DNA of 64,000 nt, from the NCBI GenBank assembly GCA_011033025.1, contig WFMF01000013.1, forward strand, positions 186,001-250,000, written 5' to 3'. Under the pieces are notes generated by a model, which was not told the origin of the DNA, did no database searches, and saw only the letters and a program-made list of their open reading frames with translations. This stretch comes from Beroe forskalii. Lineage: Eukaryota; Ctenophora; Nuda; Beroida; Beroidae. Made by a program: the position numbers and the translations under genes. Positions 1 to 64,000 of the stretch are shown here, piece by piece. Numbering within the stretch: position 1 is the first letter of the stretch; every line of letters starts with the position of its first letter.

Positions 1-1750
1 AACAAGGCATGCTCACATGACCGGCCTGCCCTAAAAGCCGTACTGTAGTTCATGCAGCGACTTATTTTTATCAAGATAGGACATAATTCTTATGTGCATT
101 AATTTTTTCATATATTTTAGAGAAAGAGCCTAAGAGTGAGATAGGTCTATAGTTAGCTACATCAGTCTTTGGCCCTTCCTTGTGTATTGGAACTACCTGC
201 GCTAGCTTAAGAGATTCAGGAAATATACCTTGATCAAGGATGCTTCGATGGTATCGGTAAGTATTTCAATAAAACTATCATCTTCGGCCGCTAATTTTAG
301 CACACTTATTTTCGTGTCCCTAGTAGACTTGTTCTTGAACTTATTAATTATGTCCCTAACTTCATGCTTCATGACTCCTAAAGTGACTATGGTATTGGAC
401 ACGGAACCATTTAGATGACACCTGTAATCGTTATCTGAACCGGAATTTTCAATTTTTTGTTTGAGGTTGCTGGCAATATTGGTGAAATAATCGTTGAATT
501 TTTCGCAGATTGCTTCAGTATCATGAGTTACTATTCCGTCCTTATCAATCAATTTCTTAATTTGGACGCGTTTATTATTCCTGTTCAGTAGTTTGTTAAT
601 CATTTGCCACTTTTTCCTGCAGTTATCAGAATAGTCATCAAAATATTTTCGATAATATTTTTGTTTGGCAATGTTTATATGTTTGTCGCAAAATTTACAT
701 CTTTTCATATTTCGTTTTACTTTGCGCGGTAGGATTATTTACGAATTCGTAGTATAACAAATTTTACGATTACAGGCATTCTCTAACCACTCCGTTATCC
801 AAGGTTTAGGAAGTACACGCTCATTTTTCGCCGAACTCTTTTATCCACGAGTGGATACGCTACTTCATAGTGCTTTGTATAAGTTCCTATGAACTGGTTA
901 TATTTATCATCAGCATTTACGATATTTTAACATCGTCCCAGTTTTCATTAGCCAGTAGTTCCTTAAAACTTATCATTATTAGCTTCGTTAAAGAGCCTAT
1001 AGTTGCATGTTTTACTATCATTGCGACGATTGACTGGTCGGGTAGTTCTGTCATACTCGCCATCAAGAGAAACTCTGATATACGTAGCGAGGTGGTCTGT
1101 TATGTCGAGCGTTACAACTGCCGTGTTTACTACTTTGTGAACTTGGTTAGTGTAGATGTGGTCTATTAAGGTTGCGCTGTGGTCAGTTATGCGAGTAGGC
1201 CTTGATATGACTTGTGAGAAGCCATGGTTGCTAGTTAAGTCAATCAGATCGCGAGCATGATCGTCGGATTCGTATTTAATCAAGTCAATGTTGAAATCTC
1301 CGACAATCAATACCTGTTTAGTCCTATGTCTAATTAGTTTGTTTTAGAGAGCTCTCTATGATATTATGGAAACTTTGGGCGGTACGTGATGATGGTGATC
1401 GATAAACATTGCCAATTATGACAGTGCGACTGAGTTTTTTTGCACGATTTTATTTTTAAGAATAGCACCTCGCCGTCAGTGGACGGTTCCTCTTCAAAGC
1501 TAATGGCCTCAATGTCATCTTCTTCACAAGCGTTTAAGTTAACATAAACTAATAATCCTCCCCACGGTGGCTCTTGCGTGCCGGTGCTTGGTGGACAGGT
1601 GGGTGAAAGCCTTCAATTCGCAAGTCATCTAGCCCGTTAGCAAGTCTCTCGGTATTTGTGCAGGTTTCATTAAAACATAAAACATCGAACTTAGCAAAGG
1701 TGTTGTTTAGGTCAAGTATAGACTCTAAGTTTTTATGGACAGATCTTATG
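1..1750 (-). mobile_element. Decayed LINE: endonuclease and 5' part of reverse transcriptase
   Basis: Reading the minus strand from 1750 down, an apurinic-type endonuclease (EEP) domain opens with a motif of the form LNIRSVHKN at about 1745, followed by FNET. The GDFNIDL motif lies near 1310 and the SATLIDHIYTN and ITDHLA motifs at 1190-1090. A lysine-rich linker follows (202-708), ending in NDYFTNIA-type sequence. Below 240 come reverse-transcriptase motifs NYRPISLL (about 150) and QYGFRxGRSCEHAL (about 40-1), so the element continues past the left edge. At least three frame breaks separate these pieces, so the copy is dead. Family knowledge: this order with an upstream PHD-finger ORF is typical of CR1-like non-LTR retrotransposons; the clade assignment is inference. 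Confidence 0.85.
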
Positions 1751-1751
1751 T

Positions 1752-2363
1752 TTAGGAGAGCACACTTAGTTCATTTTTCTTAGCGTGGGTGAGATTTTTA
1801 AGTATCGTATACTTGCAGTTTACCAATAAGTCTGATACGTTGGACCACATTTCATTATTTTCTTCCTCATTACTGATCTGATTACCAATTATATTTACGG
1901 AATTGTCCTGGGCGTATGGATTAAATACAGAATTATTTTTCCAGCCACTCATATCCAAAAGTTCATACGCATGATACCAATATCCTGGGATCATGCTTCC
2001 ACAGCATTTAATGCAGCCTAATTCGCCCTTCAAGCACTTTTTGTGGCACTCTCCATCACACCATGGGCAGGATTCTATGTTATTTGCCTTGTACGAGAAG
2101 CCGTTACATGCACTACACTTGATTTTAGTTTTTGGTGTTGCTGTAGACTTTCTACGCATTGTAGCATTTACTGGTAAGATACTGGATATGCATTCATAAC
2201 ACGCCCAACTATTGGGTCTCACCTTAACTAGCGTATTAACATCAGCCTTACTCAGTTTCTGACACTTATAATGCTTAATTTCATTACATATGTAGCATTT
2301 AAGCTTACGGTGGTGCTTTGGGATACGAACATTACAACTGTTACAGACAACTGAGGAGGTCAT
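1752..2363 (-). CDS. LINE ORF1-like protein with two PHD-type zinc fingers
   Basis: A 203-residue open frame directly upstream of the LINE endonuclease region. Residues 8-58 show a C4HC3 cysteine/histidine pattern (CNSC, CYIC, HYKC, CYEC) as in PHD fingers. A second cysteine cluster lies at residues 83-122 (CSAC, CPWC, CHKKC, CIKC). PHD or esterase domains are known in ORF1 of CR1-type LINEs, where they are thought to help RNP assembly or chromatin contact. The stop falls over the first endonuclease codons in another frame, so it is either a separate ORF1 overlapping ORF2 or part of a frameshifted polyprotein. No host function is indicated. Confidence 0.75.
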   Translation of the reverse strand: MTSSVVCNSCNVRIPKHHRKLKCYICNEIKHYKCQKLSKADVNTLVKVRPNSWACYECISSILPVNATMRRKSTATPKTKIKCSACNGFSYKANNIESCPWCDGECHKKCLKGELGCIKCCGSMIPGYWYHAYELLDMSGWKNNSVFNPYAQDNSVNIIGNQISNEEENNEMWSNVSDLLVNCKYTILKNLTHAKKNELSVLS

Positions 2364-2809
2364 TTACCTCTTCAGACACACGTACAGTACAGATGGGGAC
2401 AGTAACAGTAATTTATAACACTACAAATATAACAGTTAAACAGTACCAGTGGTTGCGAAGACTGTAAGCCTTGTGTGCGCGCACTGATGCTGCCGTTAGT
2501 ATGGGAAGTTTAGTTAATTTATTTTATTGAAAATAAATTTATAATAATTTCGAGTGGTTTGTTAGACTGGAAGTTTGAGATAGCAAAGTAGAGATCGCTC
2601 GATTATTAACATTTATCCTTCTATTGCATTACCAATGCCCAGTGTCAAACCCTACCTCCCTGCACACTGCCCAGCCCGCCACCGTGGTATAGCAAAGTGA
2701 CAGTCTAAACAGCGTAGTGCAGATAACGGTCCTAGATAATGGCGCAATGAACGGCAAGATAATGATGAACACTAGTTCATTTTATTACAACGCTTAGTTG
2801 TCACATAGT
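2364..2809. other. Non-coding stretch, probable LINE 5' UTR and flank
   Basis: No coding signal in either strand. The first part is likely the 5' untranslated region of the minus-strand LINE; the rest is unassigned. No repeats were recognised. Confidence 0.4.
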
Positions 2810-3185
2810 AAAGCCCCCTTTTCAAGCGGGCGGTAGCACAGGTAAAAAAATTAACGCCCAATTATGAAATTGGCACCGTTTTAAGGAAACTTGAACGCAT
2901 AATTACAGCTTGAACGCGAAAACAACCTGCTATTCGCGTTCATTTCCTAATCGTGCGTACATTTCTATAAACTTGTGCGCCTCACTAATGTTATGAACGC
3001 ATTTCTGTCAGACACCTTTTGAAAATGAACGCACAGATATGAAGATGTTCGCAGGAGGAATTTGGAGAGAGTTAGTTTAGAAACGTACGCGTCTTTACAT
3101 GCAGTGAACGCATGTATTTATAGAAATGAACGCATGGTTACTAGGTTTGGTCGCAGGAGGAATTTGGTGAAATGTTTAACTTGAA
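2810..3185 (+). repeat. GAACGCATG repeat family, left (single-unit) copy
   Basis: About 370 bp, nearly identical to the reverse complement of 24,490-25,075. It begins in TTCAAGCGGGCGGTAGCAC and carries repeated GAACGCA motifs with TTGAACGCATAATTAC and GTTCGCAGGAGGAATTTGG segments. This copy has one full 99-bp unit plus a partial one, where the partner has three. Non-coding; looks like a dispersed element with variable internal tandem units. Confidence 0.85.
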
Positions 3186-5247
3186 AAGTATAGTTTTGAG
3201 ATAATCGAAAAAAACTGATTTTCTTCAAAACTAATGGTCAAATTTTCTCAAGTTTTGGTTTCCTAAATAGTATGAAATAATGTAGTATGATCAGATAATG
3301 TTTTCACTCCTCCCGATGTCCACCTAATTAATTACAATTAATTAATTACCTGAAAAATTGACAGTTATCACCTTTGGTCGAAACTTTAATTTACAAAAAT
3401 AATTTGAAGAGGTGATATCTCTAATTATAACCTTTTGAATTACTTTTTCTCCTACTAAAAACAGCAGTATTATCATAAATTACATTGAGTTATCACCTTA
3501 TTGCCTTAAATTCCATTTCAAGATATCAAAATGTTCTTGAATTATTTCAAAACTGATATTTGAAGACGCCATCCTTTTTTATTCTCTTCGGTTCTTATTT
3601 TATTTTCAAAAACAATAAAATTATAAAGTTTCATGAAATTTAATGACATCATTACGAAATTTCACGATTTTTAGCGCCTCTGTAGTGATTTTAATAAGGA
3701 AACAAAATCAAGCTCTATTATCATTTAGCCTCTTTTATGATACTGTTCACAACTATTTTGCACCCTAAAAGTTTAAGTTTCAAATCAAATTGTGGCTGCT
3801 ATCTAGCTATTTGTGTGAGTTCATCAAACTACTTTTCAGTAGTACTATGTACCATACTAGCATAAAGCATTGACATGTCTGCTTAAAATTGCAAACTATT
3901 CAGAAAGTATGGAAGTAGAAACACTAAACACCATTTAAATCAACAATATCATCATGTCTTGAGCAAACTCCGTGCTTCATTGAGGATTAACACAGTCCTT
4001 TTATCAGTCACAAAAATACCACTTTACAATTTACATCTACCAGTTTTACTCATTACTTTGTTTTTTGTGAAGAATGGCCAGAAATTAAGACAATTTTTTA
4101 TTTAACAAACTGACAACCATAGGCATAAAATCGTATGTTTTCGGTCAGATATGTGGTTCTTATCATGGTTAATAAATGACCTGTATACCATCCAATGGTG
4201 TCAATTAGATTTTGGCCGAAGTTGGCCCCGTTGTTAGATTTTTTGATTAATGCAAAGTCTATTAATATTTTACATTTTTGTGATACATGATGATGAAGAA
4301 ATTCCAAAATGATCTCGACTTGATTACTGGAAATACTATTGCTCCTCATCAAATCCACGCTTTATGATACCACTGTGGTCATCTTATTATTACAACCTAT
4401 ATGCCATTCCAATTGATTAAATCAGAAAAAGAATCCTCCAAATCAGCTAATCATCCATTCATCCTAGAAATGAAATCGTTGCTTCTTGAATTTCCTATTA
4501 GTAATTTCCTAACTTGCAGATTCCAAATAAGGCAAAAAATATTTGAGTAATAGAGGTTAGAGCAATAGTACCCTAATCATCAATCACTACATTGTTCACA
4601 GGTACTCAATTTTAAAACAGATGGGTGACACAATAATGGAAATAATTTGGGAATTGCATAACTATGTCATACACCAATTTGTCAAAAATGAACTGTTGGC
4701 ACTGAAAAGTAATGTTTCACCTCGATACTTCTGTATATTATTGCTGGTCAATGCTCACGAAAGCATGTCAATAAAAACTTCCATATACTGTTAGTACCTA
4801 CTATGAAATTACTATCATAGGTATTTTTAGATTTCCTAGACAACTCTTTGATACAACAGAGGCCCATTATAGTACTTAATAAAACATTCTTACAATTTCT
4901 TATTTCTCAAATTGAGAACCCTAAATATGTGAAAAATTTCTTTCAAACTTGGTTATAACTCAAGTTATAACCTGAAAATTAATAGAAAAAGCAAACAATC
5001 TTTCAAAAATAGGGTTATAACTGGAGTTATAACTTTTTTCGGAATTTTGGACTGTTTTATTTTTACCAAAAGGTGATATGTTGAGTTATAGCCCTAGAAA
5101 ATTTATTTTATTATTTCAAATTATTTTTAGGAGGTAATAACTCGGGTTATAACTTTTGGCAAAAAACTTTCTAAAAAATTTTGTTGCTGATTTTGCTCAA
5201 ATCACTTCAAAATTTCACTCACGGGTGCGCAATGAGATTCTGAATCA
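3186..5247. other. AT-rich non-coding stretch
   Basis: No protein-like frames. The only structure seen is a cluster of palindromic TTATAAC-(2-4)-GTTATAA type motifs between about 4,950 and 5,160 (for example GGTTATAACTCAAGTTATAACC is split by a short centre), repeated four times with variation. Confidence 0.4.
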
Positions 5248-6111
5248 ACACATTGATTTTATCGAGGAAACATCCCATCGTAGAAATGTGCTTATAAAAA
5301 CTCACGAAAATTTGAGGACCATGAAGCGGAGGTGAATAGCAGGATGAAGACGGGATTTGGAGGTGGAGGTTCTTACTTTGACTTGGATGAACTTCATGGT
5401 GGTGTCTGACGGAGGAAGAGTGTTGGAGAGGTAGAAGGAACATTATATTCGGTGAGTATTGAGTTGGCTGCAGATGACGGAAGTTTGTCTGTAGTATACT
5501 TCTCAGGTTCCGGTTCAGTATATGTATACTGCACACTACATGAGACCTCGTTGCCTAGGTGGGACGAGACCGTGACGAATTATCACGGGGTAGTACTGTT
5601 CGCATGGCAATCTCAGATCACGTATCTGTATTGACATCATGTTATACGAGCCTTTCACCCACTGTATCGCTTGTTATACTGATAAGGCGATAGTGTCAGC
5701 AATGATCAGTGGATCATATGATTGCACCGTGCATCCTGAGTCCGTTATCAGGACTGTACCTATGAATATGAACTCACTCTCGTAATACAAAGAGGGATTT
5801 TTAAAGGATTTTTTATAGGATTATAAAAAAAATAAAAAGTCGATACAGGTATGAAATGTCGATACGGAATTTCTGAACTGAAAAGGTTGGAGTTTTACAC
5901 GATATTACTTATACGAGGGAGTTGTGATGTGAATTAGAACATGTTTAATTCTCGCTCAGAACATTTCGAAACACGACTTTTCGATAAGAAAGTTAGAACT
6001 TGTCAATAGTGATACCTACGTGATGTCTCAGTTAATTGTCGACGTATCTCTCGTGAACAGAGCTCCAAGTTCGTGATATTTTGTTCATTCAACGGGGATA
6101 GCGAGTTGAGT
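5248..6111 (+). repeat. Left arm of a 2.85-kb inverted repeat
   Basis: This 864-bp arm matches the reverse complement of 7,228-8,098 over its whole length with only scattered differences. The outer end is ACACATTGATTTTATC; the inner end is GGGGATAGCGAGT. The two arms with the 1.1-kb spacer form a fold-back structure. No transposase is seen in the arms or spacer, so it is either a non-autonomous fold-back element or a local inverted duplication. Confidence 0.9.
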
Positions 6112-7227
6112 CGATTCGTTCGAAACGATCATTCGTCGAGTCGAGTCCGTCTGAAGTTTTTGGACGACCGTCCAGTGGAGTCTCAGTCGATTTAATTTGA
6201 ATCTTTGAATTCATTAATAATTTATTCCTTTTAAGTTTTGAATGTCGTTTAGTTTGACTTTTTCCCATATTACATTTTCCTATGATAACAATTACAGTTA
6301 CAGTACTCTCGAGTGTATTCGAGAGTGCACATGATACCGATAAATATGTGGACGAGATGACATCACTATCAGAGCTCAATGTGGTATGTTAATGTTGTTG
6401 AACCGTCAGTTTATCCTATGCGGGAATTGGTAGGGTTATGAGGCAATCGAAACATTATCTCGCCTTGTACACTGCGTGGATCCTCGAAACACAAACAACG
6501 ACGCAGTTCCCACCTCCCTAACTACCCACGTGACTCGGGCCAGTACAGGCTAATCACGTGACTACTCGCGGAGTGCGAGCGAGCCCTAATTTAGTTAAGC
6601 AGAGCATCAGGAACATGCTGCAACAGTAGATCAAATCACAGAAGAATGAACAGATTCCAATTCATTCTGATTGTGTCGCGTTTAAAACAAGAAAATAGGA
6701 ATTTGCCCGTTTCTCTGGTAATTTTTACAGTACCCCATAGGTAGCTGAGATATGACCATATTTCGTTTAAAAATGAGGTGTGGCCGTCGAACCATTTAAA
6801 TTCATTTTTTCGATCTAAAACTTTGCACAGTATTTTGTAATGACCCAATAAACATAATTAGCACTGAAACGGAAAAATCCGAAAACTTTTTCAAATCTAA
6901 AGTCATTCACCGCTGCGTAATGAACTCGTATCGAAGGATCATACCTGAAAATATATAATATGTTCAGGTAATGTTCAGGAAATAATTGCGTTGACGATAA
7001 TAATAATAATAATTTTATATAATATGGTCGGTTATATTGAAAATCATTTAATGTTTTAATGGTTAAATAACCGGAGGTATTTATTTAACAAACCGTCAAC
7101 TAATTCTTTCTGCGACCAGGTTCTTTCTATGCGTTCATTCATACAAGGGATCCACCTTGCTGCGTTCAGTGAATGTTAAGGAGCGCAAATTAGTATAATA
7201 TCTTAATATATTCGTATCAGCTCGGCC
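6112..7227. other. Spacer of the inverted repeat
   Basis: 1,116 bp between the two arms. The short ORFs do not resemble proteins. At about 7,105-7,195 there is a weak match to the 99-bp unit of the GAACGCATG family (CTGCGACCA, ATGCGTTCATT and TGCGTTCA in the same order), suggesting a degenerate copy of that family. Confidence 0.5.
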
Positions 7228-8098
7228 ACTCGACTCGCTATCCCCGTTGAATGAACAAAATATCACGAACTTGGAGCTCTGTTCACGAGAGATACGTCGA
7301 CAATTAACTGAGAAATCACGTAGGTATCACTATTGACAAGTTCTAACTTTCTTATCGAAAAGTCGTGTTTCGAAATGTTCTGAGTGAGAATTTAACATGT
7401 TCTAATTCACATCACAACTCCCTCGTATAAGTAATATCGTGTAAAACTCCAACCTTTTCAGTTCAGAAATTCCGTATCGACATTTCATACCTGTATCGAC
7501 TTTTTATTTTTTTTATAATCCTATAAAAAAACCTTTAAAAATCCCTCTTTGTATTACGAGAGTGAGTTCATATTCATAGGTACAGTCCTGATAACGGACT
7601 CAGGATGCACGGTGCAATCATATGATCCACTGATCATTGCTGACACTATCGCCTTATCAGTATAACGAGCGATACAGTGGGTGAAAGGCTCGTATAACAT
7701 GATTTCAATACAGATACGTGATCTGAGAATGCCATGCGAACACTACCTACCCCGTGATAATTCGTCACGGTCTCGTCCCACCTAGGCAACGAGGTCTCAT
7801 GACATAGTGTGCAGTATACATATTATACTGAACCGGAACCTGAGAAGTATACTACAGACAAACTTCCGTCATCTGCAGCCAACTCAATACTCACCGAATA
7901 TAATGTTCCTTCTACCTCTCCAACACTCTTCCTCCGTCAGACACCACCATGAAGTTCATCCAAGTCAATGTAAGAACCTCCACCTCCAAAACCCGTCTTC
8001 ATCCTGCTATTCACCTCTGCTTCATGGTCCTCAAATTTTCGTGAGTTTTTATAAGCACATTTCTACGATGGGATGTTTCCTCGATAAAATCAATGTGT
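7228..8098 (-). repeat. Right arm of a 2.85-kb inverted repeat
   Basis: 871-bp partner of 5,248-6,111 in opposite orientation. It ends with CAATGTGTGTAATGTG, then a short GTGTATT-rich stretch. The similar short ORFs in both arms only reflect the duplication. Confidence 0.9.
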
Positions 8099-10248
8099 GT
8101 AATGTGTATTGTGTATTGTGTAACGTATTATTTTATTATAGTATACTAGCGTTTGCCCGCGAAGATTCGCGGAAACAATCAACCTTTGGTTTATCTTGTA
8201 TCTTGAGAGATGACTTCAGAGAGTCAGAGGTCACTGAACTCTAGGGCGACTGATCATAGAACTTCAGAAGTGACTGAACTCAGAGATTATATTACGAGTC
8301 ATGGATAACTGGATTTGAATGACATGGTGATTAAGTGACTAGTCACAAGATTCAGATGTAACAGCTGAGATGTTACTGATTCAGAGGTGATGGGAGTCGG
8401 AACTCAAATGTGACGGACCAAGAGGTTAAGGGACCCAGAAGTCACACGGGTCACTGGTGACGGAGTCAAGAAGATTGAATTAACCGGTAACTAGGTTTTT
8501 CTAATTTTCAGAGATGGGTGTAGTCACAATTATTATAGGAGGTTTTTACAATGTCACTGGTCAATTATTTCAAAAGTTGAAAGTGAAGCTGGATTGGTGG
8601 CTGGAATCAGGCGTGATCGGAATATAGAGGCAATGGAATCAGACGTATCTGGGTCCGTTGTATCTGGGTCCGTTGTATCCGACTGGTTTTATTTTCAAAG
8701 ACGAGGGAGATACTTGCGATGGCAGTTAAATTGACATTATAATACAGAGGAGGATGGAGCTAGACCAAGCATAAAATCGGAATCATCATACAGTATACAT
8801 TAAATACAATTTAAATTAGAAGATTAGGACATTAGTTAAAAACTTATATGCAGATCGAAAATTGGTTCCATCAAGATTACTTGTATCATGTGTACAATGC
8901 ATTGAGTGCCAACTATCGAGACCATATCAAAATTAATTCATCAACAGATAATGAATAGGTACTGTATACTGTATTTTTATCTACTAACCACTGCACTATA
9001 ATAAGTTTACCTCGATAATGAATAGGTACTGTAAACTGTATTTTTATCTACTAACCACTGCACTATAATAAGTTTACCTCGAGGCTCGAATTGCAATTAT
9101 CAAAATTTTCAAATTCAATGCTGAAACGCGCTATGTGCGCGCAGCGCACATTGTGCGAACTCAATTATTTAGAGACAAAGTTAACGTAAAATGTGGCTTT
9201 ATGCTTTTATGGACTAGAGAAAAAGAAGACAGGAACTGTCAAATCAACAATCCACAATAAGTTATTAGAGTAACCTAGCCAACTGATTTACCATTTGGGA
9301 TCACTTTTTTAAAGTATGTGATCCTTTTGTGAATCTCAGTTATTATCTGAATTGATAGACAAAATGGGAAAAGAGAGAGGTTTCAGAATATGATTGGTAT
9401 CAAACACTAGGCAGGTAAACAGGAGGAAATAGTTTTGTTGTGCATCGAGTAAGAAAGTAAGAAGTAACTTGGACAAAATAGGAATAACATAACACGGTAT
9501 GTTTTTCTTAGAAATTGAAAACTTGGAAAGCGAATTTATAAGAACCGCAAGGCGCCAACCAGACATGCAATAAGAAAGGATTGGTGACACTAGATCTCGT
9601 GTATAGGGGAAAGGGGTAGTGTTTATAAAAGTACATTGCACAATTGATGTAATTCTGTGATTGAAACATGGTAAGTGAAATCTCATTAAATAAACAAACC
9701 ATGTTTCGGTGATCAGTCAAAGAAGAAATATGGATAGGCGTATCTCATCAAATTAGGTGCAGATGGAGAAGCAATTAGTGGTAAGTGGGGTGATAATGTT
9801 ACACATAATTTGCTTCACATCATAACAATAATCTGGAATGTTTTGAGGCGACAGAATCATCAGTAAATTTGATAAAACTAAATGGGGAAAAATGGGGTAA
9901 AATGGGGAAAAATGGGGACTTTTTTTCATTGGGAATTTAGCTTTTTCCAACTGAAAAATTCCCCATTTCCCCATTTTTCCCCATTGCCACCGCCCCAAAT
10001 TACGTTGGCCCCCCCTGTACAAAACATTATACAATAAATAATCATCATTTTTCAAATTTTGAGGCGATGTTATAATATATTTTGCTGCTCAAAACAACCA
10101 ATTCAAACAATTTAAATCCGAATTAATTACAACTACATTGTCAGAAGCGTATTTATTGACTGCAAATAAACACTTTCATTAGTTAAAGATTAAACAAAAA
10201 TCTTTTATGTAAATTCAACCAATATATAAACAAAAACTCACAGGAAGA
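8099..10248. other. Non-coding stretch with G-rich hairpin
   Basis: No coding signal beyond the 67-bp duplication annotated separately. About 8,145-8,175 holds GTTTGCCCGCGAAGATTCGCGG, a small palindrome resembling ends of dispersed elements. 8,200-8,500 has loosely repeated GAGGTGACTGA-like motifs. 9,885-9,985 forms a strong stem of AATGGGGAAAAATGGGG repeats against CCCCATTTTTCCCC. Confidence 0.5.
8947..9080 (+). repeat. Two-copy 67-bp tandem duplication
   Basis: Copies 8,947-9,013 and 9,014-9,080 start GATAATGAATAGGTACTG and differ at a single base (TATACTG versus TAAACTG). The near identity shows the duplication is recent. Non-coding. Confidence 0.95.
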
Positions 10249-12436
10249 CTAACTGAGTTCAAATCCTGCCCCTGACTCAATAACATACAGCAATCGTTTC
10301 TCTAACGTATCCCTGTCACTAAATTGTAATTTCAACAAGTTCGTGCACGTGCTCGCAGTGGGAGTCTATCTTCCACCCTGCACTGTGAATAGCAAAGGGG
10401 AGTTAACGCCCCGAACCCGAGCAGAGGAGTTCGGTCGTTGCTCGTCACGAAGGCCAGGAGTTTACGGTGTTGTTCAGGTGTCATGCTCTCCACCACATTC
10501 CAGAACATATTGATAGTGGGGTGCTGGTCGTTGTACACTCCGTGATACACCGTGTGTTTCTTCAAATCACCTATATCAACGTCTGCTGTGCTGCCGGATA
10601 TCAGGCTCTGGAACTCCGAACAACTGAACATCTTTAACCATTCTGGTGAGACAACGCTGTAAAAGCCCTCCGCAAAGTTACGGAAATGAACGCGAATCTG
10701 CCGGTTTAGCCGGTAGTCTGCCATCAAGTGAATGTATTCAATGAGGTTGCTTTTAGTGACTTGAATGGCTGCTCCGTTAGGTTTCAGTTCGATTGTCCTA
10801 GTCTCACCCAGTATGTTATCTGATACGATAAAGTAGAGACACAGGTCTGCTATTGTGTCCTACTGTCCTCCGAGTACCCCCTAAGAGACAGGATATTACG
10901 GTACATGTCAGGATCCAGAGACCTGAGGTGGTTAACATCTGCATCACCTCCAAGCAACTTCTCAAGGAAGTAGGAAGCCAGTGGTAGGTCGACAAGCAAC
11001 TTCTCATACACTGCCTTACCGAGGAGTCTACCAATGAAGTAGTAGTGTTTTGTGAAGTCAGGGTAGAGACACTGAGCAGCAGGGGTTAGGATGCAGCAAC
11101 CCATCGGTTTCTATGAAGAATCCCGGTTAGGGTTGCTTCCATGAGGAAGGAGGAAAGGAATTCCTGAAACAGCCCTCCCCATCCACCCCTGCCTCATCTA
11201 AACCAGTATAGTTGATCAGCTGGATCAGTATCCTGTTCTTCAGGTTAGGGGCTACAGATTCTGTGAGCTGAGCAAACGCATCCTCGTATATGTAGTCCTC
11301 CTGATAGATGCCTTGATAACCCCGGAGTGGGGGTGCCCAGTGGGCCCCATCCCCGGGGAGGCCCCCTTGCTGAGACACATGTCCTCGTTTAGAATGTGGT
11401 GAAATATCTCCACCCCTCTCACTAAAGGGAACTGTGAAAGGAACCCCGTGAAGGAGATAGAGCTCCTTGATCGTGTTGAGACTCAGGTTAGGCACTGATA
11501 GAGGGTCAATGAACACACCCACATTGTCCTTGGTTATGTTCTGTATCCTGCTTTTGGATAACCACTCGGCCTTGTCCTCAATGAAGTCTAATCGGGAATC
11601 CATCTTATGAAGTTCACCAGTGAGTTTGATAAGAGAGGTCCAGTACGCCACCCAGTCCCTGACACCTAGCACAATCTTAGAGGTGCTCTCAGTCACACTG
11701 CCTGGAATGGCTATGTGTCTGTGTGCAGTAAAGGCTGATCTGAAGTTAAGGGTCTTGTGAGGCTGCACAGCTACCAGGTCCAAGTTAGTCATGTGGACAG
11801 AGAGGTCCCGGCAATACACACTGATACCCCTCAGTTGAGACAGGGAGAACAGAGCACTGCTGCCCTCCAATATGTCAGCATCGTGAGAAGCTCGGAGGTA
11901 TTCGTAGAACAGGGCAGAGAAGACTGTGAGAGGTGGTATTATGTCCTGGTACTCGGAGTTAGACAGGGACTTGTTGTCAGCCATCTTACTCCAGACACAG
12001 TGTGGTGCCGAGGAGAAGACACCGGACACTTCCTTCCTCGACACTTCATCCCACAGACACCTCAGAAAGTCAGCCCGGAGACACAGCCACCGAATAGGCG
12101 AGGTTTGGATGACAGACATGCTGAATTTAGTGATCAGTAGGTAGGCTACTCGGGAAATGTGGCTGTAGCAGGAGCTGCCATATTCGCTGGACTGTACAAA
12201 GAGACGCTCCAAGCAGTCGAAGTTAAAGATAATTCTGTGGGGTTTATCAACCTCCATCTCGTCTTCTGATGAGTCTGAAGAGTCGCTGTCAGGAGAGGAA
12301 ACAAGGGATTCTGCAGGGATCTCATACTCATTTAGTAACTTGAACAACACATCCAACGCACTCTTACATGATACGCTGTCCGATATGAGTTTCAGTAAGA
12401 AATAAACTATTTTATTCAAATAATCGTTCACATTTC

Positions 12437-14190
12437 ATCAATAGTTGGATTAAGGTTACAATTCCAACTAGCTCACATTTAACCACTGCTATGGCCACAA
12501 ATTAGTGAATTCATAATTGAAACCAGTTACACCACATCCAGAAGGCATTGAGCTGTCGACCAAGCATAAATTTGATCCTTCCAAAGCCTTCTGGTGAGAA
12601 CCAGGGGCCAAAAAGTGGTGAAAAAAAGGCCAAAATTGGCAATTTTAGGGGGACAAGTACTCCAATTAACCACAAAGAGTGGCAAATATTGAGAAAAGTA
12701 TAAATCTCTGAGATCTGAAACCAAGTCCAGCAGAGAGATGAAATGTAGTATGACTTAATCCAATGGGGCTTGAAAATTTACCTCATGTTGGCTCGGCGGT
12801 GGTGAAGGTTAAGCGGGTTTCCCGCGCGCGCGGCGCGCGTGGTTATTTCACCACCACGGCTGAAAAAAAGGAGGAAGAGTTCTGAGACTTGGTGGTTAGG
12901 TGGAGCCCCATTGCGAAATAGTTTTGGTGAAGGTCCTACATTTTTACCTCAAAAAATGTCGGTGGTGGTTAATGATAAGTGGCTTTCCCGCGCGCGCGCG
13001 CGCGCGTGGTTTTAACCACATAACTCAGCAACGCAAAGACCAATTCCCTAGAGCCAACATATTGTGTTAGAACTCCATTGCGAAAATCATATGCAATGGG
13101 TTTCAAATGGTTAAAATCAAATTTAACCACCAATTGGGCCCCAAACATTTTTTTTCGACTTGTCGTCCACTGAAATCGTTTAACCGCAATAACAACAACT
13201 ACAACATAGACCAGACTATCAAAATTTTTGTTGCATATGGTCAGCCAATATTGCCAGAAATTCCCAACACCAATAAATTTTCTGTATCTGATGTAGTCTT
13301 GGTGGTGGTTAACGATAACCTAGTCGGACAACTGGTTTTGAAGTTTTAACCACATAACTCCACAACGCAAAGTTATAATCAGCTCAAATTCAGTTTGGTA
13401 GTTTATCTTAATGGTATGTTTCTTTCTGAATTGGAATTAACCATCAAAAATTCAATTTAACCACTTTATGGCCCAAAAACAGCATTTTTTGCTTAAAATG
13501 GCCATTTCTGGATAATGTCCTTTTAACCACCCTTTCAGCACCCAAAAATGGTCAGAATGATATAAATTTGATTGCATATACTCTTTAACACCTTAGAGAA
13601 CATTCTCCTTTCAAATTCAGGACAAAAAGGTGCCAATTTAGTGGTTAAAACCCCCAAATTTAGGTTAAAAATGCCTTTCTTGATCTATTTAACCACCAAA
13701 AATCAACAAAGTGCATATTTTTCATATTATATATGTTGTTTCTATCATCAAAATATGTGTATGACAGTTTCCAATTCTTACAGGCCATTATTAACCACTA
13801 TTTTGATGATAACAGATTATAAGCTATTTTACCAATGTTTATTTTAACCACATTTATGGCAACAATTTAGCCTTTTAAGTGGAAATTTCAATGAAATACT
13901 AAAATAAAGGCTTATATCAGCTTCTGAGACCATTTTCAGCCAAAAACGAATTTCAGAAAGTGGTTAAATGTGACTTTTTCTACTTTAACCACCAAAAACC
14001 ACATTTGGAATGAATTTTAACCATTTACTTTACAACACTATCTGCTCTAATCATTTGAGAGTCATAATAACCTTACTTTGAGGTCAATTGCAGGATTTTT
14101 AACCATTTTTCAGCAACATTAAGACAACCCACTGATTTTAGCCCTATTTGGCTTGTCCCCCAAACTGTACCCTTAATCCAACTATTGATG
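12437..14190. mobile_element. TIR element rich in TTTAACCAC motifs, in the UBE3C intron
   Basis: Ends are perfect inverted repeats, CATCAATAGTTGGATTAAGG at 12,437-12,456 and its complement at 14,171-14,190, then TACA. The interior has about 20 TTTAACCAC or GTGGTTAAA motifs in both orientations across its 1.75 kb, and two long CG-dinucleotide runs (near 12,820 and 12,990). No transposase ORF. It occupies almost the whole UBE3C intron and begins directly after the donor GTAAGT (14,191-14,196). Flanks ATGTAAGT and ATGTGAAC are only partly alike, so the target duplication is unclear. Non-autonomous DNA transposon; superfamily unknown. Confidence 0.8.
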
Positions 14191-14803
14191 ACTTACATTC
14201 AGTTTATGAACCATTAGCTTCATGTCGATGGCAGAGAGGAATGCTTTGCTCTGATCATCTGGAAGTGAAGCAGGAAAAAGCAAATCAGCAGTTTGTGTAA
14301 AGTTCCTAACATGTTCATTGACAACGAAATGTTTGAGAATTAGGCCATGGTACTTGGTGTTCAGCACCTGTATGAGTCGCACCAAAGACATATGAGAGCC
14401 CCCCAAGACATCCGCCAATAAAACCAACTTCCAGTACGTTTTCACGATTTTTTTCTGCGGTACACTGATTCAAGAAATCGTTGGCAGTGAATGAGGTATC
14501 TGATACAATCCTATCAATGTAGGCAAGAGATTGGCCCTGCTGAGAAAGCACACTCAGCTGATGATGCGCATCCTCAACACACTTCAAGAGCAACATAGTG
14601 CGAGGGTAGAGGAAGGAAGGTGCCGTATACTGACCCCACAACCGCTCCACCAGTCCCCACAACCTCACCAACTTATCGTGATCACACACAAGCATCGTAG
14701 AAGTTACAGAGCAGCCGAGTGGTGGCGGTCAGGTTTCCCTCCCTGAGGGAGTTCTCGAACCTGCCCTGCTCTCCGCCCTGACTTCTCTCCGGTGAGAATA
14801 CCC

Positions 14804-16170
14804 AGAGGCGTGTAAGGGGGTGTTGGGTGTCCATGTACCCCCGCTAAAATTAAGAAAATCAAATTTTATTTTTATCATTTTTCGTGATCGTGCGCGCGAT
14901 CATTGCTCTTATGTCAGCGCTGAATGCCCGTCTAACGTCAACGTCCCGGCGCATTTTGTCATTATCTTACTGATTTCTCCTCCATAAAAACTACAGCGCC
15001 ATTGTTGCGCGCTGCGCGGCAAAAAACTCTCATACACCCGTACTACTGTAAAATTGCAATCTCCCTAGGCGTGCCGTGAAATCGGGGTGCCTACTGTATT
15101 TTAATTGCGGCGGGGGTGCCGTGACACCCCTATTTTCTGTTTCTCAAGCGCATTCAGTTTGCAGTGCACACGTACCATTTCCAACATTGTCTTTTAGATT
15201 TCGCGGTCACTTTTCATCTCGAATGTTTTGCAGTGATTTTTTTCTTTCTAATGACGGATTTCTAAGATTCAAAAGCGGAACAAATATAGTAACAAATAAG
15301 TTTTTAATTAACATATTAATTGTTGATTTTTCCCGTTTTTCCCGATCTAAAGCGCCCACGTTTCGTCGATCGAGAATGGGGTAGTCGATCGACCAACTCC
15401 ATTTGAAGGAATGATGTGTTTCGATGGTCCCTGTTGACTTGAATCGTGTTTAAATGAGCAACATTTAGTTGTTTCCCTACTAGATTAAAGATTTTCTATT
15501 TAAAACACATCAGTCGATCAAATGAAGTCGATCGATCAACCAACTCCACTCGATCGACCGACGAACGTTACATGCGCCTAATGATCCGACATTCCGGCAT
15601 ACCTGTGTTCTGATGTTCCAGTGTTCTTGATGTAATGATCCGATGTACCTGTGACCCAAGATGTAGTGCTCTAATGTTTCAGTGTTCTCGATCTAATGAT
15701 CCGATGTACCTGTGTCCCATGATCTAGTGTTGCGATGTTCCAGTGTTCTCGATGTAATGATCTGATGTGCCTGTGTCCCATAATCTTGTGTTGTGACGGT
15801 CCAGTGTTCTCGATCCAGTGATCCGATGTAAATTTGTGTTGATGTGTTCAATGATCTCGTGTAGAAGTGTTATACCTACGTCCCTGTATTCACGACCTTA
15901 TGATTTAACGTTTACGCTTTGAATGAATTTCATACATCAACATGATATTATGAGCATCTAAAATTTTGCAAAAAAATACAACTTTTGAAACATAGTATAA
16001 TTTGTAAAAAAGAGACTTGTTTAGGCACTTTTTGAGTGCTTCTTTCAACTATTTTCAGGGGTTTCGCCTGCATAGCCTCCGGGCGGTTGGGGGGGCCCGC
16101 CCCAAACCCCTGAGTCAGTCGGTACCATACACCCCAAAAATGCCGACTACACCCTCCACGACACGCCTCT
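14804..16170. mobile_element. Non-autonomous TIR transposon inserted in UBE3C coding exon
   Basis: Bounded by 10-bp inverted repeats AGAGGCGTGT / ACACGCCTCT and flanked by a perfect 10-bp target duplication GAGAATACCC (14,794-14,803 and 16,171-16,180). A 10-bp duplication is typical of Mutator-like or related superfamilies (family knowledge); no transposase is present. Removing it rejoins the IQ-motif part of UBE3C. The interior contains a 61-bp tandem array at about 15,585-15,825. Confidence 0.9.
15585..15825 (+). repeat. 61-bp tandem repeat inside TIR element
   Basis: About four copies with successive starts at 15,641, 15,702 and 15,763, an exact 61-bp spacing. Each has CGATGTACCTGTG, a TAGTGTTGCGATG-like centre and CAGTGTTCTCGATGTAATG. 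Divergence of 10-20% between copies suggests an old array. Confidence 0.85.
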
Positions 16171-16359
16171 GAGAATACCCAGTTATGCGGCTGCGGTCAG
16201 AGCAGCATCCTCCTCAGCTTCGTTGAGCTTTGCGAAGTCTCCCTTCCCTTGCGGTTCTGAGCGATCACGTGATCGGCGGGTACTCCGGCGTGGGAGGAGC
16301 CACAGAGGGCAACAACCGGCTTAGACTTGAACTGACCATCGAACATAGCTGTCAGGGGA

Positions 16360-16500
16360 AGGGTTAGAGGGTGGCTGGCCGAGGTGATATCGTAATGGGT
16401 TGCACGGTTAGATTCCCGCCCTGGCCAGGGCGGTAACTCCCCGCCAGTAAAGAAAAAGACTGGCCAGGGGTATAAGTTAGAGATTTGAGTGTCACAGGGT
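16360..16500 (+). mobile_element. tRNA-derived SINE-like sequence
   Basis: Carries a plausible RNA polymerase III A box (TGGCCGAGGTG, about 16,372) and B box (GGTTAGATTCC, about 16,408), spaced as in tRNA genes, followed by a GC-rich non-tRNA body. No proper cloverleaf is visible, so a SINE or tRNA relic fits better than a functional tRNA. It lies immediately upstream of the UBE3C start codon on the opposite strand. Confidence 0.45.
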
Positions 16501-19308
16501 GATATCACTATTATATTCGGAAAGAGGTACTTATAGGTAGAAGCCTCCGCTCTCCATGAAAATCTGACACACTAGGAGTTGAAAAGCCGCCGATTTTTTG
16601 CAGGGTGGTAGGAAAAGGTGTCTTCCTAAGATAGCAAGGCTCTTTTTTTGCGTAAAAGGCTTTAGATTTTCCGTAATTAATGCTCAAAGTTGGAAAAAGG
16701 GTCGCGAAAACAAGATCGAGTTATGGTTTAATTCATCAGTTGCGGCGTTGCTATGGCTACATGGCAGCGGCATAAAACTGCACGTGCATTTTAACGAAGG
16801 ATCTACCATTTCGTTATTTCACAAGTTTTGAAAACGTTTCAGGAACCGTTGAAAAATGATAGTTTACGCTTCTTAATGGAATTTTCGAGTAACGGAAAAA
16901 AGTTTACGACAGAAGACTGCTAACTCTTTATCATTATTATATGAGAGTAGGGAATAGTTGCAGGTAACAGTTGAAGGTAATGTTCCATCGCGAAAGTTGA
17001 TTCTACGATGTCAATTATCAACCATTTTGTAGAGCCGATAGGTAAGTTTGCTGCAAGAATTCGAAGGAAAGATGAATTTGTATTTAAATTAGGAGAGGTT
17101 AATACGGACAATTTTAATTTCAATGAGCTTGAATTCAAATTATTGTTGCTTATCTATTCTCGAATCCGAACATTTGTTAGAAAACCATTTTTGTTGAGTT
17201 CTTATCCTTTTCTGTACTCCACATTACTTTGGAAATCTTGAAAAATGTTCTATTTTTTTCATTCTTTCTCAAGGCCTCGTAGATATTTCGGTACTTTCGC
17301 TACGTTACACCCCTACCCCCAGCAACAAAAATTTCATCAATGACATACATGGTGTTTGAAATCACATTAAGACATTAGACACTTCAAATCTTAGAAAACG
17401 AAATTGATGATATTTCAATAAATATTGTTTTAGTGATAATTTTGAAATTTCTGGAAAATTGTACCACACGTAACGTAACCACACAAACGTACCACACGGA
17501 ACGTAACCACCTAACGCTTAGTTGCTCGGAGCTCAATGAACCGAACTCCATATTAAAATTTGAAACTTGCATTTACCCTGAAAACACTGTAAATTTTGGT
17601 TTTGTATCAAGTATACCTGATACGGTGATACTATTTGGCCGGTAAAGAATGGACTGGGTGCCCTGTGGCCTGGAATCAACGGGCCTTCTAGTAATATATC
17701 TCTTTATAATCTAAGAGATTGTGTATGTTTTTATGCGTCACGTCATGGCAACGATAACACGTGCAGATTAAGTTCGCACACGCATTTAGTGCTGTTTAAT
17801 GTGTTTGATTTCGGAGCTTATAACTTTTGATGTGAATGGAATTTTTGATGCGGTAAAAAGTATTTTGTTGGTTGGGATTTAGGGTTTGGAATTTGCGAAC
17901 GAGGTGCTGCGTGGCAACGCTGAGTTGTGTATTAGAAGCCCCGGGCCTTCTAGTAATATATAATATATAATATATATCATGATATCAGGCCCATCTTAAA
18001 ACGATGAGATGTCAAGAACGGGGGAAATGGTAGAGTCATGATCGAGGTCACGTTTGAAGATCTAAGATGGACATACTCAAGCAAAAACTGGCAGAAATTG
18101 CGATTTTAAATCATCTAATCTTCGTGTATTTGTTATCATGTGATCTCAAAGCAAACTTTGAGTGTATTGCTACAAATAGAGTGGAATAATCAAGGGAAAT
18201 TTTGGTTAAACCAGGAGAGTTCTATGATATCGGACATAGGATATATAAAAGGCTCAAAAGTTAGGGGCAATGAAATGATAACAAATATACACATAGAATA
18301 TTCATGAAATGATAATGGACGCTATAATGAGGCAGTTATGACTTAATTGAACGAATATCATACTAATAATCCATCCTTACACACTAATAGATCATATCTG
18401 ATCATTAATAATGCCAGGGCACTCTCATGATCATAAATACACAGGCTCAAAGTTTATTTATTGGTAATCTTTGGTCAGCTGTATACACGTAATCATGAGT
18501 TTTCCAATCACCTCTAAACATTCGTATCTCTCCTGTCTCTCCCTTTACTAAAATCCTTACAAAGTGTATACACTAGAAGGCACATGTTCGAACTTGCGGC
18601 ATGCAACTCTTTCGTGTAATATATGTACTCCAGCGTATAGTGCAATTACCACTTGCGTTATAAAACCACTGATGTAATGAAGAAGTTTCGGAACAGTTCA
18701 CACATAACTGCACTCTGGTTGCTACTTTCGCTGTTTACTTAGGTTAAAATTCCTTTCGTTCCTTGTTATAAGTTTTGATACGTTATCATCTCCATTTGTT
18801 TTGAATAATTCTTGGGTTAAATTTTATACATTCGATGCTGTACTTTTAACGCCCTCCTTATACGCATGAAATACTTAATTCAAGCCAAAATAACTTCCTG
18901 GAAGAGACTTTAAATATTCTTGTTCATAACAAACTTTCCTTTAGTTGATTAATGATGCGATTAATGTCGATTATTGATGTTTAATGATGTTTAATGCCGA
19001 CTTTGATATAAGAGCACTTATAAAATGGTTTTATAAACTCCCTACTTTTGCCATTTCGTCGACTTTCATTGACTGCCAGTCATAAGTTCAGTAAGGTATA
19101 GATAAGTGTATAAACCAATTTTCATTCACGTTTTGTTTAATTAATTGTATGTTTTTACTTTGTTGGTTTCATTAAGTGCCCCTTATTTAGTTGTTTATTT
19201 ACAGTTTAATTGCATCGCCTTGCTTTGATTCTGCCAGCTAAAAAGTAAAAGTATGTTTAAATTTTAGATCTTTTTTATGAAGAACTGGACCTTTAAACCC
19301 TTACATTC
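16501..19308. other. Non-coding stretch
   Basis: No coding signal. The string GGGCCTTCTAGTAATATAT occurs twice, at about 17,681 and 17,944, each near the end of a short unique block, perhaps termini of small dispersed elements. The rest is AT-rich with no recognised feature. Confidence 0.4.
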
Positions 19309-19830
19309 TTAGGTCCGTATTACCCAAATTGAGGTGACCCTTAAGGTCGCCCTTAACCCACTAGGTGCCCCTTAAGTCATGGACTTAAGGGTCACATCGG
19401 TTTTCGTGTGATTCAAACATCATTCTAAGGGTGACCCTAAGATGATTTAGGGTGACCCTTAAGTGGCACGTAAATTCGTGTGAATCAAATCGACTCACCC
19501 TTAAGTTCACCCTTAAGTTGCCCCTTAACTACCAAAAATCTAAGGGACACCCCCCTCACCCTTAAGTTAGATAGGTGCCCCTTACAGAAGCATTACATGA
19601 GCATTGAATATACAATATTGAGTAGCAAAATTATAAAAGTTATAAGAGTTATAAAAGATAACAGCAATAAAAAATAATAAATTAGTTATGATATATAATC
19701 TACATGGCAAATTAGTGAAACAGTTTACATACATGAGGTATAGGAGTATAGGTATATGATGAGGTATATGATGCCAAGTTAAGATGATTTAAAAAGTTCA
19801 AAAACTGTCAAAGTTTGTCAATTTGTACAT

Positions 19831-20763
19831 TTAAACAAGGTTCATCATATCGTGAGTATCTTCTAGTTCTAATTCTTGAACAAAGCTTCCCATATTGACA
19901 GGGTTTATGAGTCCTTTGTTCACCATAGCCAGCTGAGCATTCATTAGCTCCATGGACTTCGAATGGCGCTCAGACGCCTGTAGTGACTTCAGGGCTATTA
20001 GTCCCATCTTAGCTTCGTGGAGCTCTTCAGCTCTCCTGTTATATCCATCTGTAGCCTTGGTTTGATTGGACTTTCGGCCCTTATTTGGTGGCTCCAGGGC
20101 TTCTTCGAGACTCCGCTTGTTTGGTCTGGGTGTCCTCAAGTGCAGACCGTGAACTTGCATTGGCTTTGGGTTGTTCAGGATTCTTGACACACGGGGTTCT
20201 GGCTTCTTCGAGATCATTATCGATTTGCTGAATTAACGAGTCCACAAGCTGCTCCTCTTCATCCTGCACCTCACAAGTTCACAATCCTCTTCCTCTTCCT
20301 TCAGTACACCAAGATTGTTGCTGTCATAGCGACTTGTAATAGGTTCCATAGTCCCCTTTATGACATCTTCAACCATAGCGAAAATCTCGTTAACTGGAGC
20401 CTCTGGGGCCTTACCCCCTCCAGTCTTGAGTCGTTGTTTCTTCCTTTCTGCTGAATCTTTTTTAGTTTCAGTTTTCACATTTTCCCATTTCTTGCGTAAT
20501 TCACTGACAGTCCTTCCCTCTGTGAATTGACAACCTGCATTGAAGGCCGTCGCAAGGTCCTCCCAAGATCTTGCCTTCTTTGCTATGTCCTTAACATCCC
20601 TGCTGGTAGTTTTTGATTCCAATATTTGCTTGCGGTCTCCAACCAGTTTCGTCAGAACTTTATCTCTTCTTTTTGAACTGCGCAGATCTTTTTCTTCTTT
20701 CCACCGTTTTGGACATCCTTCTTCACGTTGCCCTTCTTGTCACATTCACTTTTGATATCCATT
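19831..20763 (-). pseudogene. Harbinger Myb/SANT-like DNA-binding protein, frameshifted
   Basis: The partner protein of Harbinger transposases, which binds transposon ends and helps nuclear import. Starting near 20,763, the helical Myb-like domain reads through motifs such as KLVGDRKQILESK, ARSWEDLATAFNAG and VSELRKKWENVKTETKK, then the conserved KTGGGKAPE tail at about 20,420. An acidic and coiled C-terminal region runs to 19,831. Frame changes near 20,650 and 20,250 split it into three overlapping frames. It may have encoded about 310 residues when intact. Confidence 0.8.
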
Positions 20764-21244
20764 CTGAACTGTAAAATCAGTTATTTTTCTATTTATTAAA
20801 CAAGTGCATTATTATTTACATCAATACTTTTATCACAAGGCTACAAAGATATTGATAATGAATTTATAGAAATCAATATATCGTGCGGTAACGATAAAAT
20901 GTGAATACTGATATGCATACATTGAATATCTGTAACAACTGAAAGTAAAATCACTGACCGACTATTAAAATAATGAATTAATAAAATAGACGATTTATAA
21001 AACAATAAATAAAATCAATATTCCAGCCGAAATTCCAGCAATATCTTCATCAATGTTAGTGGTATTTTAAAGATTAAAATAGTAAATAAAATTTGATAAA
21101 AGTTCGGGCTTTAAAATGAAATGATAAAAACAGTACAGTGAATTCATAAACCATCACATAAGAATAACTTTGGCCCAGATAAACTCTGAAGTAAAAATCG
21201 TAACCGATGACTATCTGTGTTACATTCTTGGGACGCCCCAGTTT

Positions 21245-22312
21245 TTAACCAGCAAACCTATCAGATAGCATGTTTCTAACCTCCTCTCCAGCAAATACGA
21301 AGTTGGAACCAGGTCGATACTCAACGTAATCATCATTCTGTGATATAGCCTTGACAGCATCCTCATCATCATTATCTTCTTCCATATCTCCGAAATGCGG
21401 CTGATTGTACTCAGTGCATAAGTTGTGAAGGACAGCACATGCTACTATTATATCAGGAACCCTGTCGTATCTGCATCGTAACTTCCGTGACAAACATGGC
21501 CATCTCCTCTTCAGAACACCGATACAACGTTCAATAGTACAACGTGCTTTGCACAGAGCTCGATTGAACCGGCCCCTCTGACGTGAGTTGGGAGGATACG
21601 GATACGGAATCATTAGGTAAGGACTCAGAGGATAACCAGAGTCTCCAAGTAGCATACCTTCTATACGAGCTTCCTCAAACTCTACGCAGATAGTTGAATT
21701 GTTCCAAATACGTGAATCATGCGTACTCCCCGGCCAACCAGATACAATGTTCATTATCTTCAAGTTCTCATTACAAAACAACTTGTACGTTGAAGGAAAA
21801 AAAAGCCTTTCCTACAACGAAATATTTCGGCATAACTCCCTCCCGGACTTTGTATTGGTATATGAGTACCGTCAATGATCCCGGATATTCCGGAAAGCCC
21901 ACAGTATTCTGCAAAAAATTTATGCGTACTTTCAAGGTTGTCTGGAAAACATATGACTTCATTTGAAAGGGAAGCTATTGCACCAGTGAGGATTGGCATA
22001 TATTTGGAAACAGTTGATTGGTGTAGTTTAAGAATGTCACCGGCAACAACTTGAAAGGGAACCAGTTCCAAAGAACCTTAATGCCAATGAAAGCTGCTGC
22101 ACTGAATTGAGTGGCCGATTTGTCCCCTTCGTGAAACGTTTCAGTTTTGGTTCAACGCGAGCAAGAATGGCTGCAAATCCACTCTTATTGACTCTATACC
22201 TCGTAAAAAATTCTACATCATCATATTCGTGGAGTGGGTTCAAGCGATCTTTGAGTGGTCGTTGGATACGAGGACCCCCCTGTAAATCCATCAACTCATC
22301 AAGTTCATCCAT
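21245..22312 (-). pseudogene. Harbinger transposase (DDE superfamily 4), two frameshifts
   Basis: Start MDELDELMDL at 22,312. The helix-turn-helix region (LSLALRFFGTGS, then LHQSTVSKY) is cut by a frameshift near 22,065. The catalytic triad is visible: first Asp in GIIDGTHIPI, second Asp in PGSTHDSRIW, Glu in CTIERCIGVLKRRW. A second frameshift sits in an A8 run at about 21,797-21,804. The C-terminus ends DRFAG then stop at 21,245. Intact length would be about 350 residues, normal for the family. The residues needed for catalysis are present, so the copy may be young or simply mis-sequenced. Confidence 0.9.
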
Positions 22313-23420
22313 TTTCGTGTATAATGATGTGCCCTGTGTAAGTGAAGACTGTTTAACGCGAAACTTTAAATTATTTATCTCGCATCCTGATAAAGCTATG
22401 GAGTGATAGTGGTATTTGAATATAAGTTTTCAATCTCAATTACACTAAAAAGACAAAATTACATAAAAGATATAAGGATATACAAAAAACGAACACGAAA
22501 ACAGATAATGAAGCTCTTTATATAAATTGTTAATGGCCGAAAAATGGTCATGAGAGCAAATTGTGATAGAAATAACGAACATAAAAACAGACAAAGCACT
22601 TAAATGGACATAAAAATTGTCAAAATGGACAAAACCGATATAGAAACAGCCAAAAATTATATAAAGATAGACACAATACAAACGGACACAATACAAAACG
22701 GACACAAGAAACAAACACCAAAATTTTTGGACAAAAATGACATAAATTTTTAGACAAAAAGGACACAAAAATTTCATAAATTAGAAGCTAAGGTAATGAG
22801 AACAGCCATGATAAAATGAGAACATAACTTAAACCAAAAACGAGGATGAATCAACGGGAGTGTACATTCGATAATCATAAAGCAAATCAAACAGTCAACA
22901 ATGAAACAATACCTGTACACTTCGGGATGTTTTGATAAGTTCGGATGTAATTTGATTACGCGATAATGAGATTTTTCAACTTTCAATATCGATATTACCA
23001 TAATGAGGGTGTCTTGACCATATATGGTAAATTCTCTTAGGATGAGCTGACACTTGAGAAAAAATATTGGTTCACACCAACTTTTCAGTAAGGGGCACCT
23101 CGTCCTTAACAGTTAAGGGGCAGGTCACCCTAAACATTTAAGGGCCACATCCAAAAATTTGGTTCACACGAATTCGAGTTAAGGGCCACATATTTAAGTG
23201 GCACTTAGAGCTGCCCCTTAAGTATTTCACTTAAGGGTGACCCTTAAGTCCGAATTGGGTAATATGGACCTTAGTCAGAGATTCTATCCTCAGCTGCATT
23301 TTCACGCGAACGGTATTTAAGTTTGACTGCCTTTCGATTATTTAATTACATAATTTTTCATTTGCTTCTTCTATTTTACTTGCTCGCTTTCATGTTATTC
23401 TTCAATTGCTACTTATACAA

Positions 23421-23656
23421 TTTTAATATTATGCTGAAAGTGTCTTAATTTATATCTTGCCTTTATCTCTTAGTAAATTAAATAATATTATTATTTTATT
23501 AAATAATATTATTATTTTTAAATATTAGTATTAAATAGAAATAATAAATAATATTATTAAATAATATTGTTTTATCAAATAGTATTATTATTTTAATATT
23601 ATGCTGAAAGTGTCTTAATTTATATCTTGCCTTTATCTTTTAGTAAATTAAATAAA
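23421..23656 (+). repeat. Two 66-bp direct repeats around an AT-rich core
   Basis: TTTTAATATTATGCTGAAAG begins both copies (23,421-23,486 and 23,591-23,656), 170 bp apart, nearly identical. Between them is a low-complexity ATTATTATTTTATTAAATAA stretch. Confidence 0.9.
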
Positions 23657-24489
23657 TTTGCTTTTGCTTCCCACTTGACTTTTCATAGTGCAGCCTTTCG
23701 CTGCAAGCTGATTGCCTTCATACAGGGTGCAGTTATGTATCTCAATTGATACTTTTTCTTTTCCCACCACCTACACATCCAAGGAATCTCCGCTACAACA
23801 CAACCAACTAGCCACTTGAGGTTAGTTGGAAATGATACACTCGCAGTATATGCTGCAAATCTTTTTGGATATCGAGGAGAAATGACTTGGTTCGACATTG
23901 AGTGTGTCCCATAACCAAGGACATTGTCTAAACGTTCGGTAACCCCGGACCTATATGGCGAGTTCCTCGATATGCAAAAAAAAAAAAAAAATCTTGTATC
24001 CAGCAGCCAACAGCTACTTGCTTCATGACCTCATCTTGGAATTTGATAAGTAATTGGATCACCATTACCGCTTACCGAGGATTACAGATATTCGCGGAAA
24101 TGCACTGCACAACATACTTTAGTACTTTGTAATTTGAGATCACCTATATAATATTGCCTTTCCATAGCATATATTAGCATTAGTAAACGCATGATATTTA
24201 TTATGCAAATAACTAATCAACGGATGGTCCAATTCAAATTTTCCTTAAATAGTAATAAGCCCCTTTATTGAGAGAAGATTTTCCCGAAAAAACGATCAAA
24301 AATATCAAATGCACTTCTTAAATAGTCATTTTACACAGACAGACAGACAGATGCACGAACACTCTGAAATTATTAATATAGATGTGATATAACGTGATTA
24401 GTTTACACACTGATGTTGGTGTATGGAATGTCACTTGCGACCATATTCCTGTACATGCGTTCATTTCCACAAACCTGCGTTCATTCTAT
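23657..24489. other. Non-coding stretch
   Basis: No coding signal. Contains an A16 run near 23,975 and an ACAGACAGACAGACAG tract near 24,338. Confidence 0.4.
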
Positions 24490-25075
24490 GTTAACTTGCG
24501 TATATACAATTTACCAAATTCCTCCTGCGACCAAACCTAGTAACCATGCGTTCATTTATATGAATACATGCGTTCACTGCATGTAAAGACGCGTACGTTT
24601 CTAAGCATTTCACCAAATTCCTCCTGCGACCAAACATAGTTACCATGCGTTCATTTATATGAATACATGCGTTCACTGCATGTAAAGATGCGTACGTTTC
24701 TAAACATTTCACCAAATTCCTCCTGCGACCAAACCTAGTAACCATGCGTTCATTTCTATAAATACATGCGTTCACTGCATGTAAAGACGCGTACGTTTCT
24801 AAACTAACTCTCTCCAAATTCCTCCTGCAAACATCTTCATATCTGTGCGTTCATTTTCAAAAGGTGTCTGACAGAAATGCGTTCATATCATTAGTGAGGC
24901 GCACAAGTTTATAGAAATGTACGCACGATTAGGAAATGAACGCGAATAGCAGGTTGTTTTCGCGTTCAAGCTGTAATTATGCGTTCAAGTTTCCTTAAAA
25001 CGGTGCCAATTTCATAATGGGGCGTTAATTTTTTTACCTGTGCTACCGCCCGCTTGAAAAGGGGGCTTTAAATGA
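24490..25075 (-). repeat. GAACGCATG repeat family, right copy with three 99-bp units
   Basis: Reverse-complement copy of 2,810-3,185. Between 24,491 and 24,817 it has three 99-bp units (GAAACGTACGCGTC, ATGCAGTGAACGCATG, GGTCGCAGGAGGAATTTGG). Because 99 is a multiple of three the array makes a short open frame, but the units differ in ways unrelated to codons. Confidence 0.9.
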
Positions 25076-25421
25076 CTAAATAGAAACAGATTGAGTGGGG
25101 ATTGAAATCAAGAGCAATAAAAGAGTGGCCACGAGGACCAAGCAAAAATCGAGGGTCATTCATGAAAACAAAGCCTGCAGTTTTTCCGTAGCAGTTTTTG
25201 ATATCAACGCTAACTTGAATGGCATAGATCCTCAAAGGCTTAATATCAAAAAGACTTTAACAGTATTATATACGGCGTCATCGGGCTGTGAAAACATCAA
25301 ATATCAATAATTTGATCGCATCAAATCTGAGTTTAGGAATAAGAAAGCAGTCAATCAGTCATGTGTGAATTCAATATGCCGCCACGGTCACAGCAATTCG
25401 ATATCCACCAGGTTTTTACGA

Positions 25422-25655
25422 GGCAGTAACATGTCTCGTCACGAGGCAGCAACATGTCTCGGCTGCTGTCTCATCACGAGACAGCAACATGTCTCGGCTG
25501 CTGTCTCATCACGAGGCAGCAACATGTCTCGGCTGCTGTCTCATCAGGAGGCAGCAACATGTCTCGGCTGCTGTCTCATCACGAGACAGCAACATGTCTC
25601 GGCTGTTGTCTCATCACGAGGCAGCTACATGTCTCCTCTGTTGTCTCATCCTGTA
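25422..25655 (+). repeat. 35-bp minisatellite at the CSTF3 terminal exon
   Basis: About six and a half copies of a 35-bp unit (ACGAGGCAGCAACATGTC, TCGGCTGCTGTCTCATC). On the minus strand the first unit overlaps the last CSTF3 codons ([12 protein letters not shown] then stop) and the others continue as 3' UTR. Period 35 shifts frame at each copy, so the long open frames on the plus strand are artefacts. Confidence 0.95.
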
Positions 25656-28600
25656 GATATCGAAGGCTGGAGGAGCTGCAGTTCTGGTTGGTACTTCTTC
25701 CTCCTCCTCCCCCACGTCTTGTAGCGTTCTCTTCCGAGACTTGTCTCCCGCAGCAATGTACTGATCCACAGGCATGTTCTCTGATGCTGAGAAGGGATTG
25801 TGATGGATAAATTGTTTTTGGAATCCTAGCAGCTTCTTAGTTTAGAGTTTTTAACATAATAAAGGGAAAAGGACTCCTTTTAAGATAAATTCTTGTTTAA
25901 TATCTTTTAAATTTGAGAGGTTGAGAGGGAGATGCGATTAACTTTGAACTAAAGTGAGGTTTTCTAAAATATTGAAATAGTAAAAAGAGATTTCGAAAAG
26001 TTGTAACAATTACCTGCCATCTTCTCGAGCATGACATCCAGGGAAGAAGGACACTTCTCTGCTATAACCTTTATCAGCTTGTCAACGTGCACGAAGGGAC
26101 CCTGGGTACAGGGGTAAATTTAGGAGACTATAGATTAAGGAAAAATATACAATAAAAGTTGTAAATTCAGGAAAAATATAGCGCACAAAAAAAGGAAAAT
26201 GGATAGCGTGTGGACTGTGAGCCGTGAGGCAACTAGTCTCTCCTTCGATCACTAAATAATCCTACAAACATCGGCAGAAATCAGTGACGACGATACTTCA
26301 CAAAATTTCATACCTGGAAGCAATGAGGAGGTGGCATGTTGCCTAATTTCATACCTGGAAGCAGTGAGGGGGTGGCATGTTGGTGAGAGCTTCAGCTGCA
26401 GCAGCAGGGACAGGGTACCCAAATATACGGTTACTTCTCATGCTTGAGGGAGGGAATATTGTTACAATTACATAATACTGTAACCTCCAGCAATTACAGC
26501 AAACACATGACGTAAACCACGTTAAAACGAGTGGTCTCTGGAAGATAATTTGAAACTATCTGTGTGCTTAATTTCGCCACCAGCACGAAAAGACGAAACT
26601 CTCAAACAAACCAAATGATTTTATAGGTTACAATGGAAGGTACTCACTAGAGGATGGAAGAGGAGAGAAAGGTACCATGTGGGAGAAGTCAGGTCGAGCA
26701 ACCCCTCCCGTTTGTTTAGGTTGCTGTTCTCGGGGGTTATTCTTTGGGTTTAGGAGGGGGTTCCGAGAATGAGGCGAGTCTTGTTCTACCTGTGATAGGA
26801 GGGTTTAGGAAGGGTTCAAAAGAGGGTTCAGAAGGGCCAGGGGTTAAATTTACCTCAATACCTATGACTTAGAGAATTCAATACCTATAATTTACCTCAA
26901 TACCTATGACTTAGAGAATTCAATACCTATAATTTACCTCAATACCTATGACTTAGAGAATTCAACCCAGCTCACGCCATAACCAAATCATATAGTGAAC
27001 TGTACCTGGTAGTCCATAGCTCTGAGTTCTTGCACTGAACAGGGGTACAGGTCTAGGTACTTGTATCTGTCCACTAGCAGGGAGGTTTCTTTTAGCTTAC
27101 ACTCCTGAAGAGGAAGAGGTTTACAAAATATGGAATATTAACAAAGACGGAATTTTTGAGACAGCTTCAAAGGGTTACAAATTATAGAATACATTTCACA
27201 AAAAGGCTTTATTTTTGTGCATCTTAGAAATTTTTGTTCCACATAAATATAACTCGTAAGGTAGTAAATTCCGTACGTTCTCGAAGACAGCAGATCTTCT
27301 CTTCTCCACTTTGATAAGGGACGCCAGATCCCCCACGTTACTCTCGAATGAGAGGAACTCGGACCAGATAGGCCAGCTGGGTTCCTTCTCGTTAGAGGTA
27401 AGCACTCGCTCGAAAAGGACACGGGTATTGTTGTCATCTGCGAATAGATGAGACGTTTTCAAACTTTTAAAAATAAAATGTTTAATGTACGAAAATTGAC
27501 TGCATTACAGTCGCAGTCTAAACTCTAAGCAACTGACAATTAATCTAAAAACGGCTAGAAATAAGTTATTTTTCTGTAAGCAGCAAAAGAAAGTACGTGC
27601 TATTGTTCTAGAATTTGTAATTCGATTGTATTGATGTATAAAATAGTTTCTTTAAAACAATTGTTCTAGAAGCTTGAGCACAAATAGCCACATTGGTGTT
27701 CATTTTGAAAACTGAACCACTCATAACCCACCGTTCTGATGCGACAGATGATTGAGGTACTTCAAAATGAAGGGCACATTGGTGGGGAACCTCTGAAAAT
27801 ATGTCACTTTTATCTACTTTGAATAAGAATTTTTGGATAGAACTGAATTTTCTATCGATCGACATTGGTTTGAGTACGATTTCTAACTGAAATATTGATT
27901 TCAAGTTCAGTCAAATTTAGAAATCGTCGACTGAGTGCAAAAAAAGCTGAGTGCAAAACAATCCTATCTCCAACTTTTGTCTACGGCCACTCTGGAGGCC
28001 CCTCCACCCTTTGGAATCGATTCCATACTCAAATATGTCATTTTAGGCCTAAAAATTGAAGTTAAAAAATATCGTAAATCCATTGCCAAATTTTGGTGAG
28101 TGAAATACAATCCTATGGTACCTTAGGATCCCTGTTCACCATAATCTGCAAAAATAACTTAGTTTATTGTGGAGTTAGGATACCAGAATTGATGAATTAG
28201 TATCCTATCTCCATTGACATGAATGAAATAATTGATAGCGCTATTGTAATACAGTGTTACAAGTATCCTATCTCCGATAATTCTTTATATGAGTATGTGG
28301 CACTCTTGGTACATATACCTTTCCCGTTCAACGAGATATACCTGCATGTAGTGTGTAACAACAATATTATCTACATGATACCTTGGCAAAATAAATGCCA
28401 ATACTTGGTTTGTATTTGTAATTCACCTTGCCTGTAGTCACACATACAAAGTCGGTGACCTAAAAAATGAATTAACTGATATATAATAGCGGTGCATAGA
28501 TCTGTTAGCCACATATATACGCAATCGAGATATGACTGAAAGTAAGGGGAGATAGCTCAATTGGTAGAGCACCTAACCGGCAATCAGGAGGTTGTGGGTT

Positions 28601-31600
28601 CAAGCCCCATTCGCCTTGCACATTTTTCAGATCACCGAGTTTGTTTGTTTGACTATTATAGGCAGGATGAATTACAAATATCGTATCTTTGATACAGTAA
28701 TACTTCAAGAGTTCAAGCTTTGGGTGGGTATATCCTCACAAGATGGTCTGAAGCTCATCCTCATAAAGTTATAAACTCTCTTATCATATTCAAAACCATT
28801 TATTTTCAAAGCATTAATAACATTGGCGCATTATAGCAATCCACCATTTACGTCATCTTTTAGTCTTTTGTAGTGCGTAGGAATGTTTGGTGACGTCACA
28901 TGGCCGGCAGATTACACGTTGGTACAGTTATTTGATGTAAAATGTTCACCGTGACACTGCATACACAAATCTTCTGTGCCACATGACCACTTGTTGATTG
29001 CTATGCAATGATTTTACCACACAGCACAAATTCAAGCAGATACTCAGATATGTGATACAGAAAGTCACCAAAACATCATGAACAGGCTGAATGGAAAGTG
29101 AACCCATAGCACAGAGATCCTCCCCCTTGCTCAAATCCACCATGAACCGTATTAATAAGACTGCCCTACCCTCAAAGAGTGGGCTTCTCTTCGACAAGAG
29201 GAAAGTCAAAGTGATCATTCTTGTCAGATGAGTCCTGAGAGAAATACAACATAAAATGATTGCAGAAAGAAGAATTGGCTGGTAACTTCAAGTGCCCACA
29301 CTCTTCAATCAGATGATACTCATCCTTCATGCTCATCTCATAATATCTTATTTATATAAAGTTTAGTATGAATGTGATTCATCGTAATGAGGGATTTCAA
29401 ACTTCATATTAAAGTCAGAAGACAGATTCGATCTTCGTGCCTATGTACTCTGTACATCTTCCTCAACATAAGGATGCTGAACTTATCATCCCAGGAGCCT
29501 TCCATTCTCTCGACTTGGATCCCTTCTAAGGCTATAATAAAGTACCTGGAGAGGCCGATAGATCAGTCTATCGGTTTTTGATTGTTGTCAATAGACCCAC
29601 AGGAGAACGTGCTTCCCGTCACAAATCTGGAGCTATATCCTTATGTCGACAGATTAGACACAGGACTTAAAAGTGACCTGCACTACCATTGTATTGTATT
29701 ACATTGTATTGGTCCCTTTCCCGAGGAAGGGTTTCCTGATGGGAAACGTTGACACAGGAGCCATAGGACACCATTTAAAGGAACAAGAGCGAAGGCAAGG
29801 ATGCCTCTAGTACCCTCTCGTGCCTGGAGCTTGATGAGAGCAGCATTGAAGTGCACTGACTTGGTTAACTCAATGGTAATCCAGGTGTTAGGCTTGATAG
29901 AGTATAGACAGATAGGTCCTTTACTGGTGCACAATACAGGTTGAGTCAACTACCAACTTCTGTGAAATTTTTAGCAATGCCTTTGTCATTTCCTGATGTT
30001 GTAGGGCAGTTGGGCACTCAAACTTTGCAATCTATGCCTAACTTACTGTCAGCCGTGTATGTATGCAGTCATCCATGATCCACAGAATTAATTGATTTTA
30101 TTAACTATTTACCATCTTATTTTATTACATGTCAGCTTGACAAGTAATAAGGTGGTATCCTGTATTCTTGTAGGGATTTGCTGACGCTGACCAATATCAA
30201 ACACCCACCATCAGTGCTATCAAATTACCAGTTGACCAAGGCCAGTTTTTGTAATTAGAGGTGCCCACTGTCCAAAGAAAGGGCTATAAGGAAAGGGTGG
30301 TATTGGCGATGAAAATTCGTGATAAGTGTAGGAAAAGTTATAACAGATAGAGGGACAAGGAGAAAGATTTTAAAGAATTAATAAGGGCCGAGGTAAGAGA
30401 TTTGGGATTGGAAAAATAAAGGATATAAGCCTAGTGCCTACCTAGACCTTTCAATATTTCACCTTAAATTTTGAAAAAATGAATTAATACCAAGCCTAAG
30501 CCCTCCAGCTGAGCAGTTTCTTGTCAATAATATCATATGAATTTATCAAAGTGCCATCATGAATAGAAGTTAGAACCATGATAGCAACTGTTATGGAAGA
30601 ACTACTGTATTGGAGATAGGATACATGTAATACTGTATTTTAATAGCGTTTCTCGATTATTTCATTGATGTCAATGGAGATAGGATATTTATTTATCATT
30701 TCTGGTATCCTAACTCCAGGTAAACAAAAACTATCTATCCTATGTCCTTTTTGGAAAAAACAAATCTCGATTTCTCTCGTGTTGGTGACGTTAGCAGAGT
30801 AAAACCAATTTGTTCTCAAGAGTGTGTACATAATTTTACAGGATCAACAATTCACTGACTGTTTGAAACCAAGGGAAATCAAAGAAACAGTTTTTGTTGA
30901 ATATCTCGAAAACTAATGACCCATGGAGATAGGATAGTTGGATATAAGCTTTTTTTGCAATAGGCCGGCGAAATGAATTCTGTAAGTCATCAGCAGATAT
31001 GTACGATGTATAGTGTACAGTGTATATTCACCTTCAATCCGATCTCGAATATTTTCAGGGCAATGTCTCTAGACTGAAAAGGAAAGGTGTTAGGAAGTTT
31101 TAGTGGTGATTATGCCCAACCTTTGTCAAGTTCTGAGCTATCTTATAGCGGGTTCCTTATTTCAATTGAAAAACTTCCTTGCATATTTGGGCATACATCT
31201 TACTATATGAGTGGTAGCAACTAGTATGTTCTAGTATAGCCATGTTACAATTGTTTTCATACTCACGGCGGAGCTGTTACCATATACCACCCTGGTTACC
31301 ATGAACAAATCATCTTGTGGTTCTGCTGAAACCATCCACTCAGGACACAATTCAGAAAATAAGTTCATATTCATTTATACATGCTCAAAATACCAATACA
31401 GAAAATAGTCTATTTTGTAGCCTAGAGTTGGATCATGTTACTTGGATTGGACCGATAGAAGAATGAGAGTTTATTTAGATGATAAGCGCTGACTAGTAGC
31501 TCGGATAAAGTTGGAACTCCCGCATGAAGAGATGAGAGCCTCAAACGGATTTGGTAAGAATAAACCGGATTTGGTGAAAATGAACCTCTATCCTTGAAAT

Positions 31601-34600
31601 TGGGAAGATCGATCTGAGTCTAAGTGGCCCAACAATAATGTCTCCATCCAGCTATCGAAGTTCATCGCAAACTCAATCACAAGACCTCTTCAGTCAATAA
31701 ACTTTCTTCAAGTTCTTAATTTTTATAGAAACAGTCCTTGGCATTCCCACACTTGTAAAATCAAGTCAAAAGAAAATATGCATCACCAAAGAAAATAAAA
31801 TCATTTGTTCAACTCATCATGTTAAATTTCAGTTCAAAGCACCTATTATTACATACATTGATAAATCATATCAAATAATTACAATTTAAAATTTTAAAAT
31901 TTCGATTCAAACATAATTTCAAATAAATATCCTTAACATACACTTCGAAAGTTCGTATTATAACCAACATTAATACTTATTCCATACTTCAAATTCCCCA
32001 CAAATTGACTAGTACCTTCACGCTACATGATAATCTATTACATTGATATGTGTTTCCCAATATTGTTAATTATTTTTATAAGTTTTAAATCATGTACCCT
32101 CTGGCCTTTGCGGTGGTTTTAAAGCAGTAAATTGAACACGGTAAGCAATAAATTGGACACAAAAACCATAAAATGAAAGCTCTATTCTCTATAGATTTGG
32201 AAACTCAGTAAATTGGACACCCTGAAGTCTTAAACAGCACTATCTTATCAGTTTGGAGAAGCAGTGAATTGACACGAGAAGCAATAAATTGGACACGATA
32301 CGCAATAAATTGGACCTTATGAAGCAATAAATTGGACACTAGAAGCAATAAGTTGGACACGAGAACTTGTAGGACCCTTGACCATACACTTTGACTCAGG
32401 AAGCAATAACTTGGACACGAGAAGCAATAAGTTGGACACGAGAAGCAATAAATAGGACACGAGAAGCAATAAGTTGGACACCGATCAAGGATTTATCTTT
32501 TAACCAATAGATGTAGATGAATAAATTTCTGGTTAATACCACACTATTGTACAATGTCATCATTTTCAATATTAAGATTTTGTAATGTAAGTAATAAATC
32601 CGCTTTTCTCAGGAAATTTTCAACATAAAATGATTTGAATTAATCAACTCATCAATCTCAACTACAGCATAAGCGTTAAAAAGATATTATCATCAACTAA
32701 CGTAATAACGTATCACGATTCATGGTCAATTGAAATTGAAAGTGCTCATTCATTCCATACTAAAATTACTTGAAAAGTTAAATTGATGAACTGATCAACT
32801 ATTATAATCAATCTAAAAAGAAAGAATGGATAAGTTTTGGGTTTTCATAAAAAATTAGTCATGCTCTCATATCGTCTAAGATACATAACTTTGTGATGGA
32901 CGCAAACTTAAAAGTCGCAGATAATTTTGCATGAATTGTTCCTGGAATGATGCTTGTTTTAGAAGGTCTGCTCAGTATAAAATCGTGTTCCATCAAAACT
33001 GACTGGGAACCATTTCATGAGATTACCAAACAATCCTTGGTCCTTGATGTACATCACTTCCCAGTCTTCTGCAGCTGCCAACCATCTCCTGTCTCCCAAA
33101 TACGGGGCAAACCTCCCAAAACCAGCATCATTTCAACAACAATTCTCCAAAATTAACCTTCGACCTGAAGTCGTGTGACAGACCGTTCTGTCCATTATAA
33201 ACAGGATCTGTAACTATCCGCTGGCCTTTCCTGCATTTCCCACCGTTATTCCTAGAAAACCCAAAACAAATAAAGTTAGTAACTAACACAGTACTAAAGA
33301 GTAGAAAGCACAAAGATCTTACTTTGGAAGTGTAGTACTCCATCAGTGCTCCGGCAACATAGACATGAGAGGAGGAGGGGTAAATGAGATACAACATAGA
33401 CCTGAGGGGAAGGAGGGGTAAAGGAAAGAAGGCAAAGGTATCTCAAGAGGAGTCTCAGAGACGTCTTTGAGACTTGGTCGGCTTGCCTGGACACTGCCAA
33501 ATGTCGAGTAAGATAAAACAGACCAATCAATTCCACCAGGCCCGCGTAATACACGGGCCTGGTTGAATTGATGAAACTAACTCTAAGATTCAGTTTTCGT
33601 TCAGCTGGAGAGTTCACGACATAGAGTAACCAGAAGTTGAGTAAAAATAGAAGATTGGTAACATAATCAGAAGTCACATGATCAAAAAGTCATCCAACTC
33701 ACATGGTAATTGCTCTTTTGGTCCTCTCTAGCCTTCTTAAACACAGCTCTAGCAGCAGGAATACCCTCAGCTCTTCTGGCAAACTTCATGTACTGTATGT
33801 AGACCTACGAGTGTAGTGTGGATTGTATACCTCATTGTATGACTAATAATGTTGAAGTATGAGACTCAAAATCAGTACACTACTGCAACATCAACTAACT
33901 CACCAATGTCGTATCAGATATCATCAATTCACCAATGTCAGATCAGATGTCAACTCACCAATGTGGTATCAACTAATAACTAACCAATGTGGGATCAGGC
34001 ACTGTCTTGAGCAGCTCAGTATACACCTTATGACACTCCTCAGTCTTCATCCTACTCTCCTCGTAGTCCGCAAAGGCGAAGTGAAGGAGCAGGTTGTTCT
34101 TCAGCAGACCGGATATGGCTTTCTCGTAGAGGGCTGCCACTTCGTCCTTCCAGGCTTGTGCTTGCTGGAATGACAAGGGGATTTGGAAATCTGCCAACTC
34201 AGTCAGTTATTCATTTTTTGAAGACCCAAGGTGGGGTACCCATAAGGGCTTTGAAATAAATATAATCAGTGCGATAAAAATCGAGAAAATAAAGCCACAG
34301 ATACTTAGGGAAGCCAATCAAGGCTCGTGTCCATTAAGGGCTCAAGGCCATCAGACCTAAGGTAACCTGCATACTCTCTTGATTGAATTTATTCGAGTGT
34401 ATCCATTGTTTCATTTAATACTTAGATGAAGTTGATAATTGCTTGCACGAAAAATTTACCTTTGATAATCAATGAATCTCTTTTTGTTAGATAACAAATA
34501 AGATAAAGCACTGAGTGATGCGTAATATTTCAGATTCGAATGTTCGATGCAATCTAGAGATCTAGCTACCTGAGTGTCTCCTTTCTCATGGACGAGATTA

Positions 34601-36922
34601 GCACTTCGTTCCAGAAACAGAGCAGCTTCATACCAAATGTCAGGGTGGTGTCCCCATGTCAACAGCGCCTGTTCATTGGATAGTAACCATAGCAACCAAG
34701 ATATGATCATAGTGATGTTATCATGTTAGTGGTGCCCCCATGTCAATAGAGCCTGATTATTGGATTGTTACCATAGCAACCATGATATTAGAGTGATGTT
34801 ACATGCTAGCAATGCGTTACAAAAGGTTATGATAAAGTGATAATAAAGCCGTCATGATAATTATGTTAAATCAAGACACGGTCAATTTTGTTCAACCTCA
34901 TACCATTACTGCTCTAACCTACCTGTTCATAAGCATACATGACACGCTTCTTGATCAGCCCTGTATCATCGCTTCTCATTGGATTGTTCTTCTCCCATCC
35001 AATGTACCTGTCAGGTAAATAGTTAAGAAAGAAGAGCAAACGTATTGATAGGTGCAAGTGGGCCAATGTCAAGTTAGCTTCTACTGAACTGACGACGTTT
35101 AAATGAAAAAGTGAAAAATGTTTTTTTGAAATTTGAAATTGGGCCTCACCAATTTTCACTTAATCGAACACATAAAGAAATGAAATAAGATAATCTGCAG
35201 AATAACGAGCAGTAATAATTTCTCACTTTTTCCACATGTCGATCTGTTGCTTCTCCTCTGCGTTATTTAGAGGTGGAGTTGCAGGGGCACCCCTCACTAA
35301 ACCTCGTGTTGTAGCTTCGTAATCCTTGGCAACCCTCCGAGCATTCTGGTAGTCCTTACTTCGCTCTTCCAGCAGCTTCTTTGCTATGATCTCATTCACG
35401 TTCTGAAAGGGTTGGGAAATCAGTGATGGAGTAATATAGAGTGATGAAGTTTTGTAATATTTATGGTATATACGTATATACTATGGAACCAAAATAATAT
35501 TTAATTTCGAATATAACAAATGAAAAACATTCAAACATAAACCATGATCAATGAGCTGACCTCCCACAATAAAAAGCTATTCATCAGTTCAGTTTTTGCT
35601 TCATTACAAAAGTAGGTAATGTGATTATTGATTATTGAACCTGCTCAAAAGTGCTGTAGTCCCTCCAAAGCTGTTCTACATTACTGAGTGGCATCATAAC
35701 AGCACGTTGGTATACCCTTCTGATGGCCATTATCTTCTGGTTCTCAGCATAGGAACCTGCTGCTTCACCATCCTGTTATAAAAACATGATTATCATATTC
35801 ATTATCAATAGTACTACTTTCATTGAAGGTATCAATAATAAAGTAACAATAATGATGTTTATCACATTATTTATTAGTATTTCATAAGTTTGTAGACCAT
35901 AAAATGCTCTCAATATCTTGCTTTAAGATTAATTTTGCAGCCATTAATACAATACTATCATACAATAATCAATGTTACCTTGATGAAGTCAACATAGTCA
36001 GACCATATGTTCCCAGAAGCCACGTCAATACCAACTTTATCCAGTGCAAACTCATAGGCTTTCATCATCTTCTCCCTGAAAACTCATTTCAACATAATGT
36101 CAAACAACAATGTCGTCCAAGCAGCAATCAGCATACCATAAAACATATGAAAGAAATGTATCAACCAAAAAGGCAATATTATCACAGTGAAATAAGGCAT
36201 GTAAGACACAAACCTAAAGTTGGGCAGAGATTTTTTGGTTTCCTTCACATAAGTCAAGTAGAACTTCCAGAGATCCAAATTCAGGACCTTCAGCAGGCAT
36301 CTTTGAAATAATGCTTCAACTCTTTCAAAGTTTTTAGACTTGAGCTCCTGAAGCCAATCAAATATATTATAGATGTTTTAGACAAATAAATAACGACAGA
36401 ACTTCATCATTGATTATTACTATTACAAATGGGTTGATGATTAACTTGATCAAATTGCTGAGTATTAAACCTTCACAAAAAGATGATTTAAACAGACCCT
36501 GAAATTTGTAACAATTTGTAAGAGGTAACAAAACATGACTTACTTCTTCAATGTAAAGCTTCCAGAACCTTCCACATGTTGGGTAAATATCCATCAGTCT
36601 TTCATATGTCTTCCTTGATATGTCTATGTGCTTCTCCTGAAGAAAAGGTACTCACACAAAATGGTAGCAATAACCCTATATATATGAAAATGGGCATAAA
36701 TATTAATTTACAATAGGAGATAGAAAATAAATGAATTGACTTCTATAGCAAACACAAGGATTAGCTCACCTGTGCATCTTTGATCAAAACATTCCAACAT
36801 TCCATATCATATGGATGAACTTTAAGTTTTGCTTCTGCTTTCTGTAATTTATCACCTTTGTCAAGCATCATCTCAGGAAGATGGTCTGTTTTCATAGCAT
36901 CAATAAACTTTGGATCTGCCAT
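25614..36922 (-). CDS. CSTF3: Cleavage stimulation factor subunit 3 (CstF-77 / Suppressor of forked)
   Basis: Scaffold of the CstF complex in pre-mRNA 3'-end cleavage; acts in the nucleus. Exons (minus): 36931-36770 (ATG 36922), 36636-36544, 36347-36214, 36075-35979, 35772-35641, 35402-35227, 35007-34923, 34678-34570, 34164-33985, 33804-33703, 33364-33323, 31073-31032, 27437-27277, 27114-27006, 26789-26644, 26442-26355, 26101-26014, 25825-25614. HAT repeats are clear ([84 protein letters not shown]). The proline-rich tail has MPPPHCFQ and [13 protein letters not shown], ending DIYRMRQQ as in the family. Phases agree except at two places. The exon for roughly 20 residues after EIGLK (animal homologues have a PEYVLAYIDYL-like segment) was not found. 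The exon at 33,364 lacks an AG. Confidence 0.93.
26305..26386 (+). repeat. 41-bp tandem duplication over a CSTF3 splice donor
   Basis: ATTTCATACCTGGAAGCA occurs at 26,305 and again at 26,346, followed by near-identical GTGAGG..GGTGGCATGTTG. The unit is the last coding bases of the exon ending at 26,355 plus its donor GTATGA, so a second donor-like site lies 41 bp into the intron. Confidence 0.9.
26849..26968 (+). repeat. 42-bp tandem repeat, three copies, CSTF3 intron
   Basis: Three almost identical copies starting at 26,849, 26,891 and 26,933 (TTTACCTCAATACCTATGAC, TTAGAGAATTCAA). Intronic, about 40 bp from the exon ending at 27,006. Confidence 0.95.
27936..30959. mobile_element. 3-kb TIR element with TATCCTATCTCC motifs, in a CSTF3 intron
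   Basis: Outer inverted repeat TGCAAAAAAAGCT (27,936-27,948) pairs with AGCTTTTTTTGCA (30,947-30,959). Just inside both ends is ATCCTATCTCC (27,961 and, reversed, 30,924). A further inverted pair of about 85 bp (28,199-28,280 against 30,608-30,690) repeats the motif with a shared GAAATAAT core. No transposase recognised. A tRNA-like sequence lies inside. The element occupies the intron where one CSTF3 exon is expected. Confidence 0.65.
28548..28619 (+). tRNA. tRNA-Ala(GGC)-like gene or tRNA-derived SINE head
   Basis: Cloverleaf can be drawn: TA spacer, D stem GCTC/GAGC with loop AATTGGTA, anticodon stem CCTAA/TCAGG with loop CCGGCAA (anticodon GGC, Ala), T stem GTGGG/CCCAT with loop TTCAAGC. 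A box TAGCTCAATTGG and B box GGTTCAAGCCC are good. The acceptor stem GGGGAGA/TCGCCTT is weak (two G-T pairs and one mismatch), position 33 is C instead of T, and the anticodon stem has a mismatch. A tRNA pseudogene or SINE head is as likely as a functional gene. Confidence 0.6.
32120..32485 (+). repeat. 21-bp tandem repeat array in CSTF3 intron
   Basis: Irregular array of GAAGCAATAAGTTGGACACGA units, best preserved at 32,390-32,480 with exact 21-bp spacing, and more diverged with insertions upstream. Surrounding intron (31,074-33,300) is AT-rich with no other recognised feature. Confidence 0.85.
33323..33420 (-). repeat. 37-bp tandem duplication over a CSTF3 splice acceptor
   Basis: On the minus strand GTCTATGTTG occurs twice, 37 bp apart (first bases 33,401 and 33,364), each after a CCCCTCC-rich pyrimidine tract. 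The upstream copy has a good acceptor (CCCCTCAG); the downstream copy, which continues in frame as [14 protein letters not shown], is preceded by CTCTCAT and so lacks AG. Using the real AG adds 37 bases and shifts the frame. Confidence 0.9.
34647..34808 (+). repeat. 84-bp tandem duplication over a CSTF3 splice acceptor
   Basis: GGTGTCCCCATGTCAACAG at 34,647 recurs as GGTGCCCCCATGTCAATAG at 34,731, and the following CCATAGCAACCA and GTGATGTTA blocks repeat too. The unit joins the first coding bases of the exon starting at 34,678 with the adjacent intron. The extra copy is diverged. Confidence 0.85.
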
Positions 36923-38153
36923 TTTAGAAGCCTGTTTTGTATTCAAGTGTTTATTCAAGAGCAATTGTTATACAAAAGTAGGTAAAATTTTCTATTAATT
37001 CAATTCAATGTGGGTTACTGATATTACCAAAAAGTAGTCATTCTTAAGTTTTAATTTGACAGTAGGTTTTATAGTAACTTAATTTCTTTGATTGGGTTTT
37101 TGTTCACTTAGTGATAGGAAAAAGAACATGACAGCTTCAATGCAGCAACTGTGTGAGTTTCAATCGTCCATTCAAAAGAGAGTAAAATACAACTATGTTG
37201 AAGTACCAATGGCTAAATTCCAAACCATGGTGAAATCAGTAGAGAGCCTTGATGTAGACCATTTTAAACAAAGAATCTAATAATAATAGATTAAAACATA
37301 ATTTTCATTAAAACACCACGATTCTATATTTTACAGCAGACTTGATGGACCATGTGTTGGCATGAATTTTCTTGTTTTCCTCATGAACGTGATTGCACAG
37401 CCAAAATTTAGCTTAGAAAATACATCGAAGTGACATAACAGCAGTTGCAGGGTTGAAACTGTCTCCCTGAGCTAGTTCTCAAAAAAATTAAAAGGAAGTT
37501 TCAAATAAAAGAGGGAGGGGGTGGTGAATTTGTATCAAATGTTTCAAAATAAGATTATTATTATTATTAAATCTGAGAAAAGTATAAACCAAATGTTTCA
37601 AAATAAGAAAGCTGCATGGACGTCTGGCTTCAACAGTTTTCTCTTTAAAGTCATCATCAACATCAATCTGACAAAAAGAATGTGGTTCTGAGAAAACAGT
37701 TGACACAGCATTTAGATTTCTATAACAACAATTAAAGAATAAATCCTTTAAAACACATCGATCTGCAAGACTTTTCTCCAACTTTGGACTTGAACTTTGA
37801 CACGATTTCTTGGGAAATACTATGTAAGAACAGCCAAATCCAAATGAGTCACACCTAGATGATTGGTGTGCAGGCATCTTCAGTTCAATACCTACCTCAG
37901 CTTTCGGGATGTTAAAATTGTGAGAGCTTTTTATGAGGTAGGCCCCCCAGCAGTCACCCCCTGGTACCAGGGTAAAGCACCGTCAAGTGCAGTGACCACA
38001 TGCCTGATTGAAACTGATTAGAGGTCTTTAGGGATCGATCACATAGAACGATCCCTTAACACAAACATCAAGAAATTAAGTAGCACACTTGGTGAAGAGA
38101 AGTATAGGCCCAGTAGTTAGATTTCTACTTAATAAATAAAAAATGAACTTGAT

Positions 38154-38316
38154 TAAGGGATCCTTCACATATTATGTAATCAATTTTGGCCGATTTCAAC
38201 CCCCCCCTCGTGATCAAGTTTACAGTAGTTGTATTTGTTACAATAACATGTAACATAATCATTTGGAAACCCCCTCCCCCGTATTGGTGATTACATGATA
38301 TGTGAACAATCCCTTA
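38154..38316. mobile_element. 163-bp MITE
   Basis: Inverted termini TAAGGGATCCTTCACATATT and the complement of TGTGAACAATCCCTTA, with C-rich and AACATGTAACATAATC inner segments. Matches the general layout of small TIR elements (GGGATNNTTCACATATNATGTAA) widespread in invertebrates; superfamily not assigned. No coding capacity. Confidence 0.85.
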
Positions 38317-38654
38317 CTGTACAATTCTAACAAAAGATATGAGTTTTCATTTGATCTTTTCATATATCTCTCAAATTTGTCTCAACAGAGAAGGTGTTAA
38401 ATAACTGTCTGGTCCTCCACTCTAGTCAAGATCCGAAAACTGCAATCATCATTTATTCCATTTATTTGAGACTGAACTGGTGCTCATCATAATCAACACA
38501 CTTTCAAAACAATATCGGCAGTTTTTAGAGCAGCCATTTTTGTCTGATTTGCCGATTTTCTCCCATTTCTGTCTGATTTGCCATTTTCCCATTTTTCTTA
38601 TCTGTTTTCACACTTTGAGTCTTTTTTTTGCTTTCTCAGTTTTTTCTAATGTAG

Positions 38655-39090
38655 CGGTTGCCCTAACCAGCGCCCTGGTTTCGCGCACGGAGTGCGCGGC
38701 GCGACACCCCTGGTTAGGGGAAATGTAGCGGCGCATTTGAAGATTTAGATTTGAACAATAAGGAGAGGCCCGACGTTCCTAAGCCCGCATAGGTGTGCTT
38801 CCTAAGCCCGCATAGGTGTGCGTACGCGCGCCGCGCTACCCTACGGGACACACTGGGGCCGGGGAAGCGCGCCGCGCAACGCACACAGGGATATACGTGT
38901 TTAGCAAGGCTCGACACATGGTTGCACGCACAAATTGCCCTAGCTCGTAGGATGCGCGCGCGCGGCGCAACGTTCCACATTTGGACGGTCACATTTGCGC
39001 TTCTATCTTTTTAAGCTCCCATTGTTCCCCTAACCAGGGTTTTAGCGCTTGCCGCGCACTCTGCGCCGTGCGCGTTACCAGGGTCCTGGC
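38655..39090. mobile_element. GC-rich inverted-repeat element
   Basis: Both ends carry a roughly 65-bp inverted repeat built of CCTAACCAG, CGCGCACGG, GTGCGCGGC and CTGGTTAGGGG; each end can also fold on itself. The middle has a 23-bp direct repeat (CCTAAGCCCGCATAGGTGTG twice, 38,777-38,822). Base composition contrasts sharply with the AT-rich surroundings. Confidence 0.7.
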
Positions 39091-40348
39091 ATCCAATTCC
39101 CTGTTCTGAGGAAGCGCACCGCGCAACGCAAACAGCGGTATAAGTGTTTAGCAACTCTCATCCAGTCAGAAAAATAAATGGCCAACGCTACCTCAGAACA
39201 GGGAGACGCTGCGCGTGTACACATACATATGCAGGTCCAGGAATATCATTAGAATTTAGCCATATCTGGTTAGATGAAACAGTTCACATATCAACATCAT
39301 TAGATTTCAAAAATAACAAATCATCGTGATTATCATTACTAATAAATTAAACAGAGTTGATAAACAGGGTTGATAAATTGAACAGGGTTCTCTAAATTTT
39401 CAGATTTAACTCAATTTTCAGGTTGCACTAATTTCAAAAAAAGGTTGCTATGACTTTATAAAGTATCTCAATAATAAACACAATCCCGATAATAAAAATG
39501 ATTTATTCAAGCCACTAATCCGGCCAACATGCAAGATATTTTATAATTATCCCATACAACACATTTCTTCATGTCATTTGAGTCAATATGAAACTTCACA
39601 TTAATCTTAACTGACATTTTTCTCAAACATAAATATCATGGCATATCATAATGACTTTAATAACTCAATTATTTGAGAAAGTTACCAAGTAGACAGACTT
39701 ATATTATCTTAAATAAAATCAGCTTACATCGGCCCAGAAAATTTGTTAATTGTAAAATTGCTTTTTATTAATGTTACTATGGAATGGGCACCGGTGTGAA
39801 ATGGTGCTAAATAATTGTTAACATTTGATATTGATCAATTGAGTGTGAGATTAGAGATGGTTCAATACCATTATGCTTACTTTACTTTACTTTACTTTTA
39901 TTGTTACTTCAATTCTGCCAAGATGTGTATCATGTTATCACTGAATTTGTGGGCGTTTTTCTGCTCCTGACAATTTACTAATCACATCTTGAAGCATGCA
40001 ATTGTATGATTGTATGATCACATGTTCAATCACTTCTTATCAGTTAAATTATCAGTTGGTTGTCAGCCATCACTTCATTTAGTTCCTTGTTTCTGCCCCA
40101 CCAAACTGGACTTATTTTTGATTGTGGGGAAACGACCCCTTCCAGCATTCTGAAAGTAATCATGAGAGGAAAAGGTACTATAGGTACTCAAGAGAATGAA
40201 GGTCAAACAAATTATCTGAAACAAGACAATTGTAATCAGGTAGTTCTATAGTTATCTCAATAGATACCTTTTAAATCATTATATTGTGAAATTTATAGGT
40301 TGATATAAAAGTCTGAGATAATGAAACCCTGATGTGTGTGCTACTAAC

Positions 40349-43230
40349 TTTTTGAGGTCGCTTTGGAGGTGCTTTAGCTGGGCCACCATAGACCTTCTCA
40401 GCTCTGATGTAGTGCTCAAATTCTTTGTCCATTAAATTAACATATTCTGTGCCAACTCCAAACCTCTCAGTAAGGGATTTCAAACAGGCCTAAAGGTAAT
40501 GTAATTTAAGTATAAATATAATTATATCACAATAGCAATGCACTCATCATTAGATTTATAATGGGCTTCATGAAATATGATTAAGCTCTAGAGACAGTGT
40601 TTGATCATGATGTGAGTGATTATTGCAGTGATCATTTAAAATGTACCCAGATCAATCAGCTGATCCTCTTCTTCTCTTAACCAGAAGATATGATACTTTA
40701 TCTATTGATGATTTCTATTCAGTTTCATTCATTCAGGTGGTTGCTGTACTTGACAGTGTCTGACCCCAAAGGCCTTAAAAGCTGAGGTGGGTATTGGGCT
40801 GATGATGCACATCTCTCATCTCATCTTGGTGTGAATCATTTGGATTTGGCTGTTTGTCAACAAAGAATTTCTTAAGAAGTGTGTATTAAATTTAGAATAA
40901 AACAAAAATTTTTAGAATAAAACAAAAATTTTATTTGGCATTTCATTGAACACACCTAAAATTACTAAAAATATGTACGAACAAAAAGCTTACCTTTGCT
41001 GACCTCTCCTGATCTGGTGATATATTCTTTAGATCCTTTCTCATCTTATGAATCATAAACTGTGCCAACATAGTCTGTTGATCAGAATCCCTGGTAGAAT
41101 GTAGGTATTGTTACAATTTACATGACAATTTTGTGCATTTCATTGTGCATAAAAATTTGACCTTAGGAACATAGGAAGAACTCTGAAAAGCTACCATGAA
41201 TATGCGGCTACCTTGCATAATTGTCAACAAGTGCCATAATCTTTTTCCAGTCTGTGTTTGGTTTCCCCTTTGCAATCTTCAAAGCAATTTCAAAACTGGC
41301 TTTAGTAACTGAAATACAATTATATCGGTATCTGCTTTGAATATTTAAGCAAAAATTATCAATTCTATCTATATAGAAATCTAATTTGTTAGTTACAAAA
41401 TCTTAATTCATGACATGCACATGCTATTCAAAGCAGATAATTGAATGAATACACACCTAATTTATTGAGTTCAGAATTCACTCACCATCATTAAGAAATT
41501 TACACCAAAAAGTGAAAATGATGTCTGGCTGCTATAAGACTTTCATTACAATAGTTCATATAGTTTATGTAATGCATAATTGTGACAATGCTATGACTTC
41601 TTTGAAGCTTTTTACTTTCATTGAAAAATTTCCTGCATTTCCTTTAGTTTATTGTCTAAGGCACTCATGATAAATTTTTAACGCAATTGATGTTGAGTGA
41701 ATTTGGTACTCATTTAAATTTCACTTACTATTAGGATTTTTTGAAGGAATGCTATTGTCTGTCAATACACTGCTTACAGACGTTGTACCTAAAGATTTTT
41801 AGGAAAGTTGGTTTCAAAGATAAGTTGCCATTTATGCCTAGAAGTTGCTCAATCCTTGCCAAATTTTTAATTAAAGTTCATACAATGAATATCAGCAAAG
41901 TTGAAGAAGAAATCTGTCAATGAATTTGTTTCTTTGTAGGTTCTCCTTTTTGCATGCCTAAATCAATTGTAGATGCTTCATCATTAACCTTGGTATGTTG
42001 CTATGATTAATATGACTTTGGTATTAATATATCAATCAATTGATAATCTATTATGTCATGATCTACTATTTCCTGATCCAGCTGTTATGTTATAATCTAG
42101 GTTAGACTGTCACTGTGCTTACCTATTGCTCTACAGAGTATTAATAAAGGTGACTACAGTTACTGCTAATGATGTATTGATTTATAGCTTTCTTATCTCC
42201 ATGTGATAAATATTGTTGCTTACTACTTAATAGCATTGATGATGGTGAATGAATTAGTAGAACCATAGAATCAGAAGTATGAAAGTCCTATCATTAATTT
42301 GTTACTCACGTGGTGGTTTTCGGGGCCCTAGTCTTTTTCCAACTCTCTGAAATATTTTTTTGATATTGAACTGCTCAAAATTTGATATTAGCAGATGTCA
42401 CCACTCAATGTCCGATCATGGCATATCACAATATCTATTAAATGTTACTACTTTATTAATTCTTTATTAATTCTTCTCCCATAGATTCAATTACCTGCTT
42501 TGTTGGTGGTGGTAACCAGCTTGATATTGAACTGGCAGGAGCTGTTTCAATTTTTCTCTTTGATTGCTGTGAACTGCTTTGTGCATGGATGTCTGAAAGG
42601 TTAGTTTCAATTGACATGAGCAAGGCTCAAATCTATCCCACCATAATACCAAATGCTGATGTATCATGTTTGCTGAAATTAAGAGCTTAAAAACAATTTA
42701 AAATTGATTTATTTTAGGTCATACTGTTTATTTGGAAATTAAGGCTGGCTTTAACCACCTGTAAATTTAGATTCATTGACTTCCCAGTTGTGATATATGT
42801 AATAATATTCATTTCGAATAGTGATAATACCTAGTAAGGTTTATATAACTATATCATAAATCTTGCTCTATTATAATATAGGTATTAGTATGTGAAGGGG
42901 TAAGCTACCTGATGTGTATTGTGGAACATTTTTCACTAACAGTGGTTGTATCTCTGGTAGACGACTCTGAAGTGATGAGGTTCATAATGGAATCTACCTA
43001 GATATATTATTTCCTCTTATATTGAAGAAAACAAGAAAAATATTTCACATGTCATATATGATATTTAATGTTTATCATGAATATTATCTTCCTATACTGC
43101 TGTGAAGAACCATAGGTTTCCATGTATGGTATGAAATTCATTTCATTGAGTGTAAAAGTTATTGAAAACAGTTTTACCTGTTGAGGAGAGACCGATTTCT
43201 TTCCCTTACCACTAGCTGTTGGTGATACCC
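40349..43230 (-). CDS. Unidentified multi-exon gene (partial)
   Basis: Seven exons with GT/AG ends and matching phases: 43230-43178, 42966-42909, 42592-42495, 42346-42310, 41308-41212, 41090-40994, 40489-40349. The predicted segment (about 190 residues) starts in a low-complexity Ser/Lys/Pro region (SPTASGKGKKSVSPQQ, SISSWLPPPTKQ). It then becomes helical and charged (ASFEIALKIAKGKPNTDWKK, DSDQQTMLAQFMIHKMRKDL, SLTERFGVGTEYVNLMDKEF) and ends KAPPKRPQK before donor GTTAGT. Both ends are missing. I do not recognise the family; a nuclear or nucleic-acid role is only a guess from composition. The last phase fits CSTF3's first exon. Confidence 0.65.
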
Positions 43231-44759
43231 CTGTGAAACCATAATTAGTTGACTAGCTGCAAGCTACTAAATCAAAGTTTGCTTTCTTAGACCTCAAAAA
43301 TAACCTTGCCATTAGTTTTTGTGTTTTAAAGCACACTGCACCACATATAACATATCAAAATATCACATATTTAACTTATATGAATTAGTTTTAGATTGCT
43401 TACTACTTGATAAGCAGTACTATTCGATCTTCATAACAAGAATTTTCATAAGTCATGTGCTTTTCGTAAAGGAATTGTGAGACGTAACGCGCAAATCTTT
43501 TTTTCCTATTGCAATTTTTTAACATTTTTAATCACGCAATTTTACCCCCATTTCGGTTTGTACCAATTAGAGAAAGTGTATCGTTTAAAATTCCACTTTT
43601 GTCGCGCTAAAAAAGATGACGAACCATTACTAATAATCAAAGTGATTTTTTCAGGTGATGCTGCTAGATCAGCAAGAGACACAAGCAATGACCGGATCCA
43701 TTTACCACCCCACACCCGCCCTGAACTTTACTTCCAAACCCCCCGGTCAGTCAATTTTTTGTGCTGAATAACCCCAATAAGACTTTGGAATTATTTTAGC
43801 TGCTACCGTAACATTAAAATTTTCATGAAAATTTTGCATAGAAAAAAATTTTAAAATCGATTATACATCGACCATTTGGGAAACAGGGATGCAGCTTTAG
43901 GCCCACTTTATGAGGATATTGGTGGGGATGGGGAAATCTTGGTTTTGGATGTTAAAAAAACATTTAGAAACTGGAGGGCATTTTAGCCTTTGAGGAAACG
44001 AACTGGCCTTTGGCAATTTTTGTCGGGCCCCCACCCCTTTTTTTGGCCACCCCTTTTTTGCTTTTTTTGGTAAAAATGTTATTTCGGCCCTTAGGAGTTG
44101 GGAGCAACCCAACCCCCTTTAAAAATACCCAAATGTAATTGGGCGGATGATGGTTCCGGGGCCCCAGGCCTTTCGTTTGAGTTATGGCCAAAAGGGAAAA
44201 TTTTATCCCCCGTTTGGGATCGCTCTAAAAAAATGTAATTTGGGTTCCCTTTTTGGGGTTTGGGGTGAACCAACCTTTAAAAATAACGCAATCAGAAATT
44301 AGTGGGGTATGTGGTTCGCCTCGACCATTATTCTTCGACTTATTGCCCAAAAAACCAAAAATTTGAGGGCTCGTCAGAAGAGGTAGCCTCAGCCCATTTT
44401 TAAAGCCCAGAACAAACCACTCTATATCAGTTACACCGCATTAAGATCAACAATGGATTGGAATTTAAATCCAATTTTCCCAAATTTGTCAAGTTAACCT
44501 GATTTTTAGGGAATTGGACAAAAAATCGTTGGACAAAATTGGACAAAATTAGACAAAATTGGACAAATTCATTTTTTAAAAAATTTCCGAAACTAAATTT
44601 TTCTACTTTGGTGTTTTTAATTTTAAAAATCCCAAATGAAATTTTACTCTAGTTCAATATCCTTTAAGGGGACTGGACCCTTTTCAGATTTTTGGGGCAG
44701 AACGGAAACTTTGACACTGGGGGAACCCAACTGGAAAAAAATAGAATAATGGTTAAAAT
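43231..44759. other. Unassigned stretch including low-quality sequence
   Basis: 43,231-43,860 has no clear exon; an open frame follows a TTTTTTCAG acceptor-like site at 43,644 on the plus strand but matches nothing known to me. From about 43,860 to 44,760 the sequence is full of short homopolymer runs (GGGG, CCCC, TTTT, AAAA) in a style seen in poor base calls. TTGGACAAAATTGGAC repeats at 44,520-44,570 reappear near 52,640-52,725. Confidence 0.5.
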
Positions 44760-44879
44760 GGAAATGATTGCTGATGCCTGATTACATTAAATTGCAACAT
44801 GGTGAGTGATGTATCAAAAGGAAGGACACGGGAAACACCCCTTGTGTATCGCGCCCAAATCCAAGTATCACTGAACCGG

Positions 44880-45480
44880 CTGATTTTCCGGGCACCAGCC
44901 CCGGACACTGACACCGGTCTGATGTATCGCTGACACCAGTCCGGAAAAACTGACCCAGTCTGATGACCGAAAAGCCGGGACCGACACCGGGCTGATGTAT
45001 CGCTGACACCAGTCCGGAGTATCACTGACACCGGTCTGATGTATCACTGACACCAGTCCGGAGTATCACTGACACCGGTCTGATGTATCGCTGACACCAG
45101 TCTGGAGTATCACTGACACCGGTCTGATGTAACGCTGACACCAGTCCGGAGTATCACTGACACCAGTCTGTTTTATCACTAGCAGCAGTCTAACGCATCA
45201 TTGACACCAGTCTGACATACCACTGATTCCAGTCAGACGTATCATCGACACTAGTCTAAGTTAGACGTATCACTGAAACCAGTCTGAAGTAAGACGTGTC
45301 AATGCTTTTATGATACCAGTCTGAAGTTAGACGTATCACTGAAACCAGTCTGAAATAAGACCTGTCAATGATACCAGTCTGAAGTTAGACGTATCACCGA
45401 CACCAATTTGACGTATCACTGACCCCAGTCTGTTGTATCACTGACACCAATTTGACGTGCCACCGACACCAGTCTGACTT
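44880..45480 (+). repeat. 22-bp satellite, left block
   Basis: GTATCACTGACACCAGTCTGAC-type units of 22 bp, with a 44-bp higher-order pattern in the better half (CCAGTCCGGA alternating with CCGGTCTGAT) and decayed units with inserted GTTAGAC to the right. The same satellite continues at 51,118-51,480. Confidence 0.9.
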
Positions 45481-45484
45481 ATCA

Positions 45485-47008
45485 GGGGGCTGGCAAGCCC
45501 CCCGCGGCGGTTTGCGAGCCCGAGGGCCCGAAGGGCCCGAGGGCGAGCATTGGACGGCGGACCTAACAGTGCGAGGGCCGAAGGCCCGAGCTGCGAGCCC
45601 GAGGACCCGAAGGGTCCGAGGGCGAGCATTGGACGGCGATTCTAACGAGAGAAATCTCATGTATTTCCCCACATTTCACGAAGAAATTTGGGCAACTTTC
45701 CGTTATTGGATTTCCACCAAAATCGATACGTCGCATGTTTGAGGGTCAAAGGTGCAACTGTCAAAATTTCAGATCGATTGGATAAAAGATGCCCAAGTTA
45801 TGACAACTTATTCGCACTGAAATCGCACACGCGATGCGTACGCATCGCTGCGCTTCCCAGCCGGCATTTTCAAACCAAACCAAAAATAAACCAATGATAA
45901 ACGTTTATATTTGGTTTAAATTTGGTTTCCGTCAAACGTTATGGATAATCGTTTTTGATACGTTTAATAAACGTTTCTGTAGAAACGTTTATTGAAATCC
46001 CAAAAATAAACGTTTCTGATACGTTTAATTTAGGTTCATCCAAAACGTTTATATGAAACCAATTATAAACGTTTAAAAAACGTTTATTTTTGGTTTACAC
46101 AATAACAATTTTCGGATTGGAATTGCGTTTCATGGAAACCTCAAATAAACGTTTAAAATACGTTTATTTTTGGTTTGCAGTGAACGTTTCGCCAACCAAA
46201 ATAAACTTTTTTCGAAACGTTTATTGTTGGTATTCACGAAACGTTTCGCACAGAACCAAAAATAAACGTTCCAAAAACTTAAATTTTTGGTCCACAAAAG
46301 CGTTTTCCTAAAACCGAAAGTAAACGTTACACTGTGACAGAAACGTTTATTTCAGGTTCTGTGGAAACGTTACTTGAAGACCAACAATAAACGTTTCGAA
46401 AAAGTTTATTTTTGGTTGGCGAGAAACGTTTACTGCAAACCAAAAATAAACCTTTTGAAAACGAAGTTAACGAGGTTCCATTGAAACACAAGGAAACATT
46501 TTATTCTTATAAGTATAATCCCTGGTCCTGCGAGCCTCAGCAATATTTGCCTTGCAAGGCGAAAACAGTGGATAACATCCCTGTTATATAATTTTTGTTA
46601 CAGCCATGTGTATACTGCATACACATGGTCGACGGAGGACTCTCAGAGCCCAAGTCGAGAATTAAAAAATAATTAAGTGATTAAATTATTAATTAAATGG
46701 TTTATTTATCGTTTCGGGGAAACCAATCAAAAACGTTTTTTTGAAAACGATTTATAAACCAAAAATAAACCAAATTGCAAGACCTCATTTTCTGTTTAAT
46801 TACCGTTTCTGTATGACGTTTAAGAAACGTTTCGCAAGAAACGTTTATTAAACGTTAAATTCAAACCGGTTTTATCGTTTTATCCGTTACGCAAAAGAAC
46901 GTTTAATAAACGTTTATTAAACGTTACTTCGTTTCGTTATGGTTTCTTAAAAAAACGTTTATTAAACGTATTTAAAACGTTTCTGTGCCGGCTGGGTTGC
47001 CAGCCCCC
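45485..47008. mobile_element. Outer TIR element GGGGGCTGGCAA, hosting a nested element
   Basis: GGGGGCTGGCAA at 45,485-45,496 pairs with TTGCCAGCCCCC at 46,997-47,008. The left part is very GC rich, with a direct repeat of about 47 bp (GCGAGCCCGAGGGCCCGAAG at 45,513 and a variant at 45,593). The right part is mostly replaced by the nested element 45,857-46,996. Confidence 0.6.
45857..46996. mobile_element. Nested TIR element packed with AAACGTTTATT motifs
   Basis: Inverted ends CCCAGCCGGCA and TGCCGGCTGGG. Both flanks of about 450 bp and 300 bp consist almost only of AAACGTTTATT, GGTTT and ACCAAAAATAAACC motifs in both orientations, several dozen in all. The centre has a perfect hairpin CCATGTGTAT-actgc-ATACACATGG (about 46,604-46,628). 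No ORF; non-autonomous. Confidence 0.8.
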
Positions 47009-47739
47009 AACTATATGTTTTCATGGATTCGCCGAATTTCAAAAATTTTTACGGTACGTTCCCGACGATCAAATCAATTTAAAATTGAGTTTCCGCGCCT
47101 TCGCTGTGCGCGCGCACGGAGTTTAAAATTTGAGATCAATTCGTTCAGAAATGGCTGAGTTATAACTACTTGAAATCGCCAAAATTGAGGGTGTTCTTGT
47201 TAAAAAGGGTTACGACACTGATACATATACGAGAGATGACGCTTTTAGTGCAAGAAGTATACCCTATTTAAACGGCCATATCTCGGGAACGGTAAAAGAT
47301 ACAGCGCTCATCGACCCAGCGTTGGAAAGTAGAAGGATAGAACTTGCGAAAAATGCCCTTTAAAACTATTTTACGTCACGATAATGACGTCACAAAACTA
47401 AGAATTTCAAATGTCGATTTTCCCAAAAATAGGCGTTTTTCAACGCAATTTTTCGGTATGAAGGACTCGAGATAGGAAAAAATGCTCCTAGCGTGGAAAG
47501 TAAATTGAATGTACTTTTAAAAATGTGGTTGAAAAGTTCTAAGCTCCCCAGCATCTTTGAGATATATGATTGTTTGAAACACTTTGACACGAAAAAAATC
47601 CCAAAAAATGGCAAAACTTGTGAAGCTAGTGGAGAGAGAACGGGACAACCCCAGAACTTCATCTTTGGACATGTTGTCGGTCATAGTCCCAATTGTGTTA
47701 ATGAATGGGTCTCAGATAGCTTATCTAATTTAATGACGT
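47009..47739. other. Non-coding stretch before the Gypsy fragment
   Basis: No coding signal or LTR seen. No primer-binding site, gag or protease precedes the pol gene, so the retroelement is 5' truncated here. Confidence 0.4.
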
Positions 47740-47743
47740 AATT

Positions 47744-50553
47744 ATGAGCAAGCCAGACGGATCTATCAGAGTGTGTGGGGATTACAAGGCTACATTGAAT
47801 CCTGCTCTTGATACGAAAGTTTATCCGCTGCCTACTATTGAGGAGTGTTTTGCTGAGATGGTCGGAGGTCAACTATTCACAAAGATCGACATAAAGGCAG
47901 CATACAATAGTTTGCGACTAAGACAAGTGATCAGTGTTTAACTACATTAAACACACACTTGGGTTTACTGAAGTGGACCAGATTACCATTTGGAATTAAC
48001 TCTGCCGGAGCACAGTTCCAGTGTACGATTGATGAGGTGTTGCTGGGAGTTAACCAGACCGTTGTCGCGTTGATGACATTCTTATCACTGGAAGGAGTGA
48101 GGAAGAGCACATGGCTAACGTTAGAGAAGTGGTGACAGGTTAGAGAAAGCTGGGTTCAGATGCAGGAAGGACAAGACTACGTTCATGGCATCGTCAGTGA
48201 TTTACCTGGGTCACGAGGTTTCTGCTCAAGGAATTAAGCCAGTGTCTAGCAAAGTTGAAACCCTCATCAAAGTTGATTATTCATAGATAACCGAGAAAAG
48301 CTGATCACATTTCTCGGAGCAGTACAATACTACGCAAGATATCTGCCCAATCTTGCTACGGTCATTGCACCACTCAATCACCTTCGTTCGGCTCAGGTTG
48401 AGTGGGTGTTTGGAAAGAAGGAGAAACATGCCTTCAATGAGCTGAAAAGGATGCTGACGTCTGGTCAGATCTTGACGTTCTACAACCCTGATTGGCCGTT
48501 GAAGATTGATTGCGACGCAAGTTCTGTTGGGTTGGGAGGAGTTCTATCTCACATGTGTCCTGGACGGTGAAGAAAGACCCATAGAGTTCATCAGTAGAAC
48601 CCTAACAGAGACTGAAAGACGGTATTCGCAGTTAGACAGGGAAGCACTAGCTATCATCTGGGGTCTGAAGAGATTTCACAAGACATCTTCGCTAGACCAT
48701 TTTCATCTGGTTACTGACAACGAACCACTTTATCACATCTTCAACCCTCACAAGGGAGTTCCTGAAATGGTCATCAGTCGTTTACAGCGGTGGGCGTTGA
48801 TTCTCAGTTGTTACAATTACACCATAGCTTACAGACCGACCAGTAAGCATGCCAACGCAGATGTATGTTCCCGTTTTCCACTGCCACACAGTGTCAAGGA
48901 GGAGTCCTGTGAGTCGGAGTTGTTGGACTGTGGCAGTGTAAGCGAATGTGAGTGTTCAGTGTTTGCTACATACATCGGTGAGGATAAACCGCTGCTTAAC
49001 AGTGTTTTGATAGCTAAACTGTCGAGAACAGACCCTGTCATATCAAAGGTCATGTACCTTGTTCAGGAAGGTGGATTGAAAGATCATCAATCGCCAAGAA
49101 GGCGAAGTGTCAAAGACCGGCTACTGTCAGGAATGAGGCAGAGTCGGGGTGAATCATCCAAAGGTAAGAGTGTAGTCGCCGAGAAGGCGAATTGTCAAAG
49201 ACCGGCTACTGTTAAGAATAAGGCAGAGCTGGGTGAATCATCTGATAAAGACAAGCTTTCCCCATATCTCAGTAGAAGAGAAGAGTTAACTGTGGATTCT
49301 GGGTGTTTGATGGGGAACTGTGTAATCATCCCTGAGAGGATGAGAAGCGACGTGCTGAGTCTGTTACATAGCACGCACATGGGGGAGCAGTTCGATGAAG
49401 AACATGGCAAGGAGATACGTGTGGTGGCCAGGGCTAGATAGCGACATCGAGAGTGTGGCTAAACACTGCTCATCATGCCAACTCAGTCAGCCATATCCCA
49501 AAGGATCATTGCCACATCCGTGGGGTGTTCCAGAGCACCCATGGGACCGGATTCATCTTGATTTTGCTGGGCCGTTCGCAGGTTGTATGTGGTTGATAGT
49601 GGTCTGCGCATATTCTAAGTGGCTTGAAGTGGAGAATATGAAACAGAATACAACTGCGACAAACTTGATCAAGTAGTTACGAGAGATATTCGACGCTTTG
49701 GGTTACCTGAGTTTTAGTGAGTGACAATGGACCACAGTTGTCTCGTTCACACGAATTCAAGGCGTTTCTGGAAAGGAATGGAATCCGGTACATACCCATA
49801 CCAGCATACCACCCATCATCCAACGGACAAGCAGAAGTCATGGTGGGTAAGTTCAAACAAGCTATGAAGAAGATGAGTGCCACAAGCAAAGACATCGATC
49901 ACAGTGTATCAAGTTGGTTATTCCAGTACAGGAACACGCCTCATTCTACCACTGGATATGAGCCCTCAGTACTCATGTTCGGTAGGCGATCCAGGACAAC
50001 ATTGAGCCTGTTGAACCCTTTATCCAGCAACACGAAGCATCAGACCAAGGTCATGGATCAGTTCGTCAAAGCGGAGCAGAAAGGATCACGGACTTTCGAA
50101 GTCGGAGATCAGGTGTACTTCCGAGATGTACACAACCAGAAGTGGGTTAAAGGTGTTGTCAGAAGCACCGAGGGATCGAAGGTCTTGGGCATTGAGTCAG
50201 AGGAACAACTGATGCTAAGGAAGCATGTGGATCACGTAGTGTCTCGACCCACTACATCGGATCAACCTGAGGTACCTGCTAAGGAGTCTGGGGAGGTTGT
50301 ACTTGATGGTGGTGAACCGAGAAAACCCGTTGAGCACAAGCATAATGCATGCCTATCCCGTAATATTCCAAGTAACAGTGAGCCCGACCATAATGCACGC
50401 CTTAATGATAATGATAGTTTGGGACTTGTACCTAATAATCAAACACCAGCTGAAAGTTCAGCTTGTTATCAACCTAGCACACTAGTTAGTGAGCGTCCCA
50501 AACGTACAGTTAAGGAACCTGACCGGTTGAGCTACAAAAAGCTTGGGGGATAG
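47744..50553 (+). pseudogene. Ty3/Gypsy retrotransposon pol (RT, RNase H, integrase), degenerate
   Basis: Reverse transcriptase begins at [10 protein letters not shown] and shows [11 protein letters not shown] (first Asp) at 47,875, WTRLPFGI at 47,975 and VDDIL near 48,070 in a shifted frame. RNase H follows (IDCDASSVGLGG, SRTLTETERRYSQLDREALA, VTDNEPL) in 48,500-48,890. Integrase has an HHCC-type zinc region (HCSSCQL at 49,465) and a D,D,E core: HLDFAGPF (49,555), VSDNGPQ (49,715), NGQAE (49,820). HSTTGYEPSVLMFGR and a basic C-terminus end at 50,553. There are at least five frame breaks. gag and protease are absent, so it cannot be autonomous. Confidence 0.9.
49091..49260 (+). repeat. 85-bp tandem duplication in the Gypsy RNase H-integrase linker
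   Basis: TCGCCAAGAAGGCGAA at 49,091 recurs at 49,176, and GTCAAAGACCGGCTACTG and GAATCATC recur with the same 85-bp offset. As 85 is not a multiple of three, the two copies are read in different frames within one uninterrupted ORF. Confidence 0.9.
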
Positions 50554-51117
50554 TAGCATCCCACGTGTAATTTGTAATTTCAATGTAAGACGTAAATTAA
50601 ATTGAGCAAGACTCAAGTTTTTATAATCACAAACTTTTCATTTTAAATCACCGATTTATCTCGTATTTTACCGTATTATTCACAAAGAATTGAGTGTTAT
50701 TTATTAATATGTATGTGGGGTTTTCTGTTAAAAGATATCTATTTATTCATGTGTGTTTTAAAGACAATTTTTTAACGTTTGAATCGCAAGTTTTACCGTG
50801 AATTTGAACGAATTTTCTATTCGATTTTTCGAATTTTATTTAAGTGCTAAATCTACTAGCAATTTTGCGCGCGCGTATATGTAAAGTTTATTGTTATCAT
50901 TTTGCGCTAGGTTTTTAAACTTTAAAAAAGCCGCGCAGGGGGAATGTTAGATCTTTATACGATAGATTGATATTATCCTGATGTTATTTGTAGTACCATG
51001 GCTTTCCCTTTAGTTTTATGATCATCCTTTACTCTGGCTTTTCACTTGGTCCAAGTACCTTGAAACTATCCAAAGTACAACTCAACGATACAGCATGGAC
51101 TACAGTATGACATATTG
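50554..51117 (+). mobile_element. Gypsy 3' region, polypurine tract and partial 3' LTR
   Basis: After the pol stop comes an AT-rich stretch, then a polypurine tract GCAGGGGGAA at about 50,936 followed at once by TGTTAGATC, as expected for an LTR start. The LTR can be followed for about 170 bp before the 22-bp satellite resumes. No matching 5' LTR was found in the window. Confidence 0.55.
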
Positions 51118-51480
51118 CTGACACCAGTCTGACGTATCACCGACACCAGTCTGACGTTAGACATATCACTGCTGGTAACTGGTTAACCAAACCGTAACTG
51201 AAATACTGGTTGACTGGATTTTTTTGCCAACTGTAACCGAAACCGTAACCGAATGTTTTTAATTGACTGATTAGGACAAACGGAAGGTTAACCGAACCGT
51301 AACCGAAAAATGGTTTAACTGGCCCTTTTTGTCCAACCCTAACCGTCTAACCGTCACCGGATTTATTGAAAAAAGGTAACCGGTCATTTGCTATCAATGA
51401 CACAATTCTGAAGTTAGACGTATCAGTGTCCAGTGATACCAATTACCAGTTTGAACTTGACGTATCACTGAAGCCAGGTT
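51118..51480 (+). repeat. 22-bp satellite, right block, with an AACCG-rich insert
   Basis: Units of CTGACACCAGTCTGACGTATC resume at 51,118-51,175 and, more decayed, at 51,395-51,480. Between them 51,178-51,385 is built from AACCGTAACCGAA and GGTTAACC motifs with inverted ends, probably another small insertion. Confidence 0.75.
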
Positions 51481-53140
51481 GAAATTTCACTGATGTGTCG
51501 TTGTCGGTGATTCATATGATTCTGTCGTTGAGCTGTTGAGCCTACAAACAGGAACTGGTCGAGTCAAGCCGAATCAAGCCGAAACGAGCGGAACAAACCA
51601 CCCCGAACCAACCCAAAAACTTCCCCAAATGTAGCCGAAATAATCCGAAACGAGCCAAAACAAGCGAATCAACCCGAGATAACATCCAAATCGGGTTGAT
51701 CAGCATGTTATGGTTTGTTTCGGCCACGGGGAGGTTTTTGGATTGGTTCGGGGTGGTTTCTGATTGTTACGGCTTGATTTGGATGGTTCCTACATGTAGT
51801 AATTCGACGATTATTCTCTGTAGAGGCCCTAGAGAGGTCATGGTCCTCTGTGATGGAAAGATTAAGAAAGATTATACCCCTCCCATGCTTGTTTTAGCGA
51901 CCGTGTAAGTTTGGTTATACGGTCTCCACTGAATTACAGTGCAAAAAAGCTTAAAATGCAATTTGATTTTATAAAGGAGCACTCAAAAATCTACTTAAGC
52001 GTTGAATCCGGACGAGGGTCGTCAGACCCGAGTGGGAAGAAATACTGTTGTTTGGTCAGAGAATAGTAGGTATAATCCGGTTCCATGATCTCAGCTGTGA
52101 CCGTATACCTTCGATAATGAACTCGGCACGCCTCGTCCATTATCCAACTTACACAGTCTCGGCTGTCGCCTCGACCATGTAAGTTGCGGTATACGGTCAC
52201 CACTTCGACATGTAACCGCTTAGTATTGGTTCAGAATGCCGTGCTAATCACTTATAATAAAGCCCATCCAACGGAAGAACGCAGTAATGAGCTCTGTACT
52301 AACAGACAGTAACCAAGCAATCACGGAATCAAGCATTATTTTGTTTCCACTTTCATTTTACTTCCATTTACTTTTGCCTGTCGATGTTCTTCCACTATAC
52401 AAGTATATAGGCTATATCATGAGGAGTTAATTTCCGAAGGAGAATAGGCTACAGTAAGACACCATGTATTATATATTGACACTCAATAGAGGATTGTTGG
52501 ATTGCATATTTAACTATATGATATTGACACTCAATAGAGGGATTGTTGGATTGCATATTTAACTATGGAATTATAATTGATGAACTCATCCAAAGCTATA
52601 CAGCTTAACAGTTGAAAGCAAATGTGTCAATTTTGTCCAATTTTGTCCAAAGTTAACCTCATTTTTGAGAATTGAACAAAACCATTGGACAAAATTGACA
52701 AAAATTGACAAAATTGACTTGGCCTCTGCCCCTATATCATTGTATCACAAGCTCCCCAGCTAGGTGAATGCTCGTGGCACCAATCGATGCACAATTAAGT
52801 CACCACGACAGATACAGTGGTCGTAAATTGATGTATTGGCCATGAAGTTCCATTGACAAATTTAGAAATTTTGGAACAAGAAAATATGCAGTTCACACGG
52901 TTTGATAGCCAACTTTCAGCCGGGCCGAATTTTTTCTATTTAAATTACAGAAAGTCAGGTTTATTGTTTGGGTTTATCTTAGATTTTTAAGGGGAAAAAA
53001 ATCCCAATTAAATTTGGGGGGTGATGATCAAAATTTCCTTTTCCCAAGGTAGTTTTTTTTAAATTTGTAAATATATTTTTTATTTCCGGGGCCCTGGTTT
53101 TCATGTTGAAAAAGGATAAACCAAAGGGGGGCCCAATTAC
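51481..53140. other. Non-coding stretch with small inverted and direct repeats
   Basis: 51,590-51,765 is a fold-back: CCACCCCGAACCAACCC against GGATTGGTTCGGGGTGG. GTGACCGTATACC (52,098) pairs with GGTATACGGTCAC (52,188). A 48-bp tandem duplication (ATATTGACACTCAATAGAGG) lies at 52,473-52,566. From 52,980 on, homopolymer-rich sequence looks like poor base calls. Confidence 0.5.
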
Positions 53141-53348
53141 CTAATAAAGGCATAACCCAAATTTTTTGGTTTTTTCTATCACATCTTGATAGAAAGAGGT
53201 GTAACCAGGCATATTATAAACAGTGCTTTCAGCTTCACTAGTGTTGGTCTCTGCTATGCCTATGACAGAGAATTTGAGTTCTATACGCTGTAACTGAGTA
53301 ACAAATTCGTCAAAGTTGCTCTTATTACCGTCAATATTTTGGAAGAGC
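53141..53348 (-). mobile_element. LINE endonuclease fragment
   Basis: Minus-strand frame with the start of an EEP endonuclease: LLFQNIDGNKSNFDEF, VIGIAETNTS, YNMPGYTSFYQD. The NxxG..N and ET motifs mark the N-terminal EEP strands of a non-LTR retrotransposon of a different family from the one at 1-2,363. It is cut by low-quality sequence on one side and by the minisatellite on the other. Confidence 0.75.
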
Positions 53349-56300
53349 AAGCTGTGTTGGGGCAAGTATTTTTACAGGAAACTCACTGTGTTGGGGCAGG
53401 TATTTTTACAGGAAACTCACTGTGTTTGGGCAGGTATTTTACAGGAAACTCACTAGGGCAGGTATTTTACAGGAAACTCTACTGTGTTGGGGCAGGTATT
53501 TTTTACAGGAAACTCACTGTGTTGGGGCAGGTATTTTTACAGGAAACTCACTGTGTTGGGGCAGGTATTTTTGTTGAGAAACTTTGCTAGAAACTCACTG
53601 TTGGGGCAGGTATTTTACAGGAAACTCACTGTGTTGGGGGCAGGTATTTCTACAGTGAAACTCACTGTGTTGGGGCAGGTATTTTTACAGGAAACTCCAG
53701 GTATTTTTACAGGAAACTGTGTTGGGGGCAGGTATTTTACAGGAAACTCACTGTGTTGGGGCAGGTATTTTTACAGGAAACTCACTGTGTTTGGGCAGGT
53801 ATTTTACAGGAAACTCACTGTGTTGGGGCAGGTATTTTTACAGGAAACTCAAATTGTGTTGGGGCAGGTATTTTTACAGGAAACTCACTGTGTTTGGGGC
53901 GGAGCTTTACAGGAAACTCACTGTGTTAGGGCAGGTATTTTTACAGGAAACTCACTGTGTTGGGCAGGTATTTTTACAGGAAACTCCACTGTGTTGGGGC
54001 AGGTATTTTACAGGAAACTCACTGTGTTGGGGTAGGTATTTTTACAGGAAACTCACTGTGTTGGGGGCAGGTATTTTACAGGAAACTCCACTGTGTTGGG
54101 GCATGTATTTTACAGGAAACTCACTGTGTTGGGGGCAGGTATTTTTACGGAAACTCACTGTGTTGGGGCAGGTATTTTACAGGAAACTCACTGTGTTGGG
54201 GCAGGTATTTTTACAGGAAACTCACTGTAAGTTGGGGCAGGTATTTTTACAGGAAACTCACTGTGTTTGGGGCAGGTATTTTTACAGGAAACTCACTGTG
54301 TTGGGGCAGTATTTTACAGGAAACTCACCAGTTGGGGCAGGTATTTTTACAGGAAACTCCACTGTGTTGGGGCAGTATTTTTACAGGAAACTCACTGTGT
54401 TGGGGCAGTATTTTTACAGGAAACTCACTGTGTTGGGGCAGGTATTTTTACAGGAAACTCACTGTGTTGGGGCAGGTATTTTTACAGGAAACTCACTGTG
54501 TTGGGGCAGGTATTTTTACAGGAAACTCACTGTGTTGGGGCAGGTATTTTACGGAAACTCACTGTGTTAGCAGGTATTTTACAGAAACCCAATTGTGTTG
54601 GGGCAGGTATTTTTACAGGAAACTCACTGTGTTGGGGCAGGTATTTTTACAGGAAACTCACTGTGTTTGGGCAGGTATTTTACAGGAAACTCACTGTGTT
54701 AGGGCAGGTATTTTTACAGGAAACTCACTGTGTTGGGGCAGGTATTTTTACAGGAAACTCACTGTGTTTGGGGCAGGTATTTTACAGGAAACTCACTGTG
54801 TTAGCAGGTATTTTTACAGGAAACTCACTGTGTTGGGGCAGGTATTTTTACAGGAAACTCACTGTGTTGGGGCAGGTTTTTACAGGAAACTCACTGTGTT
54901 GGGGCAGGTATTTTTACAGGAAACTCACTGTGTTGGGGCAGGTATTTTTACAGGAAACTCACTGTGTTGGGGCAGGTATTTTTACAGGAAACTCACTGTG
55001 TTGGGGCAGGTATTTTTACAGGAAACTCACTGTGTTGGGGCAGGTATTTTTACAGGAAACTCACTGTGTTGGGGCAGGTATTTTTACAGGAAACTCACTG
55101 TGTTGGGGCAGGTATTTTACAGGAAACTCACTGTGTTGGGGCGGTATTTTTACAGGAAACTCACTGTGTTGGGGCAGGTATTTTTACAGGAAACTCACTG
55201 TGTTGGGGGCAGGTATTTTAACATGAAAAACTCACTGTGTTGGGGCAGGTATTTTTACAGGAAACTCACTGTGTTGGGGCAGGTATTTTTACAGGAAACT
55301 CACTGTGTTGGGGCAGGTATTTTTTACAGGAAACTCACTGTGTTGGGGCAGGTATTTTTACAGGAAACTCTACCAGTTGGGGGCAGGCATTTTTAGGAAA
55401 CTCACTGTGTTGGGGCAGGTATTTCTACAGGAAACTCACTGTGTTGGGGCAGGTATTTTTACAGGAAACTCACTGTGTTGGGGCATGTATTTTTACAGGA
55501 AACTCACTGTGTTGGGGCAGGTATTTTTACAGGAAACTCACTGTGTTAGGGTAGGTATTTTTACAGGAAACTCACTGTGTTGGGGAGGTATTTTTACAGG
55601 AAACTCACTGTGTTGGGGCAGGTATTTTTACAGGAAACTCACTGTGTTGGGGCAGGTATTTTTACAGGAAACTCACTGTGTTGGGGCAGGTATTTTTACA
55701 GGAAACTCACTGTGTTGGGGCAGGTATTTTTACAGGAAACTCACTGTGTTAGCAGGCTACAGGAAACTCACTGTGTTGGGGGCAGGTATTTTACAGGAAA
55801 CTCACTGTGTTAGGGCAGGTATTTTTACAGGAAACTCACTGTGTTGGGGCAGGTATTTTTACAGGAAACTCACTGTGTTGGGGCAGGTATTTTTACAGGA
55901 AACTCACTGTGTTGGGGCAGGTATTTTTACAGGAAACTCACTGTGTTGGGGCAGGTATTTTTACAGGAAACTCACTGTGTTGGGGCAGGTATTTTTACAG
56001 GAAACTCACCTGTGTTGGGGCAGGTATTTTTACAGGAAACTCACTGTGTTGGGGCAGGTATTTTACAGGAAACTCACTGTGTTGGGGCAGGTATTTTACA
56101 GGAAACTCACTGTGTTGGGGCAGGTATTTTTACAGGAAACTCACTGTGTTGGGGCAGGTATTTTACAGGAAACTCACTGTGTTGGGGCAGGTATTTTACA
56201 GGAAACTCACTGTGTTGGGGGCAGGTATTTTTACAGGAAACTCACTGTGTTGGGGCAGGTATTTTTACAGGAAACTCACTGTGTTGGGGCAGGTATTTTT

Positions 56301-58934
56301 ACAGGAAACTCACTGTGTTTGGGCAGGTATTTTTACAGGAAACTCACTGTGTTGGGGCAGGTATTTTAACAGGAAACTCACTGTGTTGGGGCAGGTATTT
56401 TTTACAGGAAACTCACTGTGTTGGGGCAGGTATTTTTACAGGAAACTCACTGTGTTGGGGCAGGTATTTTTACAGGAAACTCACTGTGTTGGGGCAGGTA
56501 TTTTTACAGGAAACTCACTGTGTTGGGGCAGGTATTTTTACAGGAAACTCACTGTGTTGGGGCAGGTATTTTTACAGGAAACTCACTGTGTTGGGGCAGG
56601 TATTTTTACAGGAAACTCACTGTGTTGGGGCAGGTATTTTACAGGAAACTCACTGTGTTGGGGCAGGTATTTTTACAGGAAACTCACTGTGTTGGGGCAG
56701 GTATTTTTACAGGAAACTCACTGTGTTGGGGCAGGTATTTTACAGGAAACTCACTGTGTTGGGGCAGGTATTTTTACAGGAAACTCACTGTGTTGGGGCA
56801 GGTATTTTTTACAGGAAACTCACTGTGTTGGGGCAGGTATTTTTACAGGAAACTCACTGTGTTGGGGCAGGTATTTTTACAGGAAACTCACTGTGTTGGG
56901 GCAGGTATTTTTACAGGAAACTCACTGTGTTGGGGCAGGTATTTTTACAGGAAACTCACTGTGTTGGGGCAGGTAATTTTTACAGGAAACTCACTGTGTT
57001 GGGGCAGGTATTTTTTACAGGAAACTCACTGTGTTGGGGCAGGTATTTTACAGGAAACTCACTGTGTTGGGGCAGGTATTTTTTACAGGAAACTCACTGT
57101 GTTGGGGCAGGTATTTTTACAGGAAACTCACTGTGTTGGGGCAGGTATTTTTGCTATGAAACTCACTGTGTTGGGGCAGGTATTTTTACAGGAAACTCAC
57201 TGTGTTGGGGCAGGTATTTTTACAGGAAACTCACTGTGTTGGGGCAGGTATTTTTACAGGAAACTCACTGTGTTGGGGCAGGTATTTTACATGAAACTCA
57301 CTGTGTTGGGGCAGGTATTTTACAGGAAACTCACTGTGTTGGGGCAGGTATTTTTACAGGAAACTCACTGTGTTGGGGCAGGTATTTTACGAAACTCACT
57401 GTGTTGGGGCAGGTATTTTTACAGGAAACTCACTGTGTTGGGGCAGGTATTTTTACCAGGAAACTCACTGTGTTGGGGCAGGTATTTTACAGGAAACTCA
57501 CTGTGTTGGGGCAGGTATTTTTACAGGAAACTCACTGTGTTGGGGCAGGTATTTTACAGGAAACTCACTGTGTTGGGGCAGGTATTTTACAGGAAACTCA
57601 CTGTGTTGGGGCAGGTATTTTTACAGGAAACTCACTGTGTTGGGGCAGGTATTTTTACAGGAAACTCACTGTGTTGGGGCAGGTATTTTACAGGAAACTC
57701 ACTGTGTTGGGGCAGGTATTTTTACAGGAAACTCACTGTGTTGGGGCAGGTATTTTTTACAGGAAACTCACTGTGTTGGGGCAGGTATTTTTACAGGAAA
57801 CTCACTGTGTTGGGGCAGGTATTTTACAGGAAACTCACTGTGTTGGGGCAGGTATTTTTACAGGAAACTCACTGTGTTGGGGGCAGGTATTTTTACAGGA
57901 AACTCACTGTGTTGGGGCAGGTATTTTACAGGAAACTCACTGTGTTGGGGCAGGTATTTTTACAGGAAACTCACTGTGTTGGGGCAGGTATTTTTACAGG
58001 AAACTCACTGTGTTGGGGCAGGTATTTTTACAGGAAACTCACTGTGTTGGGGGCACTCACTGTGTTGGGGCAGGTATTTTTACAGGAAACTCACTGTGTT
58101 GGGGCAGGTATTTTTACAGGAAACTCACTGTGTTGGGGCAGGTATTTTTACAGGAAACTCACTGTGTTGGGGCAGGTATTTTTACAGGAAACTCACTGTG
58201 TTGGGGCAGGTATTTTTACAGGAAACTCACTGTGTTGGGGCAGGTATTTTACAGGAAACTCACTGTGTTGGGGCAGGTATTTTTACAGGAAACTCACTGT
58301 GTTGGGGCAGGTATTTTTACAGGAAACTCACTGTGTTGGGGCAGGTATTTTTACAGGAAACTCACTGTGTTGGGGCAGGTATTTTTACAGGAAACTCACT
58401 GTGTTGGGGCAGGTATTTTTACAGGAAACTCACTGTGTTGGGGCAGGTATTTTTACAGGAAACTCACTGTGTTGGGGCAGGTATTTTACAGGAAACTCAC
58501 TGTGTTGGGGCAGGTATTTTTACAGGAAACTCACTGTGTTGGGGCAGGTATTTTTACAGGAAACTCACTGTGTTGGGGCAGGTATTTTTACAGGAAACTC
58601 ACTGTGTTGGGGCAGGTATTTTTACAGGAAACTCACTGTGTTGGGGCAGGTATTTTTACAGGAAACTCACTGTGTTGGGGCAGGTATTTTTACAGGAAAC
58701 TCACTGTGTTAGGGCAGGTATTTTTACAGGAAACTCACTGTGTTGGGGCAGGTATTTTTACAGGAAACTCACTGTGTTGGGGCAGGTATTTTACAGGAAA
58801 CTCACTGTGTTGGGGCAGGTATTTTTACAGGAAACTCACTGTGTTGGGGCAGGTATTTTTACAGGAAACTCACTGTGTTGGGGCAGGTATTTTTACAGGA
58901 AACTCACTGTGTTGGGGCAGGTATTTTTACAGGA
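53349..58934 (-). repeat. 34-bp minisatellite (about 160 copies) made of a CPT1 exon end and its splice donor
   Basis: Unit on the plus strand: TTGGGGCAGGTATTTTTACA then GGAAACTCACTGTG, 34 bp, with a common 33-bp variant (one T fewer) and rarer 32- or 35-bp forms. The right two thirds are very homogeneous; the left third (53,349-54,900) has many point and length variants. On the minus strand each unit reads TCCTGTAAAAATACC, TGCCCCAACACA, then GTGAGT, which is exactly the end of the adjoining CPT1 exon and its 5' splice site. The plus strand of the unit has no stop in any frame, so very long overlapping ORFs arise by chance. Confidence 0.95.
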
Positions 58935-59028
58935 GACGTGGAAGAAGATGTTGTCCTCCCCGGCTATGATGTAGGACACACCGTAACCGTCGTCAGCTAC
59001 AGGACCGAACCCACCTCCAGCGGAAATC
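58908..59028 (-). CDS. CPT1: Carnitine palmitoyltransferase 1, single exon
   Basis: CPT1 transfers long-chain acyl groups from CoA to carnitine at the mitochondrial outer membrane. The 121-bp minus-strand exon has acceptor CTCTGCAG and encodes [17 protein letters not shown], then [15 protein letters not shown], ending before donor GTGAGT at 58,907-58,902. This segment is the highly conserved C-terminal part of the carnitine acyltransferase fold; CPT1 members have [16 protein letters not shown] almost unchanged, while CPT2 and CrAT differ. The exon's last 27 bases are the first unit of the minisatellite. I see neither the preceding exon to 64,000 nor the following one before 53,349, so it may be one exon of a gene with large introns or an orphan fragment. 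Confidence 0.85.
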
Positions 59029-59607
59029 CTGCAGAGTGTGACACCTTATTCTTCATTTCTCCAACCCGCATATTTCGGCTTTGAGATATGAGTTGGCCAG
59101 GATGGCCAGAGTCTGCACCAACATTTTGACGGTGGTCTTGAGTCCATACGTCCAACATTGCCCATGTGACGCCTCCGAGCAAAAATGGTGTCCAAAAATC
59201 GACATTTTACATGGAAAGATGGAGCTTGCATTCGATTCGTCTCGACGAGCAGATAAAACAATGTTTTTTAAACAATTCTAATTTCATTGAATCATTATAC
59301 ATACAATTTTGCAAACACAGAAACGCGCACAAAATGCTATATGATGATCTTGACGACATGGCAAGTGACCTAAATAATTTAAAAGTAGATCGCAATATTA
59401 TGAGTCACCAGATGCTTCTGTCGTCCAATGGGTGAAAAGAAAGAATATTATTAAAAATGGAGTTCGCAGAACACCTTAGTTTAGGATGAAACACCGTGCA
59501 AATTAATAAAATCATCACATATGTCAGATATATTACATTATACATTCAAACACATAATACACACTGATAGTCATTATCTGCCATCAGGGCTTATCAGCTG
59601 AACAAAC
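59029..59607. other. Non-coding stretch (possible CPT1 intron)
   Basis: Short overlapping frames on both strands, none resembling a known domain. No further CPT1 exon seen. Confidence 0.4.
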
Positions 59608-59979
59608 TTAATTGTTTCTGATGAAGTAGTGTTTTGATGGATTACTGCTAATCAAGTCCTTCATCTTTTTAACCAGTGTACCGTGCTCTAGTCTCTGCTC
59701 CTTAGTTCGATCCGGTGAAAGATAAACTCTGGAGTGCCTCTGTGAGTCTTTCAGTCGCTTGCTGTGAACCAGAGCAAACTCCACGTCACCACGATTCTGA
59801 CACTCGAGCCTGATTGGCCGTATCTTTCCTTCTTCTTTCTTGCCGAGTCTGTAACAGTCGATCGTCGCTGGCACTCGCACATTCATTGAGTAATACACTT
59901 TGGGGACATCTGTGCAAAAATTATTTACAAAGGTTTTAGTGTTGGAATGTGTTCTAATGGGTCCCATGAAGGTCTCCAA
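59608..59979 (-). pseudogene. LINE ORF1-like protein, C-terminal fragment
   Basis: A 123-residue frame related in layout to the ORF1 at 62,192-63,073: a VPATIDCYRLGKKEEGKIRP segment, a substrate-like FALVHSKRLKDSQ stretch and the VYLSPDRTKEQR motif. This matches the RRM plus C-terminal domain of LINE ORF1 nucleic-acid chaperones. N-terminal coiled coil and ORF2 are missing. Confidence 0.6.
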
Positions 59980-59999
59980 AGAGTGTTAAGGTTCTACCC

Positions 60000-60760
60000 C
60001 TTGAGGAAATTTCAGGAGGGCCACGCCCTTTTTCGACCGTGGGAAATTTTGGAGAAAAATCGAAAATCCAAGTTTACATTCATATTATAAGTCATGTGGG
60101 TACTCTAAACCTATGTTTTCTGGGACGGGGAATCGATTCCAAGCATAATCTAAGCGCTATCGATCTTTCTTGACCCATTTTCGACCACGCCCATTTTTTT
60201 ATGTGATGGAATTTTTTGAGGCCAAAATGCGATTTCTCAATGATTCACAATATATGGCTTGTGGGTACTCTAAACCTATGTTTTCTGGGACGGGGAATCG
60301 ATTCCAAGCATTATGTAAGCGCTATCGACATTTCTTGACCCATTTCTGACCACGCCCACTTTTTTGCGTACATGAAGTTCTTGAGGCCAAAATGTCATTT
60401 CTCGATGATTCACAATGTATGGCATGTGGGTACTCTAAACTCATGTTTTCTGGCATGGGGAATCGATTCCAAGCATAATCTAAGTGCTATCGAACTTTCT
60501 TGACCCATTTCTGACCACGCCCACTTTTTTGTGTATGGAAGTTGTGAGGCCAAAATGTAATTTCTCGATAATTCACAATATATGGCTTGTGGGTACTCTA
60601 AACCCATGTTTTCTGGGACGGGGAATCGATTCCGAGCATTATCTAAGCGCTATTGACCTTTCTTGGCCATTTCTGATCACGCTCACTCTTTGAGTACATG
60701 GAATTCTTGAGGCCGAAAGGCCATTTCTCGTTGTAAAAGGCATGTGGTTTGATCTAAAGA
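60000..60760 (+). repeat. 165-bp satellite, plus orientation
   Basis: Four to five copies with GTGGGTACTCTAAACC starting at 60,096, 60,261, 60,426 and 60,589 (periods 165, 165, 163). Each contains GGGACGGGGAATCGATTCC, TTCTTGACCCATTT, GACCACGCCCA and GAGGCCAAAATG. Short ORFs here and at 63.6-64.0 kb are by-products. Confidence 0.95.
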
Positions 60761-62191
60761 CATGAGGGTGATCTGAACGGAAACCAACCTTTCCTGAGGC
60801 AGTGAGGCGGGTAATCTATTTCATATTCATTATTTACTTCCATGAACATTTCCAAGCCGATTCCAGGTCACGCCCATTATTCAATTATTGTGCAAATAGA
60901 ATATATTTAGGACGAAACCGGCGAAATATTATTTTCTGATTATGATTCGAGAGACAAATTATGACGATGATGATTTCGATCCCAATCGCCATCCCACTAT
61001 CCCAGCTCTGACGACCATTTCTTACCCATTTCTCAGAAATGGTATGAGTATTCAAGAAGACATCTCACATACAAAAAGAAGAGGCTGTCAGAAATTTTCT
61101 GACAGCCCTTCTTTTTGTATGTGGGATGTCTTCTTGAATACTCCTACTTTATGGTTGTTCTGTCCAGAAATCTTCACACGAGAGTGAACCCTGTGTCAGC
61201 ATCATCAGAGAAATGATCGTCTGGTGAGAGTAAACACCAGTATTGGAATCGAATACTCATCCTGCATGCTGAGGTAATCCATCAGTTAGATACACTGATA
61301 CAAGTCCTGGACCCTGATACTTCTCAAATATCTACTCTCTACATCCTCCTTACCCATAACTATGCTTCCATCTATCTGGAAGCCCATCTTGGATCCTCAA
61401 TTGTCAACTGCCGCTGTCGGATGTATTTAGACCATCCTACCATCCTTAACATTGGCCTGATTTCTATTTAAAAAAGAAGGATCGCCAGCTAGACTGACGT
61501 CATGGCTGAATCGTGACTTGTAGTGAACCTCTACTTACTAGAACACACATGACTCAGCAGGACCACAAACATCAGTGACTCATTCAAAGAGACACTACAA
61601 CTTCACCTTCTATAACTTCGTGTCCACCTTGCAGTTAAAGTTAAGCAGACATCCATAGACTACAAAATCACATCCTTCCGCCTGAAGAGACGGCTTGGTC
61701 TGTATATATGATGAGTAAAGTACTCATAAAATGATAGGAAGTACCTTGCAACAGTTTAAGTTACATGCAGTTACCTCGACTTCAATTCCACAGTTGGGAA
61801 CTTGAGTTTGTTGACGAACCAGATTCCACCCTGGTTTCATGTACCTAAGTCAAACTAACCATACAAACTGTCTAGGATTTTTCATTCGTGGACTTTGTTT
61901 GTTTGTAAACCCCAGAGGGGTACCGCTAAGGGCTTCTAAAAATATGAGTATAAAATAATATTCAATCATTAACCATTGGGCAAACAACATAATTCACACC
62001 CGACACGTATAATAAACAAAAAAAGACGAAATTTAAGAAAACTGTTCAGTTTTGTGCGAAATTTCTGTCAGATTTTGAAACTTGACTCTTCAAACTTGAA
62101 TAACTGATTGTTCAAACCCCGCTTAATAACACACTGTACCCATACCAAAATTATGCACGCAGAGAAAAAATCATGCCCCATCTTTTGAACC
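60761..62191. other. Non-coding stretch
   Basis: Apart from the hairpin at 61,046-61,143 no feature is supported. A GGGGTACC..TAAGGGCTTC segment near 61,918 resembles one near 34,233 and may be the end of a dispersed LINE family. No ORF2 belonging to the downstream ORF1 was found. Confidence 0.4.
61046..61143. repeat. 98-bp near-perfect palindrome (hairpin)
   Basis: GAGTATTCAAGAAGACATCT and its complement enclose CACATACAAAAAGAAG, GGCTGTCAGAAA and a one-base centre. The stem of about 48 bp has one mismatch and one single-base bulge. Either a transcribed hairpin, a tiny fold-back element or a cloning artefact. Confidence 0.9.
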
Positions 62192-63073
62192 TCAGTCACT
62201 ATGGTCCCCAAATTTGACAATATGATTGTTCCTTAGCTCCCCCTCCTCCTTCTTCTTCTTTTTCTCTTCGATGAGGAGTTTGTGAGCTGCTCGCTCCTCC
62301 AATGTCCTGTCTAGTCGGATGAAAACTGAGCTGAACTTCTCCGAATGCCGTAACTTCCTGGCTTGCAGAAGCACGTGTCTCGCAGTGCTGGCGCACGAAA
62401 ACGTCACCTTAACCGGTCGAGGTCTCTCCTTGCTCCCAGTCTTCCCCACGCGACACACATCAGTTGCAGGTTTCATCCCGAGCTCGCCGAAAACTTCCTG
62501 TACCTTGTCTGATAAGTCCTCACTCCCCTCCTCCGACATACCGAACACCATCAAGTTCTTGTTCCGGTCTTCTTCTTGGACAGCTGACTTGACAGCGCTT
62601 TTCAACTTCTCTGTGCTGAACTGAGCAACTGATTCACTCGACCTCACAGCATCACTGTACGTCTTGATTTCCGCTTTAACTGTCTCTGAAACGGACTCTG
62701 TCACAGCGCTCTGCACTGAAGCTAGAAGTTTGTCCTTGTGCATGATCAGGTCGTTTTGCTGAGCAATGATCGTCTTTTGCGACTTCACTAGGTCTGATTT
62801 CACTGTACTCAGCTCCGTCCTCAGTAGTCTCAGGCTTTTATGTTGCAGCTGAACAAAGGCGAACGCCGACAGAAACATGGGTGCTATGGTCTCCTGGCTC
62901 AAACTCCGGCATTTCGCTGACGTCACGTTGGTTGGAGCGTCGCAGTTCATCTCCCTCATCGCCTTTCCCATCCATACACTCGCTTTATTCATCAGTTCGT
63001 CGATCATCTTTTCATCGTGGGGTTGTGCGGTGTGACTTGCAGCCATGGTATAGGGTAATACACACGGCCACAA
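62192..63073 (-). CDS. LINE ORF1-like RNA-binding protein, intact
   Basis: Uninterrupted 293-codon frame; the more likely start is the internal ATG of MAASHTAQ (residue 11), with a good preceding context. A long coiled coil spans residues 85-130 (LLRTELSTVKSDLVKSQKTI) and continues in an alpha-helical section to about 165. An RRM-like domain follows (NKNLMVFGMSEEG, VCRVGKTGSKERPRPVKVTF, HVLLQARKLR) with a C-terminal VFIRLDRTLEERAAHK motif and a lysine-rich tail. This coiled coil-RRM-CTD order is that of LINE ORF1 trimeric chaperones. No adjacent endonuclease or reverse transcriptase is visible, so it is a 3'-truncated element or an isolated ORF. Confidence 0.75.
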   Translation of the reverse strand: MWPCVLPYTMAASHTAQPHDEKMIDELMNKASVWMGKAMREMNCDAPTNVTSAKCRSLSQETIAPMFLSAFAFVQLQHKSLRLLRTELSTVKSDLVKSQKTIIAQQNDLIMHKDKLLASVQSAVTESVSETVKAEIKTYSDAVRSSESVAQFSTEKLKSAVKSAVQEEDRNKNLMVFGMSEEGSEDLSDKVQEVFGELGMKPATDVCRVGKTGSKERPRPVKVTFSCASTARHVLLQARKLRHSEKFSSVFIRLDRTLEERAAHKLLIEEKKKKKEEGELRNNHIVKFGDHSD

Positions 63074-63639
63074 TCAGGATGCAGTACAATTATCAAGCAA
63101 CTGATCAAGCAACTTCCGAAATTCGAATTTAACGAGGTACTTAGGTACCATACCTAAGGAAGTCAGTACTTCAGTTTAGTCGGAAATTCACGACTGACCA
63201 AAGGCATAGTCAGACCATGTACCTTAGATACATGGTCGACTGGTCGTGTAGTCTACACATATCTCTGGCCCCTCCCTTTGAGCCTTTGAGTAGATGAAAG
63301 CTAGATGGATTCTCAGTCGGCAAAAAATTGGGGCAGGAAGGGAGGTTGGTGCAAGATTCACTGACCATAAATTTGGTCTAACTCCTACTGAGTCCTTTGC
63401 TTACCCATTCACTCGGTCAGACTGTTTGCGGAATCCGGATTAGAGTTTCGCCAGAATTGCCTTGATGAAAATATGGAAAAGGCATTGTTCTATGAGGTCA
63501 GTGAAGAAGGCCAATAACTAGGATGGTCCAGACTTGCTTCTTTAAACTTTAAAAGTTCAACAGCAGCACTCGAGAGTTAACGGAGAAAACAGTGGAACTG
63601 TTAGCATCCAGATTCCAGATAGAAAGGAGTAAGTAAAAA
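63074..63639. other. Non-coding stretch
   Basis: No coding signal. A small palindrome ACCATGTA-ccttaga-TACATGGT lies at 63,214-63,236. Confidence 0.4.
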
Positions 63640-64000
63640 GATTGCATGACATTTAAAAAGTCGAATTATCGAAAATGGCTGGGCGTTGTCAGAAATTGGG
63701 CATGAATTGTTAATAGCTCTTATATCATGTATGAAGGACCGATTCTCCATCCCAAAAAACATAGGATTAGAGTACCCACAAGCCATATATTGTAAATTAT
63801 CGAAAAATTATGACATTTTGGCCTCAAGAACTCCATGCACGCACAAAGCGGGCGTGGTAAGAAATGGGTCAAGAAATGGGTCAAGAAATGTCAATAGCGC
63901 TTAGATAATGCTTGCAATCGATTCCCCGTCCCAGAAAACATAGGTTTAGAGTACCCACATGCCATATATCGTGAATCATCGAGAAATGACATTTCAACCT
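63640..64000 (-). repeat. 165-bp satellite, minus orientation
   Basis: Reverse-complement copies of the 60.0-60.8 kb satellite: GGTTTAGAGTACCCAC (about 63,942 and, diverged, 63,764), AATCGATTCCCCGTCCC, CATTTTGGCCTC. The array continues beyond the right edge. Confidence 0.9.

Follow-up and report, generated by a model that had tools for sequence, protein, structure and literature searches.

Tandem repeats laid across exon-intron boundaries have been described in amphioxus as 'mirage' minisatellites, in Adh3, in the globin genes BflGb6 and BflGb9, in TnC and, imperfectly, in PGBD5; for BflGb6 the copy number is reported to differ between two haplotypes, 6 and 3 (PMC3087553, PMC3902484). Regular splicing is said in the first of these to be undisturbed (PMC3087553). 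The minisatellite described here, in a gene of the ctenophore Beroe forskalii for the fat-burning enzyme CPT1, resembles the mirages in that its tandem units straddle the junction of an exon with an intron and splice signals are copied in many of them. Mirages occur on both the donor and the acceptor side, and both kinds are present in CPT1, at the donor of the exon named E17 and the acceptor of E3. It differs in its host, in its approximately 164 copies against the 6 and 3 of BflGb6, and in the presence of a second array elsewhere in the assembly. Ctenophores are a very early animal branch, and a case of this size among them would show that splice-junction minisatellites have arisen far apart among animals.

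The human gene IFI6 (6-16, G1P3) also carries a minisatellite, reportedly described by Turri et al. in 1995. Its 12-bp unit is present in 26 copies. Like the CPT1 array it repeats a donor, and two of its downstream units are used as donors (PMC4526556), whereas in CPT1 the first 34-base shift would lead to a stop codon. Human genes in segmental duplications contain internal tandem repeats of about 30 bp at exon-intron boundaries, which PMC2812944 puts at about 4 copies on average, against about 164 in CPT1, and ties to new introns and alternative transcripts. Neither PMC3045353 nor PMC12783039, on earthworm metallothionein intron minisatellites, presents a mirage in the portions considered. 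Among the open-licence PMC papers listed, most of them judged by title, none was on ctenophore minisatellites, and absence from that literature is weak evidence. Boundary repeats of this kind, as in the amphioxus mirages and IFI6, are already described and uncommon, and the CPT1 array is a further case.

The minisatellite and its CPT1 exon

In the window (the whole 64,000-nucleotide stretch of DNA analysed, on contig C170), Tandem Repeats Finder gave an array of period 34 with 163.8 copies (match 91%, score 8116; Table 1), which bears out the roughly 160 tandem copies of the initial annotation. The sense unit is TCCTGTAAAAATACCTGCCCCAACACA followed by GTGAGTT, that is, the last 27 bases of exon E17 and seven bases of the intron, as had been proposed; E17 itself ends in ...TCCTGTAAAAATACCTGCCCCAACACA and continues into GTGAGTT. 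Wrap-around alignment divides the array into 167 pieces, the copy within the exon itself and a fragment of 3 bases included. Eighty-four of them are TCCTGTAAAAATACCTGCCCCAACACAGTGAGTT, identical over the whole length, and ACAGTGAGT is present in 152. The expectation that every intact unit keeps GTGAGT stood for 155 of the 167 pieces; the hexamer is absent from 12, two of them end scraps. The 20 pieces nearest the exon are almost error-free, with 0.2 differences per unit and a clean junction. A pattern search of the 216 Mb genome for the unit with up to three mismatches returned 100 forward and 107 reverse matches, exactly the content of this array and of a second one on contig C154, and the backwards-read unit, used as a control, returned 0, which excludes chance as the source of the array.

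Table 1. Positions of the features in the window
Feature	Position	Strand	Evidence
34-bp minisatellite, ~164 copies	53352-58934	minus	Tandem Repeats Finder, wrap-around alignment
CPT1 exon, here named E17	58908-59028	minus	acceptor CTCTGCAG, donor GTGAGT; Pfam, homologs
27 exon bases recurring in every intact unit	58908-58934	minus	unit comparison
First, exon-proximal 5' splice site GTGAGT	58902-58907	minus	junction and donor comparison
Sequence abutting far array end, 66-codon open frame	53150-53347	minus	retroelement-like by eye only
Homopolymer-rich stretch, possible assembly junk	52898-53160	none	noisy by eye

The E17 peptide matches Carn_acyltransf (Pfam, E 1e-8), and the CPT1 is 75% similar to those of Bolinopsis and Mnemiopsis and at most 52% similar to the other named matches listed, which by itself places the genome with the ctenophores. 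The initial annotation had noted neither this placement nor the second array, nor that repeats of this kind are known. The end of the exon is matched by oyster HVSCKNSCPTT, snail HISCKNSCPTT, Bolinopsis HVSSKKACPNT and P0123 HVSCKNAFPTT; Mnemiopsis HVSSKKASSHT is a poorer match and counts against. Because this end is common to oyster and snail CPT1 and other homologs, the exon is older than the array, and as judged by homology the 27 exonic bases of the unit are established as old CPT1 coding sequence. Exon homology and the base-for-base identity of the unit likewise support the proposal that the array is an expansion of the exon-intron junction.

Donors and origin of the array

Translation predicts that use of the second donor would give ...CPNTVSFL and then a stop, in agreement with the suggestion that later donors bring an early stop; the first donor is the only one whose use would not add VSFL and a stop. 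The donor had been called strong, but its predicted U1 pairing of -5.7 kcal/mol is the third weakest among the 14 CPT1 donors compared.

The array is very probably a mirage-type minisatellite, in which a unit spanning a CPT1 splice junction was duplicated and amplified and has remained intronic and nearly neutral. Its unit covers both sides of the boundary, the exon side being identified by Pfam and homologs, and its copies carry the splice signal GTGAGT in the proportion given above. A 34-bp tandem duplication would have arisen at the junction and been amplified through slippage or unequal exchange. The spliceosome would presumably pick the exon-proximal donor; use of a later one would add four codons and then a stop to the mRNA. 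While splicing at the first donor holds, the array would be intronic and nearly neutral, with no need of a dedicated regulatory role, and most probably it sits harmlessly in the intron. It amounts to a natural experiment on the choice of one donor by the spliceosome among about 155 near-identical ones.

The second array and the array edges

The array on C154 has the same unit and sense orientation in 146.9 copies and lacks the CPT1 exon; it could represent another allele, a separate locus or the far part of a single array. It adjoins a ~442-bp dispersed element and a truncated F-box/LRR gene, which stops at 135424, whereas a 98.6% identical copy on C714 is stop-free through the 2100 bases examined. 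Slippage alone is an insufficient explanation for an array without the exon. That the mirage array left its source gene and was re-inserted or translocated as about 147 units beside the dispersed element is a rather unlikely reading; if true, mirages could spread ready-made donors and coding fragments through the genome.

When each array is divided into eighths, beginning at the sense 5' end, the differences per unit are 0.2, 1.1, 0.85, 0.3, 0.9, 1.05, 1.45 and 2.9 in the window array and 1.67, 1.17, 0.67, 1.0, 1.44, 1.06, 0.56 and 0.22 on C154; these trends are not monotonic and leave out the last seven pieces of each array. On C154 two of those seven carry 11 and 14 differences, so that this end is not clean to its edge. 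The last unit of the window array ends at CACAG and not after GTGAGTT, which runs counter to the prediction of a simple tandem duplication. The open frame that abuts this end had no Pfam match above the cut-off, and its identity as a retroelement is unconfirmed. Of the homopolymer-rich stretch beyond, no other copy was present among the genome matches listed; as possible assembly junk, it raises the possibility that the array is misjoined at its far end, and the flanks of the C154 array may be misjoined as well. Several array edges look badly assembled by eye.

State of the CPT1 gene

As assembled, either the CPT1 gene or its assembly is broken. Six-frame protein searches of the assembly, one at E<=0.001 and two at E<=10, failed to find three coding stretches: residues 350-433 and 607-~640 of P0122, and the terminal exon. 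One E<=10 search gave only a relative on C278 (62% over 34 residues) and a match on C333 (22%, E 0.23), and the other matched only E17 itself. A terminal-exon pattern with up to two mismatches matched 122+134 times and its reversed control 86+77 times, and the one examined of the 100 listed was not CPT1; none of the 10 examined from a second pattern (40 matches, control 58) continued as CPT1, and neither did anything in a profile scan of 254 kb. Nor was the terminal exon found in C154:140900-176000.

Alternative explanations

The initial annotation had raised a regulatory or U1-titrating role, and neither finds support in a setting where 21% of the 144 kb around CPT1, 15% of the window and 37% of an 80-kb stretch of C154 chosen for holding the second array consist of tandem repeats. 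Under regulation, splicing would be slowed or diverted by competition between donors, and the share of early-stop mRNA would depend on which donor is chosen. It would accord with the retained donor hexamer, with the stop after VSFL predicted at later donors, with the two downstream IFI6 units that serve as donors (PMC4526556), and with a C. elegans survey that associates a minisatellite within an intron with multiple splicing decisions (PMC4039745). Retention of GTGAGT, however, is expected anyway of a young homogenised array with half its pieces fully identical, the array donor is weak in U1 pairing, and the amphioxus mirages, in the account cited above, leave splicing undisturbed. Nor are CPT1 junctions enriched for repeats over the local background: of 28 junctions, 3 have an extra copy and 2 have 10 or more, where the shares among 3000 random positions are 17.8% and 10.6%, in a comparison that covers one gene, its 28 placeable junctions and one 144-kb region (the E1 donor, E13 donor and E14 acceptor left out, a few centres 1-2 bases off). 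Neutral expansion therefore suffices, and a regulatory array appears improbable. The idea that the approximately 155 donor hexamers of each pre-mRNA titrate U1 snRNP is hardly credible, given at most two arrays in the assembly and the low U1 affinity of the donor. As one of the most abundant RNAs of the nucleus, U1 could hardly be depleted by nascent CPT1 transcripts. The repetition of 5' splice sites might also recall spliced-leader (SL) RNA genes, spliced leaders being reported as common in ctenophore mRNAs (PMC8527503), but the CPT1 junction explains the 34-bp unit base for base. In the window no SL family was matched in Rfam at the gathering threshold, the sole match being a tRNA. An SL RNA gene is far longer than 34 bp; the unit is too short to encode one and this interpretation was rejected.

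The missing coding stretches could mean that CPT1 is dying in this animal, with the array as one element of that decay; a dead gene had also been among the suggestions of the initial annotation. The E8 end, read by us as phase 1, and the E11 start, read as phase 0, preclude in-frame joining, and the CPT1 exons are confined to a single contig, save for a solitary one on C370. Against decay, exon matches that do not run into intron are stop-free and share 69-96% identity with Mnemiopsis CPT1, two of the three missing stretches adjoin the two longest arrays in the 144 kb, where the assembly looks noisy, and a 20-residue exon is easily overlooked by a six-frame search; we consider a dying gene doubtful. 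Another candidate, plausible though not favoured, is that the assembler broke a single array of more than 10 kb, of which C170 holds the exon-side end and C154 the other, with wrong inner joints at the 52.9-53.3 kb stretch of the window and at the dispersed element and truncated F-box gene of C154. The common unit and orientation would fit, as would the F-box gene cut on C154 while its C714 copy reads through, and the rise from 0.2 to 2.9 differences per unit on C170 with the fall from 1.67 to 0.22 on C154, irregular as both are. The parts differ, however, in a T/A variant at position 21, found in 12 of 167 pieces on C170 and in none of the 151 on C154 (Fisher p 0.0005), and the divergent last pieces of C154 and the failure to find the terminal exon in the C154 stretch given above also argue against a single array. 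Splice-junction arrays may break assemblies inside genes.

Other repeats in CPT1

CPT1 also carries an acceptor-side mirage, a 39-bp boundary repeat at E3 whose unit is CAG plus 36 exon bases, in about 14 copies; in the junction comparison the E3 acceptor has 15 extra copies and the E8 acceptor one. No single frame is open throughout the E3 array, and a 13-residue protein repeat is therefore not claimed. A 48-bp array beside exon E14 encodes CYFVRAL..., comparable to AFVRAV of the exon, and is too diverged to be claimed as a mirage. Another 39-bp array, in a CPT1 intron, has 13 units on C170 and 19 in the intron copy on C370, as in unstable minisatellites. A search of the genome with myosin exons gave 78 matches.

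Array structure and origin

Read on the minus strand from the exon outward, the 34-bp minisatellite is built of units that each comprise the last 27 bases of the adjoining CPT1 exon (E17) followed by GTGAGTT, and the same bases stand at the E17 junction, as the initial annotation had claimed. Wrap-around alignment divided the array into 167 pieces, among them a scrap of 3 bases and the copy within the exon itself; 84 of the pieces are identical to the consensus unit TCCTGTAAAAATACCTGCCCCAACACAGTGAGTT, and GTGAGT is present in 155. The final unit at the far end breaks at CACAG, and window 52898-53350 had no match elsewhere in the genome among the matches listed (40 of 161 candidates scored), so that this end is doubtful as assembled.

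The E17 peptide matches Carn_acyltransf (PF00755, E 1e-8), and tblastn with human CPT1A showed that this contig (C170) carries more CPT1 exons outside the window, upstream of E17 and in the same orientation. The best named matches to a joined CPT1 query of 510 residues were the CPT1 proteins of Bolinopsis microptera and Mnemiopsis leidyi, which align to 57% of the query at 75% identity; the remaining named matches among the 120 listed of 3328 reach at most 52% identity. This similarity places the genome among the ctenophores. The end of E17 aligns gap-free with CPT1 of ctenophores, gastropods, oyster, an annelid, a hemichordate and a spider; its counterpart reads HVSCKNSCPTT in oyster and, with less similarity, HVSSKKASSHT in Mnemiopsis. 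On this alignment, the exonic part of the unit already coded for CPT1 well before any array existed, and the array arose by growth from the exon-intron junction.

Use of the second donor instead of the first adds VSFL and a stop, bearing out the earlier claim that a later donor brings an early stop; the first, exon-proximal donor is presumably the one used. The array-unit donor had also been called strong, which did not hold: its pairing with the U1 5' end amounts to -5.7 kcal/mol, the third weakest of 14 CPT1 donors compared. The description was otherwise correct.

Boundary-spanning tandem repeats are described for the amphioxus Adh3 and globin genes, where they are called mirages, are said to leave regular splicing undisturbed and show length instability (PMC3087553, PMC3902484). 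The IFI6 minisatellite is cited as supplying multiple splice donors (in PMC4526556 and PMC2572611), and human segmental duplications are described as containing minisatellites at exon-intron boundaries (PMC2812944). The CPT1 array belongs among these, a kind already known, but stands out by phylum and copy number. Nothing beyond a tolerated expansion is supported, contrary to the functional roles first proposed.

Features in the window, elsewhere on C170 and on C154
Feature	Position	Strand	Evidence or remarks
34-bp minisatellite	window 53352-58934	minus (sense)	Tandem Repeats Finder (TRF), 163.8 copies
CPT1 exon E17	window 58908-59028	minus	acceptor CTCTGCAG, donor GTGAGT
Acceptor-side mirage at CPT1 exon E3	C170:288118-288683 (window scale 102118-102683, outside window)		39-bp unit, CAG + 36 exon bases (LHRLDPVTRTLL); TRF, 14.5 copies
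Second 34-bp array	C154:135892-140895		146.9 copies
Dispersed element, ~442 bp	C154:135426-135867		directly before C154 array, at cut point of F-box/LRR gene
Retroelement RNase H and integrase-like frames	window 48503-50553		RT_RNaseH 7.9e-21; rve_3 under its cut-off
tRNA gene	window 28546-28618		Rfam 53.2 bits; ARAGORN: tRNA-Ala, anticodon ggc
HARBI1-like DDE transposase	window 21245-21811		PF13359, 2.2e-28

A second array

Genome-wide matches to the unit with at most 3 mismatches (100 forward, 107 reverse) correspond exactly to the content of this array and of a second one on contig C154, which is without a CPT1 exon. The position-21 variant occurs in 12 of 167 pieces on C170 vs 0 of 151 on C154, and the two arrays are therefore different DNA. 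They may be parts of one giant array that has been broken, or the C154 array may be a second allele or a genuine second locus. On C170, differences per unit tend to increase with distance from the exon, from 0.2 in the first eighth to 2.9 in the last; on C154 they tend to decrease with distance from the ~442-bp element, from 1.67 to 0.22. Neither trend is monotonic, and among the final C154 pieces, outside the eighths, two are very divergent. An F-box/LRR gene before the element breaks off at 135424, and its copy on contig C714, 98.6% identical, is open throughout the 2100 bases examined. Four other contigs carry copies of the element, at 90-95% identity, whose ends coincide to within 2 bases on both sides.

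Long runs of related 24-bp repeats (GGAACACTGGTGCA-like) are found in C154:106005-164831, some in one orientation and some in the other, with head-to-head junctions near 107898, 150900 and 163654.

CPT1 and its other repeats

In the assembly searched (216 Mb, 1134 contigs), exon matches to Mnemiopsis CPT1 (P0122) lie on C170:290310-244905, minus strand; the exceptions are a single exon, on C370, and a relative on C278. CPT1 as assembled is incomplete. A genome search at E<=0.001 gave no match to the terminal exon or to P0122 residues 350-433 and 607 to ~640; of two further searches for missing stretches at E<=10, one yielded nothing but the C278 relative and a match of 22% on C333, the other nothing but E17. 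In our reading the phases of exons E8 and E11 differ, the end of E8 being in phase 1 and the start of E11 in phase 0, and E13 passes into noise-like sequence with no donor there. Exon matches that do not extend into intron are open and 69-96% identical to Mnemiopsis. Two of the three missing stretches adjoin the region's two longest arrays. The incompleteness may reflect either a dying gene or an assembly fault.

Besides the repeat at E3, the acceptor and exon start of E8 occur twice, within a 55-bp repeat. With 30-mers (at most 6 mismatches, within 8 kb), an extra copy was found at 3 of 28 splice junctions of this one gene vs 17.8% of 3000 random positions from the same 144 kb, and at least 10 copies at 2 of 28 vs 10.6%. 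Junctions are thus not special for repeats here; the region is merely rich in tandem repeats, which make up 21% of the 144 kb around CPT1, 37% of 80 kb of C154 and 15% of the window. The published figure for the Hormiphora californensis genome is 13% (PMC8527503).

At C170:254289-259861 (window scale 68289-73861) a 48-bp unit recurs in 117.7 copies over 5.6 kb. This array adjoins the CPT1 exon AFVRAVVDRQP and sits where ~34 CPT1 residues are absent; its unit translates as CYFVRAL..., with a faint likeness to that exon. C370:470329-480860 is colinear in pieces with C170:284113-266458 (78-94% identity), covering a CPT1 intron and exon E4, and a 39-bp array in that intron has 19 copies on C370 vs 13 on C170.
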